Below, one piece after another: positions 1 through 64,000 of a stretch of 64,000 nt of DNA. Each line of letters begins with the position of its first letter. Position 1 is the stretch's first letter. A program made the position numbers and the translations under genes. The notes beneath the pieces are model-generated. The model was not told the DNA's origin. It saw nothing but the letters and a program-made list of their open reading frames with translations, and searched no databases. The DNA is from Cellulomonas sp. S1-8 (GTDB lineage Bacteria > Actinomycetota > Actinomycetes > Actinomycetales > Cellulomonadaceae), in contig NZ_CP110806.1 in assembly GCF_026184235.1 (NCBI RefSeq), forward strand, positions 2,914,001-2,978,000. Direction: 5' to 3'.

Positions 1-277
1 ACGTGGAGCCCTCGCCCGCCGAGATCGTCGTGGCGGCCGACAGCTCGGCGGTGCTCCCGGGCCGGGCCGACGTGCCGCCGTCGTAGGGCTCGAGTCCCGA
101 ACCGGCGGGAGGCAGCACGCTGTCCACGCGCGTCACGTGGTCGACACCCCCGTGAGCGACCCCCGCTCCGGCGACCAGGACGGCGATCCCGATCAGAGCC
201 GCCACCGTCGTCCGCACCCGACCCGGTCCACGGTGAGCCCGAGCGAGAGTCCCCGCCGGCGGCCGAGTCGATGTCAT
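1..277 (-). CDS. Membrane-anchored or secreted protein, 3' end cut off by window edge
   Basis: Only the first 92 codons are inside the window. The ATG at 277 follows a GAGGAG ribosome binding site by five bases, which fixes the start. Residues 1-25 are basic (several Arg), then about residues 26-44 form one hydrophobic segment (LIGIAVLVAGAGVAH), followed by a Ser/Thr/Pro/Gly-rich stretch. This is the shape of a signal anchor with an outside domain. The rest of the protein, and so its function, is not visible. I do not recognise the family. Confidence 0.6.
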   Translation of the reverse strand, partial: MTSTRPPAGTLARAHRGPGRVRTTVAALIGIAVLVAGAGVAHGGVDHVTRVDSVLPPAGSGLEPYDGGTSARPGSTAELSAATTISAGEGST

Positions 278-470
278 TGACGCTCCTCGTGTCCCCGGAT
301 CGACGGCCTGCTTGGCGCGGACCCCGAAGAAGCGACGCACCACCCTCGGTCACCGAAACGTACTGCAGCGAGCACCGCCCCGAGCTGACGACCTTGCCGC
401 CTGCTCGAACTTCACTCGGATGCGTGAGGCAACCAGTTCACGGCCTGCGCGATGGAGGGAACACGCGACC

Positions 471-1418
471 TCACACCATCCCGTCCCGCCGACGCACGCT
501 CCCCGGTGCCCGTCCCGTCTCGCGCGTGAACGCCCGGCTGAACGCGGCGGCCGACTCGTACCCGGCGGCGGTCGCGGCCTGCGCGACCCCGTCCCCCTGC
601 GCGAGCCGGTCGGCGGCGACGTGCATGCGCCACGCGGCGACGTACCGCATCGCGGGCACGCCGACGACCTCGGTGAACCGCGCCGAGAACGCCGAGCGGG
701 ACATCGCGGCCTCGCGGGCGAGCCCGGCGACGGTCCACGGGTGCGCGGGGTCGCGGTGCACGGCCGCGAGCGCCGCGCCCACGTACGGGTCACGCAGCCC
801 GCCGATCCACCCGGTGACCGGCTCCTGCGCGTCGAGCCACGCGCGGACGGCCTGGATGACGAGGACGTCGGCGAGGCGGGTCAGCACGGCCTCGCCGCCG
901 GGGCGCACGTGGGTGAGCTCGGCGGCCATGAGCTCGAGGGTGCGCCCCACCCACGGCGCGGACGACTCCGGCACGTGGACGACGGCGGGCAGCAGGTCGA
1001 GCAGGGGCCGCGCGGCGGGCCCGTCGACGCTCAGGACGCCGCACACCAGGCCGGAGCGAGGGCCGTCGCCGTCGTGCCGCAGGATCGAGTAGCTCTCGGT
1101 GACGTACTCCTGCGGCAGGTGGTCGACGCGTCCGAGCGAGGGGGCGTCGAGGTCGCTGGCCAGGACGTGGCCGCGGCCGTGCGGCACGAGCGCGAGGTCG
1201 CCCGCGTGCAGGTGCACCGGGTCTGCGCCGGGCACGGCGACCCAGCACTCGCCCTGCGTGACGACGTGGAACGTGAGGCAGTCGCCGAACGCGGGCATGT
1301 CGACGGCCCAGTCGCCGGCGGCGTCCGTGCGGCAGTAGAAGACCCCGGCGACGCGCAGGCGGTGCAGCGCCTCGCCGACCAGGTCGGGGGCGGGACGGGG
1401 CGGGGCGACGACGCTCAC
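471..1418 (-). CDS. AraC-family transcriptional regulator with cupin sensor domain
   Basis: A 315-residue regulator. The N-terminal half (about residues 1-190) looks like the cupin-type ligand domain of AraC regulators (LHAGDLALVPHGRGHVL is the typical cupin turn). The C-terminal 100 residues hold the two helix-turn-helix motifs, including AREAAMSRSAFSARFTEVVG and AATAAGYESAAAFSRAF. The open frame extends further upstream, but the GTG at 1418 sits just behind GGAGGG and the upstream residues look non-coding, so I place the start there. It is transcribed away from the SDR-like gene at 1561, which makes that gene the most likely target. Related regulators often control neighbouring oxidoreductases; the effector is unknown. 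Confidence 0.9.
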   Translation of the reverse strand: MSVVAPPRPAPDLVGEALHRLRVAGVFYCRTDAAGDWAVDMPAFGDCLTFHVVTQGECWVAVPGADPVHLHAGDLALVPHGRGHVLASDLDAPSLGRVDHLPQEYVTESYSILRHDGDGPRSGLVCGVLSVDGPAARPLLDLLPAVVHVPESSAPWVGRTLELMAAELTHVRPGGEAVLTRLADVLVIQAVRAWLDAQEPVTGWIGGLRDPYVGAALAAVHRDPAHPWTVAGLAREAAMSRSAFSARFTEVVGVPAMRYVAAWRMHVAADRLAQGDGVAQAATAAGYESAAAFSRAFTRETGRAPGSVRRRDGMV

Positions 1419-1520
1419 GGGCCCTCCGGTGTCGGGACGATCTGCGCTGGACGATCGGTCATGCCACGGCGACGCTTGAGCATAGACCGTCCAGGCTCTC
1501 GCTGGTTCGCTGGGCACAGC

Positions 1521-1557
1521 GGAGGTCGCAGGGACCTCCGGCAGTCCCTGGGAGGTC
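1521..1557 (+). promoter_or_regulatory. Mutually exclusive hairpins covering the ribosome binding site of the SDR-like gene
   Basis: GGAGGTC (1521-1527) can pair with GACCTCC (1533-1539), and the same GACCTCC can instead pair with GGAGGTC (1551-1557), which is the ribosome binding site of the gene starting at 1561. CAGGGAC (1529-1535) can also pair with GTCCCTG (1544-1550). The arms are perfect 7-mers. This could be a translational switch or, on DNA, spaced half-sites for the divergent AraC regulator. No experiment distinguishes these. Confidence 0.45.
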
Positions 1558-1560
1558 ACC

Positions 1561-2241
1561 ATGCAGGTCCTCGTCGTCGGAGCCACCGGAGGGTCCGGGC
1601 GCGCCGCGGTCGCCGCGCTCGTCGCACGCGGCCACGCCGTCACCGCACTGTCGCGCCACGCGTCGATGCTCACCGCGCCGGGGGTGCGCGGCGTCGACGG
1701 CGACGCGACAGACGCCGCCACCGTCGACGCGCTCGTCGCCGGTCACGACGCCGTCGTCGTCACGCTCGGGATCAGCGAGAACCCGGTGCGCGTGCGGCTG
1801 CGCGGTCCGTCGGCCACGGCGCTCGACGTCCGCTCGCGCGGCACCCGCACCGTCGTCGACGCGATGCGCCGCCACGGGGTGCGCCGGCTCGTCGTCCAGA
1901 CGTCGTACGGCGTCGGGGCGACCCGGCCGCTGCTGCCGGCCGCGACGCGCGTCGTGTTCGCGCTGCTGCTCGCCCCGCAGATCGCCGACACGGACCGGCA
2001 GGCGCGGCTCGTGCACGCCAGCGGGCTCGACTGGGTCGAGGTGCAGCCCGTCAACCTGGTCGACGCCGACCTGCCGGGGCCGGCGTTCGCGTCGGTCTCG
2101 GGTGAGCAGCGGGGCATGCGGGTCTCGCGCGCGCAGGTCGGGCGGTTCCTGGCCGACGCGGTCGAGGACGCGACCCACGTCGGCCGCACCGTCGCACTGT
2201 CCCACGACCCTGCGGCGGTGCCCGCCCGCACCGGGGCCTGA
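1561..2241 (+). CDS. NAD(P)-binding SDR-like oxidoreductase
   Basis: A 226-residue protein starting with MQVLVVGATGGSGRAAVAAL, the glycine-rich GxTGGxGR dinucleotide-binding loop of atypical short-chain dehydrogenases (NAD(P)H-binding, NmrA-like). The body keeps the alternating beta-alpha pattern, and a Ser-Tyr pair (QTSYGVG, near residue 120) lies where the active-site Tyr is often found, but the YxxxK motif is not clear. The start ATG has GGGAGG upstream. It is divergent from the AraC-type regulator at 471-1418. Relatives act as NAD(P)H-dependent reductases or redox sensors; substrate unknown. Confidence 0.85.
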   Translation: MQVLVVGATGGSGRAAVAALVARGHAVTALSRHASMLTAPGVRGVDGDATDAATVDALVAGHDAVVVTLGISENPVRVRLRGPSATALDVRSRGTRTVVDAMRRHGVRRLVVQTSYGVGATRPLLPAATRVVFALLLAPQIADTDRQARLVHASGLDWVEVQPVNLVDADLPGPAFASVSGEQRGMRVSRAQVGRFLADAVEDATHVGRTVALSHDPAAVPARTGA

Positions 2242-2282
2242 TCCGATCGGTCCCCGCACCCCCGCGTCCCTGTCGACCGGAA

Positions 2283-2310
2283 TTCTCAACTACGGTGTTG
2301 CCGTTGAGAA
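2283..2310. promoter_or_regulatory. Inverted repeat upstream of the Fur/Zur gene
   Basis: TTCTCAAC (2283-2290) and GTTGAGAA (2303-2310) form a perfect 8-bp dyad with a 12-base spacer, AT-richer than its surroundings, ending 33 bases before the repressor ATG. Its location suits an autoregulatory operator, but the sequence is not the textbook Zur or Fur box. Confidence 0.4.
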
Positions 2311-2343
2311 CGCCAGCCGTCACGACGACCAGGAGGTGCGGGG

Positions 2344-2739
2344 ATGATCGGTCAGCGGGTCACCCGGCAGCGCGTGGCGATCGCCGAGCTGCTCGAGGAC
2401 GTCGAGGAGTTCCGCAGCGCGCAGCAGATCCACCAGATGCTGCAGCAGCGCGGGCAGGAGATCGGCCTGGCCACCGTGTACCGCACGCTCAACGCGATGG
2501 CGGAGCAGGGCGACCTCGAGGTGTTCCTGCAGCCCACCGGCGAGCACACCTACCTGCGCTGCGAGCCGCGCAGCGAGCACCACCACCACCTGGTCTGCCG
2601 CGTGTGCGGCCGCACGGTCGACGTCGCGGCCCCCGAGCTCGAGCAGATCGTCGAGGCTCTCGCGTCGAGCCACGACTTCACCGACGTCGAGCACTCGATC
2701 GACTTCCTCGGCACCTGCCAGTCCTGCGCCCGCTCCTGA
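2344..2739 (+). CDS. Fur-family metal repressor, Zur-like
   Basis: A 131-residue Fur-family regulator. The N-terminal winged helix (residues 1-75) includes the family signature LATVYRTLNAMAEQGDLEVF. The C-terminal domain has a His-rich stretch (SEHHHHLVCRVCG) and two CxxC pairs (CRVCG and CQSC) that form the structural zinc site. In this family such proteins bind Zn(II) or Fe(II) and repress metal-uptake genes. The His-rich loop and short length favour a zinc-responsive (Zur) role over iron, but that is inference. The ATG has AGGAGGTG upstream. No zinc transporter is adjacent; PutA follows 99 bases later in the same direction. Confidence 0.9.
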   Translation: MIGQRVTRQRVAIAELLEDVEEFRSAQQIHQMLQQRGQEIGLATVYRTLNAMAEQGDLEVFLQPTGEHTYLRCEPRSEHHHHLVCRVCGRTVDVAAPELEQIVEALASSHDFTDVEHSIDFLGTCQSCARS

Positions 2740-2838
2740 CCACCCCACCGCCGAGCGGCACCTGACTCACCGTTCGCTACCTCGTGCGAGTACCCACGTT
2801 CCGCTCGGCGTGGCAACCCCGTGACCCGTGAGGAGACC

Positions 2839-5800
2839 ATGACGGATCCGGTACCCCACGCGGACGCGGTGGTCGCGCTCGTCCGGCGCTGGCTCTCCGA
2901 GGCGGCGGACCTGCCCGTCGACCCGGCCGCGGCCCACCTTGCCGGACTGCTGCGCGAGCCGGAGGGGCTCGCGTTCGCCGTCGGGTTCGTCGACGGCGTC
3001 GTGCGCCCCGAGGACCACCGCGTAGCGGCACGGCGGCTGCGCGACCTCGCCGCGCACCCTCCGCGGTTCCTCCCGCTGCCGCTGCGTGCCGCTCTGCGCG
3101 TGGGCGGGGCGCTCGCCCCGGCGCTCCCCGGGATCGTCGTGCCCGTCGCGCGCCGCGTGCTGCGCCACATGGTCGGCCACCTCGTCGTCGACGCCACGGA
3201 CCACCGCCTGGGCGCCGCGATCGCGCGGCTGCGCAACGACGGCACCCGCCTCAACGTCAACCTGCTCGGCGAGGCGGTGCTGGGGCAGCGCGAGGCCGCG
3301 CGCCGGCTCGCCGGCACGCGGCGGCTGCTCGCGCGCGACGACGTCGACTACGTCTCGGTGAAGGTCTCCGCGGTCGTCGCACCGCATGCGCCGTGGGCGT
3401 TCGAGGAGTCGGTGGCGGACGTCGTCGATTCCCTGGTCCCCCTGTTCGAGCAGGCGGCCGCGGCCACCCCGCCGCGGTTCGTCAACCTCGACATGGAGGA
3501 GTACAAGGACCTCGACCTGACCGTCGCGGTATTCACGCGCCTGCTGGACCGCCCGTCCCTGACGGGCCTGGAGGCCGGGATCGTGCTGCAGGCGTACCTG
3601 CCCGACGCGCTGCCCGCGATGCAGCGGCTGCAGGCGTGGGCGGCGGCGCGGCGCGCACGCGGCGGCGCGGGCATCAAGGTGCGGCTCGTCAAGGGCGCGA
3701 ACCTGCCGATGGAGCGCGTCGAGGCCGAGCTGCACGGCTGGCCGCTCGCGACCTGGGACAGCAAGCAGGACACGGACGCCCACTACAAGCGGGTGCTCGA
3801 CTGGGCGCTGCAGCCCGAGCGCATCGCGAACGTCCGCCTGGGCGTCGCGGGGCACAACCTGTTCGACGTCGCGCACGCCTGGCTGCTGGCCGGCGAGCGC
3901 GGGGTGCGGCACGGCGTCGAGGTCGAGATGCTGCTCGGCATGGCGCCCGGCCAGGCCGAGGCGGTGCGTCGCGACGTCGGGAGCCTGCTGCTCTACACGC
4001 CGGTGGTGGCGCCGCGGGAGTTCGACGTCGCGATCGCCTACCTGGTGCGACGGCTCGAGGAGGGCGCGTCGAGCGACAACTTCATGTCCGCGGTGTTCGA
4101 CCTGGCCGACGACGACGCCCTCTTCGACCGCGAGCGCGACCGCTTCCTCGCGTCCCTCGCGGACGTCGCGACGCCCGTGCCGGAGCGGCACCGCGTCCCC
4201 GACCGGCACGCCGCGGTGCCGCCGTCGGCGCCCGGTGCCTTCACGAACGCCCCGGACACGGACCCCGCGGTCCCGGAGCACCGCGCGTGGGTGCGCGAGA
4301 TCCTGTCCCGGGTCCCGCAGTCCCGCCTCGGCGCGACGGGCGTCGACGCGGCCCGCGTGCACGACGCGGGCACGCTCGACGCGCTCCTGCGCGATGCCCG
4401 GGCGGCGGGGGTGCGCTGGGGGGCGCGTCCTGCGGCGGAGCGTGCGGCGATCCTCGACCGCGCCGCCGACGTGCTCGAGGGGCACCGCGCCGACCTGCTG
4501 GAGGTCATGGCGTCCGAGGCCGGCAAGACGATCGACCAGGGCGATCCCGAGGTCTCCGAGGCGATCGACTTCGCGCGCTGGTACGCCGAGCTGGCCCGCG
4601 GCCTGGACCACGTCGACGGCGCGACGTTCGTCCCCGCGGCGCTCACGCTGGTCGCTCCGCCGTGGAACTTCCCTGTCGCGATCCCGGCGGGGTCGACGTT
4701 CGCGGCGCTGGCCGCCGGGTCGGCGGTCGTCCTCAAGCCCGCCGGTCCGACGGTGCGCTGCGGTGCGGTGCTCGCCGACGCGCTGTGGGAGGCGGGCGTG
4801 CCGCGCGACGTGCTGCGGCTCGTGCAGGTCGACGAGGACGCACTGGGCCGCGACCTGGTCGCGCACCCGTTCGTCGACCGCGTGATCCTCACGGGCGCGT
4901 ACGAGACGGCCGAGCTTTTCCGGTCGTTCCGGCCGGACCTGCCGCTGCTGGCCGAGACGAGCGGCAAGAACGCGATCGTCGTGACGCCGAGCGCGGACCT
5001 GGACCTCGCGGTGCGCGACGTCGTCGCCTCGGCGTTCGGGCACGCGGGGCAGAAGTGCTCGGCGGCGTCCCTCGTGGTGCTCGTCGGGTCGGTCGGCACG
5101 TCGCGGCGCTTCCGGTCCCAGCTGCTCGACGCGGTGTCGTCCCTGGTCGTGGGCCTGCCCGACGACGCGCGCACGCAGATGGGTCCGCTCGTCGGGCCTG
5201 CGACGGGCAAGCTGCTGACGGGCCTGACCGACCTGGAGCCGGGCCAGTCGTGGGCGCTGGCGCCGCGCCGGCTCGACGACGCGGGCCGGCGGTGGACGCC
5301 GGGCGTCGTGACGGGCGTGCGGCGCGGGTCGCGCACGCACCGCACCGAGTACTTCGGCCCGGTGCTCGGCGTCATGACCGCGGAGTCGCTGGAGGACGCG
5401 ATCGCCCTGGTCAACGACGTGGACTACGGCCTGACGTCCGGCCTGCACAGCCTCGACCCCGACGAGATCGCGGCGTGGCTCGACCGCGTCGAGGCGGGCA
5501 ACCTCTACGTCAACCGCGGCACGACGGGCGCGATCGTGCGCCGCCAGCCGTTCGGCGGGTGGAAGCGGTCGGCCGTCGGCCCCGGCACCAAGGCCGGCGG
5601 GCCGAGCTACCTGACGGGCCTGGGGTCGTGGACGTCGGCGCGCGCGACAGCCGACGCACAGGTGACGGCGCCCGCCGTGCGACGGATGCTCGCGGCGGCG
5701 CGCGACGAGCTCGACGGCCCGGACGCCGACCGCCTCACGCGTGCGGCGCGGTCGGACGCCGCCGCGTGGGACGCGCTGTTCGCGGCGCGGGACGTCAGCG

Positions 5801-6258
5801 CGCTGGCGTGCGAGCGCAACGTGCTGCGGCACCTGCCGGTGCAGGCGCCCGTGCTGGTGCGCCAGGCCGACGACGCGCCGGTCGTGGACCTCCTCCGGGT
5901 GGTCGCCGCGGCGACGGAGGCGGGCGCACCGGTGGTCGTGTCGGTACCGCGGGCGCTGCCGCCGCGACTTGCCGCCGCCGCCGCGCTGGTCGGCCTCGTC
6001 CACGTCGAGGACGACGCGGCGTGGGGCGTGCGTGTCGGGGCTCTCGACGGCGGACGGGTGCGGCTGGTCGGGGCGCCGGCGTCGTCGGTCGCGGCGGCGA
6101 CGGACGGGCGCCCGGACGTCGCGGTGTGGGACCACCCCGTCACCGAGGCCGGCCGCGTCGAGCTGCTGCCGTTCCTCCGCGAGCAGGCGGTCAGCGTGAC
6201 GGCCCACCGCTTCGGCACCCCGCACGACCTGACGACCCGGGCACTCCCCGCGTCGTGA
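2839..6258 (+). CDS. putA: Bifunctional proline dehydrogenase / glutamate semialdehyde dehydrogenase
   Basis: An 1139-residue PutA that oxidises proline to glutamate in two steps (FAD-dependent proline dehydrogenase, then NAD-dependent aldehyde dehydrogenase). About residues 1-440 are the TIM-barrel proline dehydrogenase (SVKVSAVVAPHAPW; VRLVKGANLPMERVEAELH; YLVRRLEEGASSDNF). Residues about 470-940 are the aldehyde dehydrogenase: VAPPWNFPVAIPAGS cofactor loop, ETSGKNAIVV with the general-base Glu, GHAGQKCSAAS with the catalytic Cys, and EYFGPVLGVM. The last 200 residues resemble the C-terminal domain of long PutAs. The ATG at 2839 follows GAGGAG; a GTG 18 bases upstream lacks a site. There is no N-terminal ribbon-helix-helix domain, so it is not self-regulating as in enterobacteria. 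Confidence 0.95.
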   Translation: MTDPVPHADAVVALVRRWLSEAADLPVDPAAAHLAGLLREPEGLAFAVGFVDGVVRPEDHRVAARRLRDLAAHPPRFLPLPLRAALRVGGALAPALPGIVVPVARRVLRHMVGHLVVDATDHRLGAAIARLRNDGTRLNVNLLGEAVLGQREAARRLAGTRRLLARDDVDYVSVKVSAVVAPHAPWAFEESVADVVDSLVPLFEQAAAATPPRFVNLDMEEYKDLDLTVAVFTRLLDRPSLTGLEAGIVLQAYLPDALPAMQRLQAWAAARRARGGAGIKVRLVKGANLPMERVEAELHGWPLATWDSKQDTDAHYKRVLDWALQPERIANVRLGVAGHNLFDVAHAWLLAGERGVRHGVEVEMLLGMAPGQAEAVRRDVGSLLLYTPVVAPREFDVAIAYLVRRLEEGASSDNFMSAVFDLADDDALFDRERDRFLASLADVATPVPERHRVPDRHAAVPPSAPGAFTNAPDTDPAVPEHRAWVREILSRVPQSRLGATGVDAARVHDAGTLDALLRDARAAGVRWGARPAAERAAILDRAADVLEGHRADLLEVMASEAGKTIDQGDPEVSEAIDFARWYAELARGLDHVDGATFVPAALTLVAPPWNFPVAIPAGSTFAALAAGSAVVLKPAGPTVRCGAVLADALWEAGVPRDVLRLVQVDEDALGRDLVAHPFVDRVILTGAYETAELFRSFRPDLPLLAETSGKNAIVVTPSADLDLAVRDVVASAFGHAGQKCSAASLVVLVGSVGTSRRFRSQLLDAVSSLVVGLPDDARTQMGPLVGPATGKLLTGLTDLEPGQSWALAPRRLDDAGRRWTPGVVTGVRRGSRTHRTEYFGPVLGVMTAESLEDAIALVNDVDYGLTSGLHSLDPDEIAAWLDRVEAGNLYVNRGTTGAIVRRQPFGGWKRSAVGPGTKAGGPSYLTGLGSWTSARATADAQVTAPAVRRMLAAARDELDGPDADRLTRAARSDAAAWDALFAARDVSALACERNVLRHLPVQAPVLVRQADDAPVVDLLRVVAAATEAGAPVVVSVPRALPPRLAAAAALVGLVHVEDDAAWGVRVGALDGGRVRLVGAPASSVAAATDGRPDVAVWDHPVTEAGRVELLPFLREQAVSVTAHRFGTPHDLTTRALPAS

Positions 6259-6278
6259 CCTCCCCGACCCCCCGGCCC

Positions 6279-6356
6279 GCCACGAGTGCGGGGGAAACAG
6301 GTCGAGTGCGGGGGAAACAACCCCCGCACTCATGGCGTATCCCCCGCACTCGTGGC
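6279..6356. terminator. Nested double hairpin between convergent genes
   Basis: Two arms starting at 6279 and 6304 share the core GAGTGCGGGGGAAAC; two matching arms follow at 6321 and 6341 (CCCCCGCACTC). The outer pair 6279-6294/6341-6356 is a perfect 16-bp stem and the inner pair 6304-6314/6321-6331 a perfect 11-bp stem with a six-base loop. It lies between putA and the convergent Nudix gene, so it probably terminates both, though there is no clean T tract. Confidence 0.7.
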
Positions 6357-6378
6357 GGGGGTGGGGGCGTGCGGGGGG

Positions 6379-7080
6379 TCAGTCGCGCGTGATCGGGGGG
6401 TGGAGCCTGCCGACGTCGCCCGGACGGTAGAGGGTCGCCGGGCGGCCCCGGCCCTCCGTCCGCGTCCGGCCCGTCTCCACGAGCAGCCCGGGCACACCGG
6501 TGACCTTGCGGTGGAAGTTGCGCGGGTCGAGCGCTCGCCCCCACACGGCCTCGTACACCTGGCGCAGGTCGGCGACGGTGAACTCGGGCCGGCAGAACGC
6601 GGCTGCCAGCGGGCTGTACTCGAGCTTGGCGCGGGCACGCTCGAGCCCGTCGGCGAGCACGCGGTCGTGGTCGAACGCGAGAGGTCGTCGCTGCGCGTCG
6701 GACACCGGGACCCAGGCGGCCTGCGCGGCGTCGGTGCCGGCCTGCGGCTCGGGGAGGTCGGGCGCCAGGGCCAGGTACGCGACGGACACGACCCGCATCC
6801 GGGGGTCGCGGTCGGGGTCACCGTACGAGCCGAGCTGCTCGAGGTGCCCGGGGACGTCGCGCACGCCCGTCTCCTCCGCCAGCTCACGCGTCGCCGCGTC
6901 GTCGAGGCCCTCGTCGGGGCGGACGAACCCGCCCGGCAGCGCCCAGCGCCCGCGCCACGGCTCGGCGCCGCGCTCGACGAGGAGCACGTGCAGCTCGCCG
7001 CCGCGCAGCGTCAGGACGACGAGGTCCACGGTCACCGCGAACGGGGGGTAGGCGGCGGGGTCGTACCCGGGGAGCGTCAT
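6379..7080 (-). CDS. Nudix-domain winged-helix regulator, NrtR-like
   Basis: A 233-residue protein. Residues about 15-140 are a Nudix fold: GGFVRPDEGLDDAATRELAEETG fits the pattern G-x5-E-x7-R-E-x2-E-E-x-G with every key residue present, so hydrolase activity is possible. Residues about 150-215 (FTVADLRQVYEAVWGRALDPRNFHRKV) match the winged helix that is fused to Nudix domains in NrtR-type repressors, which sense NAD metabolites such as ADP-ribose. It is divergent from the SPFH gene at 7178 with 97 bases between, a classic arrangement for a local regulator. Regulation of the SPFH and NAD-kinase-like pair is my inference. Confidence 0.85.
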   Translation of the reverse strand: MTLPGYDPAAYPPFAVTVDLVVLTLRGGELHVLLVERGAEPWRGRWALPGGFVRPDEGLDDAATRELAEETGVRDVPGHLEQLGSYGDPDRDPRMRVVSVAYLALAPDLPEPQAGTDAAQAAWVPVSDAQRRPLAFDHDRVLADGLERARAKLEYSPLAAAFCRPEFTVADLRQVYEAVWGRALDPRNFHRKVTGVPGLLVETGRTRTEGRGRPATLYRPGDVGRLHPPITRD

Positions 7081-7102
7081 GGCACCACCATATCTCGTCA
7101 GG

Positions 7103-7130
7103 TTGACATGAAGCCATCGACAGTTTTATC
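7103..7130 (+). promoter_or_regulatory. Putative sigma-70-type promoter of the SPFH gene
   Basis: TTGACA (7103-7108) is a perfect -35 hexamer; 16-17 bases on lies TTTATC/TTATCG (7125-7131) as a weak -10. Such AT-rich sequence is rare in this genome. It lies in the gap between the divergent Nudix regulator and the SPFH gene. Confidence 0.5.
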
Positions 7131-7137
7131 GTCGGCA

Positions 7138-7155
7138 TGACGCGAAATGGCGTCA
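7138..7155. promoter_or_regulatory. Palindrome TGACGC-N6-GCGTCA, operator candidate
   Basis: A perfect 6-6-6 dyad (TGACGC GAAATG GCGTCA) lies just downstream of the predicted promoter and 22 bases before the SPFH start. Its place suits an operator for the divergent Nudix-winged-helix protein. The match to known NrtR boxes is not established. Confidence 0.45.
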
Positions 7156-7177
7156 CCCCCTCACGAGGAGCGCCGAC

Positions 7178-8182
7178 ATGGCCACCATCACCCGCTACCC
7201 CTTCGTCCGGCACCTGCGCTCGACGCCCACCGCCCACGTCATGCAGCTCACCGGTGGACGGCAGCGCCGCTCCGGCGTGGGCCTCGCGTTCTGGTTCCGC
7301 CCCCTGACGGCCGTGCTCTCGGAGGTGCCCGTCGACGACCGCGAGCTGCCGCTCGTCGCCCACGCCCGCACCGCCGACCTGCAGGACGTCACCGCGCAGG
7401 TCACCGTCAGCTACCGGTTCGAGAGCCCCGAGGTCGTCGCGCAGCGTCTCGACTTCAGCATCGACCCCGCCACGGGACGCTGGACCGCCGACCCGTTGCA
7501 GCAGGTCGGGCGTCTGCTGGGTGAGCTCGCGGCCGGGCACGTCATGGACGCGCTGGCCGGCAGCACGCTGCGCGAGGCGGTCTCGTCGGGCGCCGGTCCC
7601 CTGCGCCACCAGGTCACCGCCGCGCTCGTCGCCGACAAGCGGGTCGCCGCCACCGGGCTGCGCGTGCTCGGGGCGCGTGTCAGCTCGGTGCGCGCCGACG
7701 CCGACCTCGAGCGCGCGCTGCAGACCCCGGCACGCGAGGGGGCACAGGCCGAGGCCGACCGCTCGACGTTCGAGCGGCGCGCCCTGGCCGTCGAGCGCGA
7801 GCGCGCGATCGCGGAGAACGAGCTGAACAACCGCATCGAGCTCGCGAGCCGGGAGCAGCAGCTCGTGGCGCAGGAGGGCACCAACGCCCGCGTCCGCGCC
7901 GACGAGGCCGCTGCGGCCGCGCTCATCGCGGCCCGCGCCACGGCCGAGCGTCGTCACCTGCAGGCCACGTCCGACGCCGCGGCCACCCGCCTGCAGGGCG
8001 AGGCCGACGGCGCGGCCGAGCGTGCCCGCATGGGCGCACTCGCCGACGTCGACCAGGGCGTGCTGCTCGCGGTCGCGCTGCGCGAGCTCGCCGCGCACCT
8101 CCCCGCGATCGGTCAGGTCACCGTCACGCCCGACCTGCTGACCGGTGCGCTCGCCGCGCTGACCGCCGGGAGGGGTGAGTGA
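7178..8182 (+). CDS. SPFH (band 7) domain protein
   Basis: A 334-residue protein with an SPFH/band 7 domain in about residues 20-180 (VSYRFESPEVVAQRLDFSID) followed by a long charged coiled coil (about 185-290; rich in Glu, Arg, Ala, with ERERAIAENELNNRIELASR) and a short hydrophobic tail. SPFH proteins oligomerise into membrane-associated rings or cages. No N-terminal transmembrane hairpin is visible, so membrane contact, if any, would be peripheral. The ATG has GAGGAG eight bases upstream. It is followed directly by the NAD-kinase-like gene and is divergent from the Nudix regulator, so its job may be tied to NAD(P) metabolism; that is inference. Confidence 0.85.
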   Translation: MATITRYPFVRHLRSTPTAHVMQLTGGRQRRSGVGLAFWFRPLTAVLSEVPVDDRELPLVAHARTADLQDVTAQVTVSYRFESPEVVAQRLDFSIDPATGRWTADPLQQVGRLLGELAAGHVMDALAGSTLREAVSSGAGPLRHQVTAALVADKRVAATGLRVLGARVSSVRADADLERALQTPAREGAQAEADRSTFERRALAVERERAIAENELNNRIELASREQQLVAQEGTNARVRADEAAAAALIAARATAERRHLQATSDAAATRLQGEADGAAERARMGALADVDQGVLLAVALRELAAHLPAIGQVTVTPDLLTGALAALTAGRGE

Positions 8183-8183
8183 C

Positions 8184-9077
8184 GTGCCGCTCGCACCCCG
8201 GGCGGTGGTCGTGCACCGCCGCTCCGAGCTCGACGAGCTGGTCGACCGGCACGGCACCCGCGGTCAGGTCGAGTTCTTCCTGCGCACGCGCGGGCGGGAC
8301 CTGGCGGCGGTGCAGGCCCGGCACGACGCGCTCGAGGGGGCGCTGCGCGAGACCCGCGCGGCTGTCCCGCCCGACTGGCGGCGTGGGGACGTCGAGCGCG
8401 GGGACCTGCACCGGTTCGCGTTCGACCCCGGCGACGTGTGCCTCGTCGTCGGGCCCGACGGGCTGGTCGCCAACACCGCGAAGTACCTGCGCGACCAGCT
8501 CGTCGTCGGGGTCGACCCCGAGCCGGGGCGCAATGCCGGCGTCCTCGTGCGGCACCGCTCGGCACAGGTCGCCGGCGTCCTCGCGGACGTCGTGCGCGGT
8601 GCGGTCGTCGTCGAGGCACGCGCCCTCGTCCACGGCGCGCTCGACGACGGCACCTCGCTCGACGCCCTCAACGACGTGTACGTCGGCCACGGCGGGCACC
8701 AGTCGGCGCGGTACCGCCTGACCGCGCCGGACGGGGCGGAGCGGCAGTCGTCGTCGGGCGTCGTCGTGACCACGGGGACGGGGTCGACCGGCTGGGCGAC
8801 GTCGCTCGCGCGCGGCCGCGCCGACTCCCCCGCGCTGCCCGGACCGGGCGACGACGCGCTCGCGTGGTTCGTCCGCGAGGCGTGGCCGTCGCCGACGACC
8901 GGCGCGGCACGGACCGCAGGGCTGCTCGCCGCGGGCCAGGAGCTCACGCTCGTCGTGGAGTCCGACGCGCTCGTGCTCTTCGGCGACGGGCTGGAGGCGG
9001 ACCGCCTGACGGCGACGTGGGGCCAGACCGTGCGCCTGGGCGTCTCGGACCGGCGCCTGCTGCTCGTGGCTCCGTGA
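8184..9077 (+). CDS. NAD-kinase-like protein coupled to SPFH gene
   Basis: A 297-residue protein that reads like a divergent ATP-NAD kinase. VGPDGLVANTAKYL is at the place of the GGDGT ATP loop, ALNDVYVGHGGHQSARYRL at the place of the NE/D motif, and VVVTTGTGSTGWATS at the place of the conserved TGSTAY loop. The first glycine-rich motif is altered (GPDG), so kinase activity is uncertain. The stop of the SPFH gene is one base before this start; a GTG at 8175 overlapping the SPFH gene is an alternative, but GGAGG at 8169-8173 is better spaced for 8184. The coupling implies that the two proteins are made in matched amounts. Confidence 0.7.
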   Translation: MPLAPRAVVVHRRSELDELVDRHGTRGQVEFFLRTRGRDLAAVQARHDALEGALRETRAAVPPDWRRGDVERGDLHRFAFDPGDVCLVVGPDGLVANTAKYLRDQLVVGVDPEPGRNAGVLVRHRSAQVAGVLADVVRGAVVVEARALVHGALDDGTSLDALNDVYVGHGGHQSARYRLTAPDGAERQSSSGVVVTTGTGSTGWATSLARGRADSPALPGPGDDALAWFVREAWPSPTTGAARTAGLLAAGQELTLVVESDALVLFGDGLEADRLTATWGQTVRLGVSDRRLLLVAP

Positions 9078-9125
9078 CCCGTCCCGTCGGTCCCGTCCCG
9101 CCTGACCCGTCCCGCCGACCTCGCG

Positions 9126-9265
9126 CTTCGGCGGCTTCCGGTGACGCGTGAGCCGCCGAAGGACGAGTTCGCCGGGGCCGGATCGCCCTCACGCCGGCCC
9201 ACGGGACGGCGGGCGTCCGCCCCTGGCGTGAGGGGTCGATCCAGCCCGCGGACGGGTCGCGGGCT
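9126..9265. terminator. Cluster of three hairpins in a convergent gap
   Basis: Three perfect inverted repeats fill the 187-base gap between the NAD-kinase-like gene and the convergent small gene: 9126-9136/9151-9161 (11 bp), 9186-9195/9225-9234 (10 bp) and 9243-9250/9258-9265 (8 bp). They have no T tracts. Together they should block read-through from both sides. Nothing else is seen in this gap. Confidence 0.6.
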
Positions 9266-9501
9266 CAGGCGTCCTTGTCCTCGACGGCGCCGGACGGGTC
9301 GTCCCGCGCGACGAGGTACACGCGCCCCGACGCGTCGCGCACGCGCTCGAAGCCGCCGTGCAGCTCGCCCTCGCGGGCGCGCTCGTCGTCCGTGGAGTCC
9401 CGCCCGGCACGGCGCGGGTCGGTGACCTGGGCGGGACCCAGGAGGTACTTCGCGAGCCACGCGGTCGCGTCGGGCCGCTCCTTGCGCTGCCTGCTCACCA
9501 T
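9265..9501 (-). CDS. Small conserved hypothetical protein
   Basis: A 78-residue soluble, charged protein beginning MVSRQRKERPDATAWLAKYL. It has no membrane segment, no Cys motif and no recognised domain. The open frame extends 17 codons further upstream, but the ATG at 9501 has GGAG three bases upstream and a better-looking N-terminus. Similar short proteins with the ATAWLAKYLLGPAQV-type start are, as I recall, scattered through Actinobacteria. It stands alone between convergent and divergent neighbours. Function unknown. Confidence 0.6.
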   Translation of the reverse strand: MVSRQRKERPDATAWLAKYLLGPAQVTDPRRAGRDSTDDERAREGELHGGFERVRDASGRVYLVARDDPSGAVEDKDA

Positions 9502-9599
9502 GGGCTCCGTCCGTGCACCGTTCGCCACCGCCCTCACTATGCCAGGACCCACCCGGGACGGCCCCGGGCTCTGGTGGGCTCACCCCCGCGCGGTGTTTC

Positions 9600-10238
9600 A
9601 TGGTCGTCGTGACCCCGAGCGACGCACCGGGCACCGACCCGACGACCCTCACCCCCGGGTTCCGCGGACGCCCGCGGACCTCCGGGAACGCGCTGCCCCC
9701 CGGGCAGTACGAGGTGCACGACTTCCCGGTGCTGTCCGCCGGGCCGACGCCCAACATCGACACCGCGCGATGGCAGCTCGACGTCCGCAACGAGGACGAC
9801 GCGACGTGGCGCTGGTCGTGGGCCGACCTCATGGCCCTGCCGCAGGACGACGCGGTCGTCGACCTGCACTGCGTGACGCGGTGGTCGAAGTTCGGCACCC
9901 GCTGGGGCGGCGTGAGCCTGGACGTGCTGCTCGCCGACGTGCCGTCCGCCGCGCAGTACGCGTTCGTCAGCTGCTACGGCGGGTACACGACCAACCTGCC
10001 CGTCGCCGACCTGCTCGGCGGCAAGGCGTGGATCGCGCACACCTACGACGGCCGCCCGCTGGACCCGGTGCACGGCGGCCCGGCCCGTCTGCTGGTGCCG
10101 CACCTGTACCTGTGGAAGTCGGCCAAGTGGGTCCGCTCGATCACGCTGCTCCGCGATGACATGCGGGGGTTCTGGGAGCGGTACGGGTACCACGACTACG
10201 GCGACCCGTGGCGCGAGCAGCGCTACCAGGGGGACTGA
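9600..10238 (+). CDS. Sulfite-oxidase-like molybdopterin-dependent oxidoreductase
   Basis: A 212-residue protein made of a single molybdopterin-binding domain of the sulfite oxidase/YedY type. DLHCVTRWSKFGTRWGGVSLDVLL carries the Cys that ligates molybdenum, and FVSCYGGYTTNLPVADLL, GGPARLLVPHLYLWKSAKWV are family motifs. There is no Tat or Sec signal and no dimerisation domain, so it is a short cytoplasmic version. The start is uncertain (ATG 9600, weak ribosome site). The next gene, six bases on, encodes an FAD reductase that most likely supplies electrons. The substrate is unknown; methionine sulfoxide or another S-/N-oxide is possible. Confidence 0.85.
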   Translation: MVVVTPSDAPGTDPTTLTPGFRGRPRTSGNALPPGQYEVHDFPVLSAGPTPNIDTARWQLDVRNEDDATWRWSWADLMALPQDDAVVDLHCVTRWSKFGTRWGGVSLDVLLADVPSAAQYAFVSCYGGYTTNLPVADLLGGKAWIAHTYDGRPLDPVHGGPARLLVPHLYLWKSAKWVRSITLLRDDMRGFWERYGYHDYGDPWREQRYQGD

Positions 10239-10243
10239 CCGCC

Positions 10244-11068
10244 ATGACGACCACCGACGCCACCCCGACCGGCACCGGGTCCACCGGCACCGGGTCCACC
10301 GTCGCGCGCCTCGGCGACCGCTTCGCGTCCGCGCACGGCTGGCGCGTCGCCACCGTCGTCGACGCGTGGCAGGAGACCGCGACGGCCCGCACGCTCGTCC
10401 TCGACGTGCCGGACTGGCCCGGCCACCGCGCCGGGCAGCACGTCGACCTGCGCCTGACCGCAGACGACGGCTACACGGCCTCCCGCGCGTACTCGGTGAG
10501 CGCACCGACCGACCCCGCGCACCCGCACCGCGTGCAGGTCACGGTCCAGCGCGTCATGGGGGGTGAGGTGTCGACGTACCTGGTCGACGACCTGCCCGTC
10601 GGCGCGGGCATCGAGGTGCGGGGGCCGGTGGGCGGCTGGTTCGTCTGGGAGCCGGGCACCGCGGGCGGCGCCCCCGTCCTGCTGGTCGCCGGCGGGTCCG
10701 GGGTGACACCGCTGGTCGCGATGGTCCGCGCCCGGCGCGCCGCGGGCGACCGGACGCCGTTCCGGCTCCTGTACTCCGTGCGGATGCCGACCGACGCCCT
10801 GTTCCTCGACGAGCTGACCGGGCCGAGCACCGACGGCGTCGACGCGCAGGTCTGGTTCACGCGTGCCGCACCCCCGGACGCCCCGCGCCCGCCCGCCCGC
10901 ATCGGGCTGCGCGACCTGGCGCGCCACGGCTGGCCGGCCGACCTCGCGCCCGTCTGCTACGTCTGCGGGCCCACCGGCTTCGTCGAGGCGATGACCCGCA
11001 TGCTGCTGGTCCTGGGCCACGACGCCCGCGCGCTGCGCGCCGAGCGCTTCGGGCCGTCGACGGACTGA
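10244..11068 (+). CDS. FAD-binding oxidoreductase (ferredoxin-reductase type)
   Basis: A 274-residue flavin reductase. Residues about 35-135 form the FAD barrel (SRAYSVSAPTD is the RxYS flavin motif) and residues about 140-270 the NAD(P) half (LLVAGGSGVTPLVAMVRAR; CYVCGPTGFVEAM). The C-terminal 2Fe-2S domain of many homologues is absent, so electrons must pass directly from FAD to a partner, most likely the molybdopterin protein encoded just upstream. Residues 9-18 come from two copies of a 15-base repeat (10268-10297) and are a Thr/Gly/Ser linker. Confidence 0.85.
   Translation: MTTTDATPTGTGSTGTGSTVARLGDRFASAHGWRVATVVDAWQETATARTLVLDVPDWPGHRAGQHVDLRLTADDGYTASRAYSVSAPTDPAHPHRVQVTVQRVMGGEVSTYLVDDLPVGAGIEVRGPVGGWFVWEPGTAGGAPVLLVAGGSGVTPLVAMVRARRAAGDRTPFRLLYSVRMPTDALFLDELTGPSTDGVDAQVWFTRAAPPDAPRPPARIGLRDLARHGWPADLAPVCYVCGPTGFVEAMTRMLLVLGHDARALRAERFGPSTD
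10268..10297 (+). repeat. Two tandem 15-bp units inside the reductase gene
   Basis: ACCGGCACCGGGTCC occurs twice head to tail and encodes a repeated Thr-Gly-Thr-Gly-Ser unit in the flexible N-terminus. Probably slippage-derived and of no function. Confidence 0.8.
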
Positions 11069-11081
11069 CGCCGTCCGCCCG

Positions 11082-12029
11082 TCAGTGCGCCGCGGCGTGA
11101 CCCCGACGCTTGTGCACCTGGTGCATGACGAGCACGACGACCGCACCGACGACGAGGCCGATGACGGCCGACGCGAGCGTGTTGACGAACCACGCGAGGA
11201 ACCCGCCGATGCCGGCGACGCCCGCGACCCCCTCCTCGAGGTGGTGGACCAGGTCGTACAGGCCGTGCCACCCGAGCTCGTCGACGCCGACGAGCAGGAT
11301 GTGACCGCCGACCCACAGCATCGCGACGATGCCGACGGTCGACAGGACGGACAGGAACTTCGGCATCGCGGTGACCAGCCAGCGCCCGAAGCCGGCGATG
11401 GCGCCGTCGCCCCGCTGCGCCAGCCGCAGACCGAGGTCGTCGGCCTTGACGATCAGCGCGACCAGGCCGTACACGAGCGCCGTGATGGCGACCGCCACGA
11501 CCGCCAGGATGATCGCGCGGGACACGAGCCCCTCGTCGGCGACCTCGTTGAGGGCGATGACCATGATCTCGGCGGACAGGATGAAGTCGGTGCGGATCGC
11601 GCCCGCGACCATCTTCTTCTCGGCGTCCGGTCCCTGCTCGACGGCCAGCGCCTTCGGCGTCACGTGCTTCGAGCCGCTGACGGCCTCCCACAGCTTCTCG
11701 GCGCCCTCGTAGGCGAGGTACGTCCCGCCGACCATGAGGATCGGCGTGAGCAGCCACGGCAGGAACTGGCTGAGCAGCAGGGCGGCCGGGAGGATGAACA
11801 GCAGCTTGTTGCGCAGCGAGCCGCGTGCGATCCGCCAGACCATCGGCAGCTCGCGGGCGGCCGTGACGCCGTGCACGTACCGCGGGGTCACCGCGGTGTC
11901 GTCGATGACGACGCCGACGGCCTTGGCGCTCGCCCTGCCCGCCGCCGCGCCGACGTCGTCGACCGACGCCGCCGCGAGCTTCGCGAGCATCGCGATGTCG
12001 TCCAGGAGCGCCGCGAGACCGCCAGCCAT
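11082..12029 (-). CDS. DUF808-family inner membrane protein
   Basis: A 315-residue polytopic membrane protein. The start MAGGLAALLDDIAMLAKLAA and the following DDVGAAAGRASAKAVGVVIDDTAVTPRYVHG are the hallmark of the DUF808 (YedI-like) family. About six hydrophobic segments follow (for example LLFILPAALLLSQFLPWLL, AIILAVVAVAITALVYGLV, AVIGLVVGAVVVLVM), and the C-terminus is basic. AGGTGG precedes the ATG. The family is widespread and uncharacterised. It is convergent with the flavin reductase and lies downstream of the CsoR-like gene on the same strand, but its start is 95 bases from that gene. Confidence 0.85.
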   Translation of the reverse strand: MAGGLAALLDDIAMLAKLAAASVDDVGAAAGRASAKAVGVVIDDTAVTPRYVHGVTAARELPMVWRIARGSLRNKLLFILPAALLLSQFLPWLLTPILMVGGTYLAYEGAEKLWEAVSGSKHVTPKALAVEQGPDAEKKMVAGAIRTDFILSAEIMVIALNEVADEGLVSRAIILAVVAVAITALVYGLVALIVKADDLGLRLAQRGDGAIAGFGRWLVTAMPKFLSVLSTVGIVAMLWVGGHILLVGVDELGWHGLYDLVHHLEEGVAGVAGIGGFLAWFVNTLASAVIGLVVGAVVVLVMHQVHKRRGHAAAH

Positions 12030-12124
12030 GTGCCACCTTCGTCCGTGCCGGTGCGCGTGCGGTCCGGGACTGGCCGCACGCCAGGGACAGGGTAGGCCCC
12101 GGGTGCGCCTCGCGCAGCGCTCGG

Positions 12125-14330
<2,206 letters not shown>

Positions 14331-14344
14331 GGAACCACCGTACA

Positions 14345-14364
14345 GCATACCCCCGGGGGTATGC
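14345..14364. promoter_or_regulatory. Perfect CsoR/CstR-type operator palindrome
   Basis: GCATACCCCC-GGGGGTATGC is a perfect 20-bp palindrome 15 bases upstream of the rhodanese-fusion start. A G/C tract flanked by ATAC/GTAT is the known shape of CsoR-family operators. It is the probable site of the CsoR/CstR-like repressor encoded at the end of this operon (autoregulation). Confidence 0.8.
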
Positions 14365-14403
14365 GGTAGGGGTCGGACGTGGGCCGAGGAGGTGGACAGA
14401 CGT

Positions 14404-14419
14404 ATAGATTGTGCTCTAT
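14404..14419. promoter_or_regulatory. Dyad ATAGA-N6-TCTAT, first copy
   Basis: ATAGA (14404-14408) and TCTAT (14415-14419) are perfect inverted half-sites, AT-rich in a GC-rich genome. A second copy with the same geometry lies at 14460-14475. Both are upstream of pstS. The cognate regulator is unknown. Confidence 0.5.
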
Positions 14420-14431
14420 TCGTCAGGTGCG

Positions 14432-14460
14432 GTTCCGCCGGCGTTCACCTCGAATTCAGA
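14432..14460 (+). promoter_or_regulatory. PHO-box-like triple direct repeat upstream of pstS
   Basis: GTTCCGC-cggc, GTTCACC-tcga and ATTCAGA-taga follow one another with an exact 11-base period. Actinobacterial PhoP boxes are 11-bp direct repeats with a GTTCACC core, which the middle unit matches exactly. A possible -10 (TATCAA, 14473-14478) lies downstream. Phosphate-starvation control of pst is strongly suggested. Confidence 0.75.
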
Positions 14461-14475
14461 TAGACCGCGTTCTAT
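14460..14475. promoter_or_regulatory. Dyad ATAGA-N6-TCTAT, second copy
   Basis: ATAGA (14460-14464) and TCTAT (14471-14475) repeat the geometry of the dyad at 14404, with 56 bases between the two centres. This copy overlaps the downstream end of the PHO-like box and the likely -10 region of pstS. Confidence 0.5.
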
Positions 14476-14535
14476 CAATCCCGTCCAGACGACGAGGCCC
14501 CGGTACGCCCGGTGCCGACAGAGACGGGAACACCT

Positions 14536-15513
14536 GTGTTCAGACTTCCGCACCGCACCGCAGCCGCCATCACGGCCACCGGCGCCGTTCTCCTGCTCGC
14601 CGCGTGCGGCGGCCAGAACAGCTCGTCGGCCGCACCGACGGGCGGCGAGGGTGGCGACGCCCTCTCCGGCGAGGTCGTCATCGACGGCTCCTCGACGGTC
14701 GAGCCGTTGAGCTCGGCCGCCGCCACCCTCTTCCGTGACGTCGAGCCCGGCGTGAACGTCACCGTCGCAACCTCGGGCACCGGCGGCGGGTTCCAGCGGT
14801 TCTGCGCCGACGAGACGGACATCTCCGACGCCTCGCGCCCGATCAAGGACGAGGAGTCCGCCGACTGCGAGGCGGCCGGTGTCGAGTACACCGAGATCGT
14901 CATCGCCAACGACGGCCTGTCCGTCGTGGTCAACCCGGAGAACGACTGGCTCGACTGCATCACGGTCGACCAGCTCGCCACCATCTGGGGCCCGGAGTCC
15001 GAGGGCACCGTGACGTCGTGGGCCGACGTCGACCCGTCCTTCCCGGACGAGCCCCTCGCGCTCTACGGCGCCGGCACCGACTCGGGCACGTTCGACTACT
15101 TCACCGAGGCCGTCAACGGCGAGGAGGGCGCGGTCCGCACGGACTACACCCCGTCGGAGGACGACAACCTCACCGTGCAGGGCGTCTCCGGTGCCCTCGG
15201 CGGCATGGGCTTCTTCGGCCTCAGCTACGCCGAGGAGAACGCCGACACGATCAAGCTCCTCGACGTCGACAACGGCGAGGGCTGCGTGACGCCCACCTCG
15301 GAGACCGTCCAGGACGGCTCGTACGCACCGCTCGGCCGCCCGCTGTTCATCTACGTCAACAACGCGAAGTACGCGGAGAACCCGGCCCTGCAGGCGTTCG
15401 TCGACTTCTACCTCGAGAACGAGGAGCAGATCGCTGCCGACGCCCTGTTCATCGACCTGACGGACGAGCAGGCGCAGACCGCGCGGGACGCGCTCGACAG
15501 CCTCGTCGGCTGA
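14536..15513 (+). CDS. pstS: Phosphate ABC transporter substrate-binding lipoprotein
   Basis: A 325-residue lipoprotein. The GTG start gives a short basic N-terminus, a hydrophobic core and a lipobox LLAAC with the lipidated Cys at residue 24. The mature part has the PstS pattern: IDGSSTVEPLSSAAATLF (phosphate loop), TSGTGGGFQRFCADETDISDAS split across the binding site, and YGAGTDSGTFDYFTEAVNG. It delivers phosphate to PstC/PstA. An upstream GTG at 14512 is in frame but would put nine polar residues before the signal. The gene leads the pstSCAB operon behind a PHO-box-like repeat. Confidence 0.93.
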   Translation: MFRLPHRTAAAITATGAVLLLAACGGQNSSSAAPTGGEGGDALSGEVVIDGSSTVEPLSSAAATLFRDVEPGVNVTVATSGTGGGFQRFCADETDISDASRPIKDEESADCEAAGVEYTEIVIANDGLSVVVNPENDWLDCITVDQLATIWGPESEGTVTSWADVDPSFPDEPLALYGAGTDSGTFDYFTEAVNGEEGAVRTDYTPSEDDNLTVQGVSGALGGMGFFGLSYAEENADTIKLLDVDNGEGCVTPTSETVQDGSYAPLGRPLFIYVNNAKYAENPALQAFVDFYLENEEQIAADALFIDLTDEQAQTARDALDSLVG

Positions 15514-15532
15514 CGAACCACAGGACCCTCCC

Positions 15533-16489
15533 ATGACGACACTGCGCACGACTCCGGCAGGGGCGGCCACCACGCCGCCCCTGCCGGGGGTGCCCACCCT
15601 GAGCGGCAGGCCCCGACCGTTCGAGACCGTCGTGCGCTGGCTCCTGCGCGCCGCGGCGGCTCTCTCGGTCGTCATCACGATCGGCATCGTGCTCTCGCTC
15701 CTCGGCCCCGCCCTCGCGTTCTTCCGCGAGGTCCCCGTGCTCGACTTCCTCACGGGGACGCGTTGGGCGCCGCAGTTCGCCGACGCGTCGTTCGGCGTGC
15801 TGCCGCTGGTCACCGCGACCGCGTGGACCACGTTCATCGCGCTGCTGGTGGCCGTCCCCTTCGGTCTCGGCGCGGCGATCTACCTCGCCGAGTACGCCCG
15901 GCCCCGGGTGCGCGGCATCCTCAAGCCCGTTCTCGAGCTGCTGGCGGGCATCCCCACCGTCGTCTTCGGGTTCTTCGCGCTCAGCTTCGTCGCACCGGTC
16001 CTGCTGCGCGGGCTGCTGGGGGTCCAGGTCGGCACGTTCTCGATCCTCGCGGCCGGTCTGGTCATGGGCTTCATGATCATCCCGACCGTCGCGTCGCTCT
16101 CGGAGGACGCGATGACCGCGGTGCCGCAGGCGCTGCGTCAGGGTTCCGCCGCGCTCGGCGCCAACCGGATGCAGACGACGCTGCGCGTCGTCCTGCCCGC
16201 CGCGCTCTCCGGGATCGTCGCCGCGGTGGTCCTCGGGATCTCCCGCGCCATCGGCGAGACGATGATCGTCGCGATCGCCGCCGGCGCGCGTCCGCAGATG
16301 GTGACCGACCCCACGATGGAGGGCGCCACCATGACGGGCTTCATCGCGCGCATGGCCCTGGGCGACTCCCGCATCGGCTCGCTGCAGTACAACACCCTCT
16401 TCGCCGTCGGCCTCCTGCTGTTCCTGCTCACGCTCGTCGTGAACATGGTGAGCATCCAGCTGGTCCGACGCTTCCGGCAGGAGTACTGA
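15533..16489 (+). CDS. pstC: Phosphate ABC transporter permease PstC
   Basis: A 318-residue inner membrane permease with about six membrane segments. The family sequence includes FLTGTRWAPQFADASFGVLPLV, the typical PstC turn before the second segment, and EDAMTAVPQALRQGSAALGANRMQTTLRVVLPAA, the EAA loop that contacts the ATPase. It starts 19 bases after pstS and its stop overlaps the pstA ATG by one base, so the two permeases are coupled. Confidence 0.93.
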   Translation: MTTLRTTPAGAATTPPLPGVPTLSGRPRPFETVVRWLLRAAAALSVVITIGIVLSLLGPALAFFREVPVLDFLTGTRWAPQFADASFGVLPLVTATAWTTFIALLVAVPFGLGAAIYLAEYARPRVRGILKPVLELLAGIPTVVFGFFALSFVAPVLLRGLLGVQVGTFSILAAGLVMGFMIIPTVASLSEDAMTAVPQALRQGSAALGANRMQTTLRVVLPAALSGIVAAVVLGISRAIGETMIVAIAAGARPQMVTDPTMEGATMTGFIARMALGDSRIGSLQYNTLFAVGLLLFLLTLVVNMVSIQLVRRFRQEY

Positions 16490-17385
16490 TGACCACCACG
16501 ATCGCGCCGCACCAGCGGCTCGCGACGGACGGTCGCTCACGCGAGCGCAACCCGCGCTCGATGATCTTCCTGTTCGCGCTCTGGCTGAGCCTGTTCATCG
16601 CGCTGCTCACGCTGCTCACCCTCATCGTGTCGACGTTCATCGACGGCGCGGGCCGGCTCGACTCCCGGCTCTTCACCGAGTTCCCGTCGTCACGGCCGGA
16701 AGAGGCGGGAGCGCGCCCGGCCATCCTCGGCTCGCTCTGGGTGATCGTCACGACCGCCCTCCTCGCGATCCCGCTCGGCATCGCCGCCGCGGTCCACCTC
16801 GAGGAGTTCGCCGACAGGCACAGCAGGTTCAACCGCTTCGTCGAGGTCAACATCCAGAACCTCGCGGCGATCCCCTCGATCATCTACGGGATGCTCGCCG
16901 TCGGGTTCCTCGGGCTAATGGGCGTGGCCAACAAGAACATCGTGATCGGCGGGGCCGTCGCGCTCGCGCTGCTCATCCTGCCCGTGGTCATCATCTCGAC
17001 GCGCGAGGCGCTGCGCTCCGTCCCGCGCGACCTGCGGCAGGGCTCGTTGGCCCTGGGTGCCACCGGGCTGCAGACCACCTGGCGGATCACGCTGCCCGCA
17101 GCGATCCCCGGCATCGCGACCGGCACGATCCTGTCCTTGTCCCGTGCGCTCGGTGAGGCCGCACCGCTGCTGCTGCTGGGTGCCCTCGTCTTCGTGTCGT
17201 TCGACCCGAACGGCCTGATGAGCGGCTTCACGACCATGCCGATCCAGATCTTCGGCTGGACCAACAACCCGCAGGCGGAGTTCCGCGAGCTCGCGGCCGC
17301 GGCGTCGCTGCTGCTGGTCGGCATCCTGCTGCTGATGAACGGCCTCGCCATCGTCATCCGCAACCGCTACCAGCGTCGCTGGTGA
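16489..17385 (+). CDS. pstA: Phosphate ABC transporter permease PstA
   Basis: A 298-residue permease with six predicted membrane segments. The EAA loop [37 protein letters not shown] is clear, and [15 protein letters not shown] is characteristic of PstA. The start is the ATG in an ATGA overlap with the pstC stop, although the open frame runs further upstream in the pstC shadow. It pairs with PstC to form the channel of the phosphate importer. Confidence 0.93.
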
Positions 17386-17422
17386 CGACCCCGTGACCAC
17401 CGCCGCGCGACCGGAAGGCGCC

Positions 17423-18304
17423 ATGAACCCCATCGACCGCACCCTCGAGACCGACCGCGTCGCGGTGACCACCCAGGCCCCGCAGGCCACACGGCACGAC
17501 TCCCGCGACCTCACACCCGAGCCCTCGCCGGTGCTGCAGTGCGAGGACGTCGCCGTGCGTTACGGCGACTTCGTCGCCGTGCGGGACGTGACCCTGCCCT
17601 TCGGGCACAACGAGATCACCGCGCTGATCGGCCCGTCCGGCTGCGGCAAGTCGACCATCCTGCGGTCCCTGAACCGCATGAACGACCTGGTCGACGGCGC
17701 ACGGGTCTCCGGCGCCGTGCGCTACTGGGGTCAGGACGTGTACGGCGCGGGCGTCGACCCGATCGAGGTCCGCCGCCGCATCGGCATGGTCTTCCAGAAG
17801 CCCAACCCGTTCCCCAAGTCCATCTACGACAACGTGGCCTACGGCCCGCGCGTGACGGGCATGAAGGCCGACTCGATGGACGACCTCGTGGAGCAGTCGC
17901 TGCGCCGTGCCGCGCTGTGGGACGAGGTCAAGGACAAGCTCAACCAGAGCGCGTACGGCCTGTCCGGCGGGCAGCAGCAGCGCCTGTGCATCGCCCGCAC
18001 GATCGCCGTGGAGCCGGACGTCATCCTCATGGACGAGCCGTGCTCGGCCCTGGACCCGATCGCGACCCTGCGCATCGAGGAGCTCATGTCCGACCTGCGC
18101 TCCCGGTACACGATCGTCATCGTGACCCACAACATGCAGCAGGCCGCGCGGGTCGCCGACCGGACGGCCTTCTTCACGACGGACGTCGACAGCACGACCG
18201 GCGACCGGACGGGCCGCCTGGTGGAGTTCGACCTGACCACCAAGATCTTCGAGAACCCCGCCGACAGCCGCACCGAGGACTACATCACCGGGCGTTTCGG
18301 GTGA
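17423..18304 (+). CDS. pstB: Phosphate ABC transporter ATPase
   Basis: A 293-residue ATPase. Walker A is GPSGCGKST, the Q loop is in [20 protein letters not shown] (a PstB signature), the ABC signature is [15 protein letters not shown], Walker B is [13 protein letters not shown] and the H loop is [11 protein letters not shown]. The first 35-40 residues are a polar extension not needed for the fold. The ATG at 17423 follows GGAAGG; a GTG at 17393 is a less likely start. It energises PstC/PstA. No phoU gene follows in this window. Confidence 0.93.
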
Positions 18305-18358
18305 CCGGACGATCCGCGCACCGATGACGAGATGCTGCGGCACGAGGGGGACCCGACG

Positions 18359-19120
18359 ATGACGACGATCCTCACCGAGCACCGGGTGGACGCGGCGCAC
18401 CGCAGCGACACGGTGCGCTCGTGGGTGCGGGCGGGCGTCCCGGGACGGCTCGCGATCGTCGACCGCGAGCTGGACCCGGACGACTCGCTGGTCGCGGCGC
18501 TGCGGACCTGCGGCATCGACACGGCCGTCGACGGCGACGACCTCGCGGCGCTCGTGCACCTGGCGACGACACCGCCGGACGTCGTCCTCGTCGCCGCCAC
18601 CACGCCGGGCGACGCGGGCCGCTTCGTCTCCGTCGTCCGCGAGCAGATCGGCTGCCCCGTGCTCGTGGCGTGGGAGGCGGGGCACGAGGGCCAGCTGCGG
18701 GAGGCCGTCGCCGCGGGCGCGCACCCGGTCGTGGGTCAGCCGTACCACCTGGACGAGATCCTCGGAGCGCTGCGACCCCTGTGGCCCACCAGCGCTCCCC
18801 CGGCACCGGCGGTCCGCGTCGGTGACCTGCTGCTGGAGCCGGACGGCTACGAGTGCCGGGTGCGCGGACGCACGCTCGACCTCACGACGATCGAGTTCCA
18901 GACGCTCGCGCTGCTGGCGGCGCGCGCCGACCGCGTGGTCAGCCGGCAGGCGCTGATCCGCGCGTTGTGGCCGACCGTCGGTGACCCCGACGGCGCGATG
19001 GCCGCCACGGTCACCCGGCTGCGCCGCAAGCTCGCGGCGGCGGGCGCGGGCCCGGTCATCTCCACGTTGCGGGGCGTGGGCTACCGGCTCGAGTCGCGGA
19101 CCCCCCGCCTGTCGGGCTGA
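18359..19120 (+). CDS. OmpR-type winged-helix regulator with degenerate receiver
   Basis: A 253-residue protein. The C-terminal 95 residues are an OmpR/PhoB winged helix (LTTIEFQTLALLAARADRVVSRQALIRALWP; TVTRLRRKL; TLRGVGYRLE). The N-terminal half has the length and rhythm of a receiver domain, but the phospho-acceptor region reads PPDVVLVAATTPGDAG (no Asp at the usual place) and the usual Lys-Pro is VVGQPY (Gln for Lys). Phosphorylation is therefore unlikely. GAGGGGG precedes the ATG. It lies 54 bases after pstB on the same strand, so a role in phosphate control is plausible but unproven. Confidence 0.85.
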   Translation: MTTILTEHRVDAAHRSDTVRSWVRAGVPGRLAIVDRELDPDDSLVAALRTCGIDTAVDGDDLAALVHLATTPPDVVLVAATTPGDAGRFVSVVREQIGCPVLVAWEAGHEGQLREAVAAGAHPVVGQPYHLDEILGALRPLWPTSAPPAPAVRVGDLLLEPDGYECRVRGRTLDLTTIEFQTLALLAARADRVVSRQALIRALWPTVGDPDGAMAATVTRLRRKLAAAGAGPVISTLRGVGYRLESRTPRLSG

Positions 19121-19145
19121 GGTCGGCGGGTCGTCGGGCCGAGCC

Positions 19146-20048
19146 TCAGCGCAGGGCGATGCGGCCGAGCAGGTCGAGCACCCGCCGCTCGATGTCCGCG
19201 ACGACGGCCCGCACGCCGTCGTCCGGCAGCCCGCCCGGGTCCGCGACGGGCCAGTCCTCGTACCGGCGGCCCGGGAAGACGGGGCACGCGTCGCCGCAGC
19301 CCATCGTGACGACGTGGTCCGACGCGCGGACGACGTCGTCGGTCAACGGCTTGGGGAACTCCGCGGCGCTGTCCCACCCGCGCTCGGCGAGGATCCGGCG
19401 CACCGTGGGGTCGATGCGGTCACGCGGCGCCGAGCCGGCGGTCCGGACGCGCACCTCCGCCGGGGCGGTCGCGCGCAGCGCCGCGGCCGCGATCTGCGAC
19501 CGCCCGGAGTTGTGCACGCACACGAACAGCACGTCGACCCCGGTGCGCACGGGCAGCCCCTCCGCCCGTGCGAGCGCGCTGAGCCGGTCCGCGGCGAAGC
19601 GGGTGGTCAGCGCGGGCAGGTGACGCCGGACGCGCGCGCGTGCGGCGAGCAGGTCGTAGCTCTGGCGGACGTACCGGTCGACGGTGGGACGGGCGAACGT
19701 GCCGGCGAAGGACGTCGCGAGGCGGTCGACGATCCGGTCCAGGATCACGTCGTGCTCACCGGACCCGTCGCCGTCCGACCCCTGCGTCACGGCCAGGGCG
19801 CCGAAGCGCGCGAACGCGTCGTGCGTCGGGCGGTAGACGCGTTCGCCGGGCGCGCGCTCGACCCGGTGCAGCAGCCCGACGTCCGCCATCTCCTCGAGGT
19901 GACGGCCAACCTCCCCCGGGTCGCCCGCGGGGCCTGCGAGTCGCGACGACCCCGCTTCGCCGTCCGGGTCGCTCAGCAGCAGCGCGAGCAGCTGGAGGCG
20001 GACCGGGACGGCCATGACCGCGATCTGCCGGTACGCCGGAGCGCTCAC
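19146..20048 (-). CDS. HTH domain fused to arsenate reductase (LMW phosphatase type)
   Basis: A 300-residue fusion. Residues about 1-90 look like a diverged ArsR-type winged helix. Residues about 95-165 are a helical linker (DVILDRIVDRLATSFAGTFARPTVDRYVRQSYDLLA). Residues about 168-300 are a low-molecular-weight phosphatase/arsenate reductase with the CX5R loop CVHNSGRSQ, the second redox part KPLTDDVVRASDHVVTMGCGDACPVFPG with two Cys, and RYEDW. The same three-part layout occurs in the gene at 21749. GTG start with GAGGGGG upstream. It follows the ArsR gene at 20065 by 16 bases, so the two form one operon divergent from the arsenite pump. Confidence 0.88.
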   Translation of the reverse strand: MSAPAYRQIAVMAVPVRLQLLALLLSDPDGEAGSSRLAGPAGDPGEVGRHLEEMADVGLLHRVERAPGERVYRPTHDAFARFGALAVTQGSDGDGSGEHDVILDRIVDRLATSFAGTFARPTVDRYVRQSYDLLAARARVRRHLPALTTRFAADRLSALARAEGLPVRTGVDVLFVCVHNSGRSQIAAAALRATAPAEVRVRTAGSAPRDRIDPTVRRILAERGWDSAAEFPKPLTDDVVRASDHVVTMGCGDACPVFPGRRYEDWPVADPGGLPDDGVRAVVADIERRVLDLLGRIALR

Positions 20049-20064
20049 CGCGCCCCCTCGCTCG

Positions 20065-20439
20065 TCAGCGCAGGAGGTCGGCGATCTCCCCGATGCGGTC
20101 GGGGACGATCGAGCACCACACCTCGCGGCCCCGCGGGTCGCGCGCGACGACGCCCGCCTCCGACAGCACGTTGAGGTGGTACGTCACGGTCGGCTGTCGC
20201 AGACCGAGCGCCTGCGTGAGGTCCGCCACCCGCGCCTCGCCCGACGCCGTGTGGTGGATGAGGCTGAGCAGCTGGAGGCGCGTGGGGTCCGAGACGACCC
20301 GCAGGAGCGCCGCGGTGCGCTCGGCCTGCTCCCTGCTCAGCGTCGCGCGCAGCGCCGGGCCCGGCGTCGGGGCGTGCGCGGGACCGCCTGCCGACGCCGA
20401 CCGCACGCGCGGCGAGGTGGCGTCGGGGGGCGGCTGCAT
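20065..20439 (-). CDS. arsR: ArsR-family metalloid repressor
   Basis: A 124-residue ArsR/SmtB repressor. The winged helix covers about residues 40-115: LLRVVSDPTRLQLLSLIHHTASGEARVADLTQALGLRQPTVTYHLNVLSEAGVVARDPRG. The recognition helix is QPTVTYHLNVL. No ELCVCDL-type double-Cys is present; the only Cys is WCSIVP near the C-terminus, so the As(III) site must differ from that of E. coli ArsR. GGAGG abuts the ATG directly, giving an unusually short spacing. It is divergent from the ACR3 pump and probably binds the palindrome at 20602. Confidence 0.88.
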   Translation of the reverse strand: MQPPPDATSPRVRSASAGGPAHAPTPGPALRATLSREQAERTAALLRVVSDPTRLQLLSLIHHTASGEARVADLTQALGLRQPTVTYHLNVLSEAGVVARDPRGREVWCSIVPDRIGEIADLLR

Positions 20440-20580
20440 CCTCCGAGGATACGGGCGCGGACACGCGGGCGACTCGCGCGCAGGCGGCGGCGAGCCGCCT
20501 CGTCGGACCGCCGTGCGCGGATGTTCGTCGTCCGTTCACTTCCAGCCCGCCTCCCGCTCGACGTGCGTTCGCCGCCCCGC

Positions 20581-20613
20581 TTGACCTCGACTTCGATACT
20601 CGTCAATATTGAC
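20581..20613 (+). promoter_or_regulatory. Promoter with overlapping ArsR-type operator for a leaderless pump gene
   Basis: TTGACC (20581-20586) is followed after exactly 17 bases by CAATAT (20604-20609). The perfect 12-bp palindrome GTCAATATTGAC (20602-20613) covers the -10. The pump ATG is at 20616, where transcription would begin, so no ribosome site can exist. A repressor on the palindrome would block RNA polymerase directly. Confidence 0.75.
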
Positions 20614-20615
20614 AC

Positions 20616-21752
20616 ATGTCTCATCAAGACGTCATCTCTGCGGCGCCGCCCGCCGCCGCACGCCTGTCCTCGCTCGACAGGTGGCTGCCCGCGTGGATCG
20701 GGCTGGCGATGCTCGTCGGGCTCGCGCTCGGCCGGTTCTTCCCCCCGCTGGCCGACGTCCTGGCCCACCTCGAGGTCGGCGGCATCTCGCTGCCCATCGG
20801 GCTCGGGCTGCTCGTGATGATGTACCCCGTCCTGGCCAAGGTCCGGTACGACCGGCTCACCGCAGTCACCGGCGACAAGCGCCTGCTCGTCGCCTCCCTG
20901 GTGCTGAACTGGCTCGTCGGCCCCGCGCTGATGTTCGCGCTGGCCTGGGTGTTCCTCCCGGACCTGCCGGAGTACCGCACCGGGCTGATCATCGTCGGGC
21001 TGGCGCGCTGCATCGCGATGGTCGTGATCTGGAACGACCTGGCCTGCGGCGACCGCGAGGCCGCCGCCGTGCTCGTCGCGATCAACTCGGTGTTCCAGGT
21101 CGTCGCGTTCTCCCTGCTCGGCTGGTTCTACCTCAGCGTCCTGCCGGCCTGGCTCGGCCTGGACACCCAGGGGCTGGACGTGTCGATCGGGCAGATCGCG
21201 CTCAACGTCCTCGTCTTCCTCGGGGTCCCGCTCGCCGCCGGCTTCGCGTCGCGGGCGATCGGCGAGCGCACCAAGGGCCGCGACTGGTACGAGGCGCGGT
21301 TCATCCCCCGCGTCGCGCCGTGGGCGTTGTACGGCCTGCTGTTCACGATCGTCCTGCTGTTCGCCCTGCAGGGCGACGCCGTGACCCGCAACCCCCTCGA
21401 CGTCGCCCGCATCGCACTGCCGCTGCTGGTGTACTTCGCCGTCATGTGGGGTGTCGGGCTGGCGTCCGGCAAGGCCCTCGGCCTGGGCTACGCGCGCTCG
21501 ACGACGCTGGCCTTCACCGCCGCGGGCAACAACTTCGAGCTGGCGATCGCCGTGGCGATCGGCACGTTCGGCGCGACGTCCGGGCAGGCGCTCGCCGGGG
21601 TCGTCGGCCCGCTCATCGAGGTCCCCGTCCTGGTCGGCCTCGTCTACGTGTCGCTGTGGGCGGCGCGGCGGTGGTTCGCCACCGACCCGTACGCGCTGCC
21701 GTCGACACCCACCACCGACCCCGCACCGCACCCGCAGGAGGTCCGCCCGTGA
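20616..21752 (+). CDS. Arsenite efflux permease, ACR3 family
   Basis: A 378-residue membrane protein with about ten hydrophobic segments. Family motifs of ACR3 are clear: VMMYPVLAKVRYDRL, GLARCIAMVVIWNDLACGD with the essential Cys of segment 4, and AFTAAGNNFELAIAVAIGTFG in segment 9. It exports As(III). The ATG lies three bases after an ArsR-type palindrome and seven bases after a -10-like element, so the message is probably leaderless. Its stop overlaps the next gene (GTGA). Confidence 0.93.
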   Translation: MSHQDVISAAPPAAARLSSLDRWLPAWIGLAMLVGLALGRFFPPLADVLAHLEVGGISLPIGLGLLVMMYPVLAKVRYDRLTAVTGDKRLLVASLVLNWLVGPALMFALAWVFLPDLPEYRTGLIIVGLARCIAMVVIWNDLACGDREAAAVLVAINSVFQVVAFSLLGWFYLSVLPAWLGLDTQGLDVSIGQIALNVLVFLGVPLAAGFASRAIGERTKGRDWYEARFIPRVAPWALYGLLFTIVLLFALQGDAVTRNPLDVARIALPLLVYFAVMWGVGLASGKALGLGYARSTTLAFTAAGNNFELAIAVAIGTFGATSGQALAGVVGPLIEVPVLVGLVYVSLWAARRWFATDPYALPSTPTTDPAPHPQEVRP

Positions 21753-22783
21753 GCACCCTGTCCACCGACCGTCCGGCCACACCCCCCGACGCCGACTGCA
21801 CCCCGACCACCGAGGCCCACGCGATGGGCGCCGAGGCCGCCGGCCGCGTCGCCGCGATCCTCAAGGCGCTCGCCGACCCGCTGCGGCTGCGCATGCTGTC
21901 GTATCTCACGACCAGCCCGACGGGCGAGGCGTGCGTGTGCGACATCGCGACCGTCGCCGACGTCACCCAGCCGACCGTCTCCCACCACCTCAAGGTGCTC
22001 AAGGACGTCGGCGTGCTGGCCTCCGAGCGGCGGGGCACGTGGGTCCACTACCGCGTCGAGCCCGACCTGCGGGGCGCCGTGACGACGCTGCTCGACGCCT
22101 TCGCGCCGGCTGCGCTCGACACCGCCGCGCGCGACCGCGGCCGCGTCGGACTGACCGACAGCGACGCCGTCCTGGACCGGGTGACGGCCCGCCTCGTCAC
22201 CGAGTTCCCCGACGCCGGGCACGACACCGTCCAGCAGCTCGTCCGCGGGTCGTACACGGCGCTGGCCCGGTCGGCGTCGATCACCACGCACCTCGTGGTC
22301 AACGCCGAGCGGTTCGCCCGGCAGCGACTGGCGGACCGCGCCCGGGCCGACACGGCCGACGCCCGTCCCCAGGTGCTGTTCGTGTGCGTCGCGAACGCCG
22401 GACGCTCCCAGCTGGCGGCCGCCCTCATGCAGCACCACGCGGGCGACCGGGTCGTCGTGCGCTCCGCGGGGTCCGCCCCCGCGGCGGACGTCCACGCCGG
22501 CGTCCTGCCGGCGCTGGTCGCGCTCGGCGCCGACGACGCCGCCTTCCCCAAGCCGCTGACCGACGACGCGGTCCGCGCGGCCGACGTCGTCATCACCATG
22601 GGCTGCGGCGACACCTGCCCGATCCTGCCCGGCAAGCGCTATGAGGACTGGGTCGTCGGCGACCCCGCCCTCGCGTCGCCCGCCGGCGTCGCCGCCATCC
22701 GCGACGAGATCGACCGCCGCGTCCGCGGCCTGCTCGCCGACCTGCTGCCCGACCTGCCGACCACGCCCGCCGCCCGTTCCTGA
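21749..22783 (+). CDS. ArsR repressor fused to arsenate reductase
   Basis: A 344-residue fusion. Residues about 28-115 are an ArsR winged helix with the classic As(III) site EACVCDIATVADVTQPTVSHHLKVLKDVGV. Residues about 130-205 are a helical linker also found in the gene at 19146. Residues about 210-344 are an arsenate reductase with CVANAGRSQ (CX5R loop), MGCGDTCPILPG and KRYEDW. It starts with GTG overlapping the pump stop and has GCAGGAGG upstream. A protein that both senses As(III) and makes it from As(V) is an attractive idea, but only the domain order is seen. Confidence 0.92.
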   Translation: MSTLSTDRPATPPDADCTPTTEAHAMGAEAAGRVAAILKALADPLRLRMLSYLTTSPTGEACVCDIATVADVTQPTVSHHLKVLKDVGVLASERRGTWVHYRVEPDLRGAVTTLLDAFAPAALDTAARDRGRVGLTDSDAVLDRVTARLVTEFPDAGHDTVQQLVRGSYTALARSASITTHLVVNAERFARQRLADRARADTADARPQVLFVCVANAGRSQLAAALMQHHAGDRVVVRSAGSAPAADVHAGVLPALVALGADDAAFPKPLTDDAVRAADVVITMGCGDTCPILPGKRYEDWVVGDPALASPAGVAAIRDEIDRRVRGLLADLLPDLPTTPAARS

Positions 22784-22811
22784 CGACTGCTCCCGAGACG
22801 AAGGACGACCC

Positions 22812-23246
22812 ATGACCACGACCACCCCCCAGCACAGCGCGCTGTTCGTCTGCGTGCACAACGCCGGACGCTCGCAGATGGCCGCCGGCTACCTGCGCCA
22901 CCTGTCGGGCGGCGCCGTCGAGGTCCGGTCCGCCGGCTCGATGCCGGCCGACCAGATCAACCCCGCGGCCGTGGAGGCGATGCTCGAGGAGGGCATCGAC
23001 ATCCGCGCCGAGCGGCCCAAGGTGCTCACGACCGAGGCCGTCCAGGCGTCCGACGTGGTCATCACCATGGGCTGCGGCGACGCGTGCCCGTTCTACCCGG
23101 GCAAGCGCTACGAGGACTGGAAGCTCGAGGACCCCGCAGGTCAGGGCGTCGAGGCGGTGCGCCCGATCCGCGACGAGATCCGCTCCCGGGTGCTCGGCCT
23201 GCTGGCGTCGCTGGGCGTCGAGCCCGTGGGCACCACGGCTGGCTGA
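22812..23246 (+). CDS. arsC: Arsenate reductase, LMW phosphatase type
   Basis: A 144-residue stand-alone arsenate reductase. CVHNAGRSQ is the nucleophile loop, and MGCGDACPFYPGKRYEDWKLEDPAGQ carries the downstream Cys pair and the general-acid Asp region. Family members of this type use thioredoxin or mycothiol/mycoredoxin for recycling; a mycoredoxin is encoded in this window at 60799. It is the last gene of the rightward arsenic operon, 28 bases after the fusion gene. Confidence 0.92.
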   Translation: MTTTTPQHSALFVCVHNAGRSQMAAGYLRHLSGGAVEVRSAGSMPADQINPAAVEAMLEEGIDIRAERPKVLTTEAVQASDVVITMGCGDACPFYPGKRYEDWKLEDPAGQGVEAVRPIRDEIRSRVLGLLASLGVEPVGTTAG

Positions 23247-23252
23247 CGCCGC

Positions 23253-23278
23253 GGCCCGGCGGGTTCTCCCGCCGGGCC
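23253..23278. terminator. Bidirectional hairpin between arsC and the acetyltransferase
   Basis: GGCCCGGCGGG-TTCT-CCCGCCGGGCC: a perfect 11-bp stem with a TTCT loop, seven bases after the arsC stop and before the convergent gene end at 23295. Confidence 0.8.
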
Positions 23279-23294
23279 CGGGCCGCCGGCGCCG

Positions 23295-23801
23295 TCACGG
23301 ACCGGCGAGGCTCTTCTGCAGCAGGGTCGTGCCCAGCCACCGGTCGAACTTGCGGCCGACACGCTCCAGGCGCCCGGCGTCCGCGAACCCGGCGCGCCGG
23401 TGCAGCGCGAGCGAGGCGGCGGTGTCGCCGTCGGCGACGACAGCGATCGCCTCGCGCGCCCCGGCCGCCGCGGCGGCCTCGAGCACCGACCCCAGCAGCA
23501 GGCCGCCGATGCCCCGGCCGGTCGCCCCCGGCGCGAGGTAGATCGCGTCCTCGACCGTGTGCGCGTAGGCCGGCCGCGTCCGCCACGGCGCGACGTAGGC
23601 GTAGCCCACGACGTCGTCGTCGAGGACGGCGACGTGGAACGGCCAGCCGCCGCCGGTCACGGCCGCGATCTTCTCCGGCCACATCCCCGCACCGGGCGGG
23701 TCGAGCTCGAAGGTCGCGGTGGACGTCGCCACGTAGTGGTCGTAGATGCGCGCGAGCGCGTCGACGTCGCCCCGCCCCACGGGGCGCAGCCCCACGCTCA
23801 T
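23295..23801 (-). CDS. PAT-like GNAT N-acetyltransferase, ArsN1 candidate
   Basis: A 168-residue GNAT acetyltransferase. The motif VVGYAYVAPWRTRPAYAHTVEDAIYLAPGATGRGIG resembles phosphinothricin acetyltransferase (APW/GPW, AY-T-E, then the RGxGxG acetyl-CoA loop). AGFADAGRLERVGRKFDRWLGTTLLQKSL is the matching C-terminus. Its ATG overlaps the stop of the ArsO-like gene (ATGA), so it is co-transcribed with an arsenic gene. In ars operons such proteins include ArsN1, which acetylates the arsenical antibiotic arsinothricin; that substrate is inferred from context, and phosphinothricin or another amine is possible. Confidence 0.85.
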   Translation of the reverse strand: MSVGLRPVGRGDVDALARIYDHYVATSTATFELDPPGAGMWPEKIAAVTGGGWPFHVAVLDDDVVGYAYVAPWRTRPAYAHTVEDAIYLAPGATGRGIGGLLLGSVLEAAAAAGAREAIAVVADGDTAASLALHRRAGFADAGRLERVGRKFDRWLGTTLLQKSLAGP

Positions 23802-25144
23802 GCGGGGCCGGACCCCAGCTGCACGAGCTGCGGCTCGGACGACCCGCCGCAGCAGCCCGCGTCCGCGTCGCCGCCGGGGTCGAGGTCCGTCGAGCAGACC
23901 CCGGTCTCGGGCAGCACGAGCTCGACGGCGTCCGCGGCGGCGCGGTCGCCCGCGAGCGCTGCGGCGATCGAGCGGACCTGCTCGTACCCCGTCGCGAGCA
24001 GGAACGTCGGGGCGCGGCCGTAGGACTTGGTGCCGACGAGGTAGAAGCCGTCGTCGGGGTGGGACAGGACCGACTCGCCGTGCGCCGGCACGGTGCCGCA
24101 CGAGTGCAGGTTCGGGTCGATGAGGTCGGCGAGGCGACGCGGTGACTCCACGACGGGGTCGAGGTCGAGCCGCACCTCGCGCAGCATCTCGAGGTCCGGG
24201 CGGAAGCCCGTGGCGTCGACGATCGCGTGCACGTGCAGGTCGAGCGCGTCGTCGCGCGTGCGCCCCAGGACCTGCACGGTGTCCCCCGCCGGGACCAGCT
24301 GCTCGATCGACACGCGCGTCAGGAGGGTCAGGAGCCCCGCGGCGACGGCGTCTGCGAGCCGGGTGCCGAGCAGCCCGCGGGCGGGCAGCTCGTCGGCGTC
24401 GCCGCCGCCGAACAGCCGGCGGGCCGAGCCTCCGCGGATGGCCCAGTCGATCGTCGTCCCGGGGTGCGTCCTGGCGAGCTCGACGAGGCTGAGCAGGGTG
24501 TTCGCCGCGGAGTGGCCCATGCCGACGACCAGCGTGCGCCTGCCGGCGAACCGCTCGCGCTGCTCCCCCAGGACGTCCGGCAGGGGGCCCGTCAGGTACG
24601 CCGCGGACTCGTGCTCGCCGACGGCGGGCAGCCCGCTCGCGCCGACCGGGTTGGACGTGCCGTACGTCCCGGACGCGTCGATGACGGCGCGCGCGAGCAC
24701 GTCCTCGACCCGTCCGTCGGCGGTGCGGGTGCGCACCCGGTACGCGCGGCGCTCGCGACCCAGGGACCGGGTCCGGTCCGCGCCGTCGCGCGCGACGGCC
24801 AGGACGCGGGTGCGGGTCCGCAGCCGGGCGGCGATCGGCGTGGTCGCCGCGAGCGGGGCGAGGTAGTCGCGGACCAGCTCGGCGCCGGTCGGCAGCGCGT
24901 CCTCGTCGGGTGCAACCCATCCGGTCGGCTCGAGCAGCCGCCGCGCGGCCGCGTCGACGTCGTACCGCCACGGGGAGAACAGCCGCACGTGCCCCCACGT
25001 CGCGATCGCGGCGCCGGGGCCGTCGCCCGCCTCGAGGACGACCGTCTCCAGGCCGCGCTCCAGCAGGTGCGCCGCAGCGGCGAGCCCCACGGGACCGGCC
25101 CCGATCACCACGACGGGCAGGTCCTCGCGCTTGACGTCGACCAC
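23798..25144 (-). CDS. ArsO-like FAD-dependent oxidoreductase
   Basis: A 448-residue flavoprotein. VVVIGAGPVGLAAAAHLLERGL is the FAD loop, and RRTLVVGMGHSAANTLLSLVEL the NAD(P) loop. ATGFRPDL is the conserved third motif. The C-terminus has DADAGCCGGSS, a double Cys that could bind a metalloid. This flavoprotein type is common in actinobacterial ars clusters and is often called ArsO; its reaction is not settled. I choose GTG 25144, which has GAGGAG five bases upstream, over ATG 25159, which has none. It forms an operon with the acetyltransferase, convergent with the arsR-arsC arm. Confidence 0.85.
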   Translation of the reverse strand: MVDVKREDLPVVVIGAGPVGLAAAAHLLERGLETVVLEAGDGPGAAIATWGHVRLFSPWRYDVDAAARRLLEPTGWVAPDEDALPTGAELVRDYLAPLAATTPIAARLRTRTRVLAVARDGADRTRSLGRERRAYRVRTRTADGRVEDVLARAVIDASGTYGTSNPVGASGLPAVGEHESAAYLTGPLPDVLGEQRERFAGRRTLVVGMGHSAANTLLSLVELARTHPGTTIDWAIRGGSARRLFGGGDADELPARGLLGTRLADAVAAGLLTLLTRVSIEQLVPAGDTVQVLGRTRDDALDLHVHAIVDATGFRPDLEMLREVRLDLDPVVESPRRLADLIDPNLHSCGTVPAHGESVLSHPDDGFYLVGTKSYGRAPTFLLATGYEQVRSIAAALAGDRAAADAVELVLPETGVCSTDLDPGGDADAGCCGGSSEPQLVQLGSGPA

Positions 25145-25262
25145 GGTCGCTCCTCGCATCGAAGTTCGTCTATCTCTCAGGGCACACCATAGCCGAGCCT
25201 CGTCGAACTACGGTCGGCGATCGGGAACCAGCGTCGTCCCCCGGAGCCTGTCCCCGACCGAC

Positions 25263-26006
25263 TCACGTGCTCTCGTCGAGGTGACCGCTGTCGGCGAGAC
25301 GCTGCGCCACGTCGCGCAGCTTCTCGTTGCGGTGCTGGCTGACGCGGACCAGCATGGCGAACGCCTGCGCGGGGGTGACCCGGTGCCGCTCCATGAGGAT
25401 CCCCTGGGCCTGACCGATGACCTGCCGGGTCTCCACCGACCGTGACAGGGCCGCCTGCTCGTGGGCGGCGGAGTAGGCGACGGCCGCGTGGGCGGCGAAC
25501 ATCAGACCCACGTGCTCGGACTCGTCGTCGAACGCCCCGGCCGTTCGCGAGAACAGGTTCAGGGCGCCGAGGTTGTCGCCCTCCACGTAGAGCTGCAGCG
25601 CCATCATGCCGAGGGCACCGGCCTCGACGGCCCCGGCGGTGAACCGCGGCCAGCGGTCGTCGGTGGCCATGTCCGGCACCCGGACCGTGAGGTGCTCGTA
25701 GGCCGTCGTCAGACAAGGACCTTCACCCAGGCTCTCCTGCAGGTCGTCCACGATCTTCGGCAGCTCGCCCGACGCGGCCTCCGAGGTGACGTGACGGCGA
25801 CCCAGGACGACGCTGATGGAGGCCTCGTCGCACCCGGGGACGAGCGCGACCGCGGCGCGCACGATCTCGACGAGCGTCTCGTGGGGGTCCTGCTGCTGCT
25901 GGACGGTCCGGGCGAACTCGCTCAGCTGCGTCGCGAGCTCGTCCTGCCCGTCGGAGGTCCCGGTAGCAGAGGAGGACGGCTCCCCCCGCCCGACGTCTTC
26001 TGACAC
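25263..26006 (-). CDS. GAF-ANTAR transcription antiterminator
   Basis: A 247-residue two-domain regulator. Residues about 40-180 form a GAF sensor (CDEASISVVLGRRHVTSEAASGEL; LGALNLFSRTAGAF). Residues about 185-240 form an ANTAR domain: SRSVETRQVIGQAQGILMERHRVTPAQAFAMLVRVSQHRNEKLRDVAQRL. ANTAR proteins bind dual-hexaloop RNA hairpins and prevent termination. GTG start with GGAGAG upstream. Divergent from the GAF-EAL gene. No dual-hexaloop target was found nearby by eye. Confidence 0.92.
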   Translation of the reverse strand: MSEDVGRGEPSSSATGTSDGQDELATQLSEFARTVQQQQDPHETLVEIVRAAVALVPGCDEASISVVLGRRHVTSEAASGELPKIVDDLQESLGEGPCLTTAYEHLTVRVPDMATDDRWPRFTAGAVEAGALGMMALQLYVEGDNLGALNLFSRTAGAFDDESEHVGLMFAAHAAVAYSAAHEQAALSRSVETRQVIGQAQGILMERHRVTPAQAFAMLVRVSQHRNEKLRDVAQRLADSGHLDEST

Positions 26007-26150
26007 AGTGCGCTCTCCTTCGTTCGGGGCGGTGGGGGTGAACCGAATACGGGTGACTCGTCCGATTCACCCTTAAGGCTTACAGTGGGTTTGCGCCGGT
26101 GTCGACCTTGACGATCCAGGGTGGCGGGCACCGCCAGCGGTGGAGCCGTG

Positions 26151-27575
26151 ATGGATCCGGGCACCACGACCCGACGCAGCACCGCCGCTACGGGGCAGTC
26201 GACCTGGGGCGAGCCGCCGCCTGGCGTCCGCCAGCACCCGATGGAGCAGGACCGGCTGGACTCGCTGCGGTCCTACGGCGTGCTCGACAGCCCTTCCGAC
26301 GACGCCTACGACGCGGTCGTCGCCCTGGCGGCACACGTGTGCGGCACCCCGATGGCCGCCGTGACGCTGATCGACGCCGACCGGCAGTGGTTCAAGTCCA
26401 GCCTCGGCCTGGCGGTCACCGAGACACCCCGTGACCAGTCCTTCTGCTCCCACGTCGTCGCCGACGACGCGGTCCTGCTCGTGCCGGACGCACGCGCGGA
26501 CGCCCGCTTCAGCAGCAACCCGAACGTCACGAGCCACCCGCGTATCCGCAGCTACCTCGGGGTCCCCCTGGTCGGGCGGGACGGCCTCCCGCTCGGGGCC
26601 CTGGCGGTGCTGGACCGACGGGTCCGACGCTTCGGCGCGCGCCAGGTCGCCATCCTGCGGGCCCTCGGCACCCAGGTGGTCGCCCTGCTGGAGCAGGACC
26701 GGCGCGACCGGACCGGCGGCTCGCTCCAGCCCCACGTCCTGCAGGAGTCCCGCGACCCGGGCCGGCTCCGCCGGGCCCTGGAGGACGGCGAGCTCGTGCC
26801 GTCGTACCAGCCCGTCGTCGACATGCTCTCCGGCCGCCCTCACCACGTGGAGGCGCTCCTGCGCTGGCAGCACCCCGCGCTGGGCACGTTGCTGCCGCTG
26901 TCGTTCATGCCCGCTCTGGAGAGCACATCACTCGTCATCCCGGTCGGCCGGTCGGTGCTGGACGCCGCGTGCGCGCAGCTGGCAGCACTCGACCGGGTCG
27001 GTCTCACGCTGCCCGGGGGCGTCGCCGTCAACGTCTCCGGCGGTCACCTCGCACGGCCCGGGCTGGCCCGGGACGTCCTCGTCGCCCTGGAACGCCATGA
27101 CGTCGTCGGCTCCCGGCTCTGCCTCGAGCTCACCGAGAGCACCGACCTGCCCGACCACGACGTGGCGTGCCGCGAGCTCGACGCGGTGGCCGCGCTCGGC
27201 GTCCACGTCGTCGTCGACGACTTCGGGGTGGGGTGGAGCAACCTGTCGCGGGTGCTCGAGCTCCCGGTCGACGGACTGAAGATCGACCGGGGCATCGCGG
27301 CAGCGGTGCTCGTCGACCCCCGTGCCGCCGCCGTGGTCACCGCGACCGTCGGCCTGGCGCACGCGCTCAGCCTGACCGTCACGGCGGAGGGCGTCGAGCA
27401 CGCCGACGTCCGCGACCACCTCCGCGACGCCGGCTGCGACCTGGCCCAGGGCTGGCTGTACGGGCCCGCCGTGCCCCCGCTCGACCTCCCCGACCTGCTG
27501 CGCCGGCTCGGCGGCCCCCCCACGGCGCCCCGCGCGCGCAGCACGCCGGACGTCGACCTGGGTGCCCGCTCGTGA
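26151..27575 (+). CDS. GAF-EAL protein, predicted c-di-GMP phosphodiesterase
   Basis: A 474-residue protein. Residues about 35-180 are a GAF domain (FCSHVVADDAVLLVPDARADARF; YLGVPLVGRDGLPLGALAVLD). Residues about 215-460 are an EAL domain with the residues needed for catalysis: VEALLRWQHP (EAL), VNVSGGH (Asn), LELTES (Glu), VVVDDFGVGWSNL (DDFG), LKIDR (Lys), AEGVEH (Glu) and LAQGWLYG (Gln). It should cleave c-di-GMP. ATG 26151 has GGAG upstream; upstream GTG starts are possible. Its stop overlaps the next gene. Confidence 0.9.
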   Translation: MDPGTTTRRSTAATGQSTWGEPPPGVRQHPMEQDRLDSLRSYGVLDSPSDDAYDAVVALAAHVCGTPMAAVTLIDADRQWFKSSLGLAVTETPRDQSFCSHVVADDAVLLVPDARADARFSSNPNVTSHPRIRSYLGVPLVGRDGLPLGALAVLDRRVRRFGARQVAILRALGTQVVALLEQDRRDRTGGSLQPHVLQESRDPGRLRRALEDGELVPSYQPVVDMLSGRPHHVEALLRWQHPALGTLLPLSFMPALESTSLVIPVGRSVLDAACAQLAALDRVGLTLPGGVAVNVSGGHLARPGLARDVLVALERHDVVGSRLCLELTESTDLPDHDVACRELDAVAALGVHVVVDDFGVGWSNLSRVLELPVDGLKIDRGIAAAVLVDPRAAAVVTATVGLAHALSLTVTAEGVEHADVRDHLRDAGCDLAQGWLYGPAVPPLDLPDLLRRLGGPPTAPRARSTPDVDLGARS

Positions 27576-28525
27576 CCGCGGGCTCCGCGGAGGCGCCGTT
27601 CCAGCACGAGCTCGTGCTGCACGACGGGACGGCGGCCCTGGTCGACCTCCTGCTGCCCTTCATCCGGGACGGCGTCGAGGGCGCCGACCGGATCGTCCTC
27701 GTCGGCGAGCCGGCCTTCGTCGACGAGATGCTGGCGGCGGTACCCGACGTGCCCGGCATCCTCGCGGTGCCCGAGTCCGGGCGGGGCCGGTTCCCCGCGC
27801 GCGCGATGCGCCGGCTCCGGCGCCTCCTGTCGTCGCTCGACGCCACGGGGGTGCGGGTCCGGGTCGTGAACCAGGTGCCGCACATGACACCGGACGAGTG
27901 GCACGAGTGGCGTCGGTACGAGGCCGCCGCCAACCGCGTGCTGGGACCCGACCGGGTGTGGGGCACCTGCGCGTACGACACGGGTCAGCTCGACGACGGC
28001 ATGCAGGAGGACCTCGTCGCGAGCCACCCCCACGTCCTGACCGCGACCGGCCGTCACCCGAGCGAGGCGTTCACCCACCTCGACGACCACATCGGCCGGT
28101 ACCTCGACCTGCCCCCGCACCCCATCGAGGCGACCGCGCCCCAGCTGTCGCTGCCGGACCCCTCGGCTGCCGCGGCGCGTCGGGCCATCCACGAGCTCGG
28201 GGTCTCGATCAGCCTGCCGACGTCCGCCCTGGACGCCTCGGTCCTGGCGGTGAGCGAGACCGTCACGAACAGCCTGCTGCACGGGCGGCCCCCCGTGCGC
28301 CTCAAGGCCTGGACGCGTGACGGCCGGCTCACCGTCGCGGTGAGCGACGGGGGCACCGGGCCTCACCCGCTCGTCGGCCTGCTCCCCGCTCCCCTGGGCG
28401 ACGCGTCCGGGCGGGGGATGTGGATCCTGCACCAGATGCTCGACGACGTCCGTCACCGCATCGACCACGACGGCTACACGGTCCGGTTCAGCGTCTCGCA
28501 CGACGTCGTCGCCACCTCACTCTGA
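27572..28525 (+). CDS. MEDS-domain protein with RsbW-like HATPase
   Basis: A 317-residue protein overlapping the GAF-EAL stop (GTGA). Residues about 1-165 resemble a MEDS (DcmR-type) sensory domain: FQHELVLHDGTAALVDLLLPFIRDGVEGADRIVLV. Residues about 190-317 are a HATPase of the anti-sigma-factor kinase type: SALDASVLAVSETVTNSLLHGRPPVRLKAW (N box), LTVAVSDGGTGPHP (D-x-G) and GRGMWILHQMLDD (G box). Such proteins usually bind and inhibit a sigma factor or anti-anti-sigma factor. No sigma factor gene is adjacent. Confidence 0.87.
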   Translation: MTAGSAEAPFQHELVLHDGTAALVDLLLPFIRDGVEGADRIVLVGEPAFVDEMLAAVPDVPGILAVPESGRGRFPARAMRRLRRLLSSLDATGVRVRVVNQVPHMTPDEWHEWRRYEAAANRVLGPDRVWGTCAYDTGQLDDGMQEDLVASHPHVLTATGRHPSEAFTHLDDHIGRYLDLPPHPIEATAPQLSLPDPSAAAARRAIHELGVSISLPTSALDASVLAVSETVTNSLLHGRPPVRLKAWTRDGRLTVAVSDGGTGPHPLVGLLPAPLGDASGRGMWILHQMLDDVRHRIDHDGYTVRFSVSHDVVATSL

Positions 28526-28576
28526 CCGGACACGCCCGGCACGCGCTGCTCCCGGTCCGATGGCATGGTGTGACGG

Positions 28577-29932
28577 ATGAACACCCTGCAGCGCCTGGGC
28601 ATGCGCTTCTGGTTCATCCCCGCGCTGATGTGCACGGCCGCGTTCGTGCTGGCGCACGGGCTCATCGCCCTGGACCGGTCGCACGCGGGCGCCGTCGCGC
28701 CCGGCTGGACGTCGCTGGTGCTGTACCGCGTCGGCGCGAGCGGCAGCCGGGACATCCTCGGGGCCATCGCGTCGTCCAGCCTGGCCGTCGCGGGCACCAC
28801 CTTCTCGATCACGATGGCCGTCCTCGCCCTGACGTCGTCGAGCTACGGACCGCGGCTCGTCCGCAACTTCATGACCGACCGCGGCAACCAGGTCGTCCTG
28901 GGCGTCTACGTCTCGACGTTCCTCTACAGCCTGCTCGTGCTGCGCTCCATCCGCGTCCTCGGTGACCCCGGCGACCTCGGCGGCGACGTGTTCGTCCCCC
29001 ACCTCGCGGTCAACGCCGCGGTCGTCCTCGCCGTCGGGAACGTCGCGGTCCTCATCTACTTCATCCACCACATCAGCGACTCGATCCAGATCTCCACCCT
29101 CGCCCGCCGTGTGCGCACGGACCTGCTCGACTCGATCGACCGGCTCTACCCGGCCGAGGTCGGCCACGACCCGTCCCACGAGCAGGCCGGTCCGACCGGC
29201 GACGTCCGCGCGGGGACGCTGGACGGACCCGGCGCACCGGTGACGGCCGGGCGCTCCGGGTACCTGCAGTCGGTGCGGGACGGCGCGCTGATGAAGGCCG
29301 CGATCCACGCCGACGTCGTGCTCGACCTCCGGCTCCGGCCCGGCCAGTTCGTGCTCGAGGACACCGTCACCGTCACCGTCCACCCGGCGGGCAGGGCCGA
29401 CGACCGCCTGACCGCGACCATCCGCTCCGCGCTGCAGGTCGCCGACACCCGCAGCCCGCACCAGGACCCGGAGTTCTCGGTGCAGCAGCTGACCGAGATG
29501 GCCGTCCGCGCGCTGTCCCCCGGCACCAACGACCCGTACACGGCCGTCAACGCGCTCGACGACCTGTCCGTCGCCCTGTCCCGGCTGGCGGGACGCACGA
29601 TGCCGTCGGCCGCCCGCGTGGACGACGGCGGGACCGTCCGCGTGGTCGCGCCGCCGGTCGACGTCGACGAGCTCGTCGCCTCGGTGCTCGACAGCATCCG
29701 CTGGTACGCCACCGGGCACCCGTCGGTGATGACGGCGACCCTGACGCTCGTCCGGCGGGTCGGTGCGCACACGCACTCCGCGTCGCTGCGTCGGGTGCTC
29801 GCCCTGCACGTCGACCTGCTGCAGCAGGCGGTCACGTCGGGGACCCAGCAACCTGCGGACAAGAAGCGGTTCGCCGCGCTGGCCGACACGGTCCGCGACG
29901 AGCTGGCCGCGGTGGTGCCGCCGCCCGGGTGA
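28577..29932 (+). CDS. DUF2254 membrane protein
   Basis: A 451-residue protein. About four membrane segments in residues 10-170 (FWFIPALMCTAAFVLAHGLIAL; AIASSSLAVAGTTFSITMAVLALTSS; VVLGVYVSTFLYSLLVL; AAVVLAVGNVAVLIYFIHHI), then a soluble domain to the end with AVRALSPGTNDPYTAVNALDDL, the hallmark of the DUF2254 family. SSSYGPRLVRNFMTDRGNQVVLG is another family block. Function unknown. No good ribosome binding site is seen before the ATG. It stands between the sensory cluster and a lipoprotein gene. Confidence 0.88.
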   Translation: MNTLQRLGMRFWFIPALMCTAAFVLAHGLIALDRSHAGAVAPGWTSLVLYRVGASGSRDILGAIASSSLAVAGTTFSITMAVLALTSSSYGPRLVRNFMTDRGNQVVLGVYVSTFLYSLLVLRSIRVLGDPGDLGGDVFVPHLAVNAAVVLAVGNVAVLIYFIHHISDSIQISTLARRVRTDLLDSIDRLYPAEVGHDPSHEQAGPTGDVRAGTLDGPGAPVTAGRSGYLQSVRDGALMKAAIHADVVLDLRLRPGQFVLEDTVTVTVHPAGRADDRLTATIRSALQVADTRSPHQDPEFSVQQLTEMAVRALSPGTNDPYTAVNALDDLSVALSRLAGRTMPSAARVDDGGTVRVVAPPVDVDELVASVLDSIRWYATGHPSVMTATLTLVRRVGAHTHSASLRRVLALHVDLLQQAVTSGTQQPADKKRFAALADTVRDELAAVVPPPG

Positions 29933-30003
29933 ATGCGGGGGAAGCGCCCGCGCCGGGACGCCGTGCTCCCTACCGTGTCCCCTGCCGACACCCGGAGGTG
30001 ACC

Positions 30004-30441
30004 ATGCGCGCACCGGCAGCCCGCCGTGCCGTCGCCGCTCTCGCGCTGACCCTGGCCGTGGCCGGGTGCGGGATGCCCGAGAGCAGCGAGGAGCTGACCT
30101 TCGAGGAGCACTGCGCGGACGCGCACGAGGTCGTCGAGCTGACCGCGACCCTCGAGGGCGACGACGTCGTCCTGGCGTGGGCCGAGTGGCGCGGCGTCAT
30201 GTTCACCGAGGAGTACTGGGTGGCCGAACGGGAGATCGGCGCGCAGGACTGGCGGTTCATCGACGAGTTCGCGCTGGAGCCCGAGGACGAGCGCCGTCAC
30301 GTCCTGGCCGGGGCAGCGTCGCAGGGCCCTCGCCAGTACACCCTCGACCAGGACACCGGCTGCGTGACCGAGGCGGCACAGGTGTGCACGGCCGACACCG
30401 AGTGCCTCGTGGTGAGCGTCCCTCCGGCCACCGAGCCCTGA
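30004..30441 (+). CDS. Small lipoprotein
   Basis: A 145-residue protein whose N-terminus is a lipoprotein signal: basic start, hydrophobic core ALALTLAVAGC, lipidated Cys at residue 22. The mature part is acidic with four further Cys, three of them near the end (DTGCVTEAAQVCTADTECL), probably two disulfides. EEHCADAHEVVELTATLEGDDVVLAWAEW could be a fibronectin-like beta segment. GGAGGTGA precedes the ATG by two bases. No family recognised. Confidence 0.75.
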   Translation: MRAPAARRAVAALALTLAVAGCGMPESSEELTFEEHCADAHEVVELTATLEGDDVVLAWAEWRGVMFTEEYWVAEREIGAQDWRFIDEFALEPEDERRHVLAGAASQGPRQYTLDQDTGCVTEAAQVCTADTECLVVSVPPATEP

Positions 30442-30477
30442 CGCACCGCGCCGCGCGGCACGGCGGGTGCGCAGGAG

Positions 30478-30539
30478 GTCCGGGCCCGCGGGCCCGGACG
30501 CCGCTGGTGCCACGGCGCCCGCTGCGGCACGGTGGCACC
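30478..30539. terminator. 22-nt palindrome and second hairpin after the lipoprotein gene
   Basis: Bases 30478-30499 form one perfect GC-rich palindrome (GTCCGGGCCCG and its complement), followed by 30506-30513/30532-30539 (GGTGCCAC/GTGGCACC). They fill most of the 126-base gap before the NTF2-like gene. Terminator of the lipoprotein gene is the likely role. Confidence 0.5.
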
Positions 30540-30567
30540 TCATCCAGCCGATCGACCGGGAGCGCCC

Positions 30568-30912
30568 ATGCCGACCACCGTCACCGACCCCACCGTCGCG
30601 GCCTTCGTCGCCGCCACGAACGCCGCGGACGCCCCGGCGCTCGAGGCCCTCTTCGCCGAGGACGCCGTCGTGACGGACAACGGCGTGGAGTTCACCGACC
30701 CCCGCGCGATCGCGGCGTGGATCGCCCACGACGTGGTGGGCTCGCGCATCACCTTCGATCCCGTCACGTGCACGGACGGCGCCACCCCCGTCCTGGTCAC
30801 GGACGCCGACGGCGACTTCCCGGGTGGTGTCCGTGGTCCCATCCGCTTCGAGCTGCGCTTCGCCCCGCGCGGCGGCCGCATCGCCCGGCTGGACATCCGG
30901 CCGCTGCGCTGA
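30568..30912 (+). CDS. NTF2-like (SnoaL-type) protein
   Basis: A 114-residue single-domain protein. TDPTVAAFVAATNAADAPALEALFAEDAVVTDNGVEFTDPRAIAAWI is the typical start of the SnoaL/NTF2-like cone fold, and the rest alternates beta strands (ITFDPVTCTDGATPVLVTDADGDFPG; IRFELRFAP). Such proteins bind small ligands or act as isomerases; the substrate cannot be told from sequence. GGGAG precedes the ATG. It stands alone between two hairpins and the permease operon. Confidence 0.8.
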   Translation: MPTTVTDPTVAAFVAATNAADAPALEALFAEDAVVTDNGVEFTDPRAIAAWIAHDVVGSRITFDPVTCTDGATPVLVTDADGDFPGGVRGPIRFELRFAPRGGRIARLDIRPLR

Positions 30913-31018
30913 CGCGACGCCGTCACCGGAGCCGCGTGGGCGCGTACCGTACCGGTGGATCGTCGCGACGGAGCCGCGACCCGGTGCGCGCGACGTCGCC
31001 GCAGGGAGGACGTGCCGG

Positions 31019-31063
31019 ATGACGCACACCCTCGCGCCGCCCGGCCGGCGAGCCGCCGGGTGA
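31019..31063 (+). CDS. Possible 14-residue leader peptide before the FtsX-type operon
   Basis: ATG 31019 opens MTHTLAPPGRRAAG, ending at TGA 31061-31063, which overlaps the GTG start at 31060. GGGAGG (31004-31009) is well spaced for this ATG. It may couple translation to the permease. The alternative is that the permease starts at GTG 31012 in its own frame and this peptide is chance. Confidence 0.35.
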   Translation: MTHTLAPPGRRAAG

Positions 31064-34000
31064 CCGGTCCCCTGCCCTTCCTCCTGCGTCGCACCGTCAC
31101 GCAGGCGGCCCTGCTGGCTGCCGTGCTCGCCGTCGTCGTGGCGGGCACCGTCCTGCTCGGGACCTGCGCCCTGCTCCTGACGACCGGCCAGGAGCAGGCC
31201 CTCGACGTGGCGCTGCAGCGCGCCGACCCCCGGGACGTGGCGGTCGAGGTGACCCTGCGGCTGAACGGCGCCGAGCCCCGCGGCGTGGTCACCGACGCGA
31301 CGGGCGTGCTCACCGACGCCCTCGAGCCGGTCGACCCGGCCCTGTCCACGTGGCTGACCTCGGCGGTCCGACCGCTCGTCGTCGAGGCAGCGACAGGCAC
31401 GCACGGCTACGTGGTCTCGGCCGACGACCTCACCGAGCACGCCGACCTGGTCACGGGCCGCTGGCCCGGCTCCACGTCGGCGGGTCCGCTCGAGGTCGCC
31501 GTGCCCGTCACCGTCGCGCGCCGCCTCGACCTCGCCCCGGGCAGCGCGCTCGTGCTGGACGAGCTCCGCGACGGGCGGACCCGCGAGCCCGTCCCGGGGT
31601 CGGCCGCGGTGCCGCTGGTCGTCGTCGGCACGTTCTCGCCGACCGGTGACGACGCCGGGTCCTGGGACCGCGACCTCCTGCGCGGGGCGGGGTCCGACCC
31701 GACGTGGGAGCTGACGACGAGAGCGCAGACCCCGGTCACGGCCTACGGTCCGTTCGTCGCCGCACCGCAGGCCCTGCCGGGCTCCGCCGTCGAGGTGGAC
31801 CGCGTCTCCCTGGTCGCGCGGCCGGACCTGGCGGGCAGGAGCGCCGCCGACCGCGCCGCCGTCGGGCGGGCCGTCGAGGACCTCGCGGGGGACGTCCGGC
31901 GCGTCGTCGGCGACCCTGCCTCCCAGGTCCGGGTGCGGACGGAGCTGGGGCGGACCCTGGCCGCCGCCGAGACCCAGGGCCGGGTCACGGGGTCGGCCGT
32001 CCTGGTGGTGGCGCTGCTCGGTGCGGCGCTCGCTGCTGCAGCGCTCGCTCTCGCGGGCCGCCTCGTGACCGTGCGGCGTGAGACCGAGATGCGTCTGCTC
32101 ACCGCGCGCGGGGCCTCCCGGTCCCAGCTCGTCGGGCAGGCGGCAGCGGAGAGCCTCGTGCTCGCGCTCGTCGCGACCGTCATCGCCGTCCCGCTCGCGA
32201 GCGCGCTGTTCCGGGCGCTCAGCCGCCTGCCGTCGATGGCCGACGCCGGGCTGACCAGCAGCGCCGGCGTCACCCCTGCGCTCGTCGTCACGGTGCTCGT
32301 CGGCGCCCTCGCGCTCGCCGGCGTCCTGGTCGCACCGTCCGTGCGCGCACCGGACAGCGGGCCGCAGACGCGCCGGAGCGTGCGCGGGCGGGTCGCGCGC
32401 AGCAGCGTCGACCTCCTGCTCGTCGCGCTGGCGGTCGTCGGCTATCTCCAGCTGCGCGGCCGGCCCTTCGCCGCGGGCGGTGGCGCCGACCCCGTCCTCG
32501 TCGCCGCACCCGTGCTCTGCCTGGTGGCGGGGGCGGCGGTCGCGCTGCGGGTGGTGCCGTGGGTGGCGCGACGGGCGGACGGCTGGGCAGGACGGTCCCG
32601 TCGACTCGTCCTCCCGCTGGCGTCCTGGGAGGTCGCGCGCCGCGGCCACTCGACGGGCGCCGCGCTCCTGCTGGTCCTCGCGGCGGCCGCCGCCACCTTC
32701 GCGACGTCGCTCGGCGCGACGTGGTCGACCTCGGCGCAGGACCAGGCCGACACCCAGGTCGGCACCGACATCACGGTGGGGCTCACCGCCGCGCCGCCGC
32801 TCGCCCAGGCGCGCGCCCTGACCGCGCTCACCGGGGCCGAGGTGGTCCCGGTGACCGACCGGGAGGTCACGCTGGGACCCGTCGCGGCCACGGGGTCCGC
32901 GACGGACCCGACGCGGCTCGTCGCGCTGGACACCACGCGCGAGGCGCAGCTGCTCCGCGGGCGGCTGCCCGCCGGCGCCACCTGGTCCGGCCTCACGTCG
33001 GGGCTGGCCCCGGCCGGTCCGGTCAGCGGCATCGCGCTCGCCGACGGCGCCCAGGGCATCGACCTCACGGTCTCGGGCGTCGTCGAGGACGCCCGCGGTC
33101 GCCCGATGCCCCACCTGACGGTCGTGCCGACGGTGGTCGTGGAGACGGCCGGCGGGGCGCGTCAGTCGCTCGAGGGCTGGTCGGTCCCGCTCGACGGGAC
33201 GCCGCACGACCTGACGCTGCCGCTGCCGACCGTCGCGGACGCCGACGCGGCGGGCCAGGTGCAGGTCGTCGCCGTGGACCTCCGGGTCGGCATCGGGCAG
33301 GAGGCCGACGTCCTCGGGCTGCCCACCGAGTCCCGGCCCCTGGAGGTCACCGCGACCGTGGCCGCGAGCGGCTCGGACGACCCCGTCGCTGCGCCCGACG
33401 ACGGGTGGTCGGCGACGATCGCCGCCGACAGCGTCGACCGCCTGCGGACGCCCCGTGACGTCACCCTCCGCCAGGCCGGCTCCGGCGTGTCGATCACGGG
33501 CGGGGCCGGGATCCTCGTCGCCGCCCTGCTCAGCGGCGACGCCGACCTCGTGCTGGCCGGCTTCCCGCCACCCGGGGACCTGCCCGTGCTCGTCAGCAGC
33601 GCGCTGGCCGCCGGCATCGCCGCCGCCCCGGGCGACGCGCTGAGCCTGCGAGTCGGCACGACGACCCTCGTCGCCCGCGTCGCCGGCATCGCCCCGGACC
33701 AGGCGGCGATCCCCCGCGGGGCGAGCATCCTCGCCGATCACGACGCCCTGTCCCGTGCGGTGCTCGCCCACGGCTCGTCGCCCGACGTGGTCGACGCCTG
33801 GTGGCTCGTCGGCGTCGGCGACCCGCCGACGACCGCGGCGCAGATCACCGCTGCGGGCCTCGGCGAGCCCGTCACGCGTGCGGGGCTCGCCGAGCACCTG
33901 CGGGACGACCCCTTGCGGATCGGGGTCCAGGTGGCCCTGTGGCTGCTGGTCGCCGCGGCCGTCGTGCTCGCGGTCGCCGGGACCCTCGTGCAGACGACCG

Positions 34001-34350
34001 CCACGCTCGAGGCCCGTGCCGTCGACGTCGCGCGGCTGCAGGGCATGGGGGTCCCGCGGCGATCCGTCGTCGCGGCGCTCCTGGTCGAGCACACGGTCGT
34101 GGGTCTGGTGGTGGCGGCCGCGGGCGGCGTCGTCGGCGCGGTCGCCGCCCTGACCGTCGGGCCCCTGCTCGTCGTCGCGCCGTCGGGCCGGGCACCCGTG
34201 CCCGCCCCCGTCGCGGTCTGGTCGTGGCCGACGCAGTCGCTGCTGCTCGCCGTCCTGCTCGTGGCGTGCGCCGGCGTCGTCGCGCCCGTGGCCACGCGCC
34301 TCGTGCGCCGCTCCACCGTGACCCACCTGCGGATGGAGGGCGGCGGGTGA
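31060..34350 (+). CDS. FtsX-type ABC permease, first of an adjacent pair
   Basis: A 1096-residue membrane protein: one segment at the N-terminus (AALLAAVLAVVVAGTVLLGTCALLL), a large outside domain, three segments around residues 310-430 with the FtsX/MacB stretch ETEMRLLTARGASRSQLVGQAAAESLVLALVATVIAVPLASALF, further segments, a second outside domain, and a final FtsX unit (ARAVDVARLQGMGVPRRSVVAALLVEHTVVGLVVAAAGG). Permeases of this class work with a LolD/MacB-type ATPase, but none lies next to it. The start is GTG 31060 or GTG 31012. Overlaps the next gene by four bases. Confidence 0.85.
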   Translation: MTGPLPFLLRRTVTQAALLAAVLAVVVAGTVLLGTCALLLTTGQEQALDVALQRADPRDVAVEVTLRLNGAEPRGVVTDATGVLTDALEPVDPALSTWLTSAVRPLVVEAATGTHGYVVSADDLTEHADLVTGRWPGSTSAGPLEVAVPVTVARRLDLAPGSALVLDELRDGRTREPVPGSAAVPLVVVGTFSPTGDDAGSWDRDLLRGAGSDPTWELTTRAQTPVTAYGPFVAAPQALPGSAVEVDRVSLVARPDLAGRSAADRAAVGRAVEDLAGDVRRVVGDPASQVRVRTELGRTLAAAETQGRVTGSAVLVVALLGAALAAAALALAGRLVTVRRETEMRLLTARGASRSQLVGQAAAESLVLALVATVIAVPLASALFRALSRLPSMADAGLTSSAGVTPALVVTVLVGALALAGVLVAPSVRAPDSGPQTRRSVRGRVARSSVDLLLVALAVVGYLQLRGRPFAAGGGADPVLVAAPVLCLVAGAAVALRVVPWVARRADGWAGRSRRLVLPLASWEVARRGHSTGAALLLVLAAAAATFATSLGATWSTSAQDQADTQVGTDITVGLTAAPPLAQARALTALTGAEVVPVTDREVTLGPVAATGSATDPTRLVALDTTREAQLLRGRLPAGATWSGLTSGLAPAGPVSGIALADGAQGIDLTVSGVVEDARGRPMPHLTVVPTVVVETAGGARQSLEGWSVPLDGTPHDLTLPLPTVADADAAGQVQVVAVDLRVGIGQEADVLGLPTESRPLEVTATVAASGSDDPVAAPDDGWSATIAADSVDRLRTPRDVTLRQAGSGVSITGGAGILVAALLSGDADLVLAGFPPPGDLPVLVSSALAAGIAAAPGDALSLRVGTTTLVARVAGIAPDQAAIPRGASILADHDALSRAVLAHGSSPDVVDAWWLVGVGDPPTTAAQITAAGLGEPVTRAGLAEHLRDDPLRIGVQVALWLLVAAAVVLAVAGTLVQTTATLEARAVDVARLQGMGVPRRSVVAALLVEHTVVGLVVAAAGGVVGAVAALTVGPLLVVAPSGRAPVPAPVAVWSWPTQSLLLAVLLVACAGVVAPVATRLVRRSTVTHLRMEGGG

Positions 34351-37121
34351 GCCGGGTCCGCACGCACCGGCGCCAGGAGCCGAGCCGCCCCCGGTGGCCG
34401 GGCGTCAGCAGCGCCGGCGTGGTCGGTCGGGCACGGGCCGACCGCTGGCCACTCGTGCTGACGACCCTCGTCGTCGCCCTCGCCGTCCTCCTCGCCTGCG
34501 TCACCCCTCGCCTGGTCGCGGCCACCGGCGACGACGCCCTGCGGTACGCCGTCCGCGAGGCCGGGCCGGGCGCCGACCTCACCCTGAGCAGGCCGCTCGA
34601 CGAGAACCCGTACGAGTCCCGCACCCTCCTCGTCGACCTGGCCGCCGGCACGCGGGACATGACCGAGGTCGCCCACACGGCGCTGGCGCCGGTCCTCGCC
34701 GACGCGCTGACCCCGCCGGTCACGACCGTCGCGACGCTCCCGCTGCTGGTCGTGGGGCCCGAGAACGACCTCGACCGTCCCGTGCTGCGGACGGGGTTCG
34801 TCGACCGCGACGGCCCGCCGGCGGTCACCTGGGTCCACGGCCGCCCCGCCCGCGAGACGCTCACCGCCCGGGACGTGGCGACCCGGGTCGACGGCGCACC
34901 CGTCCCGGTCGAGATCGGCTTGTCCGAGGCCGTCGCGGAGGCCCTCGGCGTCGAGGTCGGCGACACCCTGACGACCCGCAACGAGAACGGGTCCGTCGCC
35001 GTCGACGCCGCGGTGAGCGGCGTCTTCCGGGCCGACGACCCCACGGACCCCGTCTGGTCGACCGTCCCCGGCCTGCTCGAACCCCGCGCCGTCGGCACGT
35101 TCCTCACCCGCCAGACGCAGCTCGCCGGGCTGCTGTCGGACGCGTCGCTGCCCGTCGCCGTGCTCGCCATGCCGCCGGGCACGACCACCCGGGTGGTCAC
35201 GTTCGAGCCGCAGGTCGACGCCCTGGGACAGGACGACGTCGCCGCGGTCACCGCCGAGATCGCGGGCCTGCGGGCCGCGGCCGACGAGCCGACCCCCGGG
35301 GGCGCGTCGCGGACGTCCGTCAGCACCGCCCTGGACACCGTGCTGCTCGACGCCCGCGACCGGTTCCGGGCCGCGGTCGCCCAGACCTCCGTCCTGCTGG
35401 CGGGCGTGCTGAGCGTCGCGCTGCTCACCGTGCTCGTCGCGGCCACGCTCCTGGTGCGGCGTCGCGCCGCGGTCCTGGCGACCCACCGGGCCCGCGGCGC
35501 GAGCCTGCCGGGGATCGCGCTGGAGCTCGGTTCCGAGTCCGTCGTGGTCACGGCCGTCGGGTGCGCCCTGGGGGTCGTGCTGGCCGGTGCCGTGGTCCCC
35601 GGCGCGGTCCCGTGGCCGTGGCTGGTCCCGGTCGTCGCCGTCGCCGTGCTCGGGCCGCCGACGCTCGCGGTGCGGCTCGCCGCCCTGAGCACGGGCGGGC
35701 GGCGGGGCGCTGCGGACCGCACCGAGCGGTCCATGGCGGACAAGGACCGGCGGGCGGCGCGGGTCGCCGCGGAGGCCGCTGCGGTCCTCCTCGCGGCCGG
35801 CGCCTTCGCGGCGCTCGGGACCCGGGGCGTCACCGGCCCCGGGACCGGGGGCACCGACCCCCTGCTGGCGCTCGCACCGACCCTGGGCGCACTGGCGGGC
35901 GCCGCGCTGCTGCTGCGCGTCCTGCCGCCGCTCCTGCGCTGGGGGGTGACGGCCGCGGCTCGCTCGCGGCGGGCCGTCCCCGTCCTCGCGGCCGCCCGCG
36001 CCCACGCCACCGCCGGCGCCGCGCTGCCGTTCCTGACGCTCACCGTCGCGACGAGCCTGGTGGTGCTCGGTGCGACGTTCGTCGCCACCGTCCAGCAGGG
36101 CGAGGTCGATGCGTCGTGGCTCGCCGTGGGCGCCGACGCCACGGTCACCTCCGAGCCGGACTCCGCGCTCACGGACGTCGCCGCCACGCTGCGCACGCGC
36201 GACGGGGTGGAGACGGTGCTCACCGGCCGCGTCGAGGACCACGCCCAGGTGTTCGGGCCGTGGGGCGGGCAGATCGTGCGGCTCGTGGTGCTGCCGTCCG
36301 CCGAGTTCGCGGACCTCCTGGCGAGCACACCCCTGCCGGACGCCCCAGAGCTCGCTCAGCTCGACGCGGCGGGCGCGGCGGGACGGCCCGCCGCACTGCT
36401 GAGCGCGGGACTGCGCACCGAGGGCGACACCGACGTCGTCCTGGCCTGGGACGGCACGCGCGTGGACCTCACGACGGTCGGCACGGCGTCGCCGGTCCTG
36501 GCCGCGGGCGAGGACACCGTGGTGGTGGACGGCGCGTCGCTGGGGCCGGCGCTCGGTGCGCCGGTCGAACCCGACCGGCTGTGGGCCGTGGGGCCGGGGG
36601 CGGAGGCAGCCGTCGCGACGACGCCGGCGCTCGAGGGCGCGACCGTCGCGACCCGGAGCGCGTGGCTCGCCACGCACCGGGCCGAGCCGATCACCGTCGG
36701 CGTCCAGCGGCTGGCGGCGGCCGCGGCGGTCGTGCTCCTGCTGCTGGCCGTCCTCGTGGTCGTCCTCGCCGCCGCGATCAGCGCCCCGCACCGGGGAGTC
36801 ACCCTGGCGACGCTGCGCACGCTGGGCCTCGGGGGCCGCGGGGCCCGCGCGGTCACCGCCGGTGAGCTCCTCCCGGGTGTCCTGCTGGCCTCGGTCGGCG
36901 GCGCGGGCCTCGGGGTCCTGCTGGCCGTCCTGGCCACCGGGCCGCTCGCGCTGCGCCTGGTGACGGGCCAGCCGACGGACCCGAGCCCCGTCCTGCCGGC
37001 ATGGGCGGCGGCACCGCCGGTCGTGGTGTGCCTCGTCGTCGTCGTGCTGGTGCTCGCGGAGTCCTCCCTGCGGCGCCGGGAGCGCCTGGGCGAGGTGCTG
37101 CGCGTGGGCGGCGGAGGGTAG
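34347..37121 (+). CDS. FtsX-type ABC permease, second of the pair
   Basis: A 924-residue permease of the same kind as its neighbour. N-terminal segment WPLVLTTLVVALAVLLACVTP, a long outside domain, central segments with the FtsX unit RRRAAVLATHRARGASLPGIALELGSESVVVTAVG, and a C-terminal unit APHRGVTLATLRTLGLGGRGARAVTAGELLPGVLLASVGGAG. GTG start in a GTGA overlap with GGAGGG upstream. The two unequal permeases probably form a heterodimer. The partner ATPase and the substrate are not visible; lipids, lipoproteins or antimicrobial peptides are usual for this class. Confidence 0.87.
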   Translation: MSRVRTHRRQEPSRPRWPGVSSAGVVGRARADRWPLVLTTLVVALAVLLACVTPRLVAATGDDALRYAVREAGPGADLTLSRPLDENPYESRTLLVDLAAGTRDMTEVAHTALAPVLADALTPPVTTVATLPLLVVGPENDLDRPVLRTGFVDRDGPPAVTWVHGRPARETLTARDVATRVDGAPVPVEIGLSEAVAEALGVEVGDTLTTRNENGSVAVDAAVSGVFRADDPTDPVWSTVPGLLEPRAVGTFLTRQTQLAGLLSDASLPVAVLAMPPGTTTRVVTFEPQVDALGQDDVAAVTAEIAGLRAAADEPTPGGASRTSVSTALDTVLLDARDRFRAAVAQTSVLLAGVLSVALLTVLVAATLLVRRRAAVLATHRARGASLPGIALELGSESVVVTAVGCALGVVLAGAVVPGAVPWPWLVPVVAVAVLGPPTLAVRLAALSTGGRRGAADRTERSMADKDRRAARVAAEAAAVLLAAGAFAALGTRGVTGPGTGGTDPLLALAPTLGALAGAALLLRVLPPLLRWGVTAAARSRRAVPVLAAARAHATAGAALPFLTLTVATSLVVLGATFVATVQQGEVDASWLAVGADATVTSEPDSALTDVAATLRTRDGVETVLTGRVEDHAQVFGPWGGQIVRLVVLPSAEFADLLASTPLPDAPELAQLDAAGAAGRPAALLSAGLRTEGDTDVVLAWDGTRVDLTTVGTASPVLAAGEDTVVVDGASLGPALGAPVEPDRLWAVGPGAEAAVATTPALEGATVATRSAWLATHRAEPITVGVQRLAAAAAVVLLLLAVLVVVLAAAISAPHRGVTLATLRTLGLGGRGARAVTAGELLPGVLLASVGGAGLGVLLAVLATGPLALRLVTGQPTDPSPVLPAWAAAPPVVVCLVVVVLVLAESSLRRRERLGEVLRVGGGG

Positions 37122-37154
37122 CGGGTGACGCGGACGACGGTCGGACACACAGAC

Positions 37155-37190
37155 AAGGCCCCGATCCACGTCTCCGCAGATCAGGGCCTT
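37155..37190. terminator. Bidirectional terminator between permease operon and tRNA
   Basis: AAGGCCC (37155-37161) pairs with GGGCCTT (37184-37190), and GATC (37163-37166) with GATC (37179-37182), one mismatch between. The A/T ends give short T runs on both strands. It terminates the permease operon and, on the minus strand, the tRNA. Confidence 0.85.
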
Positions 37191-37198
37191 ATCACTTG

Positions 37199-37272
37199 TA
37201 GCGGGGGCAGGATTTGAACCTGCGACCTCTGGGTTATGAGCCCAGCGAGCTACCGAGCTGCTCCACCCCGCG
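37199..37272 (-). tRNA. Initiator tRNA-Met (CAT)
   Basis: The minus strand folds as a complete cloverleaf of 74 bases: acceptor CGCGGGG with CCCCGCT, D arm GAGC-AGCTCGGTA-GCTC, anticodon arm CTGGG-CTCATAA-CCCAG with CAT, T arm GCAGG-TTCAAAT-CCTGC. The first base (C1) cannot pair with T72, and the anticodon stem has three G-C pairs next to the loop; both are marks of the initiator tRNA. CCA is not encoded (CAA follows the discriminator A). It is 14 bases from the end of the EamA gene on the same strand. Confidence 0.97.
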
Positions 37273-37286
37273 TCGGTATCTCCACT

Positions 37287-38276
37287 CTACGACACTCCGG
37301 GCCGAGCGTCCAAATCGGTTCGCCGGTCGTCGGCGGTGACGGCGGTCACGGCGCCGGCACCCGTGGCCGGCGCAGCGACCGCCGGGCGACGCGCACCCCG
37401 CTGCGCCACGACGACCCCCAGCACGACGACCAGACCCCCGACCGGCTCGTACCAGTGCAGCTGCTCCCCCAGCACGAGGATGCCGAGCAGCACACCGACG
37501 AGCGGTGTCAGGTACGTGACGGTGGACGCGCGCTGCGGGCCCCAGGAGTCGATGATGCGGGCCATCCACACGTAGGCCAGGCCGGTGCCCAGGGCGCCGA
37601 GGCCGAGCATCGAGAGCACGACGGGCCAGGTCAGGTGCACGGGTCCCGTTGCGACGATCGGCGAGGCGAGCGTGAGCAGCAGGGCACCGGCACACACCTG
37701 GCCGGCGGCGACGGTCTCCGGCGGCAGACGCAGCGGCACGACGAAGCGGCGCTGGTAGGTCGTGCCCAGCCCGTAGCAGGCCGTGGCACCGAGGCACGCG
37801 AGCACCGCAGGCAGGGGCGCCGCGGTGGCGACGTCCGCGAGGTACGCCCACGGACCCACCACGACCACGACGCCGACCCCGCCGACGGCCAGGCCGAGGC
37901 GCTGCACCGCCGTGAGCCGCTCGACGGGCAGCAGCACGGCCACGGCCGCCGCCGTCATCAGCGGTGTCGTCGCGTTGAAGATGCTCGACAGCCCCGACGC
38001 GAGGTGCTGCCCCGCCCAGGCGAACAGCAGGTACGGGACCATGCACAGCAGCACGCCGAGCACCGTCAGGTGCCCCCACGTCCGCCGGTCCCGCGGCCAG
38101 GCCCGGCGAGCCACGGCCATGACCACGACGAGTGTCAGCGCACCCAGCAGCAGGCGCGCCAGCGCGACCTGTGCCGACGAGAGCCCGTCGAGCCCGACCT
38201 TCATGAACAGGAAGCTCGAGCCCCACACGATCGCCGCGGCCAGGTACTGGGCCACGACGCGGTTGTCAGCGGTCAT
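37287..38276 (-). CDS. EamA/DMT-family membrane transporter
   Basis: A 329-residue protein with ten predicted membrane segments arranged as two EamA repeats. AAIVWGSSFLFMKVGLDGLSSAQVALARLLLGA opens the first; ACYGLGTTYQRRF and the end LTPLVGVLLGILVLGEQLHWYEPVGGLVVVLGVVVAQR belong to the second. Such proteins export metabolites such as amino acids; substrate unknown. The C-terminal 35 residues are polar and Ala/Thr-rich. Its upstream region (38277-38366) is relatively AT-rich (around 38310-38335) and likely holds its promoter. Confidence 0.9.
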   Translation of the reverse strand: MTADNRVVAQYLAAAIVWGSSFLFMKVGLDGLSSAQVALARLLLGALTLVVVMAVARRAWPRDRRTWGHLTVLGVLLCMVPYLLFAWAGQHLASGLSSIFNATTPLMTAAAVAVLLPVERLTAVQRLGLAVGGVGVVVVVGPWAYLADVATAAPLPAVLACLGATACYGLGTTYQRRFVVPLRLPPETVAAGQVCAGALLLTLASPIVATGPVHLTWPVVLSMLGLGALGTGLAYVWMARIIDSWGPQRASTVTYLTPLVGVLLGILVLGEQLHWYEPVGGLVVVLGVVVAQRGARRPAVAAPATGAGAVTAVTADDRRTDLDARPGVS

Positions 38277-38366
38277 GCCTCACAGGGTCGCGCACGACAC
38301 CGACATGCAACAAACAGATCAGATTCATGGCCCCATCGGCAGCGCTCATGCCGCGCACCACCCTTC

Positions 38367-40055
38367 TCACGCCCTGACGGACTCGCCCCGCTCCACCAGC
38401 CGCGGCACCGCGTCGAGCAGCTCCCGCGTGTACGCCTCGCGCGGCGCCGCGAACACGTCGTCGACGCCGCCCTGCTCCACGACCCGCCCACGCTGCAGCA
38501 CCGTGACCGTGTCGGCCACCTGCCGCACCAGCCCCAGGTCGTGCGTGATGAACAGGTAGCTCAGCCCCTGCTCCTCCTGCAGGGACAGCAGCAGGTCGAC
38601 GATCTGGGCCTGCACGCTCACGTCGAGCGCGGACGTCGGCTCGTCGAGCACCAGCACGTCCGGCTCGAGCAGCAGCGTGCGGGCGAGCGCCACCCGCTGC
38701 CGCTGCCCCCCGGACAGCTCACGCACGCCCCGGACCAGCACGTCCGTCGGCAGGGCGACCTGATCGAGGATCTGCGCGATGCGCGCGCGGCGTGCGGAGG
38801 GCTCCACCACCCGGTGCACCCGCAGCGGTTCCTCGAGCACGCGCCGCACGCTGTCCCGGGGGTCCAGGGCGGACAGCGGGTTCTGGTGGACCAGCTGGAG
38901 CCGGCGGGCGTACGGGTTGGCGTACGGCGGGTCGGCGGGCAGCTCGCGCCCGCCCACGGTCACGTCACCGGCGTCGAACGACGTCAACCCGGCGACGACG
39001 CGCCCGAGGGTCGTCTTGCCGGACCCCGACTCCCCCACCAGCGCATGCACCGACCGGCGGTGCAGCGTCAGGGACACGTCGTCGAGCGCCTGCACGGCCG
39101 CTCCGCCGCCGCTGCGCGCGGCGAACGCCTTCGACACGCCGGCGACCTCGACGACGGCGTCCCCCGTCGACGCCCCTCGGGCCTCCACCCGGTCGCGGTA
39201 CCGGTCCGGGGCCGACGACGGCGCGTCGCCCAGCAACGTCACGGTGTACGGGTCGCGCGGTGCGACCAGCACCTGCCGGACCGGCCCGTGCTCCCGCACG
39301 ACGCCGTCACGCAGCACCACCACCTCGTCGGACCGCTCCTGCGCGAGCGCCAGGTCGTGCGTGATGAACAGCACGCCGAGGCCGAGCTCGGCGCGCAGTC
39401 CGTCGATGAGGTCCAGGATCCGCTTCTGCACGGTCACGTCCAGCGCCGACGTGGGTTCGTCGGCCACCAGCAGCGCGGGCTCCGCAGCGATCGCGATGGC
39501 GATGAGCACCCGCTGCAGCTGCCCTCCGGACAGCTCGTGCGGGTACGCCCGTGCCTTGTGCACCGGGTCGGGGATGCCGACGTGGTCGAGCAGCTCGACG
39601 ACCCGCTCGGCCACGCGGTCGCGCGGGAACCCCGTGGGCACGAGAGCGGCCGCCACCTGGGTCCCGATGCGCTGCAGCGGGTCGAGCGAGCTGAGCGGGT
39701 CCTGCGGGACGAAGCCGAGCGCGTGCCCGCGCAGCGGGCGCCACTGCCGCCGCGTGTAGGACGACACCTCGTGCCCGGCGACGTGCACGACACCGCCGGT
39801 GACGGCGCCGTTGGCGGGCAGCAGCCCGGCGACGGCCCGCGCGACGGTGCTCTTGCCAGACCCCGACTGCCCGACCAGGGCGACCGTCCGTCCCGCCTCG
39901 ATGGTGAACGACACGTCGTGCACGACGTCCGCGGCGCGTGCTCCGCGCCTGCGGCGGTACCCGACGCGCAGCCCGCCGACGACGAGCGGCGCCCCCGGCG
40001 ACACGCGGGGTGGTGCGGTGCGGTGCGCGACGGCGCGATCGGCGATGGCGGTCAT
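38367..40055 (-). CDS. Fused dual-ATPase subunit of a peptide-type ABC importer
   Basis: A 562-residue protein made of two ABC ATPase halves, equal to a DppD-DppF fusion. First half: GQSGSGKST (Walker A), LSGGQLQRVLIAIAIA (signature), LLVADEPTSALD (Walker B). Second half: GESGSGKTT, LSGGQRQRVALARTLL, VLVLDEPTSALD. Both halves have intact H loops (FITHDLA, FITHDLG), so both sites should be active. The ATG overlaps the stop of the upstream permease gene. It is the last gene of the monooxygenase-transporter operon. Confidence 0.93.
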   Translation of the reverse strand: MTAIADRAVAHRTAPPRVSPGAPLVVGGLRVGYRRRRGARAADVVHDVSFTIEAGRTVALVGQSGSGKSTVARAVAGLLPANGAVTGGVVHVAGHEVSSYTRRQWRPLRGHALGFVPQDPLSSLDPLQRIGTQVAAALVPTGFPRDRVAERVVELLDHVGIPDPVHKARAYPHELSGGQLQRVLIAIAIAAEPALLVADEPTSALDVTVQKRILDLIDGLRAELGLGVLFITHDLALAQERSDEVVVLRDGVVREHGPVRQVLVAPRDPYTVTLLGDAPSSAPDRYRDRVEARGASTGDAVVEVAGVSKAFAARSGGGAAVQALDDVSLTLHRRSVHALVGESGSGKTTLGRVVAGLTSFDAGDVTVGGRELPADPPYANPYARRLQLVHQNPLSALDPRDSVRRVLEEPLRVHRVVEPSARRARIAQILDQVALPTDVLVRGVRELSGGQRQRVALARTLLLEPDVLVLDEPTSALDVSVQAQIVDLLLSLQEEQGLSYLFITHDLGLVRQVADTVTVLQRGRVVEQGGVDDVFAAPREAYTRELLDAVPRLVERGESVRA

Positions 40056-40945
40056 GCCTCGTTCCCTTCCTTGATGGTGCGGCTGAGCCGGCTGATCGCC
40101 AGGACGGACGCCGCGATGACCGCGCCCGGCACGATGGTCAGCCAGGGCGACGACACGACGTACTCCCGTCCCTCGGCGACCAGCAGGCCCCACTCCGGGA
40201 GCGGTGGCGGCGCGCCGTAGCCGAGGAAGCTGAGCGAGGAGATCCAGATGATCGACAGGCCGAACTGCAGGGCGGTGAGCGAGAGCACCGCGGTCCAGGC
40301 GTTGGGCAGGATGTGCCGCAGCAGGACGTGCGTGCGGCTGCCGCCCAGGTGGTGGCTCGCCTCGACGAACGGCAGGTCCTTGACCGTCAGCACCTCCGAG
40401 CGCATGAGGCGCGTGAACGCCGCGATCGACGCGATGCCGACGGCCACGGCCGCGTTGAGCGCCCCGAACCCGAGCGCGACGACGACGACCATCGACAGCA
40501 GCAGCCCCGGGATCGAGAGCAGGACGTCGACGACCCGGGAGATCACCGCGTCGACCACACCCCCGACGTAACCGGCGACGAGCCCCAGCAGGGTCCCCAC
40601 GCCGAGGCCGATGACGACGGCCACGGCCGACCCGAGCAGGGTCCGGACGGTGCCGTGCACGATCCGGGAGAACAGGTCGCGGCCGAGGTAGTCGGTGCCG
40701 AACCAGTGCGCCGCGGACGGCGCCTGCAGGACGCGCGTGCCGTCCCCGTGCAGGGGGTCGTGCGACGTCAGCAGACCGGGCGCCACGACCGCGACCACGA
40801 GGAACAGCACCACGAGCAGCGCGACGTGGTCGAGGAACCCGAGGCGCGCGACGAGCGCCCGGAACGACCCGGCCTCGGCGGGTGCAGCGCGCCGCTGGGC
40901 GGACCACCGCGTGGCGCGGTCCAGGGTCGAGGTCAGGGTGCTCAT
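40052..40945 (-). CDS. Peptide-type ABC permease, DppC-like
   Basis: A 297-residue permease with six membrane segments. It shows the DppC pattern: an N-terminal segment followed by HWFGTDYLGRDLFSRIVHGTVRTLLGSAVAV, and the EAA loop VEASHHLGGSRTHVLLRHILPNAWTAVLSLTALQFG. The C-terminal block PPPLPEWGLLVAEGREYVVSSPWLTIVPG is characteristic. ATGA overlaps on both sides couple it to its neighbours. Confidence 0.93.
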   Translation of the reverse strand: MSTLTSTLDRATRWSAQRRAAPAEAGSFRALVARLGFLDHVALLVVLFLVVAVVAPGLLTSHDPLHGDGTRVLQAPSAAHWFGTDYLGRDLFSRIVHGTVRTLLGSAVAVVIGLGVGTLLGLVAGYVGGVVDAVISRVVDVLLSIPGLLLSMVVVVALGFGALNAAVAVGIASIAAFTRLMRSEVLTVKDLPFVEASHHLGGSRTHVLLRHILPNAWTAVLSLTALQFGLSIIWISSLSFLGYGAPPPLPEWGLLVAEGREYVVSSPWLTIVPGAVIAASVLAISRLSRTIKEGNEA

Positions 40946-41919
40946 GCGACGGCCACCTTCGGGCTCGGGCGACGACCGGGACGCGCGCGGCGCACGATGC
41001 GCGGGTCGAGGCGCGGGTACAGCAGGTCGGTCACGAGGTTGACCAGGACGTACAGCGTCGAGACCAGGAGCACGACCGCGAGGATCACCGGGGTGTCCTG
41101 GTCCCGCACGCTCTCGAAGGTCACGAAGCCCAGGCCGGTGCGCGAGAACACCGTCTCGACGACGACGGCACCGGCGAACAGCTCGCCGACGACCAGCGCG
41201 AGCATCGTCACCGACGGCACAGCGCCGTTGCGCAGCACGTGCCCGAGCGCGATGCGGCGCTCCCCGACACCCTTGGCGCGCAGCACGTCGACGAACGGCT
41301 CGCGCCGCGCCCTCGTCAGGCCCTGGACGAGCACCTGGCTCAGCGGGCCGTTGACGGCGATGGCGAGCGTCGCGGCGGGCAGGACGTACGACAGCAGGCC
41401 CTGGTCGCGGATCGACGACACCCAGCCGAGCTGGAACGAGAAGACCGTGAGCAGCACGAAGCCGACCAGGAAGCTCGGCGCCGAGATCGACAGCACGGGC
41501 ACCGCGGCCGCCAGGCTGCGCAGCGCGCCCCACGGCGCGAAGACCGCGGTGAGCGCGACGGCGAGCGACAGGACGACCGTGAGGACGAACGCGAGCGCCG
41601 CGAGCACGAGGGTGTCGGACAGCCCTTGCGCGAGCACGTCGACCACGGGCCTGCCGCTGACCAGCGAGAACCCCAGGTCGCCGCGCACGAGCCTGCCCAG
41701 GGCGACGGCGAACTGCTGGAGCGGCGCGAGGTCGAGCTGGTAGTACCGCACTAGGTCCTCGGCCGCCGACGGCGGCAGCGGGTTCAGCGGGCTGGTCAGC
41801 TTGTTCTCGACCGGGTCGCCCGGCAGGACGAACAGCGTGAAGAACACGATCGTGTAGACCAGGACGACGACGAGCAGCGCCTGGCCGACGCGCCGCACGA
41901 CGTAGGTGCGCTCGGGCAT
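40942..41919 (-). CDS. Peptide-type ABC permease, DppB-like
   Basis: A 325-residue permease with six membrane segments: YVVRRVGQALLVVVLVYTIVFFTLFVLPGDPV is the classic DppB start, and VLRAKGVGERRIALGHVLRNGAVPSVTMLALVVGELFAGAVVVETVFSRTGLG holds the EAA loop. The C-terminus is basic. It follows the binding-protein gene by 53 bases and overlaps the DppC-like gene. Confidence 0.93.
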   Translation of the reverse strand: MPERTYVVRRVGQALLVVVLVYTIVFFTLFVLPGDPVENKLTSPLNPLPPSAAEDLVRYYQLDLAPLQQFAVALGRLVRGDLGFSLVSGRPVVDVLAQGLSDTLVLAALAFVLTVVLSLAVALTAVFAPWGALRSLAAAVPVLSISAPSFLVGFVLLTVFSFQLGWVSSIRDQGLLSYVLPAATLAIAVNGPLSQVLVQGLTRARREPFVDVLRAKGVGERRIALGHVLRNGAVPSVTMLALVVGELFAGAVVVETVFSRTGLGFVTFESVRDQDTPVILAVVLLVSTLYVLVNLVTDLLYPRLDPRIVRRARPGRRPSPKVAVA

Positions 41920-41972
41920 GGGGACTCCGGGAGGTCGGGGCGGGGCGGCGGCCGGGACCGCCGCCCCGCAGG

Positions 41973-43586
41973 TCACGACGTGACCGACGTGGTGTAGAAC
42001 TCCGGCAGGGCGCCGTCGGTGAGCCGGAAGCCCTCGACGCGCTCGGCGGTGACGAAGACCTGGCTGTCGTCGAGGATCGGGACGACGTAGCCCTGGTCGA
42101 CCAGGTGCTGCTGGGTCTGCGCGAGCAGGTCCTCGCGGGTCGCGTCGTCGACGGCCGGTGTCTGTGCGTCGAGCAGCTCCTGCAGCCGCACGTCGCCGCC
42201 CTCGAGCCCCAGCAGGTCCGACCCGTCCTTGCTGTAGTACTGCTGCAGCCCGCGCGACGGGTCGGGGTGCGGCCAGCCGACGCGCAGGAACCCGACCTCG
42301 GGGTCCGCGAACGCGGTCGACCAGTACGTCGAGTAGTCCAGCTCGTGCAGCGTGAGGTCGACGCCCGCCTCCTTGAGCTGCTGCTGGACCGCCTGGAACA
42401 GGCTCTTGGCCGTGTTGTCGTACACGTCGATGTAGGTCTTGACCGTCAGACGCCGGCCGTCCTTGGTGCGGTACCCGTCGGCGTCCCGCTGCGCGAAGCC
42501 GGCCTCGTCGAGCAGGGCGGCGGCCTCGTCGGGGTCGAAGCCGACGTCGTCGGACAGGTCGGTGTAGCCGAACGTGCCGGGCGCGAGCACGGACGTCGCC
42601 GGGCTCCAGCTGTCGGTGTACAGCGTGTCGACGATCGTGTCGCGGTCGACGAGGCGCTGCAGCGCGCGCCGGACGCGGACGTCGTCGAGGAACGGTGCCG
42701 ACCCGCGCAGGAACCACTGGTTCGACAGACCGACGCCCGTCCCCGCGACGATCTCGAAACCGGCGTCGACGAGGCCCTTCTCCTCGCTGGGCTGCACGTA
42801 CCGGATGATGTCGCCCTCGCCGGCACGCAGCGTGCCCAGCCGGACGCTGTCCTCGAGGACGGGGATCACCACGACCTTCGCGAGGTACGCCTCGCCCTGG
42901 TTGGGCGAGCTCGGCGGCGCCCACGCGTAGCCGTCGCGGCGGACCAGCACGATCTCCTTGCCGTACTCCTCGGACTCCACGACGAACGGCCCGGACCCGA
43001 TGAGGTTGACGAACCTCTGCTGCTCCTCCTTCGGTGCGTCGATCGTGGCGTCGGCGACGAGTCCCGACGCCCAGCCGGTGAGCACGTTGAGGAACGGCGC
43101 GTACGGGGTCTCGAGGGTGACGACCACGGTGCGCGACGCGTCGTCCGCCTGGGCGCTCAGCGCCTTCGGGAACTGCGGGTTGGCGGTGGTGCCCTTGTCC
43201 GGGTCGCCCGCCGACTGCCACTCGAGGTTGCGTGCGACGCTCGTCGCGTCCACCGCGGTGCCGTCGCTGTAGGTGACGCCGTCGCGGACGACGAACGTGT
43301 ACGTCAGCCCGTCCGGCGCGACCTCCCAGCTCTCCGCGACCCACGGCTCGAGCTCACCGGTCTCGGCGTTGCGGTAGACGAGCCGGTCGGTGATGTTCTG
43401 CTGCAGCGCGCGGGTCTGCCAGGTACCGGACTCCTGCACCTGCGCCGAGACCGGGATCTCGGCATCGAGGTACGTCAGCGTGCCGCCGTCATCGGGCTCG
43501 CCGCTGCCGGTCGCCGCCGTCGCGCAGCCCGTCAGGGCGAGGGCGAGGGCGGTCAGGGTGGTGGCGACGACATGTCGTCTGATCAC
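41973..43586 (-). CDS. Family 5 substrate-binding lipoprotein
   Basis: A 537-residue lipoprotein: RRHVVATTLTALALALTGC with the lipidated Cys at residue 21. The mature protein matches the SBP family 5 (DppA/OppA) layout: QNITDRLVYRNAETGELEPWVAESWEVAPDGLTYTFVVRDGVTYSDG near the N-terminus and the typical RRALQRLVDRDTIVDTLY block. Within an operon with two oxygenase-like flavoenzymes, its ligand is probably not a peptide but a sulfur- or nitrogen-containing organic compound; that is inference from context. Confidence 0.92.
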   Translation of the reverse strand: MIRRHVVATTLTALALALTGCATAATGSGEPDDGGTLTYLDAEIPVSAQVQESGTWQTRALQQNITDRLVYRNAETGELEPWVAESWEVAPDGLTYTFVVRDGVTYSDGTAVDATSVARNLEWQSAGDPDKGTTANPQFPKALSAQADDASRTVVVTLETPYAPFLNVLTGWASGLVADATIDAPKEEQQRFVNLIGSGPFVVESEEYGKEIVLVRRDGYAWAPPSSPNQGEAYLAKVVVIPVLEDSVRLGTLRAGEGDIIRYVQPSEEKGLVDAGFEIVAGTGVGLSNQWFLRGSAPFLDDVRVRRALQRLVDRDTIVDTLYTDSWSPATSVLAPGTFGYTDLSDDVGFDPDEAAALLDEAGFAQRDADGYRTKDGRRLTVKTYIDVYDNTAKSLFQAVQQQLKEAGVDLTLHELDYSTYWSTAFADPEVGFLRVGWPHPDPSRGLQQYYSKDGSDLLGLEGGDVRLQELLDAQTPAVDDATREDLLAQTQQHLVDQGYVVPILDDSQVFVTAERVEGFRLTDGALPEFYTTSVTS

Positions 43587-43661
43587 GGGGTGTCTCCCAG
43601 AGGTGTGTCGACGGGCGTGGGGCCCGAGGGGCCAGGACGGGGTGGCGGGCGGAGCCGCAGG

Positions 43662-44936
43662 TCAGGGCGCCTCGTGGCGGCGCGCCCACGGGAACGGGTC
43701 GGTGCCGTTGAGGTACCAGTCGCCGACGAGCGCGGCCTTGTACGGCACCGGGTTGTGCGACGTGAGCGTGCGGGCGTTACGCCAGTGCCGGTCGAGCTGG
43801 GTGTGGCGCTCCACGGCCGACGAGCCGAGGGCGTCGAACAGGTCGGTGCCGGCCCGCAGGGCGGCGTCGGCGGCGACGATCTGCGCCTCCCACGTCGCGA
43901 CGGCCGCGTCGCGCAGCGGCTCGGGCGTGACGGGCACCCGCCCGGCCTCGTCGGTCCGCACGTCGGCCGCCGCCGGGTCCGCCGCGAGCCGTGCCAGACC
44001 CGCGTCGATCGCGTCGGCGGCCGCGAGCACGACGGCACGCGCGGCCGCGCCGTGCGCGGCGACACGCCCCACGACCTCCTGCACGATCGCGTCCTCGCGG
44101 GGGGCCGCCGCGAGGCCCTGCGGGTAGTTCCGCACGCGCCGGCGGACCGCGACGGTCGCGTCGTCACGTGCCGCGAGCGCGACGCCCGCGAGCGCGGTCA
44201 GCAGGACGAGCTGGAAGACGATCTCCTGGTGCGGCGACCGCCCCCCGTCGCGGTACAGCGCGTCGGGTACGACCGGCACGCCGTCCAGCACGGTGGTACC
44301 GCTGCCGGTCAGCCGCTGGCCGATGCCGTCCCAGTCGTCGTGCAGCGTCACCCCCGCGTCGTGCGCGTCGACGACCACGAGCACGTCGCCGTCGGCGGTG
44401 TCCTTGCCGGTCACCGTGATCCAGTCCGCGTACACGCTGCCGGTGCTGTAGTACTTCGTACCCGTGACGGTCGCCGGGGCGGTGGTGTCGTCGACGCGCG
44501 TCGGGACCGCCTGCTCACCGGGAGCCGGGGCCTTCTGCGACCACGCGCCGCCGACGACCTGCCCGGCGGCGATGCGGGCGATCCACCGCTCGCCACCGGG
44601 TGCGTCGCGGTGCCACAGCCGGTCCTCGACGAACGCGACGTGGTTGCGCCACACCTGCGGGTGGTTGGCGTCGGCGCGGCCCAGCTCGATCAGCAGCTCG
44701 GCGAGCTCGCGCACGCTCAGGCCCGCGCCGCCGTCGGCGACCGGCAGCCGCACGGCCCCGAACCCGGCGTCAGCCAGCAGCCGGACCTCGTCGTGGGGCA
44801 GCTCACGCGTGCGGTCCCGCTCGCGGGACCGCTCCGCGATGGTCGCGAGGACGGGCGCGAGGTGCTCGCGGACGGCCGCGAGGCCCGCGGGCAGGCCCGT
44901 GGCCGGCAGTCCGATGTCGGTGGTCGTGATGCTCAT
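43662..44936 (-). CDS. Acyl-CoA-dehydrogenase-like flavin monooxygenase (SfnB/DszC type)
   Basis: A 424-residue protein with the acyl-CoA dehydrogenase fold: N-terminal helical domain (LADAGFGAVRLPVADGGAGLSVRELAELLIELGRAD), beta domain (GGAWSQKAPAPGEQAVPTRV; VTGTKYYSTGSVYADWITVTG) and a C-terminal helical bundle (ALGSSAVERHTQLDRHWRNARTLTSHNPV). The ending HWRNARTLTSHNP is typical of the DszC/SfnB branch, which act as FMNH2-dependent monooxygenases or in sulfur acquisition rather than in fatty acid oxidation. It overlaps the luciferase-like gene (ATGA). Confidence 0.88.
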   Translation of the reverse strand: MSITTTDIGLPATGLPAGLAAVREHLAPVLATIAERSRERDRTRELPHDEVRLLADAGFGAVRLPVADGGAGLSVRELAELLIELGRADANHPQVWRNHVAFVEDRLWHRDAPGGERWIARIAAGQVVGGAWSQKAPAPGEQAVPTRVDDTTAPATVTGTKYYSTGSVYADWITVTGKDTADGDVLVVVDAHDAGVTLHDDWDGIGQRLTGSGTTVLDGVPVVPDALYRDGGRSPHQEIVFQLVLLTALAGVALAARDDATVAVRRRVRNYPQGLAAAPREDAIVQEVVGRVAAHGAAARAVVLAAADAIDAGLARLAADPAAADVRTDEAGRVPVTPEPLRDAAVATWEAQIVAADAALRAGTDLFDALGSSAVERHTQLDRHWRNARTLTSHNPVPYKAALVGDWYLNGTDPFPWARRHEAP

Positions 44937-46510
44937 CGGGCACTCCCCAGGACGAGGTCGGTGGCGGGCCGCGTGCCGCCGAGTCCGCGGCCGCCGCGGT
45001 AGGCCGCGGCGGGGTGGGTCTGCGGCAGGCGGTCGTGCGTGCCGGTCAGGCGACGCCGGAGCGTCTCGCCCGGGACGTAGCTCTCGCGCAGCCGCCCGCG
45101 CCGCCGCAGCTCGGGGACGACGAACTCGACGAAGTCGCGTGCGGTGTCGAACGAGTGGTACTGCCGCAGGTTGATGCCGTCGATGCCGACCTCGTCGAGC
45201 CAGCGCTCGATCTCGTCGGCGACGGCCGTCGGTGTGCCGGCCGCGAAGAAGTCGCGCTCCATCTGCTCGGAGGCGGACGCCGCGAAGTCCCCGACGGTGC
45301 TGTCCAGGGCTGTCGGCGGCACCGCGTCCTGCGGCGCTCCCTCCCGCTCGAGCGCCTCGCGCACCGTGATGTCCTGCGGATGGGCGGTGGGGTCGAAGCG
45401 CAGGCCCGCGTGCACGAACCGGCCGACCACGCTGCGGTGCTCGCGGTACTGCGCGAGCTTGCGCTCCACGTCCGCGTCCGTCCGCCCGACGACGACCGCG
45501 GCCTGCACGATGACCTTGAGATCATCGGCCGCCCGGCCGGCGGCGACCGCGGCCTGGCGGAACTGTGCGAGCAGCGCGCCGAACGCGCCGGCCCGCGCGC
45601 CCGTGAACACGACCTCGGCGTGCCGCGCGGCCTGCGCGATGCCCGCGGGTGACGCCGTGGCCTGGAAGAGGACGGGGGTGCGCTGCGGCGAGGGCTCCGA
45701 CAGGTGCGGTCCGGCGACGGCGAAGTGCTCGCCGACGTGGTCGATGTACCGCACCTTCTCGGGGTCGGTGTAGACGCCGCCGGCGGCGTCACGGACCACC
45801 GCGTCGTCGTCCCACGAGCCTTCCCACAGCTTGTAGAGGACGGTGAGGTACTCCTCGGCGATCGCGAAGCGGGTGTCGTGCTCGATCTCGTCCGCGAGGC
45901 CGAAGTTGCGGGCCGCGTTGGGCAGGTAGGAGGTCACGACGTTCCAGCCGATGCGACCGGCGGTCAGGTGGTCGAGGGTGCTCATGCGACGGGCGAAGGC
46001 GAACGGCGGCTCGTAGCTGGTCGACGCCGTCACCCCGAACCCGAGGTGGTCGGTCACGGCCGCCATCGCCGGCACGACGAGCATCGGGTCGTTGTTCGGG
46101 ATCTGCAGGCCCTCGCGCAGCGCGTCGGCGGGGCCCCCGCGGAACACGTCGTACGCGCCGACGACGTCCGCGAGGAAGACCGCGTCGAACCCGCCGTCCT
46201 CGAGGATGCGCGCGAGCTCGGTCCAGTACCGGATGTCGGTGTAGCGGTGCCGGTTGTTGCCGGGCAGGCGCCACAGCCCGTGGGTGATGTGGCTGACGCA
46301 GTTCATCTCGAACAGGTTGAGGATCAGGCGCTTGGGGAGGGCGGCAGGGGGCGTGATGGTGTGCTCCAGGGGACGTCGGGCGCGGTCGGGGCGCCAGCGG
46401 GGGGTGTGCTCGTCCGGCAGCCGCAGCCCAGGCGGGGCCTGCGCAGGGTGGGACGAGGGGACGTGCGGGGGCGACGTCAGGCCGTCGCGCGGCGCGGCTG
46501 CGCCGGACAC
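44933..46510 (-). CDS. Luciferase-like FMN-dependent monooxygenase (NtaA/SnaA/DszA type), start uncertain
   Basis: The conserved part begins at KRLILNLFEMNCVSHITHGLWR and runs for about 465 residues: NNRHRYTDIRYWTELARILEDGGFDAVFLADVVG, SYEPPFAFARRMSTLDHLTAGRIGWNVVTSY, and SPQRTPVLFQATASPAG are clear landmarks of the nitrilotriacetate-monooxygenase group. These enzymes use FMNH2 and oxygen to cleave C-N or C-S bonds. GTG 46510 is a placeholder start: none of the in-frame ATG/GTG codons upstream of the conserved part has a ribosome site. A GGAG (46364-46367) lies six bases before an ATC codon at 46357. First gene of an operon with an acyl-CoA-dehydrogenase-like partner and a family 5 ABC importer. 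Confidence 0.88.
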   Translation of the reverse strand: MSGAAAPRDGLTSPPHVPSSHPAQAPPGLRLPDEHTPRWRPDRARRPLEHTITPPAALPKRLILNLFEMNCVSHITHGLWRLPGNNRHRYTDIRYWTELARILEDGGFDAVFLADVVGAYDVFRGGPADALREGLQIPNNDPMLVVPAMAAVTDHLGFGVTASTSYEPPFAFARRMSTLDHLTAGRIGWNVVTSYLPNAARNFGLADEIEHDTRFAIAEEYLTVLYKLWEGSWDDDAVVRDAAGGVYTDPEKVRYIDHVGEHFAVAGPHLSEPSPQRTPVLFQATASPAGIAQAARHAEVVFTGARAGAFGALLAQFRQAAVAAGRAADDLKVIVQAAVVVGRTDADVERKLAQYREHRSVVGRFVHAGLRFDPTAHPQDITVREALEREGAPQDAVPPTALDSTVGDFAASASEQMERDFFAAGTPTAVADEIERWLDEVGIDGINLRQYHSFDTARDFVEFVVPELRRRGRLRESYVPGETLRRRLTGTHDRLPQTHPAAAYRGGRGLGGTRPATDLVLGSAR

Positions 46511-46632
46511 GACCGGGCGCCGCGGACGCACGCCGGACAGGCGTGCGCGGCCACCGGGAGGTGGCGCTGGGCGCACGCCGACCCGGTGGGGCGGCGGCTG
46601 GGGGTCGTGGTCACGCGACGGACGCTAGGCAT
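46477..46632 (-). CDS. Possible Cys-rich upstream ORF of the monooxygenase operon
   Basis: ATG 46632 opens a 51-codon frame, out of frame with the monooxygenase gene. It has five Cys in its second half (SACAQRH, HACPACV, RSCPAQ). It lies between the likely promoter (AT-rich stretch near 46715-46735) and the monooxygenase. Short Cys-rich leader ORFs are known to control sulfur genes in mycobacteria. No good ribosome site; it could be chance coding in GC-rich DNA. Confidence 0.25.
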   Translation of the reverse strand: MPSVRRVTTTPSRRPTGSACAQRHLPVAAHACPACVRGARSCPAQPRRATA

Positions 46633-46733
46633 CACCGCGGCGCGGCGTCCAACAACGATCGGTGATGACCGGCCATCAGACCCCGTCGTCATGGGCATCC
46701 GCCCGACACCGCGTCCATAAAATGAGACTGATC

Positions 46734-46762
46734 TGGTCAACATTTGGCCACGCACCTAGATT
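46734..46762 (+). promoter_or_regulatory. Promoter of leaderless LysR gene
   Basis: TGGTCA (46734-46739), 17 bases, TAGATT (46757-46762), then six bases to the ATG at 46769. The start codon is at the expected transcription start. The same AT-rich gap (46715-46745) must hold the divergent promoter of the monooxygenase operon. Confidence 0.6.
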
Positions 46763-46768
46763 CGGCCC

Positions 46769-47665
46769 ATGGCGGACACCCTCGACCTCGGGCAGCTGCG
46801 CAGCCTCGTGGCCGTCGCCACCTGTGGCGGCGTCGGCCGCGCAGCAGCAGCGCTGCACCTGAGCCAGCCCGCCGTCAGCCAGCACGTGCGTCTGCTCGAG
46901 CGCCGGCTGCAGCGCGCCCTCCTCGTGCGAGACGCCCGCGGCGCACGGCTCACCGCCGCCGGGCAGCAGCTCGTCGAGGAGGCTCGGCGCATCCTCGCCG
47001 TGCACGACGAGGCCCTCGCGCGACTCTCGGCGGCGACGCCGGCGCCGCTGGTAGTCGGCTGCGCGGAGGCGGCGGCCGAGCAGGTGCTCCCCGCCGTCCT
47101 GGCGTCGCTGCGTGCCGCGTGGCCGGACCGTCGTGTGCGGTTCCTGGTCGACCGGTCGGCCTCGCTCGCCGCCGGGGTCGCCAGGGGCACGGTCGACCTC
47201 GCCGTCGTGCTCGGGGCCTCGGGCGATGCACCCGGGCGGCTCGTCGGCCGGCTCCCGCTGCGGTGGTACGCCCACGAGCACGCCGCGCCCGACGACGGAG
47301 GCGTCGTGCAGGTCGTCGCCTACACCGAGCCGTGCGCGCTGCGGACCCGCGCCCTCGCCGAGCTCGCCGATGCCGGCCGACGCGCGGAGGTCTCGACCGA
47401 GTCGACGAGCCTCGAGGGCGTCGTGGCGGCGGCCCGTGCGGGACTCGGCGTCGCGGCCCTGCCCGGTGCGGGGGCCCCGCGCGCGGGGCTCGTGGAGCGC
47501 CTCGACCTCCCCTCGCTGGGCGTGGTGGGGATCCACCTGGCGACGCGTCGAGGGCTCGATCTCGACGTGGAGGCGGCAGCCCTCGGCGCGCTCGAGCGCG
47601 GAGGTGAGGTCGCGACGGACGTGGCCCCAGCACGGCATCCAGCCATCACGCTCACCGCACCCTGA
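46769..47665 (+). CDS. LysR-family regulator, divergent from the monooxygenase operon
   Basis: A 298-residue LysR regulator. The winged helix is in residues about 6-66 (LRSLVAVATCGGVGRAAAALHLSQPAVSQHVRLLERRLQRALLVRD). The effector domain follows (LVVGCAEAAAEQVLPAVLASLRAAWPDRRVRFLV; ESTSLEGVVAAARAGLGVAALP). It is divergent from the monooxygenase-transporter operon with 258 bases between, so that operon is the probable target. The gene appears leaderless. Confidence 0.92.
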   Translation: MADTLDLGQLRSLVAVATCGGVGRAAAALHLSQPAVSQHVRLLERRLQRALLVRDARGARLTAAGQQLVEEARRILAVHDEALARLSAATPAPLVVGCAEAAAEQVLPAVLASLRAAWPDRRVRFLVDRSASLAAGVARGTVDLAVVLGASGDAPGRLVGRLPLRWYAHEHAAPDDGGVVQVVAYTEPCALRTRALAELADAGRRAEVSTESTSLEGVVAAARAGLGVAALPGAGAPRAGLVERLDLPSLGVVGIHLATRRGLDLDVEAAALGALERGGEVATDVAPARHPAITLTAP

Positions 47666-47740
47666 CGCGCGGTCCGACGCCCCGCGTCACCTCGTCAGGT
47701 CATGCAACATGAGCATATGCGATATGACCGCTATGGCCGA

Positions 47741-47746
47741 TAGAAT
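47741..47746 (+). promoter_or_regulatory. -10 element of second leaderless LysR gene
   Basis: TAGAAT (47741-47746) is six bases from the ATG at 47753. Upstream (47701-47735) is an AT-rich stretch with a perfect GCATATGC palindrome (47713-47720) and repeated ATATG/CTATG words, a likely autoregulatory region. Confidence 0.55.
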
Positions 47747-47752
47747 CTGCTC

Positions 47753-48646
47753 ATGCCGTCCGTCGTGCAGCTCCGCCTCCTCGTCGCGGTCGTCGAGCAC
47801 GCGTCGTTCACGGACGCCGCGATCGCGCTCGGGGTGAGCCAGTCGGGCGTCTCGCACGCGATCGCCACCCTCGAGAAGGAGTCGGGCGGACGCCTCGTCG
47901 AGCGCGACGCCCCGGTACGCCCCACTCCCCTCGGCCAGCGCCTGCTGCCCCACGCGCGCGCCACCCTCGCCTCCGTCGACGCGTACACCGCGGAGAGCGC
48001 GGCCTCCCGGCACGTCGGCACCGTGCGGCTCGCCGCCGTCCCCACCGTCTGCCAGGGCCTCATGCCGGCCCTGCTGCACCACTGGGCGCCGCGCCTGCCC
48101 GACATCCGCGTCCAGGTCTTCGAGGGCGACGACGAGGAGCTGCCCGTCTGGCTCGAGAGCGGGACCGTCGACGCCGCGGTGCTGGTCGACCCGACGCCCT
48201 TCCCGCAGGGCGCGCGGCTCGTCGCCCGCGACGACTTCCGGGCCGTCGTGCGCCGCGACCACCCGCTCGCCGAGGAGCCCGTGATCGCCCTGGCCGAGCT
48301 GCACGAGGACGGTCTGCTCGTCTCCGCCGGGGGGTGCGAGGCGCAGGTCCGCAAGATGCACGCCGACGTGGCCCTGCCGTTCGCCCCCGCCCAGCGCGTC
48401 CGCGAGCTCGCGACGATGATGCGGATGGTCGCCGAGGGCATCGGGGTGTCGATCATGCCGGCGCTCGGGGGCGCGATGCTGCCCGCCGAGCTCACCATGC
48501 GGCCCCTGACGCCCGTCCTGACGCGCGAGCTCGTCATCACCGGGCCCCTGCAACGGCCCTGGCACCCCCTCGTGCACGCCGTCATCGACGCGACCGACGT
48601 CGACCCGGTGGACGCGACGTCGGGCGCGGCGAGCATCGCCCGGTAG
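47753..48646 (+). CDS. LysR-family regulator
   Basis: A 297-residue LysR regulator. Winged helix in residues about 4-62 (LRLLVAVVEHASFTDAAIALGVSQSGVSHAIATLEKESGGRLVERD). Effector domain typical of the family (VRLAAVPTVCQGLMPALLHHWAPRLPDIRVQVFEGDDEEL; MVAEGIGVSIMPALGG). It has its own promoter 87 bases after the first LysR gene and is followed by a strong bidirectional terminator. The target is not obvious: the neighbours are another LysR gene and a UPF0182 gene on the other strand. Confidence 0.92.
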   Translation: MPSVVQLRLLVAVVEHASFTDAAIALGVSQSGVSHAIATLEKESGGRLVERDAPVRPTPLGQRLLPHARATLASVDAYTAESAASRHVGTVRLAAVPTVCQGLMPALLHHWAPRLPDIRVQVFEGDDEELPVWLESGTVDAAVLVDPTPFPQGARLVARDDFRAVVRRDHPLAEEPVIALAELHEDGLLVSAGGCEAQVRKMHADVALPFAPAQRVRELATMMRMVAEGIGVSIMPALGGAMLPAELTMRPLTPVLTRELVITGPLQRPWHPLVHAVIDATDVDPVDATSGAASIAR

Positions 48647-48662
48647 TCCCGGGCCCCACGAC

Positions 48663-48709
48663 GACGCCCGCCGCACCCGCCGATCGAGCAAGGCGGTGCG
48701 GCGGGCGTC
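48663..48709. terminator. Strong bidirectional terminator
   Basis: GACGCCCGCCGCACC (48663-48677) and GGTGCGGCGGGCGTC (48695-48709) form a perfect 15-bp stem between the LysR gene and the convergent UPF0182 gene. The downstream strand ends in CTGTGTGG with only a weak T run. Confidence 0.85.
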
Positions 48710-48717
48710 CTGTGTGG

Positions 48718-51700
48718 TCAGCTCCCGAGACGCTCCTCCGCGGCGATCGCGTCGGCGATCGCCTGGTCGAGCCGGGTCTGCGCCTCGCCGTACGCGGCGA
48801 AGTCGTTGTCCGCGAGGGCAGCCTGACCGTCCGCGATCGCCTGCCGGGCCCGCTGCAGCGCCTCGTCCAGCGCCGCGCGCGCGTCCGGGTTCTCCGGGGC
48901 CACGGCCCCGTCGGTGGGCTCGGCCGTCGGCTCGCCCGTGGGATCCGCCGTCGGTCCGGCCGTCGGATCGTCGGTCGCACCGTCCGCCGGGTCCTCGGTG
49001 ACCGGATCGGTCCCGGCGTCGCCCGCGTCGGCACCGGAGTCGCCCCCGAACACCTGGTCGAGCGCGCCGTCCAGCGTCTCGGCGAACCCGATCTCGTCAC
49101 CGAACGACACCAGCACCCGCTGCAGCAGCGGGAACGTCGTGCCGCTGGCCGCCTGGACGTACACGGGCTGCACGTACAGCAGGCCCCCGCCGACGGGCAG
49201 CGTGAGCAGGTTGCCGCGCCGCACGGTCGAGTCCCCACGCTGCAGGATGTTCAGCTCGCCCGAGACCGTGGAGTCGGCCGTGAAGTTCGCGCTCGCCTGC
49301 CCCGGCCCGGGCACCGTGGCATCACGGGCCAGCTCCAGCAGGCGCATCTTGCCGTAGTCCTCGGAGACCTCGCCGGGGGTGTTCCCCGCCTCGGCGTCGA
49401 CCGCGAGATACCCCGTCAGCACGTTGCGTGCGTTCGAGCCCGTCGGGATGAACGTCGACATCAGCGAGAACGTGGCCTCGTCCTCCCCCGGCATCTGCAG
49501 CGTGAGGTAGTACGGCGGCTGCGGCACGTCGACGCTGGTCACCGTCGGGTCGGCCGGGTTCTGCCAGAAGTCGTTGCCGGAGAAGAACTCGGCCGCGTTG
49601 GTCACGTGGTACTGGCCGAGCAGGGCCCGCTGCACCTTGAACAGGTCCTCGGGGTAGCGGATGTGGCTCATCAGGTCGCCCGAGATCTCGGACATCGGCT
49701 TCAGCGACGTGGGGAAGACCTTGGTCCACGCCTGCAGGATCGGGTCCTCCGTGTCCCACGCGTACAGCTCGACCGACCCGTCGTACGCGTCCACCGTCGC
49801 CTTCACGGAGTTGCGGATGTAGTTGACCTGCTTGGGCAGCAGCGCCTGGACCGTGCTGCTGCGCTCCGTCAGCGAGTCGGTCGTCGCGTCCTCGAGGGAA
49901 CGCACCGCCGCGTACGGGTACTGGTCCGACGTCGTGTAGCCGTCGATGATCCACTTGACGCGACCGTCGACCACGGCCGGGTACACCCGCCCGTCCAGGT
50001 CGAGGTACGGCGCGACCTTCGCGACGCGCTCGCGCGGCTGCCGGTCGTACAGGATCTGGGAGTTCTCGTTCACGCGCTCGGAGAACAGGATCTGCTCGTC
50101 GCCGAACTTCAGGGCGTACAGCGCCTTGTGCCACAGCCCCCCGATCGACGGACCCGCGGAGTCCTCCTGCGTCGGGAAGCGGAACGGCACCGAGCCGGTC
50201 CCCGTGTTGTCGTCCGGGTAGTCGAACTCCCAGCCGTCCGTGCCGTCGGCTGCACCCACGATCGAGTACTCCGGCGACTGCTGACCGAAGTAGATGCGCG
50301 GCTCGTACTCGCCGAGCGCACCCTCCGACGGGATGCCGCCCTCCCAGAACGCGGGTGCGCCACGCGCGCCGCGCGTGTTGCCGTAGGCGGCGACCACACC
50401 GAAGCCGTGCGTGTACACGGTCGTGTCGTTGGTCCAGTTGCGCTGGGCGTCGTTCAGCCCGGCCAGGTCGAGCTCGCGGACCGCGATGACCGTGTCGCGG
50501 CTCTCGCCGTCGATCGTGTAGCGGTCCACCGACAGCGAGTCGGGGAAGTTGTAGAACCCGCGGATCTGCTGCAGCTGCTTGAACGACGGCGAGACGATGT
50601 TCGGGTCGAGCAGACGGATCGACGCGGTCGTCTCCGCGTTCTCGCGCAGCGCACCCGGCTCTGCCGTGACCTTGGCGTCGTACTCGCTCGTCTCGACGTC
50701 CTCGAGGCCGTACGCCGTCAACGTCGCCTCGATGTTGCGCTGGATGTACTCCGACTCCGCGTCCTGCTGGTTCGGCTGCACCTGGAAGCGCTGGACGATC
50801 GCCGGGTAGACACCGCCGACCACGATCGCCGCGACGACCATGAGGCCCACGCCGATCGCCGGCAGGCGCCAGTTGCCCGTGACCGCGGCTGCGACGAACG
50901 CCCCCGCCACGACGACCGCGGCGACCGCGAGGATCGCCTTGGACGGGATGACGGCGTTCACGTCGGTGAAGCCCGCGCCCTGCCAGCGCTGCTCACCGGT
51001 CTGCTGCTTGGTGAGGATCGAGTACCGGTCGAGCCAGTAGTTGGCGGCGATGAGCAGCAGCACGAGCGCACCGAGCACCGACAGGTGGACGCGGGCCGCG
51101 CGCGTCGTGCGCGGAGCGCCGGCACCGCCACCGACCCGCAGGCCCCCGTACAGGTAGTGCGTGGCCACCGCGGCGACCGTGGAGAGCACCAGCACGGCCA
51201 TCAGGAACGACGTGACGAACCGCAGACCGGGCAGCGTGAACAGGTAGAAACCCAGGTCGACGCCCCACTGCGGGTCCGTGACGCCGACATCCCCGCCGTT
51301 GATCCACAGCTGCACGGTCGTCCACTGCTGGGACGCGGCGCCGCCCGCGAACAGGCCCAGCACCACGGGACCGACGATCAGCACCAGGCGGCGCAGCGGC
51401 TCGATGGCCTCGCGGTACTGGTCGAGGTTCGCCTGCTCCTGCGTCGAAGGCGCGTACACCGGACGCGCGCGGTACGCGAAGCTCAGCGAGAAGCCCACGC
51501 TCGCGGCCATGACCACGAAGCCGAGGACGAACAGCAGGCCGCGGGTGACCCACTCGGTCCGCAGCACCTCCGTGTAACCGAGCTGCGAGAACCACAGCAC
51601 CTCGGTCCAGACCTGCGCGAGCAGCAGCAGCAGGACGGCGAGCACGCCGAGCGTGATCAAGGTCGGGACCAGCGGACCGCGGCGGCGCGGCGCGACAGGT

Positions 51701-51729
51701 CGGGGGCGGGGCGGGGAGGCGAAGGTCAC
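48718..51729 (-). CDS. UPF0182-family membrane protein
   Basis: A 1003-residue protein. Residues about 20-310 contain seven or so membrane segments (PTLITLGVLAVLLLLLAQVWTEVLWFSQLGYTEV; TRGLLFVLGFVVMAASVGFSLSFAYRAR; IVGPVVLGLFAGGAASQQW; and others). A large outside domain follows (residues about 320-890), then a Pro/Thr/Asp-rich linker made of short repeats (ADPTGEPTAEPTDG) and a C-terminal coiled coil (ALQRARQAIADGQAALADNDFAAYGEAQTRL). UPF0182 is conserved across Actinobacteria (M. tuberculosis Rv3193c); function unknown. The GTG at 51729 follows GAGGA at ten bases. Confidence 0.93.
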   Translation of the reverse strand: MTFASPPRPRPVAPRRRGPLVPTLITLGVLAVLLLLLAQVWTEVLWFSQLGYTEVLRTEWVTRGLLFVLGFVVMAASVGFSLSFAYRARPVYAPSTQEQANLDQYREAIEPLRRLVLIVGPVVLGLFAGGAASQQWTTVQLWINGGDVGVTDPQWGVDLGFYLFTLPGLRFVTSFLMAVLVLSTVAAVATHYLYGGLRVGGGAGAPRTTRAARVHLSVLGALVLLLIAANYWLDRYSILTKQQTGEQRWQGAGFTDVNAVIPSKAILAVAAVVVAGAFVAAAVTGNWRLPAIGVGLMVVAAIVVGGVYPAIVQRFQVQPNQQDAESEYIQRNIEATLTAYGLEDVETSEYDAKVTAEPGALRENAETTASIRLLDPNIVSPSFKQLQQIRGFYNFPDSLSVDRYTIDGESRDTVIAVRELDLAGLNDAQRNWTNDTTVYTHGFGVVAAYGNTRGARGAPAFWEGGIPSEGALGEYEPRIYFGQQSPEYSIVGAADGTDGWEFDYPDDNTGTGSVPFRFPTQEDSAGPSIGGLWHKALYALKFGDEQILFSERVNENSQILYDRQPRERVAKVAPYLDLDGRVYPAVVDGRVKWIIDGYTTSDQYPYAAVRSLEDATTDSLTERSSTVQALLPKQVNYIRNSVKATVDAYDGSVELYAWDTEDPILQAWTKVFPTSLKPMSEISGDLMSHIRYPEDLFKVQRALLGQYHVTNAAEFFSGNDFWQNPADPTVTSVDVPQPPYYLTLQMPGEDEATFSLMSTFIPTGSNARNVLTGYLAVDAEAGNTPGEVSEDYGKMRLLELARDATVPGPGQASANFTADSTVSGELNILQRGDSTVRRGNLLTLPVGGGLLYVQPVYVQAASGTTFPLLQRVLVSFGDEIGFAETLDGALDQVFGGDSGADAGDAGTDPVTEDPADGATDDPTAGPTADPTGEPTAEPTDGAVAPENPDARAALDEALQRARQAIADGQAALADNDFAAYGEAQTRLDQAIADAIAAEERLGS

Positions 51730-51835
51730 GGCGTGGCGGTCCTCGTCGGTCGGCGGGCGACGGGCGCACAGCGCGCCCACCAGGCGAACGGACCCGGCGC
51801 GTCACAGGTTCCCACACGGGTGCGACCATGGGCGC

Positions 51836-52420
51836 GTGAGCACGTCACCCACCCCGCAGCCGACCGCCGACGACCCCTCCCCCGAGGCCCGCGCCCACCG
51901 CGCGCTGGCCGACGCGGTCCGGGAGATCGAGCACCACGTGGCCGCCGCCGGCTGGGACGCCCCCGTGCGGCTCTTCGCCCTGGTGCGCACGCAGGACGCG
52001 CTCGCCGCCGAGCCCGGACTCGCCGACCAGCTCACCCCCGAGGTGCTCGCTGCTGCCCGCGCCGACGACCAGCACCTGACGTCCGTCGAGCAGGAGGGCG
52101 TGCCCGCCGCCGACGACCTCGAACGCCTGCTCGGTGGGCTGACCTGGCCGTCGACCGTGCACGGCGCTGCCGTGACCGTCGAGCGCGTCATGCTGCCGCC
52201 GGGTGCCGAGGAGGACCTGCCGACCGACCACGACGCCGCGCTCGCCGCGCTCCTCGCGCACCCCCAGCGGCAGGACGTGCGGCTCGCCGTCGGGGTGCTG
52301 CGGAGCGGGCCGGCGTGGTGCGCCGTGCGCACCCGTGCGCACGACAGCGACGACGCCGTCGGCCAGGGACCGGACCTCGTGCCCGGCCTCGTCGAGGCGG
52401 TGCGCGCGACGCTGGGGTGA
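51836..52420 (+). CDS. PPA1309-family conserved protein
   Basis: A 194-residue soluble protein matching, as I recall, the PPA1309 family found beside UPF0182 in Actinobacteria. REIEHHVAAAGWDAPVRLFALVRTQDALAAEP and GLTWPSTVHGAAVTVERVMLPPGAEEDLP are the recognisable blocks. No membrane segment or catalytic motif is seen. The GTG start has no ribosome site and the message may be leaderless. It fills the gap between two convergent/divergent conserved genes. Function unknown. Confidence 0.85.
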   Translation: MSTSPTPQPTADDPSPEARAHRALADAVREIEHHVAAAGWDAPVRLFALVRTQDALAAEPGLADQLTPEVLAAARADDQHLTSVEQEGVPAADDLERLLGGLTWPSTVHGAAVTVERVMLPPGAEEDLPTDHDAALAALLAHPQRQDVRLAVGVLRSGPAWCAVRTRAHDSDDAVGQGPDLVPGLVEAVRATLG

Positions 52421-52438
52421 CCCGCGCCGCCGCGCCGG

Positions 52439-54028
52439 TCAGTCCGCCGTGCAGGTGGGCAGGTCGTCCGCGGTGCCCGCACCGATCGCGGTCATGGCCT
52501 CGCGCGCCTCGTGCAGCGTCGCGATCTCGACCACGCGCAGGCCGTCCGGCACGTGCCCGACCACCTCCTCGCAGTTGCCGGCCGGTGCCAGGAACCACGT
52601 CGCGCCGTCCCGCACCGCCCCGAAGAGCTTCTGCCGGATCCCCCCGATGGGACCGACCGCACCCGTGACGTCGATCGTGCCGGTCCCCGCGATGACCTGC
52701 CCCGCGGCCTCGTCCTCCGGCGTCAGCAGGTCCACGATGCCCAGGGCGAACATCGTGCCCGCGCTCGGTCCGCCGATGCCGTCGATGCTGATGCTCACGT
52801 CCAGCGGCATGTCGAACGACGGGTCGATGAAGACGCCGATCTGCGCGCCGCCGTCCTCCCGCTCCCCCGTCACGACCGGCACCTCGAGCGCACGCGAGTG
52901 CCGCGTGACCGTCAGCGTCACGGTGTCCCCCGGCACGACCTCCTCGAGCCGCTCGACGAGCAGCTGGTAGTCGGGCAGCGCGACACCGTCCAGGGCCGTG
53001 AGCACGTCGCCCTCCTCGAGCTTGCCCTCGGCGTCCGTGCCCTCGACGGTCCCCGCGACGACCAGCGTCGCCGGCACCTCGTACCCGAGCTCGGTCAGCG
53101 CGGCGACGCTCGCGTTCTCGTACGACGAGACCATCTGCCCCGCGTTCGACTCGTCGATCTCCTCCTGCGTGAGGTCCTGCGGGTAGACCTCCTCGACGGG
53201 CCGGACGAGCGAGGACGGGGAGAACCAGCCCTGCAGCACGTTGAGCGCGTACGCCGGGTACCCCGGACCCCCGGTGCCGGAGATCGTCGTCAGGAGCAGC
53301 TCACCCGTCGAGGGGAAGGTCTCCGCCCCGTCGACCTCGATGAGCGGCGTGCCGTCGACCTCGCCCAGCACGTCCTTGGTGGGCCCGGGCCCGTTGACCG
53401 CGTACGGCGCCGGCACGACGGCGAGGATGCCCACGAGCACCGACACGGCGAGCATCCCGAACGACAGGACGAGCGCGCGGGGCGTCGGGCGCGGACGCTC
53501 GAACCCGTCGGGCTCACCCTCGGGGGACTCCTCGAGCTCGTCGGCGGGCCGGGAGGCGACGGAGAGGACGGGGTCGTCGGCGGGGACGGAGTGGGCGGGC
53601 GCGGCAGCGTCGGCGGGCGCGGAGTGGGCGGGCGCGGCAGCGTCGGCGGGCGCGGAGCCGTCGTGGACCTCGGTGCCGAGGGTGGGGGTGGTGACGTCGT
53701 CGGGGACGGCGTCGGCCTGCGCGACGTCCGCCGCCGGGCCGTCGGCCGCGGCACCACCCTCGACCGGCTCGACCTCGACGTCCGGCTCTTCGTTCAGGTC
53801 TGGCTCGGCGTTCAGGTCCGGCTCGACGAGCACGTCCGGCCGGTCCTCGCCCTCGTCCTCGACCGCGTCGTCGGCGGGATCGAGCACGGTCGCAGCATCC
53901 GCGTCCAGCGGCGGCGTGCCCGCGACCCCGTCGGACGTCGCCCGGGCCTCGGGCGCGTCGGTCTCACCCGGACCCGGGTCGTCGGCGGGGTCGGGCGTCG
54001 GCGTGTCGTCGAGCACGTGGACGATCAT
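52439..54028 (-). CDS. PDZ and Lon-type (S16) protease, YlbL-like, with long acidic N-terminus
   Basis: A 529-residue membrane-anchored protease. One segment at about residues 185-210 (ALVLSFGMLAVSVLVGILAVVPAPY), a PDZ domain at about 330-400 (GTVEGTDAEGKLEEGDVLTALDGV) and an S16 domain with the catalytic Ser in GIGGPSAGTMFALGI and the Lys in GIRQKLFGAV. The first 180 residues are an acidic, Ala/Pro-rich, cytoplasmic extension; family members are usually near 350 residues. It contains a duplicated 11-residue unit and EPDLN repeats. GGAGGTGAGGG precedes the ATG. Orthologue by position: Rv3194c. Confidence 0.92.
   Translation of the reverse strand: MIVHVLDDTPTPDPADDPGPGETDAPEARATSDGVAGTPPLDADAATVLDPADDAVEDEGEDRPDVLVEPDLNAEPDLNEEPDVEVEPVEGGAAADGPAADVAQADAVPDDVTTPTLGTEVHDGSAPADAAAPAHSAPADAAAPAHSVPADDPVLSVASRPADELEESPEGEPDGFERPRPTPRALVLSFGMLAVSVLVGILAVVPAPYAVNGPGPTKDVLGEVDGTPLIEVDGAETFPSTGELLLTTISGTGGPGYPAYALNVLQGWFSPSSLVRPVEEVYPQDLTQEEIDESNAGQMVSSYENASVAALTELGYEVPATLVVAGTVEGTDAEGKLEEGDVLTALDGVALPDYQLLVERLEEVVPGDTVTLTVTRHSRALEVPVVTGEREDGGAQIGVFIDPSFDMPLDVSISIDGIGGPSAGTMFALGIVDLLTPEDEAAGQVIAGTGTIDVTGAVGPIGGIRQKLFGAVRDGATWFLAPAGNCEEVVGHVPDGLRVVEIATLHEAREAMTAIGAGTADDLPTCTAD
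53589..53654 (-). repeat. Two tandem 33-bp units in the PDZ-protease gene
   Basis: Bases 53589-53621 and 53622-53654 are identical and encode the 11-residue unit SAPADAAAPAH twice, with a third, shortened copy after it. This is recent in-frame expansion of the acidic N-terminal region. Confidence 0.85.
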
Positions 54029-54154
54029 CCCTCACCTCCGCGTCGCTGCCGCGCAGCACGCGTGTGCGCCGTGAGCGAACCCGGGCCACCTGCCCGCCGG
54101 ACCCCGCCGCGGCGCGGCTACCGTGGAGATCCCCCGGCCAGCCAGGAGGCCCGC

Positions 54155-55588
54155 ATGAGCCCCGACGTCCCCGCCGACGGTCCCGACGGGACCGGCCCGC
54201 AGCAGTGGGAGCAGATGCTGCGCGCGATGCTCGGCCCCGCAGCCGACGACGCCATCCGTGAGATGCGCGCGATGGGCGTGGATCCCGCGGCCATGGCCGC
54301 GGCGTCGGGCCTGCCGACCGACCCCGTGGCGCTGCAGCAGGCGCTCGCCCAGGTCCAGCGCATGCTCGCCACCTCCGGCGACCAGCCCGTGAACTGGCAG
54401 ATGGCGCACGACCTCGCCCGGCAGCAGGCGGCCGCCGGCGGTGACCCGACCCTGTCCCCGGCGCGGGTCAAGGAGGTCCGCGACGCGCTGTCCGTCGCCG
54501 AGCTGTGGCTCGACGCGGCGACCGACCTGCCCCCCGCGCCCGGGCCCGTCCAGGCCTGGAGCCGCGCCGAGTGGGTCGAGGCGACCCTGCCGACGTGGCG
54601 CACCCTCACCGAACCCGTCGCGACGTCCCTCGCGGCCGCCCTGGCGGGCGCGATCGGACCCGCGCTCGGCGAGATCGGAGCCGCGTTCCCCGGCGGCATG
54701 CCGGCCGGGCCCGGCGCGGGCGACCCCGCCCAGATGCTGCGCGGGCTCGGGTCCGCGGTGTTCGGCCTGCAGGTCGGGCAGGCCGCGGGGACGCTCGCAC
54801 GGGAGGCCTTCGGCACCACGGACATCGGGCTGCCGCTGCTGGAGCACCCCGCGCCGGCGCTCGTCGCCGCCAACGTCGACGCGTTCGCCGAGGGTCTCGA
54901 CGCGCCCGTCGAGGAGGTCCGGCTCTACCTCGCGCTGCGCGAGGCGGCGGCGAGCCGGCTGTTCGCGCACGTGCCGTGGCTCCGCGCGCACCTGCTCGAC
55001 GCCGTGGCGGAGTACGCGCGCGGCATCGCGATCGACGTCGAGCACCTCGAGGAGGCGGTCTCCTCGATCGACCCGACCGACCCGGCGGCGCTGCAGGCGG
55101 CCCTGTCCGGGGGCGTGTTCGCCCCGCAGACGACGCCCGCGCAGCAGGCCGCGCTCGCCCGCCTCGAGCACGCCCTCGCGCTGGTCGAGGGCTGGGTCGA
55201 CGAGGTCGCGACGACCGCCGCCACCCCGCACCTGCCGCACGCCGTGCCGCTGCGCGAGATGGTGCGCCGTCGCCGCGCCGCCGGGGGGCCGGCCGAGCAG
55301 ACGTTCGCGAGCCTCGTCGGCCTCGAGCTGCGACCTCGTCGGCTGCGCGACGCGGCGACCGTGTGGGCGCACCTCACGGCCACCCACGACGTGGCCGGGC
55401 GCGACGCCGTCTGGACCCACCCGGACCTCGTGCCGACGTCGCAGGACCTGGACGACCCCGCCGGGTACGACGCGCGCCGGCAGGCCGAGGTCGACGGCTC
55501 CGTCGACCTCGACCGGGCGCTCGCGCAGATCCTGGACGACGCCGAGGGCACGACCGACGAGGGGACGACGGGCACCCCGGCCGCCTGA
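54155..55588 (+). CDS. Zincin-like (DUF2342) conserved protein
   Basis: A 477-residue soluble protein of the actinobacterial DUF2342/zincin_2 group (Rv3195 by position). Landmarks: GSAVFGLQVGQAAGTLAREAFGTTDIGLPL, LYLALREAAASRLFAHVPWLRAHLLDAVAEYARGIAIDVEHLEEAV. In homologues I remember the helix reads REAAHxRLF, with a His as putative zinc ligand; here that His is Ala. The ATG follows AGGAGG, and TACCGT (-10 like) lies 30 bases further upstream. Family members are predicted hydrolases of unknown substrate. Confidence 0.88.
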   Translation: MSPDVPADGPDGTGPQQWEQMLRAMLGPAADDAIREMRAMGVDPAAMAAASGLPTDPVALQQALAQVQRMLATSGDQPVNWQMAHDLARQQAAAGGDPTLSPARVKEVRDALSVAELWLDAATDLPPAPGPVQAWSRAEWVEATLPTWRTLTEPVATSLAAALAGAIGPALGEIGAAFPGGMPAGPGAGDPAQMLRGLGSAVFGLQVGQAAGTLAREAFGTTDIGLPLLEHPAPALVAANVDAFAEGLDAPVEEVRLYLALREAAASRLFAHVPWLRAHLLDAVAEYARGIAIDVEHLEEAVSSIDPTDPAALQAALSGGVFAPQTTPAQQAALARLEHALALVEGWVDEVATTAATPHLPHAVPLREMVRRRRAAGGPAEQTFASLVGLELRPRRLRDAATVWAHLTATHDVAGRDAVWTHPDLVPTSQDLDDPAGYDARRQAEVDGSVDLDRALAQILDDAEGTTDEGTTGTPAA

Positions 55589-55609
55589 CCGCCGCGGACG
55601 GGGTCGGGC

Positions 55610-56314
55610 TCAGTCCGCGGCCGGCCGGTCGCCCGCGGGCGTCTCGTCGATGGCGGTCGCGAGGTCGCCCGCGTCGCCGCGCGATCCCACGTCCGGGTCG
55701 TCGTCGGCCGGCTCGTCGGGCAGCTCGCCGTCGTGCCCGTCGCGCGTGAACGCGCACCCCTCGAGGAAGCCGCGGGCGCGCTGCGTGTGCGGGTAGGTCG
55801 CCAGCTCCGCCCAGAACGCCTCGCCGTGCCCCGGCTGCAGCAGGTGCGTCAGCTCGTGCAGCAGCACGTAGTCGAGCACCCACCGTGGCATCCCCTGGAC
55901 CCGGTCGGAGATGCGGATGGTCCCCTCCGACGGGGTGCACGACCCCCAGCGGCGGCCCTGGTTCGACGACCACCGCACGCTCGTGGGCACCGCGCGTCCG
56001 CCCAGGTACCGGCGGGACAGCTCGGTCGCCCGTGCGACCAGCTGGACGTCCGACGGGCGGCGCCGGCGCTCCTGGGCGGCGAGCCGGTCGACCATCCGGC
56101 CCACCCACTCCCGCTCCTGGGCGCGGGTGAACCGGGCGGGGATCGCGACGATCGTCCGGCCGCCCTCACGCCACGCGCTCACGGTCCGGGCGCGACGCCG
56201 CGACCGGCGCACCTCGACGACCGGGCCGGCGTCGAGGGCGTCCTGCGGCGCGCCCGCAGGGTCGCCGTCGCGGCGTGCAGGACCGCGCGGCGTCGCATCA
56301 CGCGATGTCGGCAC
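55610..56314 (-). CDS. M48-type (YgjP-like) metallopeptidase
   Basis: A 234-residue predicted zinc metallopeptidase. RRYLGGRAVPTSVRWSSNQGRRWGSCTPSEGTIRISDRV is the YgjP signature (RWGSC), and VLLHELTHLLQPGHGEAFW contains the HExxH zinc motif and the third ligand region. About 40 basic residues precede the domain and an acidic tail of 40 residues follows. No membrane segment or signal is seen. Convergent with the zincin-like gene. Substrate unknown. Confidence 0.9.
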   Translation of the reverse strand: MPTSRDATPRGPARRDGDPAGAPQDALDAGPVVEVRRSRRRARTVSAWREGGRTIVAIPARFTRAQEREWVGRMVDRLAAQERRRRPSDVQLVARATELSRRYLGGRAVPTSVRWSSNQGRRWGSCTPSEGTIRISDRVQGMPRWVLDYVLLHELTHLLQPGHGEAFWAELATYPHTQRARGFLEGCAFTRDGHDGELPDEPADDDPDVGSRGDAGDLATAIDETPAGDRPAAD

Positions 56315-56507
56315 CCTCGCACGCTAGCGCGCGCAGCATCACGGGGTGCGGACGACACCCCTGTTCACCCTCTCTCGTGGCGCGCCGCGGCCCGCCGCAC
56401 GCCTGTCCGATCCGCTCCAGGACTACTGTGTGAGCGCACGGAGGCCGTCATGGTCCCTGCCCCGGGCGCGATGCCACCGCCCGGTGAGGAGCACGAGGAG
56501 GGACCAC

Positions 56508-56666
56508 ATGGCCGAGACCTGGGCGGGCGAGTTCTACTGCGTCAAGTGCAAGGAGAAGCGGGAGACGGAGGGCGAGGTCGTCGTCTCCGAGTCCGGCCGC
56601 CGCATGGCCAAGGGCACGTGCCCGGTGTGCGGGACCAAGCTCAACCGGATCCTCGGCAAGGCCTGA
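56508..56666 (+). CDS. Small zinc-ribbon protein (DUF5679)
   Basis: A 52-residue protein with two CxxC pairs (FYCVKCKEKRE and GTCPVCGTKLNRILGKA), a complete zinc ribbon. GAGGAGGGA precedes the ATG. It matches the DUF5679 family, widespread in Actinobacteria. The ending CGTKLNRILG resembles zinc ribbons of DNA-associated proteins. Function unknown. A very strong hairpin at 56709 ends the unit. Confidence 0.9.
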   Translation: MAETWAGEFYCVKCKEKRETEGEVVVSESGRRMAKGTCPVCGTKLNRILGKA

Positions 56667-56708
56667 CGCCCCGGACCGACCTGGCGACGGCCCCGGCCGG
56701 GACCAGCC

Positions 56709-56742
56709 ACGAGGGCACCGTCGCGCGCGACGGTGCCCTCGT
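56709..56742. terminator. Perfect 34-nt palindrome terminator
   Basis: Starting ACGAGGGCACCGTCGCG, the 34 bases are fully self-complementary. It is 42 bases after the zinc-ribbon stop and isolates that gene from the ThiF-like gene. Confidence 0.85.
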
Positions 56743-56834
56743 CATGTCCGGCGACGCCGTCGGCGCCGCCGCGGCGGCGCGGGCCTGTGGACGACGCCGC
56801 ACACCCACGACCTCGTCGGTGCCATCGTGACCCG

Positions 56835-57902
56835 GTGACCCGTCCGACCCCCGCGCCCCTGCTGCTGCGACCCGGCCTGCGTGTCCTGCCACGCGCGGAC
56901 GACGAGGTCCAGGTCGGGACGGACCCGCGCTGGGCCGTGCGGCTCGTGGGGCTGCGCCCCGCCGAGGCGCGGCTGTGGGCGGGCGTCGACGACGCGACCG
57001 ACCTGGCCGCACTGCCGGCGCGCGCCCGGGCGGTGGGCGCCGACGCCGCGTCCGTGGCCGCGACGGTCGCCGAGCTGTGCCAGGCCGGCCTGACGCGGGC
57101 GCGCCCCGACCCGACGACCACGGCCCGCGGCCCCACCGCGGCGGACGCCGCCGCCTGGACGCTGCTGCGGCCGGACGCGACGGGCGACGACGTGGTCGCG
57201 CGTCGGGCGGACGCGGTCGTGGGCGTCGTGGGACTCGGCCCGACCGGGCTGGGCATCGCGCAGCACCTGGCCGTCGCGGGCGTCGGCCGCGTGCTGCTCG
57301 ACGACGACACGCCGGTGCGCTCACCCGACGTCGCCGCCGGCGCGCACCGCTGGGCCGACGTCGGGGTGCCGCGCGCGGCCGCCGCGCGGCGTGTGCTGCG
57401 GGACGCCGCCCCCGGGGTGCACGTCGACGGGGACGGCGACCCGGACGTCGTGGTGGTCGTCGAGCACGAGGCCGCCGACCCGTGGCGCGCCGCCCTGCTG
57501 ATGGCCGACGACGTCCCGCACCTGTCGGTCGTCGTGCGCGTCGCCGACGCCCTGGTCGGCCCGCTCGTGCGCCCCGGCACCGACCCCTGCCTGCGCTGCC
57601 TGGACCTGCACCGCGCGGACGCCGACCCCGGGTGGCCGGCCGTCCTGGCCGCGATCGGCCGGGGCCGCGGCGACCGTGCGACCCCCGCGGGTGAGGTCGG
57701 GGTGCTGGCCGGGGCGTGCGCGGCCCTCGCGGCGGCGCAGGTCCTCGCCCTGCTCGCCGGGGCCACGCCCGCTCTGTGCGGCGCGACCGTCGAGCTCACG
57801 CTGCCCGACCTGGTCGCCCGCGAGCGCCGGTGGCACGTGCATCCGGGGTGCGGGTGCGTGACACCCCCGGGCGCGACGCACGCCGGGCCGCGCGAGGGGT
57901 GA
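56835..57902 (+). CDS. ThiF/E1-like protein
   Basis: A 355-residue protein. The first 150 residues are a conserved actinobacterial domain of unknown role (LLLRPGLRVLPRADDEVQVGTDPRWAVRLVGL). Residues about 155-310 are a ThiF-type Rossmann domain (VVGVVGLGPTGLGIAQHLAVAGVGRVLLDDD), and RPGTDPCLRCLDLHRADADPGWP has a CxxC. The adenylation residues of true E1 enzymes are not all clear. By position it corresponds to M. tuberculosis Rv3196. The GTG start has no ribosome site. Similar proteins are sometimes grouped with leader-peptide-binding partners of azole-forming enzymes, but no such cluster is present here. Confidence 0.85.
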   Translation: MTRPTPAPLLLRPGLRVLPRADDEVQVGTDPRWAVRLVGLRPAEARLWAGVDDATDLAALPARARAVGADAASVAATVAELCQAGLTRARPDPTTTARGPTAADAAAWTLLRPDATGDDVVARRADAVVGVVGLGPTGLGIAQHLAVAGVGRVLLDDDTPVRSPDVAAGAHRWADVGVPRAAAARRVLRDAAPGVHVDGDGDPDVVVVVEHEAADPWRAALLMADDVPHLSVVVRVADALVGPLVRPGTDPCLRCLDLHRADADPGWPAVLAAIGRGRGDRATPAGEVGVLAGACAALAAAQVLALLAGATPALCGATVELTLPDLVARERRWHVHPGCGCVTPPGATHAGPREG

Positions 57903-57960
57903 CCTCGCACGACCCGGCGTGGGTGGTGGTGCCGCGACGACGACCGGACGGGCCGTCGCC

Positions 57961-58299
57961 TCAGGCGGCGGCGTCCTTGCGCGGCCGGCCACGGCCACGC
58001 TTCGTCGGGACGACGACGCCGCCGACGAAGACCTGACCGCCCCAGACGCCCCAGGGCTCCGCCCGGTCGATGGCGCCGGCGAGGCAGCCCTCGATGAGCG
58101 GGCACTCACGGCACAGAGCCTTGGCACGCTCCACGTCGGCCTGACGCTCGGCGAACCAGAGCTCGGGGTCGGACGACCGGCACGGCATGAGGTCGGCGAC
58201 CATCTGGTCGAACTGGTCGTTCGTCGTCGCGGTGCTGCTGGTGGGCCAGGGACCCGATCCGCCCTGGTTCACGGTGTCGAGCAGCGTCGAGAGCCGCAC
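57961..58299 (-). CDS. whiB7: WhiB7-type iron-sulfur transcription regulator
   Basis: A 112-residue WhiB protein. Four Cys ligands for a 4Fe-4S cluster are in MPCRSSDPELWF, ALCRECPLIEGC. EPWGVWGGQVF is the conserved turn, and TKRGRGRPRKDAAA is an AT-hook, which among WhiB proteins marks WhiB7. WhiB7 binds the primary sigma factor and AT-rich DNA upstream of the -35, and switches on intrinsic antibiotic resistance. GTG start behind AGGAGGA. The 370-base leader with an upstream ORF and a terminator shows that expression is controlled by attenuation. It is next to uvrD2, as in mycobacteria. Confidence 0.95.
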   Translation of the reverse strand: MRLSTLLDTVNQGGSGPWPTSSTATTNDQFDQMVADLMPCRSSDPELWFAERQADVERAKALCRECPLIEGCLAGAIDRAEPWGVWGGQVFVGGVVVPTKRGRGRPRKDAAA

Positions 58300-58384
58300 G
58301 ATGTCCTCCTGGTGTCCTACGGGGTGAGCTGTGGGTGCCGGATCAGGGCCGCTCGCCCCCGGTGGAGACCGGGTGACATGAGAA

Positions 58385-58418
58385 AGGCCGCGGATCCGAG
58401 ATTCGGACTCCGCGGCCT
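58385..58418 (-). terminator. Attenuator terminator in the whiB7 leader
   Basis: On the minus strand, AGGCCGCGGA (58418-58409) and TCCGCGGCCT (58394-58385) form a perfect 10-bp stem, extended by TCCGA/TCGGA, followed by TTTCTC. It is 20 bases after the upstream ORF stop and 86 bases before the whiB7 start. Confidence 0.9.
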
Positions 58419-58438
58419 GCCTGCAGATGAGGCTGGTG

Positions 58439-58603
58439 CTACAGAGTCCTGTGTCGAAGATCGGTGCTGGACGTCGTGTGACGCTGACCGCGCTTGCGCC
58501 CGGCAGCGGGCACAGCGATCCCCCGGAAGGAGCCGCCGGTGGGCGCGAGGATGCAGGCGTACGCGTGCTGCGCAGCTGCCATCTCGATCGTGATGCTCTT
58601 CAC
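58439..58603 (-). CDS. whiB7 upstream ORF (54-residue leader peptide)
   Basis: GTG 58603, behind a very strong GAGGAGGTGGGAG, opens a 54-codon frame starting MKSITIEMAAAQHAYACILA, ending in a basic stretch (GRKRGQRH) and stopping 20 bases before the attenuator hairpin. In mycobacteria and other Actinobacteria whiB7 is induced when ribosomes stall in such a leader ORF and the terminator cannot form. Location, signals and spacing all fit. The peptide itself need have no other function. Confidence 0.85.
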   Translation of the reverse strand: MKSITIEMAAAQHAYACILAPTGGSFRGIAVPAAGRKRGQRHTTSSTDLRHRTL

Positions 58604-58671
58604 GTGCTCCCACCTCCTCTCCAGGGACGGGTCCTGCCTCTCGGCAGCACCCCGCGAACTCGGACGTGACC

Positions 58672-58709
58672 ACAGTAGGGCGGCCCGTCGCGGCGTCACA
58701 AGCAATTAA
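58672..58709 (-). promoter_or_regulatory. whiB7 leader promoter with AT-rich WhiB7 box
   Basis: Minus strand: TTGTGA (58701-58696) and TACTGT (58677-58672) with an 18-base spacer. Directly upstream of the -35 is TTAATT (58709-58704), the AT-rich patch that the WhiB7 AT-hook is known to contact. The patch includes the TAA stop of uvrD2 (58708-58706). Confidence 0.8.
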
Positions 58710-60718
58710 CGGAACTTCGTCCGACCCGCTTCTCCGGTGCCGGGCGAGGGCGCGTCGGCGACCACCCGCAGCAGCGCGTCGCCGTACTCCCGCAGCCGTG
58801 TCTGGCCCAGGCCCTGCACGTACCGCAGGTCCGCCGGTGCGGTCGGCATGGCGGCCGCGACGGCCTCGAGGGCCACGTCGGGCAGGACGCGGAACGCGGG
58901 CACACCCCGCTCGTCGGCGACCTGCGCGCGCCACTGCCGCAGGCGGTCGAGGACGGCCGGGTCCGCGGCGGCCGACGCGCGGCGTCCGGCCCCCCGCCCG
59001 GCGTCCTCGCCGGGCCAGAGCCCCGCCAGGAAGCGGGAGCGCGTGCGTGACGCGCGTGAGCCCGGCGTGCGCGCGGCGGCGAACGACAGCTCCAGGTGAC
59101 GCCGCGCCCGCGTGACGCCGACGTACAGTAGGCGACGCTCCTCGGACACCGCGGCCTCGGTCTGGGCGAGCGAGATCGGCAGCAGTCCGTCCGACACCCC
59201 GGCGAGGAAGACCGCGTCCCACTCCAGGCCCTTCGCGGCGTGCAGCGACGCGAGGGTGACGCCGTCGACCGTGGGGGCGTGCTGCACCGACGCGCGGTCG
59301 TCGAGCTCGGCGACGAGATCGGGGAGCGTCGCGCTCCCGCGCGTCTCGACCAGGTCGTCCGCCAGCGTGACGAGCGCCTGCATCGCGTCCCACCGCTCGC
59401 GGGCGGCCCCGCGCGCCGCCGGCGGCTGCGGGGCCCAGCCCGCGGAGGTCAGGATGTCGCGGGTCGTCTGCCCGAGCGGCACGTCGGGGTCGGCGGACCT
59501 CGCCCCGCCGCGCAGCAGGACGAGCGCGTCCCGCACGTCGCGCCGCGCGAAGAACCGTTCGCCGCCGCGCACCTGGTAGCCGAGGCCCGCGGCGGCCAGC
59601 GCCTGCTCGAACGCCTCGGACTGCACGTTGGTCCGGTAGAGCACGGCGATCTCGCTGGCCGGCACGCCGGACGCGACGAGGCGCGCGGCGCGCGCGGCGA
59701 TCCCGGCCGCCTCCGCCTCGTCGTCGTCGTAGCCGGTGAAGCGCACCTGCGGACCGTCCGGCTGCTGCGCGACGAGGTGCAGCGGCACGGGGTCGCCCGG
59801 ACGTCGCGTGGCCGTGAGCACGCGGTTGGCCAGCCCGACGACCTGCGGCGTCGAGCGGTAGTCGCGCACCAGGCGCACGACCTGCGCACCCGGGTGCTTG
59901 CCGGCGAACGTCAGCAGGTGGTGCGGCGTCGCACCCGCGAAGGAGTAGATCGTCTGGCTCGGGTCCCCCACGACGCACACGTCGTGCCGACCGCCCAGCC
60001 ACTGGTCCAGCAGGTACTGCTGGAGCGGGCTGACGTCCTGGTACTCGTCGACCACGAAGTGCCGGTACTGCGTCCGCACCTCGTCCGCGACCTCGCCCCG
60101 CTGCGCGAGCATCGCCGCGAGCAGCAGCAGCACGTCCTCGAAGTCGATGACGCCGCGCTCCGTCTTGACGTCCTCGTACGCCGTGATCAGCCGGGCGACC
60201 GCCTGCGCGTCCTGGCCGGCCGGCGCGGGCCGCCGCACGGCCGCCGCTGCCCGTTCGTAGTCCTCCGCGGTGACGAGCGACACCTTGGCCCACTCGATCT
60301 CCGAGGACAGGTCGCGCACCGCGATCCGGTCGACCGCCACCCCCACCCGCCGCCCCGCCTCCGCGACGAGCGTCGCCTTCTGCTCCGCGAGCCGCGGGGG
60401 CGCGCCACCGACGACCCGGGGCCAGAAGTGGCCGAGCTGGCGCAACGCCGCCGCGTGGAAGGTGCGGGCCTGCACGCCGCTCGCCCCCAGGTCACGCAGC
60501 CGCACCCGCATCTCGCCGGCGGCCCGCGCAGTGAACGTCACGGCCAGGACCGACGCCGGCCGGTACACGCCGGTCCGGACGCCGTAGGCGATCCGGTGCG
60601 TGATCGCGCGGGTCTTGCCCGTGCCCGCACCCGCGAGCACGCAGACGGGTCCCGTCAGTGCGGTCGCGACGGCGCGCTGCTCGGGGTCGAGCGCGTCGAG
60701 GAGGGAGTCGGCGGACAT
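58706..60718 (-). CDS. uvrD2: UvrD2-type DNA helicase with HRDC domain
   Basis: A 670-residue superfamily 1A helicase. LAGAGTGKTRAITHRIA is Walker A, VTFTARAAGEMRVRL motif Ia, VVDEYQDVSPLQQYLL motif II, VGDPSQTIYSFAGA motif III, VRLVRDYRSTPQVV motif IV, TLASLHAAKGLEWDAVFL motif V and RRLLYVGVTRARRHLELSF motif VI. Residues about 575-660 form the HRDC domain (LRYVQGLGQTRLREYGDALLRVVADA). The length and HRDC match UvrD2 (Rv3198c). The frame is open further upstream, but ATG 60718 gives the family start MSADSLLDALDPEQRAVA. The last codons overlap the whiB7 promoter. Confidence 0.94.
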   Translation of the reverse strand: MSADSLLDALDPEQRAVATALTGPVCVLAGAGTGKTRAITHRIAYGVRTGVYRPASVLAVTFTARAAGEMRVRLRDLGASGVQARTFHAAALRQLGHFWPRVVGGAPPRLAEQKATLVAEAGRRVGVAVDRIAVRDLSSEIEWAKVSLVTAEDYERAAAAVRRPAPAGQDAQAVARLITAYEDVKTERGVIDFEDVLLLLAAMLAQRGEVADEVRTQYRHFVVDEYQDVSPLQQYLLDQWLGGRHDVCVVGDPSQTIYSFAGATPHHLLTFAGKHPGAQVVRLVRDYRSTPQVVGLANRVLTATRRPGDPVPLHLVAQQPDGPQVRFTGYDDDEAEAAGIAARAARLVASGVPASEIAVLYRTNVQSEAFEQALAAAGLGYQVRGGERFFARRDVRDALVLLRGGARSADPDVPLGQTTRDILTSAGWAPQPPAARGAARERWDAMQALVTLADDLVETRGSATLPDLVAELDDRASVQHAPTVDGVTLASLHAAKGLEWDAVFLAGVSDGLLPISLAQTEAAVSEERRLLYVGVTRARRHLELSFAAARTPGSRASRTRSRFLAGLWPGEDAGRGAGRRASAAADPAVLDRLRQWRAQVADERGVPAFRVLPDVALEAVAAAMPTAPADLRYVQGLGQTRLREYGDALLRVVADAPSPGTGEAGRTKFR

Positions 60719-60798
60719 GATCGATGAGTCTCCCAGCCCCCACCGACAGCGCGTGCGAGGATCTGTGGACGAGAAGCCCGTCAGCACTGCGAGGAACC

Positions 60799-61059
60799 AT
60801 GACGACCACCACGCCCGCACCGGGCACCGTGACGATGTACTCCACGACCTGGTGCGGCTACTGCCACCGCCTGCGCAAGCAGATGGACTCCGCCGGCATC
60901 GCGTACGACGTCGTCGACATCGAGCAGCAGCCCGCGGCCGCGCAGTTCGTCGAGTCCGTCAACGGCGGCAACCAGACCGTGCCGACCATCGTGTTCCCCG
61001 ACGGGTCCGCCGCGACCAACCCGTCCCTCGCGCAGGTCCGCGAGCGCCTCGGCGTCTGA
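60799..61059 (+). CDS. Mycoredoxin (glutaredoxin-like)
   Basis: An 86-residue glutaredoxin-fold protein. VTMYSTTWCGYCHRLRKQMD contains the CxxC redox motif (CGYC), TVPTIVFPDG the cis-Pro loop. In Actinobacteria this protein is mycoredoxin-1 and uses mycothiol. Divergent from uvrD2 and convergent with nudC, exactly as Rv3198A lies in M. tuberculosis. GAGGAA precedes the ATG. It could serve as reductant for the arsenate reductases in this genome. Confidence 0.92.
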   Translation: MTTTTPAPGTVTMYSTTWCGYCHRLRKQMDSAGIAYDVVDIEQQPAAAQFVESVNGGNQTVPTIVFPDGSAATNPSLAQVRERLGV

Positions 61060-61093
61060 CGTCTCGGGGTCCGACGTCTCGGGGTCCGACGTC
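61058..61093 (+). repeat. 15-bp tandem repeat, 2.4 copies
   Basis: GACGTCTCGGGGTCC occurs at 61058-61072 and 61073-61087, then GACGTC again. It begins at the mycoredoxin stop codon and lies in the 57-base convergent gap. No hairpin of note. Confidence 0.8.
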
Positions 61094-61116
61094 CGGGCGG
61101 CACCGGTTCCGCCGGG

Positions 61117-62148
61117 TCACCCGGCGATCGGACGCCCGAACCACTGCTCGACGAGCGCGCGCGCGATCGACGTCGGGCCGGGCAGCAGCACCTCGCCCGA
61201 CGCGACCGCGGACGCGAGCCCGTCCCGCGTGAACCAGCGGGCGTCGGCCATCTCCACGCCGTCGACCTGCACGAGCGTGCTCGTCGCGCGCGCCCGGAAC
61301 CCGAGCATCAGCGACCCGGGGAACGGCCACGGCTGGCTGCCGGCGTACTCGACGTCGCCGACCAGCACGCCGGTCTCCTCGTGGACCTCGCGGCGCACCG
61401 CCTGCTCCGCGGACTCGCCCGCCTCGACGAACCCCGCGAGCGTCGACCAGCGACCCGCCTGCCACGCCGTCGCGTGACCCAGCAGCAGCCGGTCGGCGTC
61501 GTCGACGACCGCCATGATCACCGCCGGGTCGGTGCGGGGGTAGTGCTCCGAGCCGTCCACGTCGCACACCCGCGACCACCCCGCCTGCGCGACTCGGGTG
61601 GGCGTGCCGCAGCGCGGGCAGCGCGGGTGGCGGTCGTGCCAGGTGTCGAGCGCCACGGCGGCCGTCGCCAGGCCCGCGTCGTGCGCGGGCAGCGCCGCGC
61701 CCACCGTCCGCAGCGAGCGCCAGCTGCCGCGCGCCACGGGGCCGTCCGGCAGGTGGACCAGGACGTCGGCCGGCTCACCGCGCGCCGGCAGCGGGTGACG
61801 GTCGGGCAGCCGCACCGCGAGCACGCACGCGCCGTCGTCCTCGGCGCCCAGGAGGAGCCACGCCTCGGGGTCGGGGCCCGTCACGGCTGCGTGGGGGGCG
61901 TCCGGTCCGTCCGCCGCGGCCAGCAGGTCGCGCGCGGCGTCGGCGTCGAGCCACCGCAGCACCGCGCCGGTGACGTCGGCCTCGGCCTCGGCCTCGGCGA
62001 GGAGGAGGCCGCCGTCGCGCACCGCGAGCACGCGGGTGCGGGTGTCGGCGAGCGCGTGGGCGATGACGTCCGGCACCTCGCGCAGCTGCGCCGCGCGGGC
62101 GACGGAGGACCGCGCGAGCGGCAGGTCGGCGAGGGCGTGGCTGGTCAC
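61117..62148 (-). CDS. nudC: NAD(H) pyrophosphatase NudC
   Basis: A 343-residue protein. The N-terminal domain (residues 1-165) is the variable NudC lobe, followed by a zinc ribbon (CPRCGTPTRVAQAGWSRVCD) and the Nudix domain: YPRTDPAVIMAVVDD, GFVEAGESAEQAVRREVHEETG (complete Nudix box) and SQPWPFPGSLMLGF, the motif for NADH-type substrates. It hydrolyses NAD(H) to NMN(H) and AMP and can decap NAD-RNA. The fourth Cys of the ribbon is Asp, as I recall in other actinobacterial NudC. The start may be GTG 62148 or 62157. Orthologue by position: Rv3199c. Confidence 0.92.
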   Translation of the reverse strand: MTSHALADLPLARSSVARAAQLREVPDVIAHALADTRTRVLAVRDGGLLLAEAEAEADVTGAVLRWLDADAARDLLAAADGPDAPHAAVTGPDPEAWLLLGAEDDGACVLAVRLPDRHPLPARGEPADVLVHLPDGPVARGSWRSLRTVGAALPAHDAGLATAAVALDTWHDRHPRCPRCGTPTRVAQAGWSRVCDVDGSEHYPRTDPAVIMAVVDDADRLLLGHATAWQAGRWSTLAGFVEAGESAEQAVRREVHEETGVLVGDVEYAGSQPWPFPGSLMLGFRARATSTLVQVDGVEMADARWFTRDGLASAVASGEVLLPGPTSIARALVEQWFGRPIAG

Positions 62149-62334
62149 GCGCGCCACGCTACGCGCGCCACGCCATGCGTCGGTGCACGCCGCCCGCCCG
62201 ACCCCTGCGGCAGCGGCACGACCCCGCCCACGCCCCGGTCGCCGGCCCCTCACCTGCCGCGCGCCGCGCACCACTGGACGAACCGGACGCCAACACGCCG
62301 GGCGTGGCGACGGGAGGGACGGCGTGAGGGCACC

Positions 62335-62340
62335 TACGCT
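62335..62340 (+). promoter_or_regulatory. -10-like element of a leaderless phosphotransferase gene
   Basis: TACGCT is seven bases from the GTG at 62348. The spacing and the absence of a ribosome site suggest a leaderless message. The rest of the gap 62149-62334 is GC-rich and shows nothing else. Confidence 0.45.
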
Positions 62341-62347
62341 GGCGGCC

Positions 62348-63283
62348 GTGACCCGTTCGCCGCTCGCACTCGCCGCTCTCGCGACCGTCGCCGTCCCCGG
62401 CCTCGACGCGTACGACGTGCGGCGCCCCCTGCACCCGGGGTCGGACTTCGACGTGGCCGTGGTCGTCGACTCGGTCCGCCAGCGGTGGGTCGTGCGTGCG
62501 CCGCAGCACCCGGGCGCCGGCGCCGCGCTCGAGGCCGAGGTGGTCCTGCTGGACGCGCTCGGTCCCTTCGTCGACGACGGCCGGCTGCCCTTCGCGATCC
62601 CCCGCCCTGCCGGCTTCGCGCACCTGCCCGAGGGGGGCCGTGCGAGCGTGCACCGCGAGGTGCCCGGCCGGCCGCTGCAGCTGGAGACCCTGCGCCCGGG
62701 TCCCGGCCTGGCGGCCGCGGTGGGTCGGGCGGTCGCCGCCGTCCACGAGCTGCCGACGTCGATCGTCGAGAACGCGGGCCTGCCGGTCTACGACGCGGCG
62801 GGGTACCGCGAGCGGCGGCAGGCGGAGGTCGACGAGGCCGCCCGCACGGGCCTCGTCCCGCCGTCGCTGCTGCGACGCTGGGAGGAGATGCTCGAGGACG
62901 TCGCGATGTGGCGGTTCCGTCCCACGGTCGTCCACGGCGACCTGTCGAGCAGCCACCTGCTCGTCGCCGACGGTGCCGTGTCCGGGATCCTGGACTGGGG
63001 GTCGACGCTGGTCGCCGACCCGGCCGACGACCTGTCGTGGCTGCTCGTCGCGGCGCCGCAGGACGCGGTCGACGCGATCCTCGAGTCGTACCTGATGCGC
63101 CGCAGCGAGCTCACCGACCCGCACCTGGCGGACCGTGCCCTGCTCGCCGGCGAGCTGGCGCTCGCGCGCTGGCTGCTGCACGGTGTCCGGGCGCAGCGTC
63201 AGGACGTCGTCGACGACGCCGTGCAGATGCTCCGCGACCTCGAGGAGCACACCCGCGTCGACGAGGCCGCCGCGGCCTACTGA
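62348..63283 (+). CDS. APH-type phosphotransferase (macrolide-phosphotransferase-like)
   Basis: A 311-residue kinase of the aminoglycoside/macrolide phosphotransferase fold. VVHGDLSSSHLLVADG is the catalytic loop (HGD), GILDWGSTLVADPADDLSWLL the metal-binding loop (D). The Lys of the N-lobe is less clear. Similar genes in this place in Actinobacteria are often labelled macrolide 2'-phosphotransferase. Its place beside the whiB7 block is suggestive, since WhiB7 controls drug resistance, but the gene is not in the whiB7 transcript and its substrate could be a metabolite. Confidence 0.85.
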   Translation: MTRSPLALAALATVAVPGLDAYDVRRPLHPGSDFDVAVVVDSVRQRWVVRAPQHPGAGAALEAEVVLLDALGPFVDDGRLPFAIPRPAGFAHLPEGGRASVHREVPGRPLQLETLRPGPGLAAAVGRAVAAVHELPTSIVENAGLPVYDAAGYRERRQAEVDEAARTGLVPPSLLRRWEEMLEDVAMWRFRPTVVHGDLSSSHLLVADGAVSGILDWGSTLVADPADDLSWLLVAAPQDAVDAILESYLMRRSELTDPHLADRALLAGELALARWLLHGVRAQRQDVVDDAVQMLRDLEEHTRVDEAAAAY

Positions 63284-63396
63284 GCACCGCCCCACCGGGG
63301 CGCTCCCACCCGGTGCACGCCCACCTCGGCACGCCCACCCCGGGCACCCCCACCCCGGCGCGAGGGGTGTCCGCACGGAGTCCTGCGGTGACGGCG

Positions 63397-64000
63397 TCAC
63401 GGTGAGGTCAGCGGCTCCTGCGTCGGTGCGACCGCCGCGAGGAGGGTCGCGACCTCGTCGGCGTCCGGCAGCCGGTCCGGCACGACCGTGAGTCCCGTGC
63501 CCACGTAGCAGAACGCCGCACGGACCAGGTCCGGGTCGGTCCCGGTCAGGCGCGACCACGCGATCCGGTACACCGCGAGCTGCAGGTCGCGGGACGCCCG
63601 GCCGGCCGTGCCGCTCGGTGGAGCACCGGTCTTCCAGTCCACCACGACGACCGCGCCGGGCACGTCCGGCCGGTCGGGGTCCGGGAACACCGCGTCGATC
63701 CGCGACCGCAGGACGTACCCGCCGATGGTCGTCTCGACGTCGACCTCGACCGCGACCGGTGAGCGGTGAGCCCAGGGCGTGCGCAGGAACGCCGCCCGCA
63801 GCGTCGCCTGGTCCGGGTCGTCGGGCAGGACGTCGTCGTCGGCACCCGGCAGGTCGTCGACGTCGACCAGTGTCGCCTGCCCGTACCAGGCCTCGACCCA
63901 CGCGTGGAACGCGGTGCCCCGGCGCGCCTGCGGGGACGGCTCGCGCGGGACGGGGCGCCGCAGGCCGAGCGCGAACTGCTCCGGCTGGGCGTCGAGGCGG
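63397..64000 (-). CDS. C-terminal nuclease part of a RecB/AdnB-type helicase-nuclease (5' part outside window)
   Basis: About 200 C-terminal residues are visible, in a frame open to the window edge. RRGTAFHAWVEAWYGQ, LRSRIDAVFP, VVVVDWKTGAPPS and RDLQLAVYRIAW are the motifs of the PD-(D/E)XK nuclease domain at the end of UvrD/RecB-like helicases (G-H-E, D, D-W-K-T-G, Q-L-x-x-Y). In M. tuberculosis the gene in this position is adnB. All nuclease residues are in place, so the enzyme should be active in DNA end resection. The helicase part is not in view. Confidence 0.88.
   Translation of the reverse strand, partial: RLDAQPEQFALGLRRPVPREPSPQARRGTAFHAWVEAWYGQATLVDVDDLPGADDDVLPDDPDQATLRAAFLRTPWAHRSPVAVEVDVETTIGGYVLRSRIDAVFPDPDRPDVPGAVVVVDWKTGAPPSGTAGRASRDLQLAVYRIAWSRLTGTDPDLVRAAFCYVGTGLTVVPDRLPDADEVATLLAAVAPTQEPLTSP

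Follow-up and report, generated by a model that had tools for sequence, protein, structure and literature searches.

A whiB7 leader in a Cellulomonas-type genome with the features of a WhiB7/WblC attenuator and a possibly hidden ribosome site

The leader that precedes whiB7 in the window (the whole stretch of 64,000 nucleotides analysed here) is very probably a transcription attenuator of the WhiB7/WblC type, a further member of this known actinobacterial switch, in a Cellulomonas-type genome. It is most likely a general sensor of translation and not a device for peptide-specific arrest. Two layers can be distinguished in such a sensor. The first, in which coupled translation leads to termination, is supported by the switch already described and by co-variation among relatives. 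The second, in which a hidden Shine-Dalgarno (SD) sequence and a pause of RNA polymerase act at the first ribosome, is put forward as a hypothesis. Intrinsic antibiotic resistance of actinobacteria has WhiB7/WblC as one of its hubs, and this gives interest to how one leader reads so many unrelated drugs as well as starvation.

The leader runs on the minus strand, from the side of a uvrD2-like helicase gene to whiB7, in a host genome of 4.5 Mb whose nearest named relatives, judged by WhiB7, are Cellulomonas. The upstream neighbour (ORF 58706-60820) encodes a UvrD-type helicase with an HRDC domain and is probably uvrD2; past it lies a mycoredoxin gene on the plus strand at 60724-61059 (TIGR02200, 111.5 bits against a cut-off of 89.5). 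A ThiF-family gene at 56733-57902 is convergent, and its match to TIGR03882 (TOMM precursor leader peptide-binding protein) is sub-threshold, at 32.2 bits against a cut-off of 36.9. The whiB7 product is the best of five matches in the genome, and EPW-GVWGG, four Cys residues and an RGRP hook can be read off its translation; the available part of PMC10727445 lists EPW with GVWGG, four Cys and an AT-hook as WhiB7 motifs. On domain and motifs, a WhiB7 orthologue stands downstream of the leader. The initial annotation had described a promoter, a strong ribosome site, a 54-codon upstream open reading frame (uORF), an intrinsic terminator and then whiB7; all of these are present, the promoter as a promoter-like pair, and the positions it gave are exact (Table 1).

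Table 1 Features of the whiB7 leader, in window coordinates
Feature	Position	Strand	Basis or remark
Candidate WhiB7 autoregulation site, AT-rich TTAATT	58709-58704	-	2 bases before -35; sequence, similar layout in relatives' rows
-35 TTGTGA	58701-58696	-	Sequence; layout in relatives
-10 TACTGT	58677-58672	-	Sequence; relatives
5' hairpin, upstream of SD	58652-58629	-	Fold and alignment
uORF Shine-Dalgarno AGAGGAGGTG	58620-58611	-	7 nt before GTG; sequence
uORF, 54 codons and TAG, GTG start	58603-58439	-	Sequence/translation; relatives
Anti-SD block GCGCCCACC, codons 20-22 of uORF	58546-58538	-	Complementary to uORF SD; predicted fold adds CTCC 58532-58529
Pause-like block CGGGGGATCGCTGTGCCC	58525-58508	-	G-11/G-10 58522-58521, T-3 58514, Y-1 58512, G+1 58511
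Antiterminator strand R2 GGACTCTGT	58449-58441	-	Last uORF codons, into stop codon; 9 bp with 58413-58405
Intrinsic terminator	58418-58385	-	Fold; 5' arm is partner of R2
whiB7 ribosome site AGGAGG	58310-58305	-	Sequence; consensus of relatives
whiB7, GTG start, 112 aa	58299-57961	-	PF02467, 58.5 bits, cut-off 23.6

Neither promoter hexamer comes close to the E. coli consensus, and the two are separated by a spacer of 18; transcription would start near 58667-58665. A simple scan for promoter and terminator flagged neither in this leader, so both calls rest on the layout in relatives and on the fold. The same promoter layout is seen among the relatives' rows listed. For autoregulation by WhiB7, the part of PMC10727445 at hand gives the rule of an AT-rich stretch 3 bp upstream of the -35. 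Downstream of the promoter, the fold of 58622-58662, which holds the 5' hairpin, has an energy of -19.4 kcal/mol (z -2.0), and in an alignment of the window with 41 of 73 available relatives all of its predicted pairs (4/4) show changes on both sides. Most near loci share a GUCC near the likely 5' end (58665-58662); the bases after it are usually UUG or UG, and the window has GUCCGAG. No significantly co-varying partner was found for it among the pairings tried with the pause-like block (p 0.10), R2 (0.85) and the SD (0.57).

Two sets of relatives were assembled. The near set comprises 110 leaders, namely the window, 80 named relatives and 29 further ones from the genus. The uORF was placed in 108 of them (95 distinct), and the remaining two, L092 and L093, also display it. 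The SD was a search criterion for this placement, as was the terminator arm in most cases, so the presence of an SD in these relatives is no independent evidence. The wide set of 134 loci (L115-L248) was drawn from the order and class. Here an automatic rule, which agreed with hand placement in 44/44 cases, placed the uORF in 92 of 125 loci outside the window's family and left 33 without; seven of these 33 were set by hand, giving 99 distinct uORFs from 19 families, with 26 loci lacking a placement. Group names for families are guesses: f37 looks Streptomyces-like and f22 Mycobacteriales-like, and the names for f38 and f45 are guessed in the same way. The uORFs of L032 and L098 hold an in-frame repeat of the ALAPIGG-coding stretch, which also duplicates an anti-SD-like GCGCCCATC. 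L041, recorded as Sphaerisporangium cinnabarinum, has a leader of Cellulosimicrobium type, and L017, recorded as Cellulosimicrobium cellulans DE0111, one that resembles the leaders of Cellulomonas hominis CS1; both records are probably mislabelled.

By its fold, a terminator lies between uORF and gene. The hairpin begins 20 nt past the uORF stop, and the fold of 58381-58424 reaches -29.4 kcal/mol (z -5.5), with none of 200 shuffles equally stable; the U tract, CCUUUCUCAU, is weak. As an antiterminator, the final codons of the uORF are predicted to pair with the 5' arm of this terminator, GGACUCUGU with GCGGAGUCC, over 9 bp including two G-U pairs, and this pairing is the minimum-energy fold once the 3' arm is omitted. 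From the letters, antiterminator and terminator appear mutually exclusive. Among the 95 distinct near uORFs, 89 had the arm by the search pattern and could be compared, and 83 of these gave a contiguous-pair score of at least 6, with G-U counted half. Over 52 leaders the mean is 7.0 predicted pairs. In L097, L174 and f38 an altered terminator arm is matched by an altered partner, and native partners compared with swapped ones gave p 0.034 when the last 24 nt of the uORF were used and 0.06 for the last 39 nt. Synonymous recoding gave no signal for this pairing (mean z -0.2, window +0.9), with a recoding pool that contained the same codons. Taken together, these results support a predicted antiterminator in which the end of the uORF pairs with the 5' arm of the terminator. 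Five leaders from Flavimobilis and Georgenia (L057, L059, L066, L069 and L072) show a candidate uORF, and a terminator arm of the common sequence was not found in them by pattern; they possibly carry another form of attenuator.

The initial annotation had pointed to the mycobacterial switch as a precedent. That likeness holds for the mycobacterial and streptomycete switch alike, with a uORF and SD in a long leader, and it extends to the predicted antiterminator, which had not been named. A search of 57000-60000 against Rfam returned 0 matches with E up to 1, and on that search the leader matches no described RNA family.

In the mechanism we propose, a ribosome that trails RNA polymerase to the uORF stop would cover the antiterminator strand, and whiB7 would be kept off by formation of the terminator; the arm that starts 20 nt further on would remain free for the terminator. 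Where translation is slow, is stalled upstream of about codon 45, or has never begun, the antiterminator would form and whiB7 would be made.

A possible second layer came to light within the uORF itself, where codons 20-22 are complementary to the SD. According to a pair-probability table for 52 of 57 selected leaders, the SD and this block form a mean of 3.3 pairs, and more than 1.5 in 63% of leaders. In 200 synonymous recodings this pairing has an energy of -16.0 +- 0.46 kcal/mol, and the native value is -19.4; the block is the best-pairing window in only 26/52 uORFs. Since the pairing was noticed after the fact, it was tested further. Native partners paired better than swapped ones by 1.3-1.95 kcal/mol (median p 0 of 400; representatives of 17-32 clusters), and among 20 pairs of elements this was the sole one with p<0.01, against the two R2 values given above and 0.10-0.998 for the other 17. 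The difference recurred in new families (51 uORFs; -2.6 to -2.9 kcal/mol, median p 0 of 500) and across the 99 uORFs, one per family, from 19 families (-2.35, median p 0 of 300, i.e. p<1/300). By family, p was 0.003 in f37, 0.0005 in f38, 0.001 in f17 and 0.003 in f22; the signal was absent in f45 (0.115), f8 (0.87) and the Promicromonosporaceae-type group (0.78). A test on ungapped columns with 31 distinct combinations was not significant (p 0.24), with changes on both sides in L021/L022 and L030 only. Our hypothesis is that codons 20-22 pair with the SD of their own uORF and so keep it hidden.

The anti-SD block stands 21-13 nt before the pause-like block, and CAGGGGNNNGCTSTGYCC comes after the anti-SD block; of 57 selected leaders, 52 were aligned by score and five dropped. 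The 12-nt motif GGNNNNNSTSYG at 58522-58511, 15 nt past the anti-SD block, fits the consensus for pausing of RNA polymerase. Pause sites have base preferences at -11 and -3. Their core consensus is G-10 Y-1 G+1, as given in the available part of PMC9291695 from E. coli data, which limits the comparison. In register, G-10 and G+1 are found in 52/52 leaders and Y-1 in 51/51. The T at -3 is the wobble base of a small-residue codon, and it is present in 51/51 protein-anchored rows from 57 tried, a count inflated by the selection of the 57 leaders, which had excluded A and C at this position. The codons concerned are GCT (36), GGT (7), ACT (5), CGT (2) and AGT (1); in 36 ORFs of the window, the T share of the same boxes is 2.1% for GCT, 10.6% for GGT, 0.5% for ACT, 9.8% for CGT and 1.8% for AGT. 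L031, outside the 51 anchored rows, is an exception (TCG), seven f38 rows have C at -3 while keeping G-10, Y-1 and G+1, and L075, a named Cellulomonas, is without the block. Counts of the 12-nt motif were compared with synonymous recodings: 68 of 95 near uORFs carry it against 11.1 in recodings (maximum 21), 20 of 26 in f37 against 3.4 (maximum 8), and 18 of 73 outside f37 against 3.7, of which f17 alone contributes 6/9 against 0.6. In the first wide set the motif occurs in 12 of 51 uORFs, against 6.2 in recodings (maximum 14) whose pool included the motif. A polymerase pause at this motif is possible.

Other readings of these two elements were weighed. It is quite conceivable, though we rate it below even, that the mid-uORF block is an RNA contact or some other protein or DNA site and not a pause site: the YCC after G+1 is likewise conserved, beyond the published core consensus. 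No tested partner co-varies with the block, though, the 5' end being the best. The possibility that CAGGGGNNNGCTSTG is an internal SD or a second start was rejected, as the f37 form is without such an SD (AGGGG) and CTG, GCG and CCG replace GTG, and so was a hairpin of GGG with YCC, which is lost in rows where GGG is GGC. The complementarity between SD and block could also follow from GC-rich, biased sequence. Besides the ungapped test, two results favour this: the predicted exposure of the SD changes little (0.35 to 0.25 across 52 loci; 0.56 to 0.13 in the window), and the signal is weak in the window itself, where an unanchored scan for SD pairing gave z -0.6 (group means about -0.9, Promicromonosporaceae-type 0.0). 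Against it, 17 of the 20 element pairs did not go below p 0.10, and native partners outdid swapped ones between families; we consider composition an unlikely explanation.

At the level of the peptide, the initial annotation had suggested a new stall site. Its suggestion that the uORF peptide differs from the mycobacterial one agrees with our comparison with the sampled Mycobacterium-like peptides (f22, by guessed assignment). For a new stall site there is no support. In peptide-specific arrest, the nascent LAPT..FRGIAVP in the exit tunnel would stall the ribosome at one codon, with or without a drug, and this block does recur among Cellulomonas-type uORFs, with a similar G-T-G-L-S in those of f37. 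In erm-type arrest-peptide uORFs, the amino acids at the stall site are conserved independently of codon choice. Here the wobble base is fixed while its codon encodes five residues, the next codon encodes four (V, L, A, P) and always ends in G, and other families have unrelated uORF peptides. The GACTC core of the antiterminator is read in frame 0 (53), 2 (32) and 1 (7) among 108 uORFs including duplicates, and therefore appears to be kept as RNA. Arrest by the peptide is thus improbable. The conserved parts of the uORF seem to behave as RNA, with the peptide apparently a by-product of constraints on that RNA; slow translation of any kind, or none at all, should therefore signal. Alanine sensing was reportedly proposed for mycobacteria by Poulton in 2024, and a codon-specific amino-acid sensor of that kind was considered here. 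Alanine accounts for 9 of the 54 uORF codons, which is not striking for such a genome, and no residue looked enriched when the near-leader peptides were read by eye. Starvation for amino acids is said to induce whiB7/wblC in the available parts of PMC11550727 and PMC12121999, in favour of such a sensor, which we nevertheless hold to be improbable as well. Even the label of ribosome stalling is inferential, because antibiotic-induced stalling in the whiB7 uORF had not been put to the test according to the part of PMC12121999 at hand.

The uORF attenuator of WhiB7/WblC has been described by Lee 2022 and Burian & Thompson 2018, as cited in the available parts of PMC11550727, PMC10727445 and PMC12121999. 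In these accounts, the leader described here shares with it whiB7, the uORF, the intrinsic terminator, the antiterminator formed by uORF and terminator, and the AT-rich site before the -35; from lineage to lineage, the letters of peptide and antiterminator vary. The predicted self-pairing of the SD and the pause-like block go without mention for whiB7/wblC in the available portions of PMC11550727, PMC13236596, PMC12421871, PMC4128351, PMC13393426, PMC9226507, PMC6336406, PMC9291695, PMC10727445 and PMC12121999, and no publication on either appeared among the matches listed, as titles and abstract starts; Lee 2022 and Poulton 2024 fall outside these statements.

Returning to the general translation sensor, its second layer would act as polymerase pauses right after codons 20-22 emerge, the outcome hinging on whether the first ribosome loads and catches up; a hidden SD together with a pause would sharpen the switch at this first ribosome. 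More broadly, we tentatively suggest, as an idea that may well fail, a checkpoint shared by many actinobacterial whiB7/wblC leaders. The SD would be open until the uORF's own codons (mostly about 8-25) emerge, polymerase would then pause at the conserved consensus site, and if no ribosome had loaded in time the uORF would be locked and whiB7 on. If true, the switch senses lost initiation as well as stalling. With a hidden start site and a checkpoint for polymerase, a leader could sense translation in general without peptide recognition, and both elements yield base-level predictions.

The hisL and leuL attenuators of E. coli are amino-acid-specific, and without leader translation they favour termination, unlike what is proposed for the leader described here. 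They resemble it in having a G-10 Y-1 G+1 pause in the leader, and the leuL pause was proposed to synchronise translation and transcription (PMC9291695, in part). To go by the part of PMC9226507 available, the vmlR leader of Bacillus likewise combines a uORF, an antiterminator and polymerase pausing in an antibiotic response, but it uses a NusG-dependent TTNTTT pause, a very short uORF (MIN) and an anti-antiterminator around the uORF. In Streptomyces coelicolor, the leaders of are5sc and tiaA also have uORFs for antibiotic response, and the ribosome sites of these uORFs overlap with antiterminator hairpins; the leaders belong to other genes, with uORFs of 3-9 codons and the ribosome site within the antiterminator itself (available sections of PMC12421871). 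In the toiL/topAI uORF of E. coli, gene and leader are unrelated to those described here, yet a single uORF reads several classes of ribosome-targeting drugs (PMC12121999, in the portion available).
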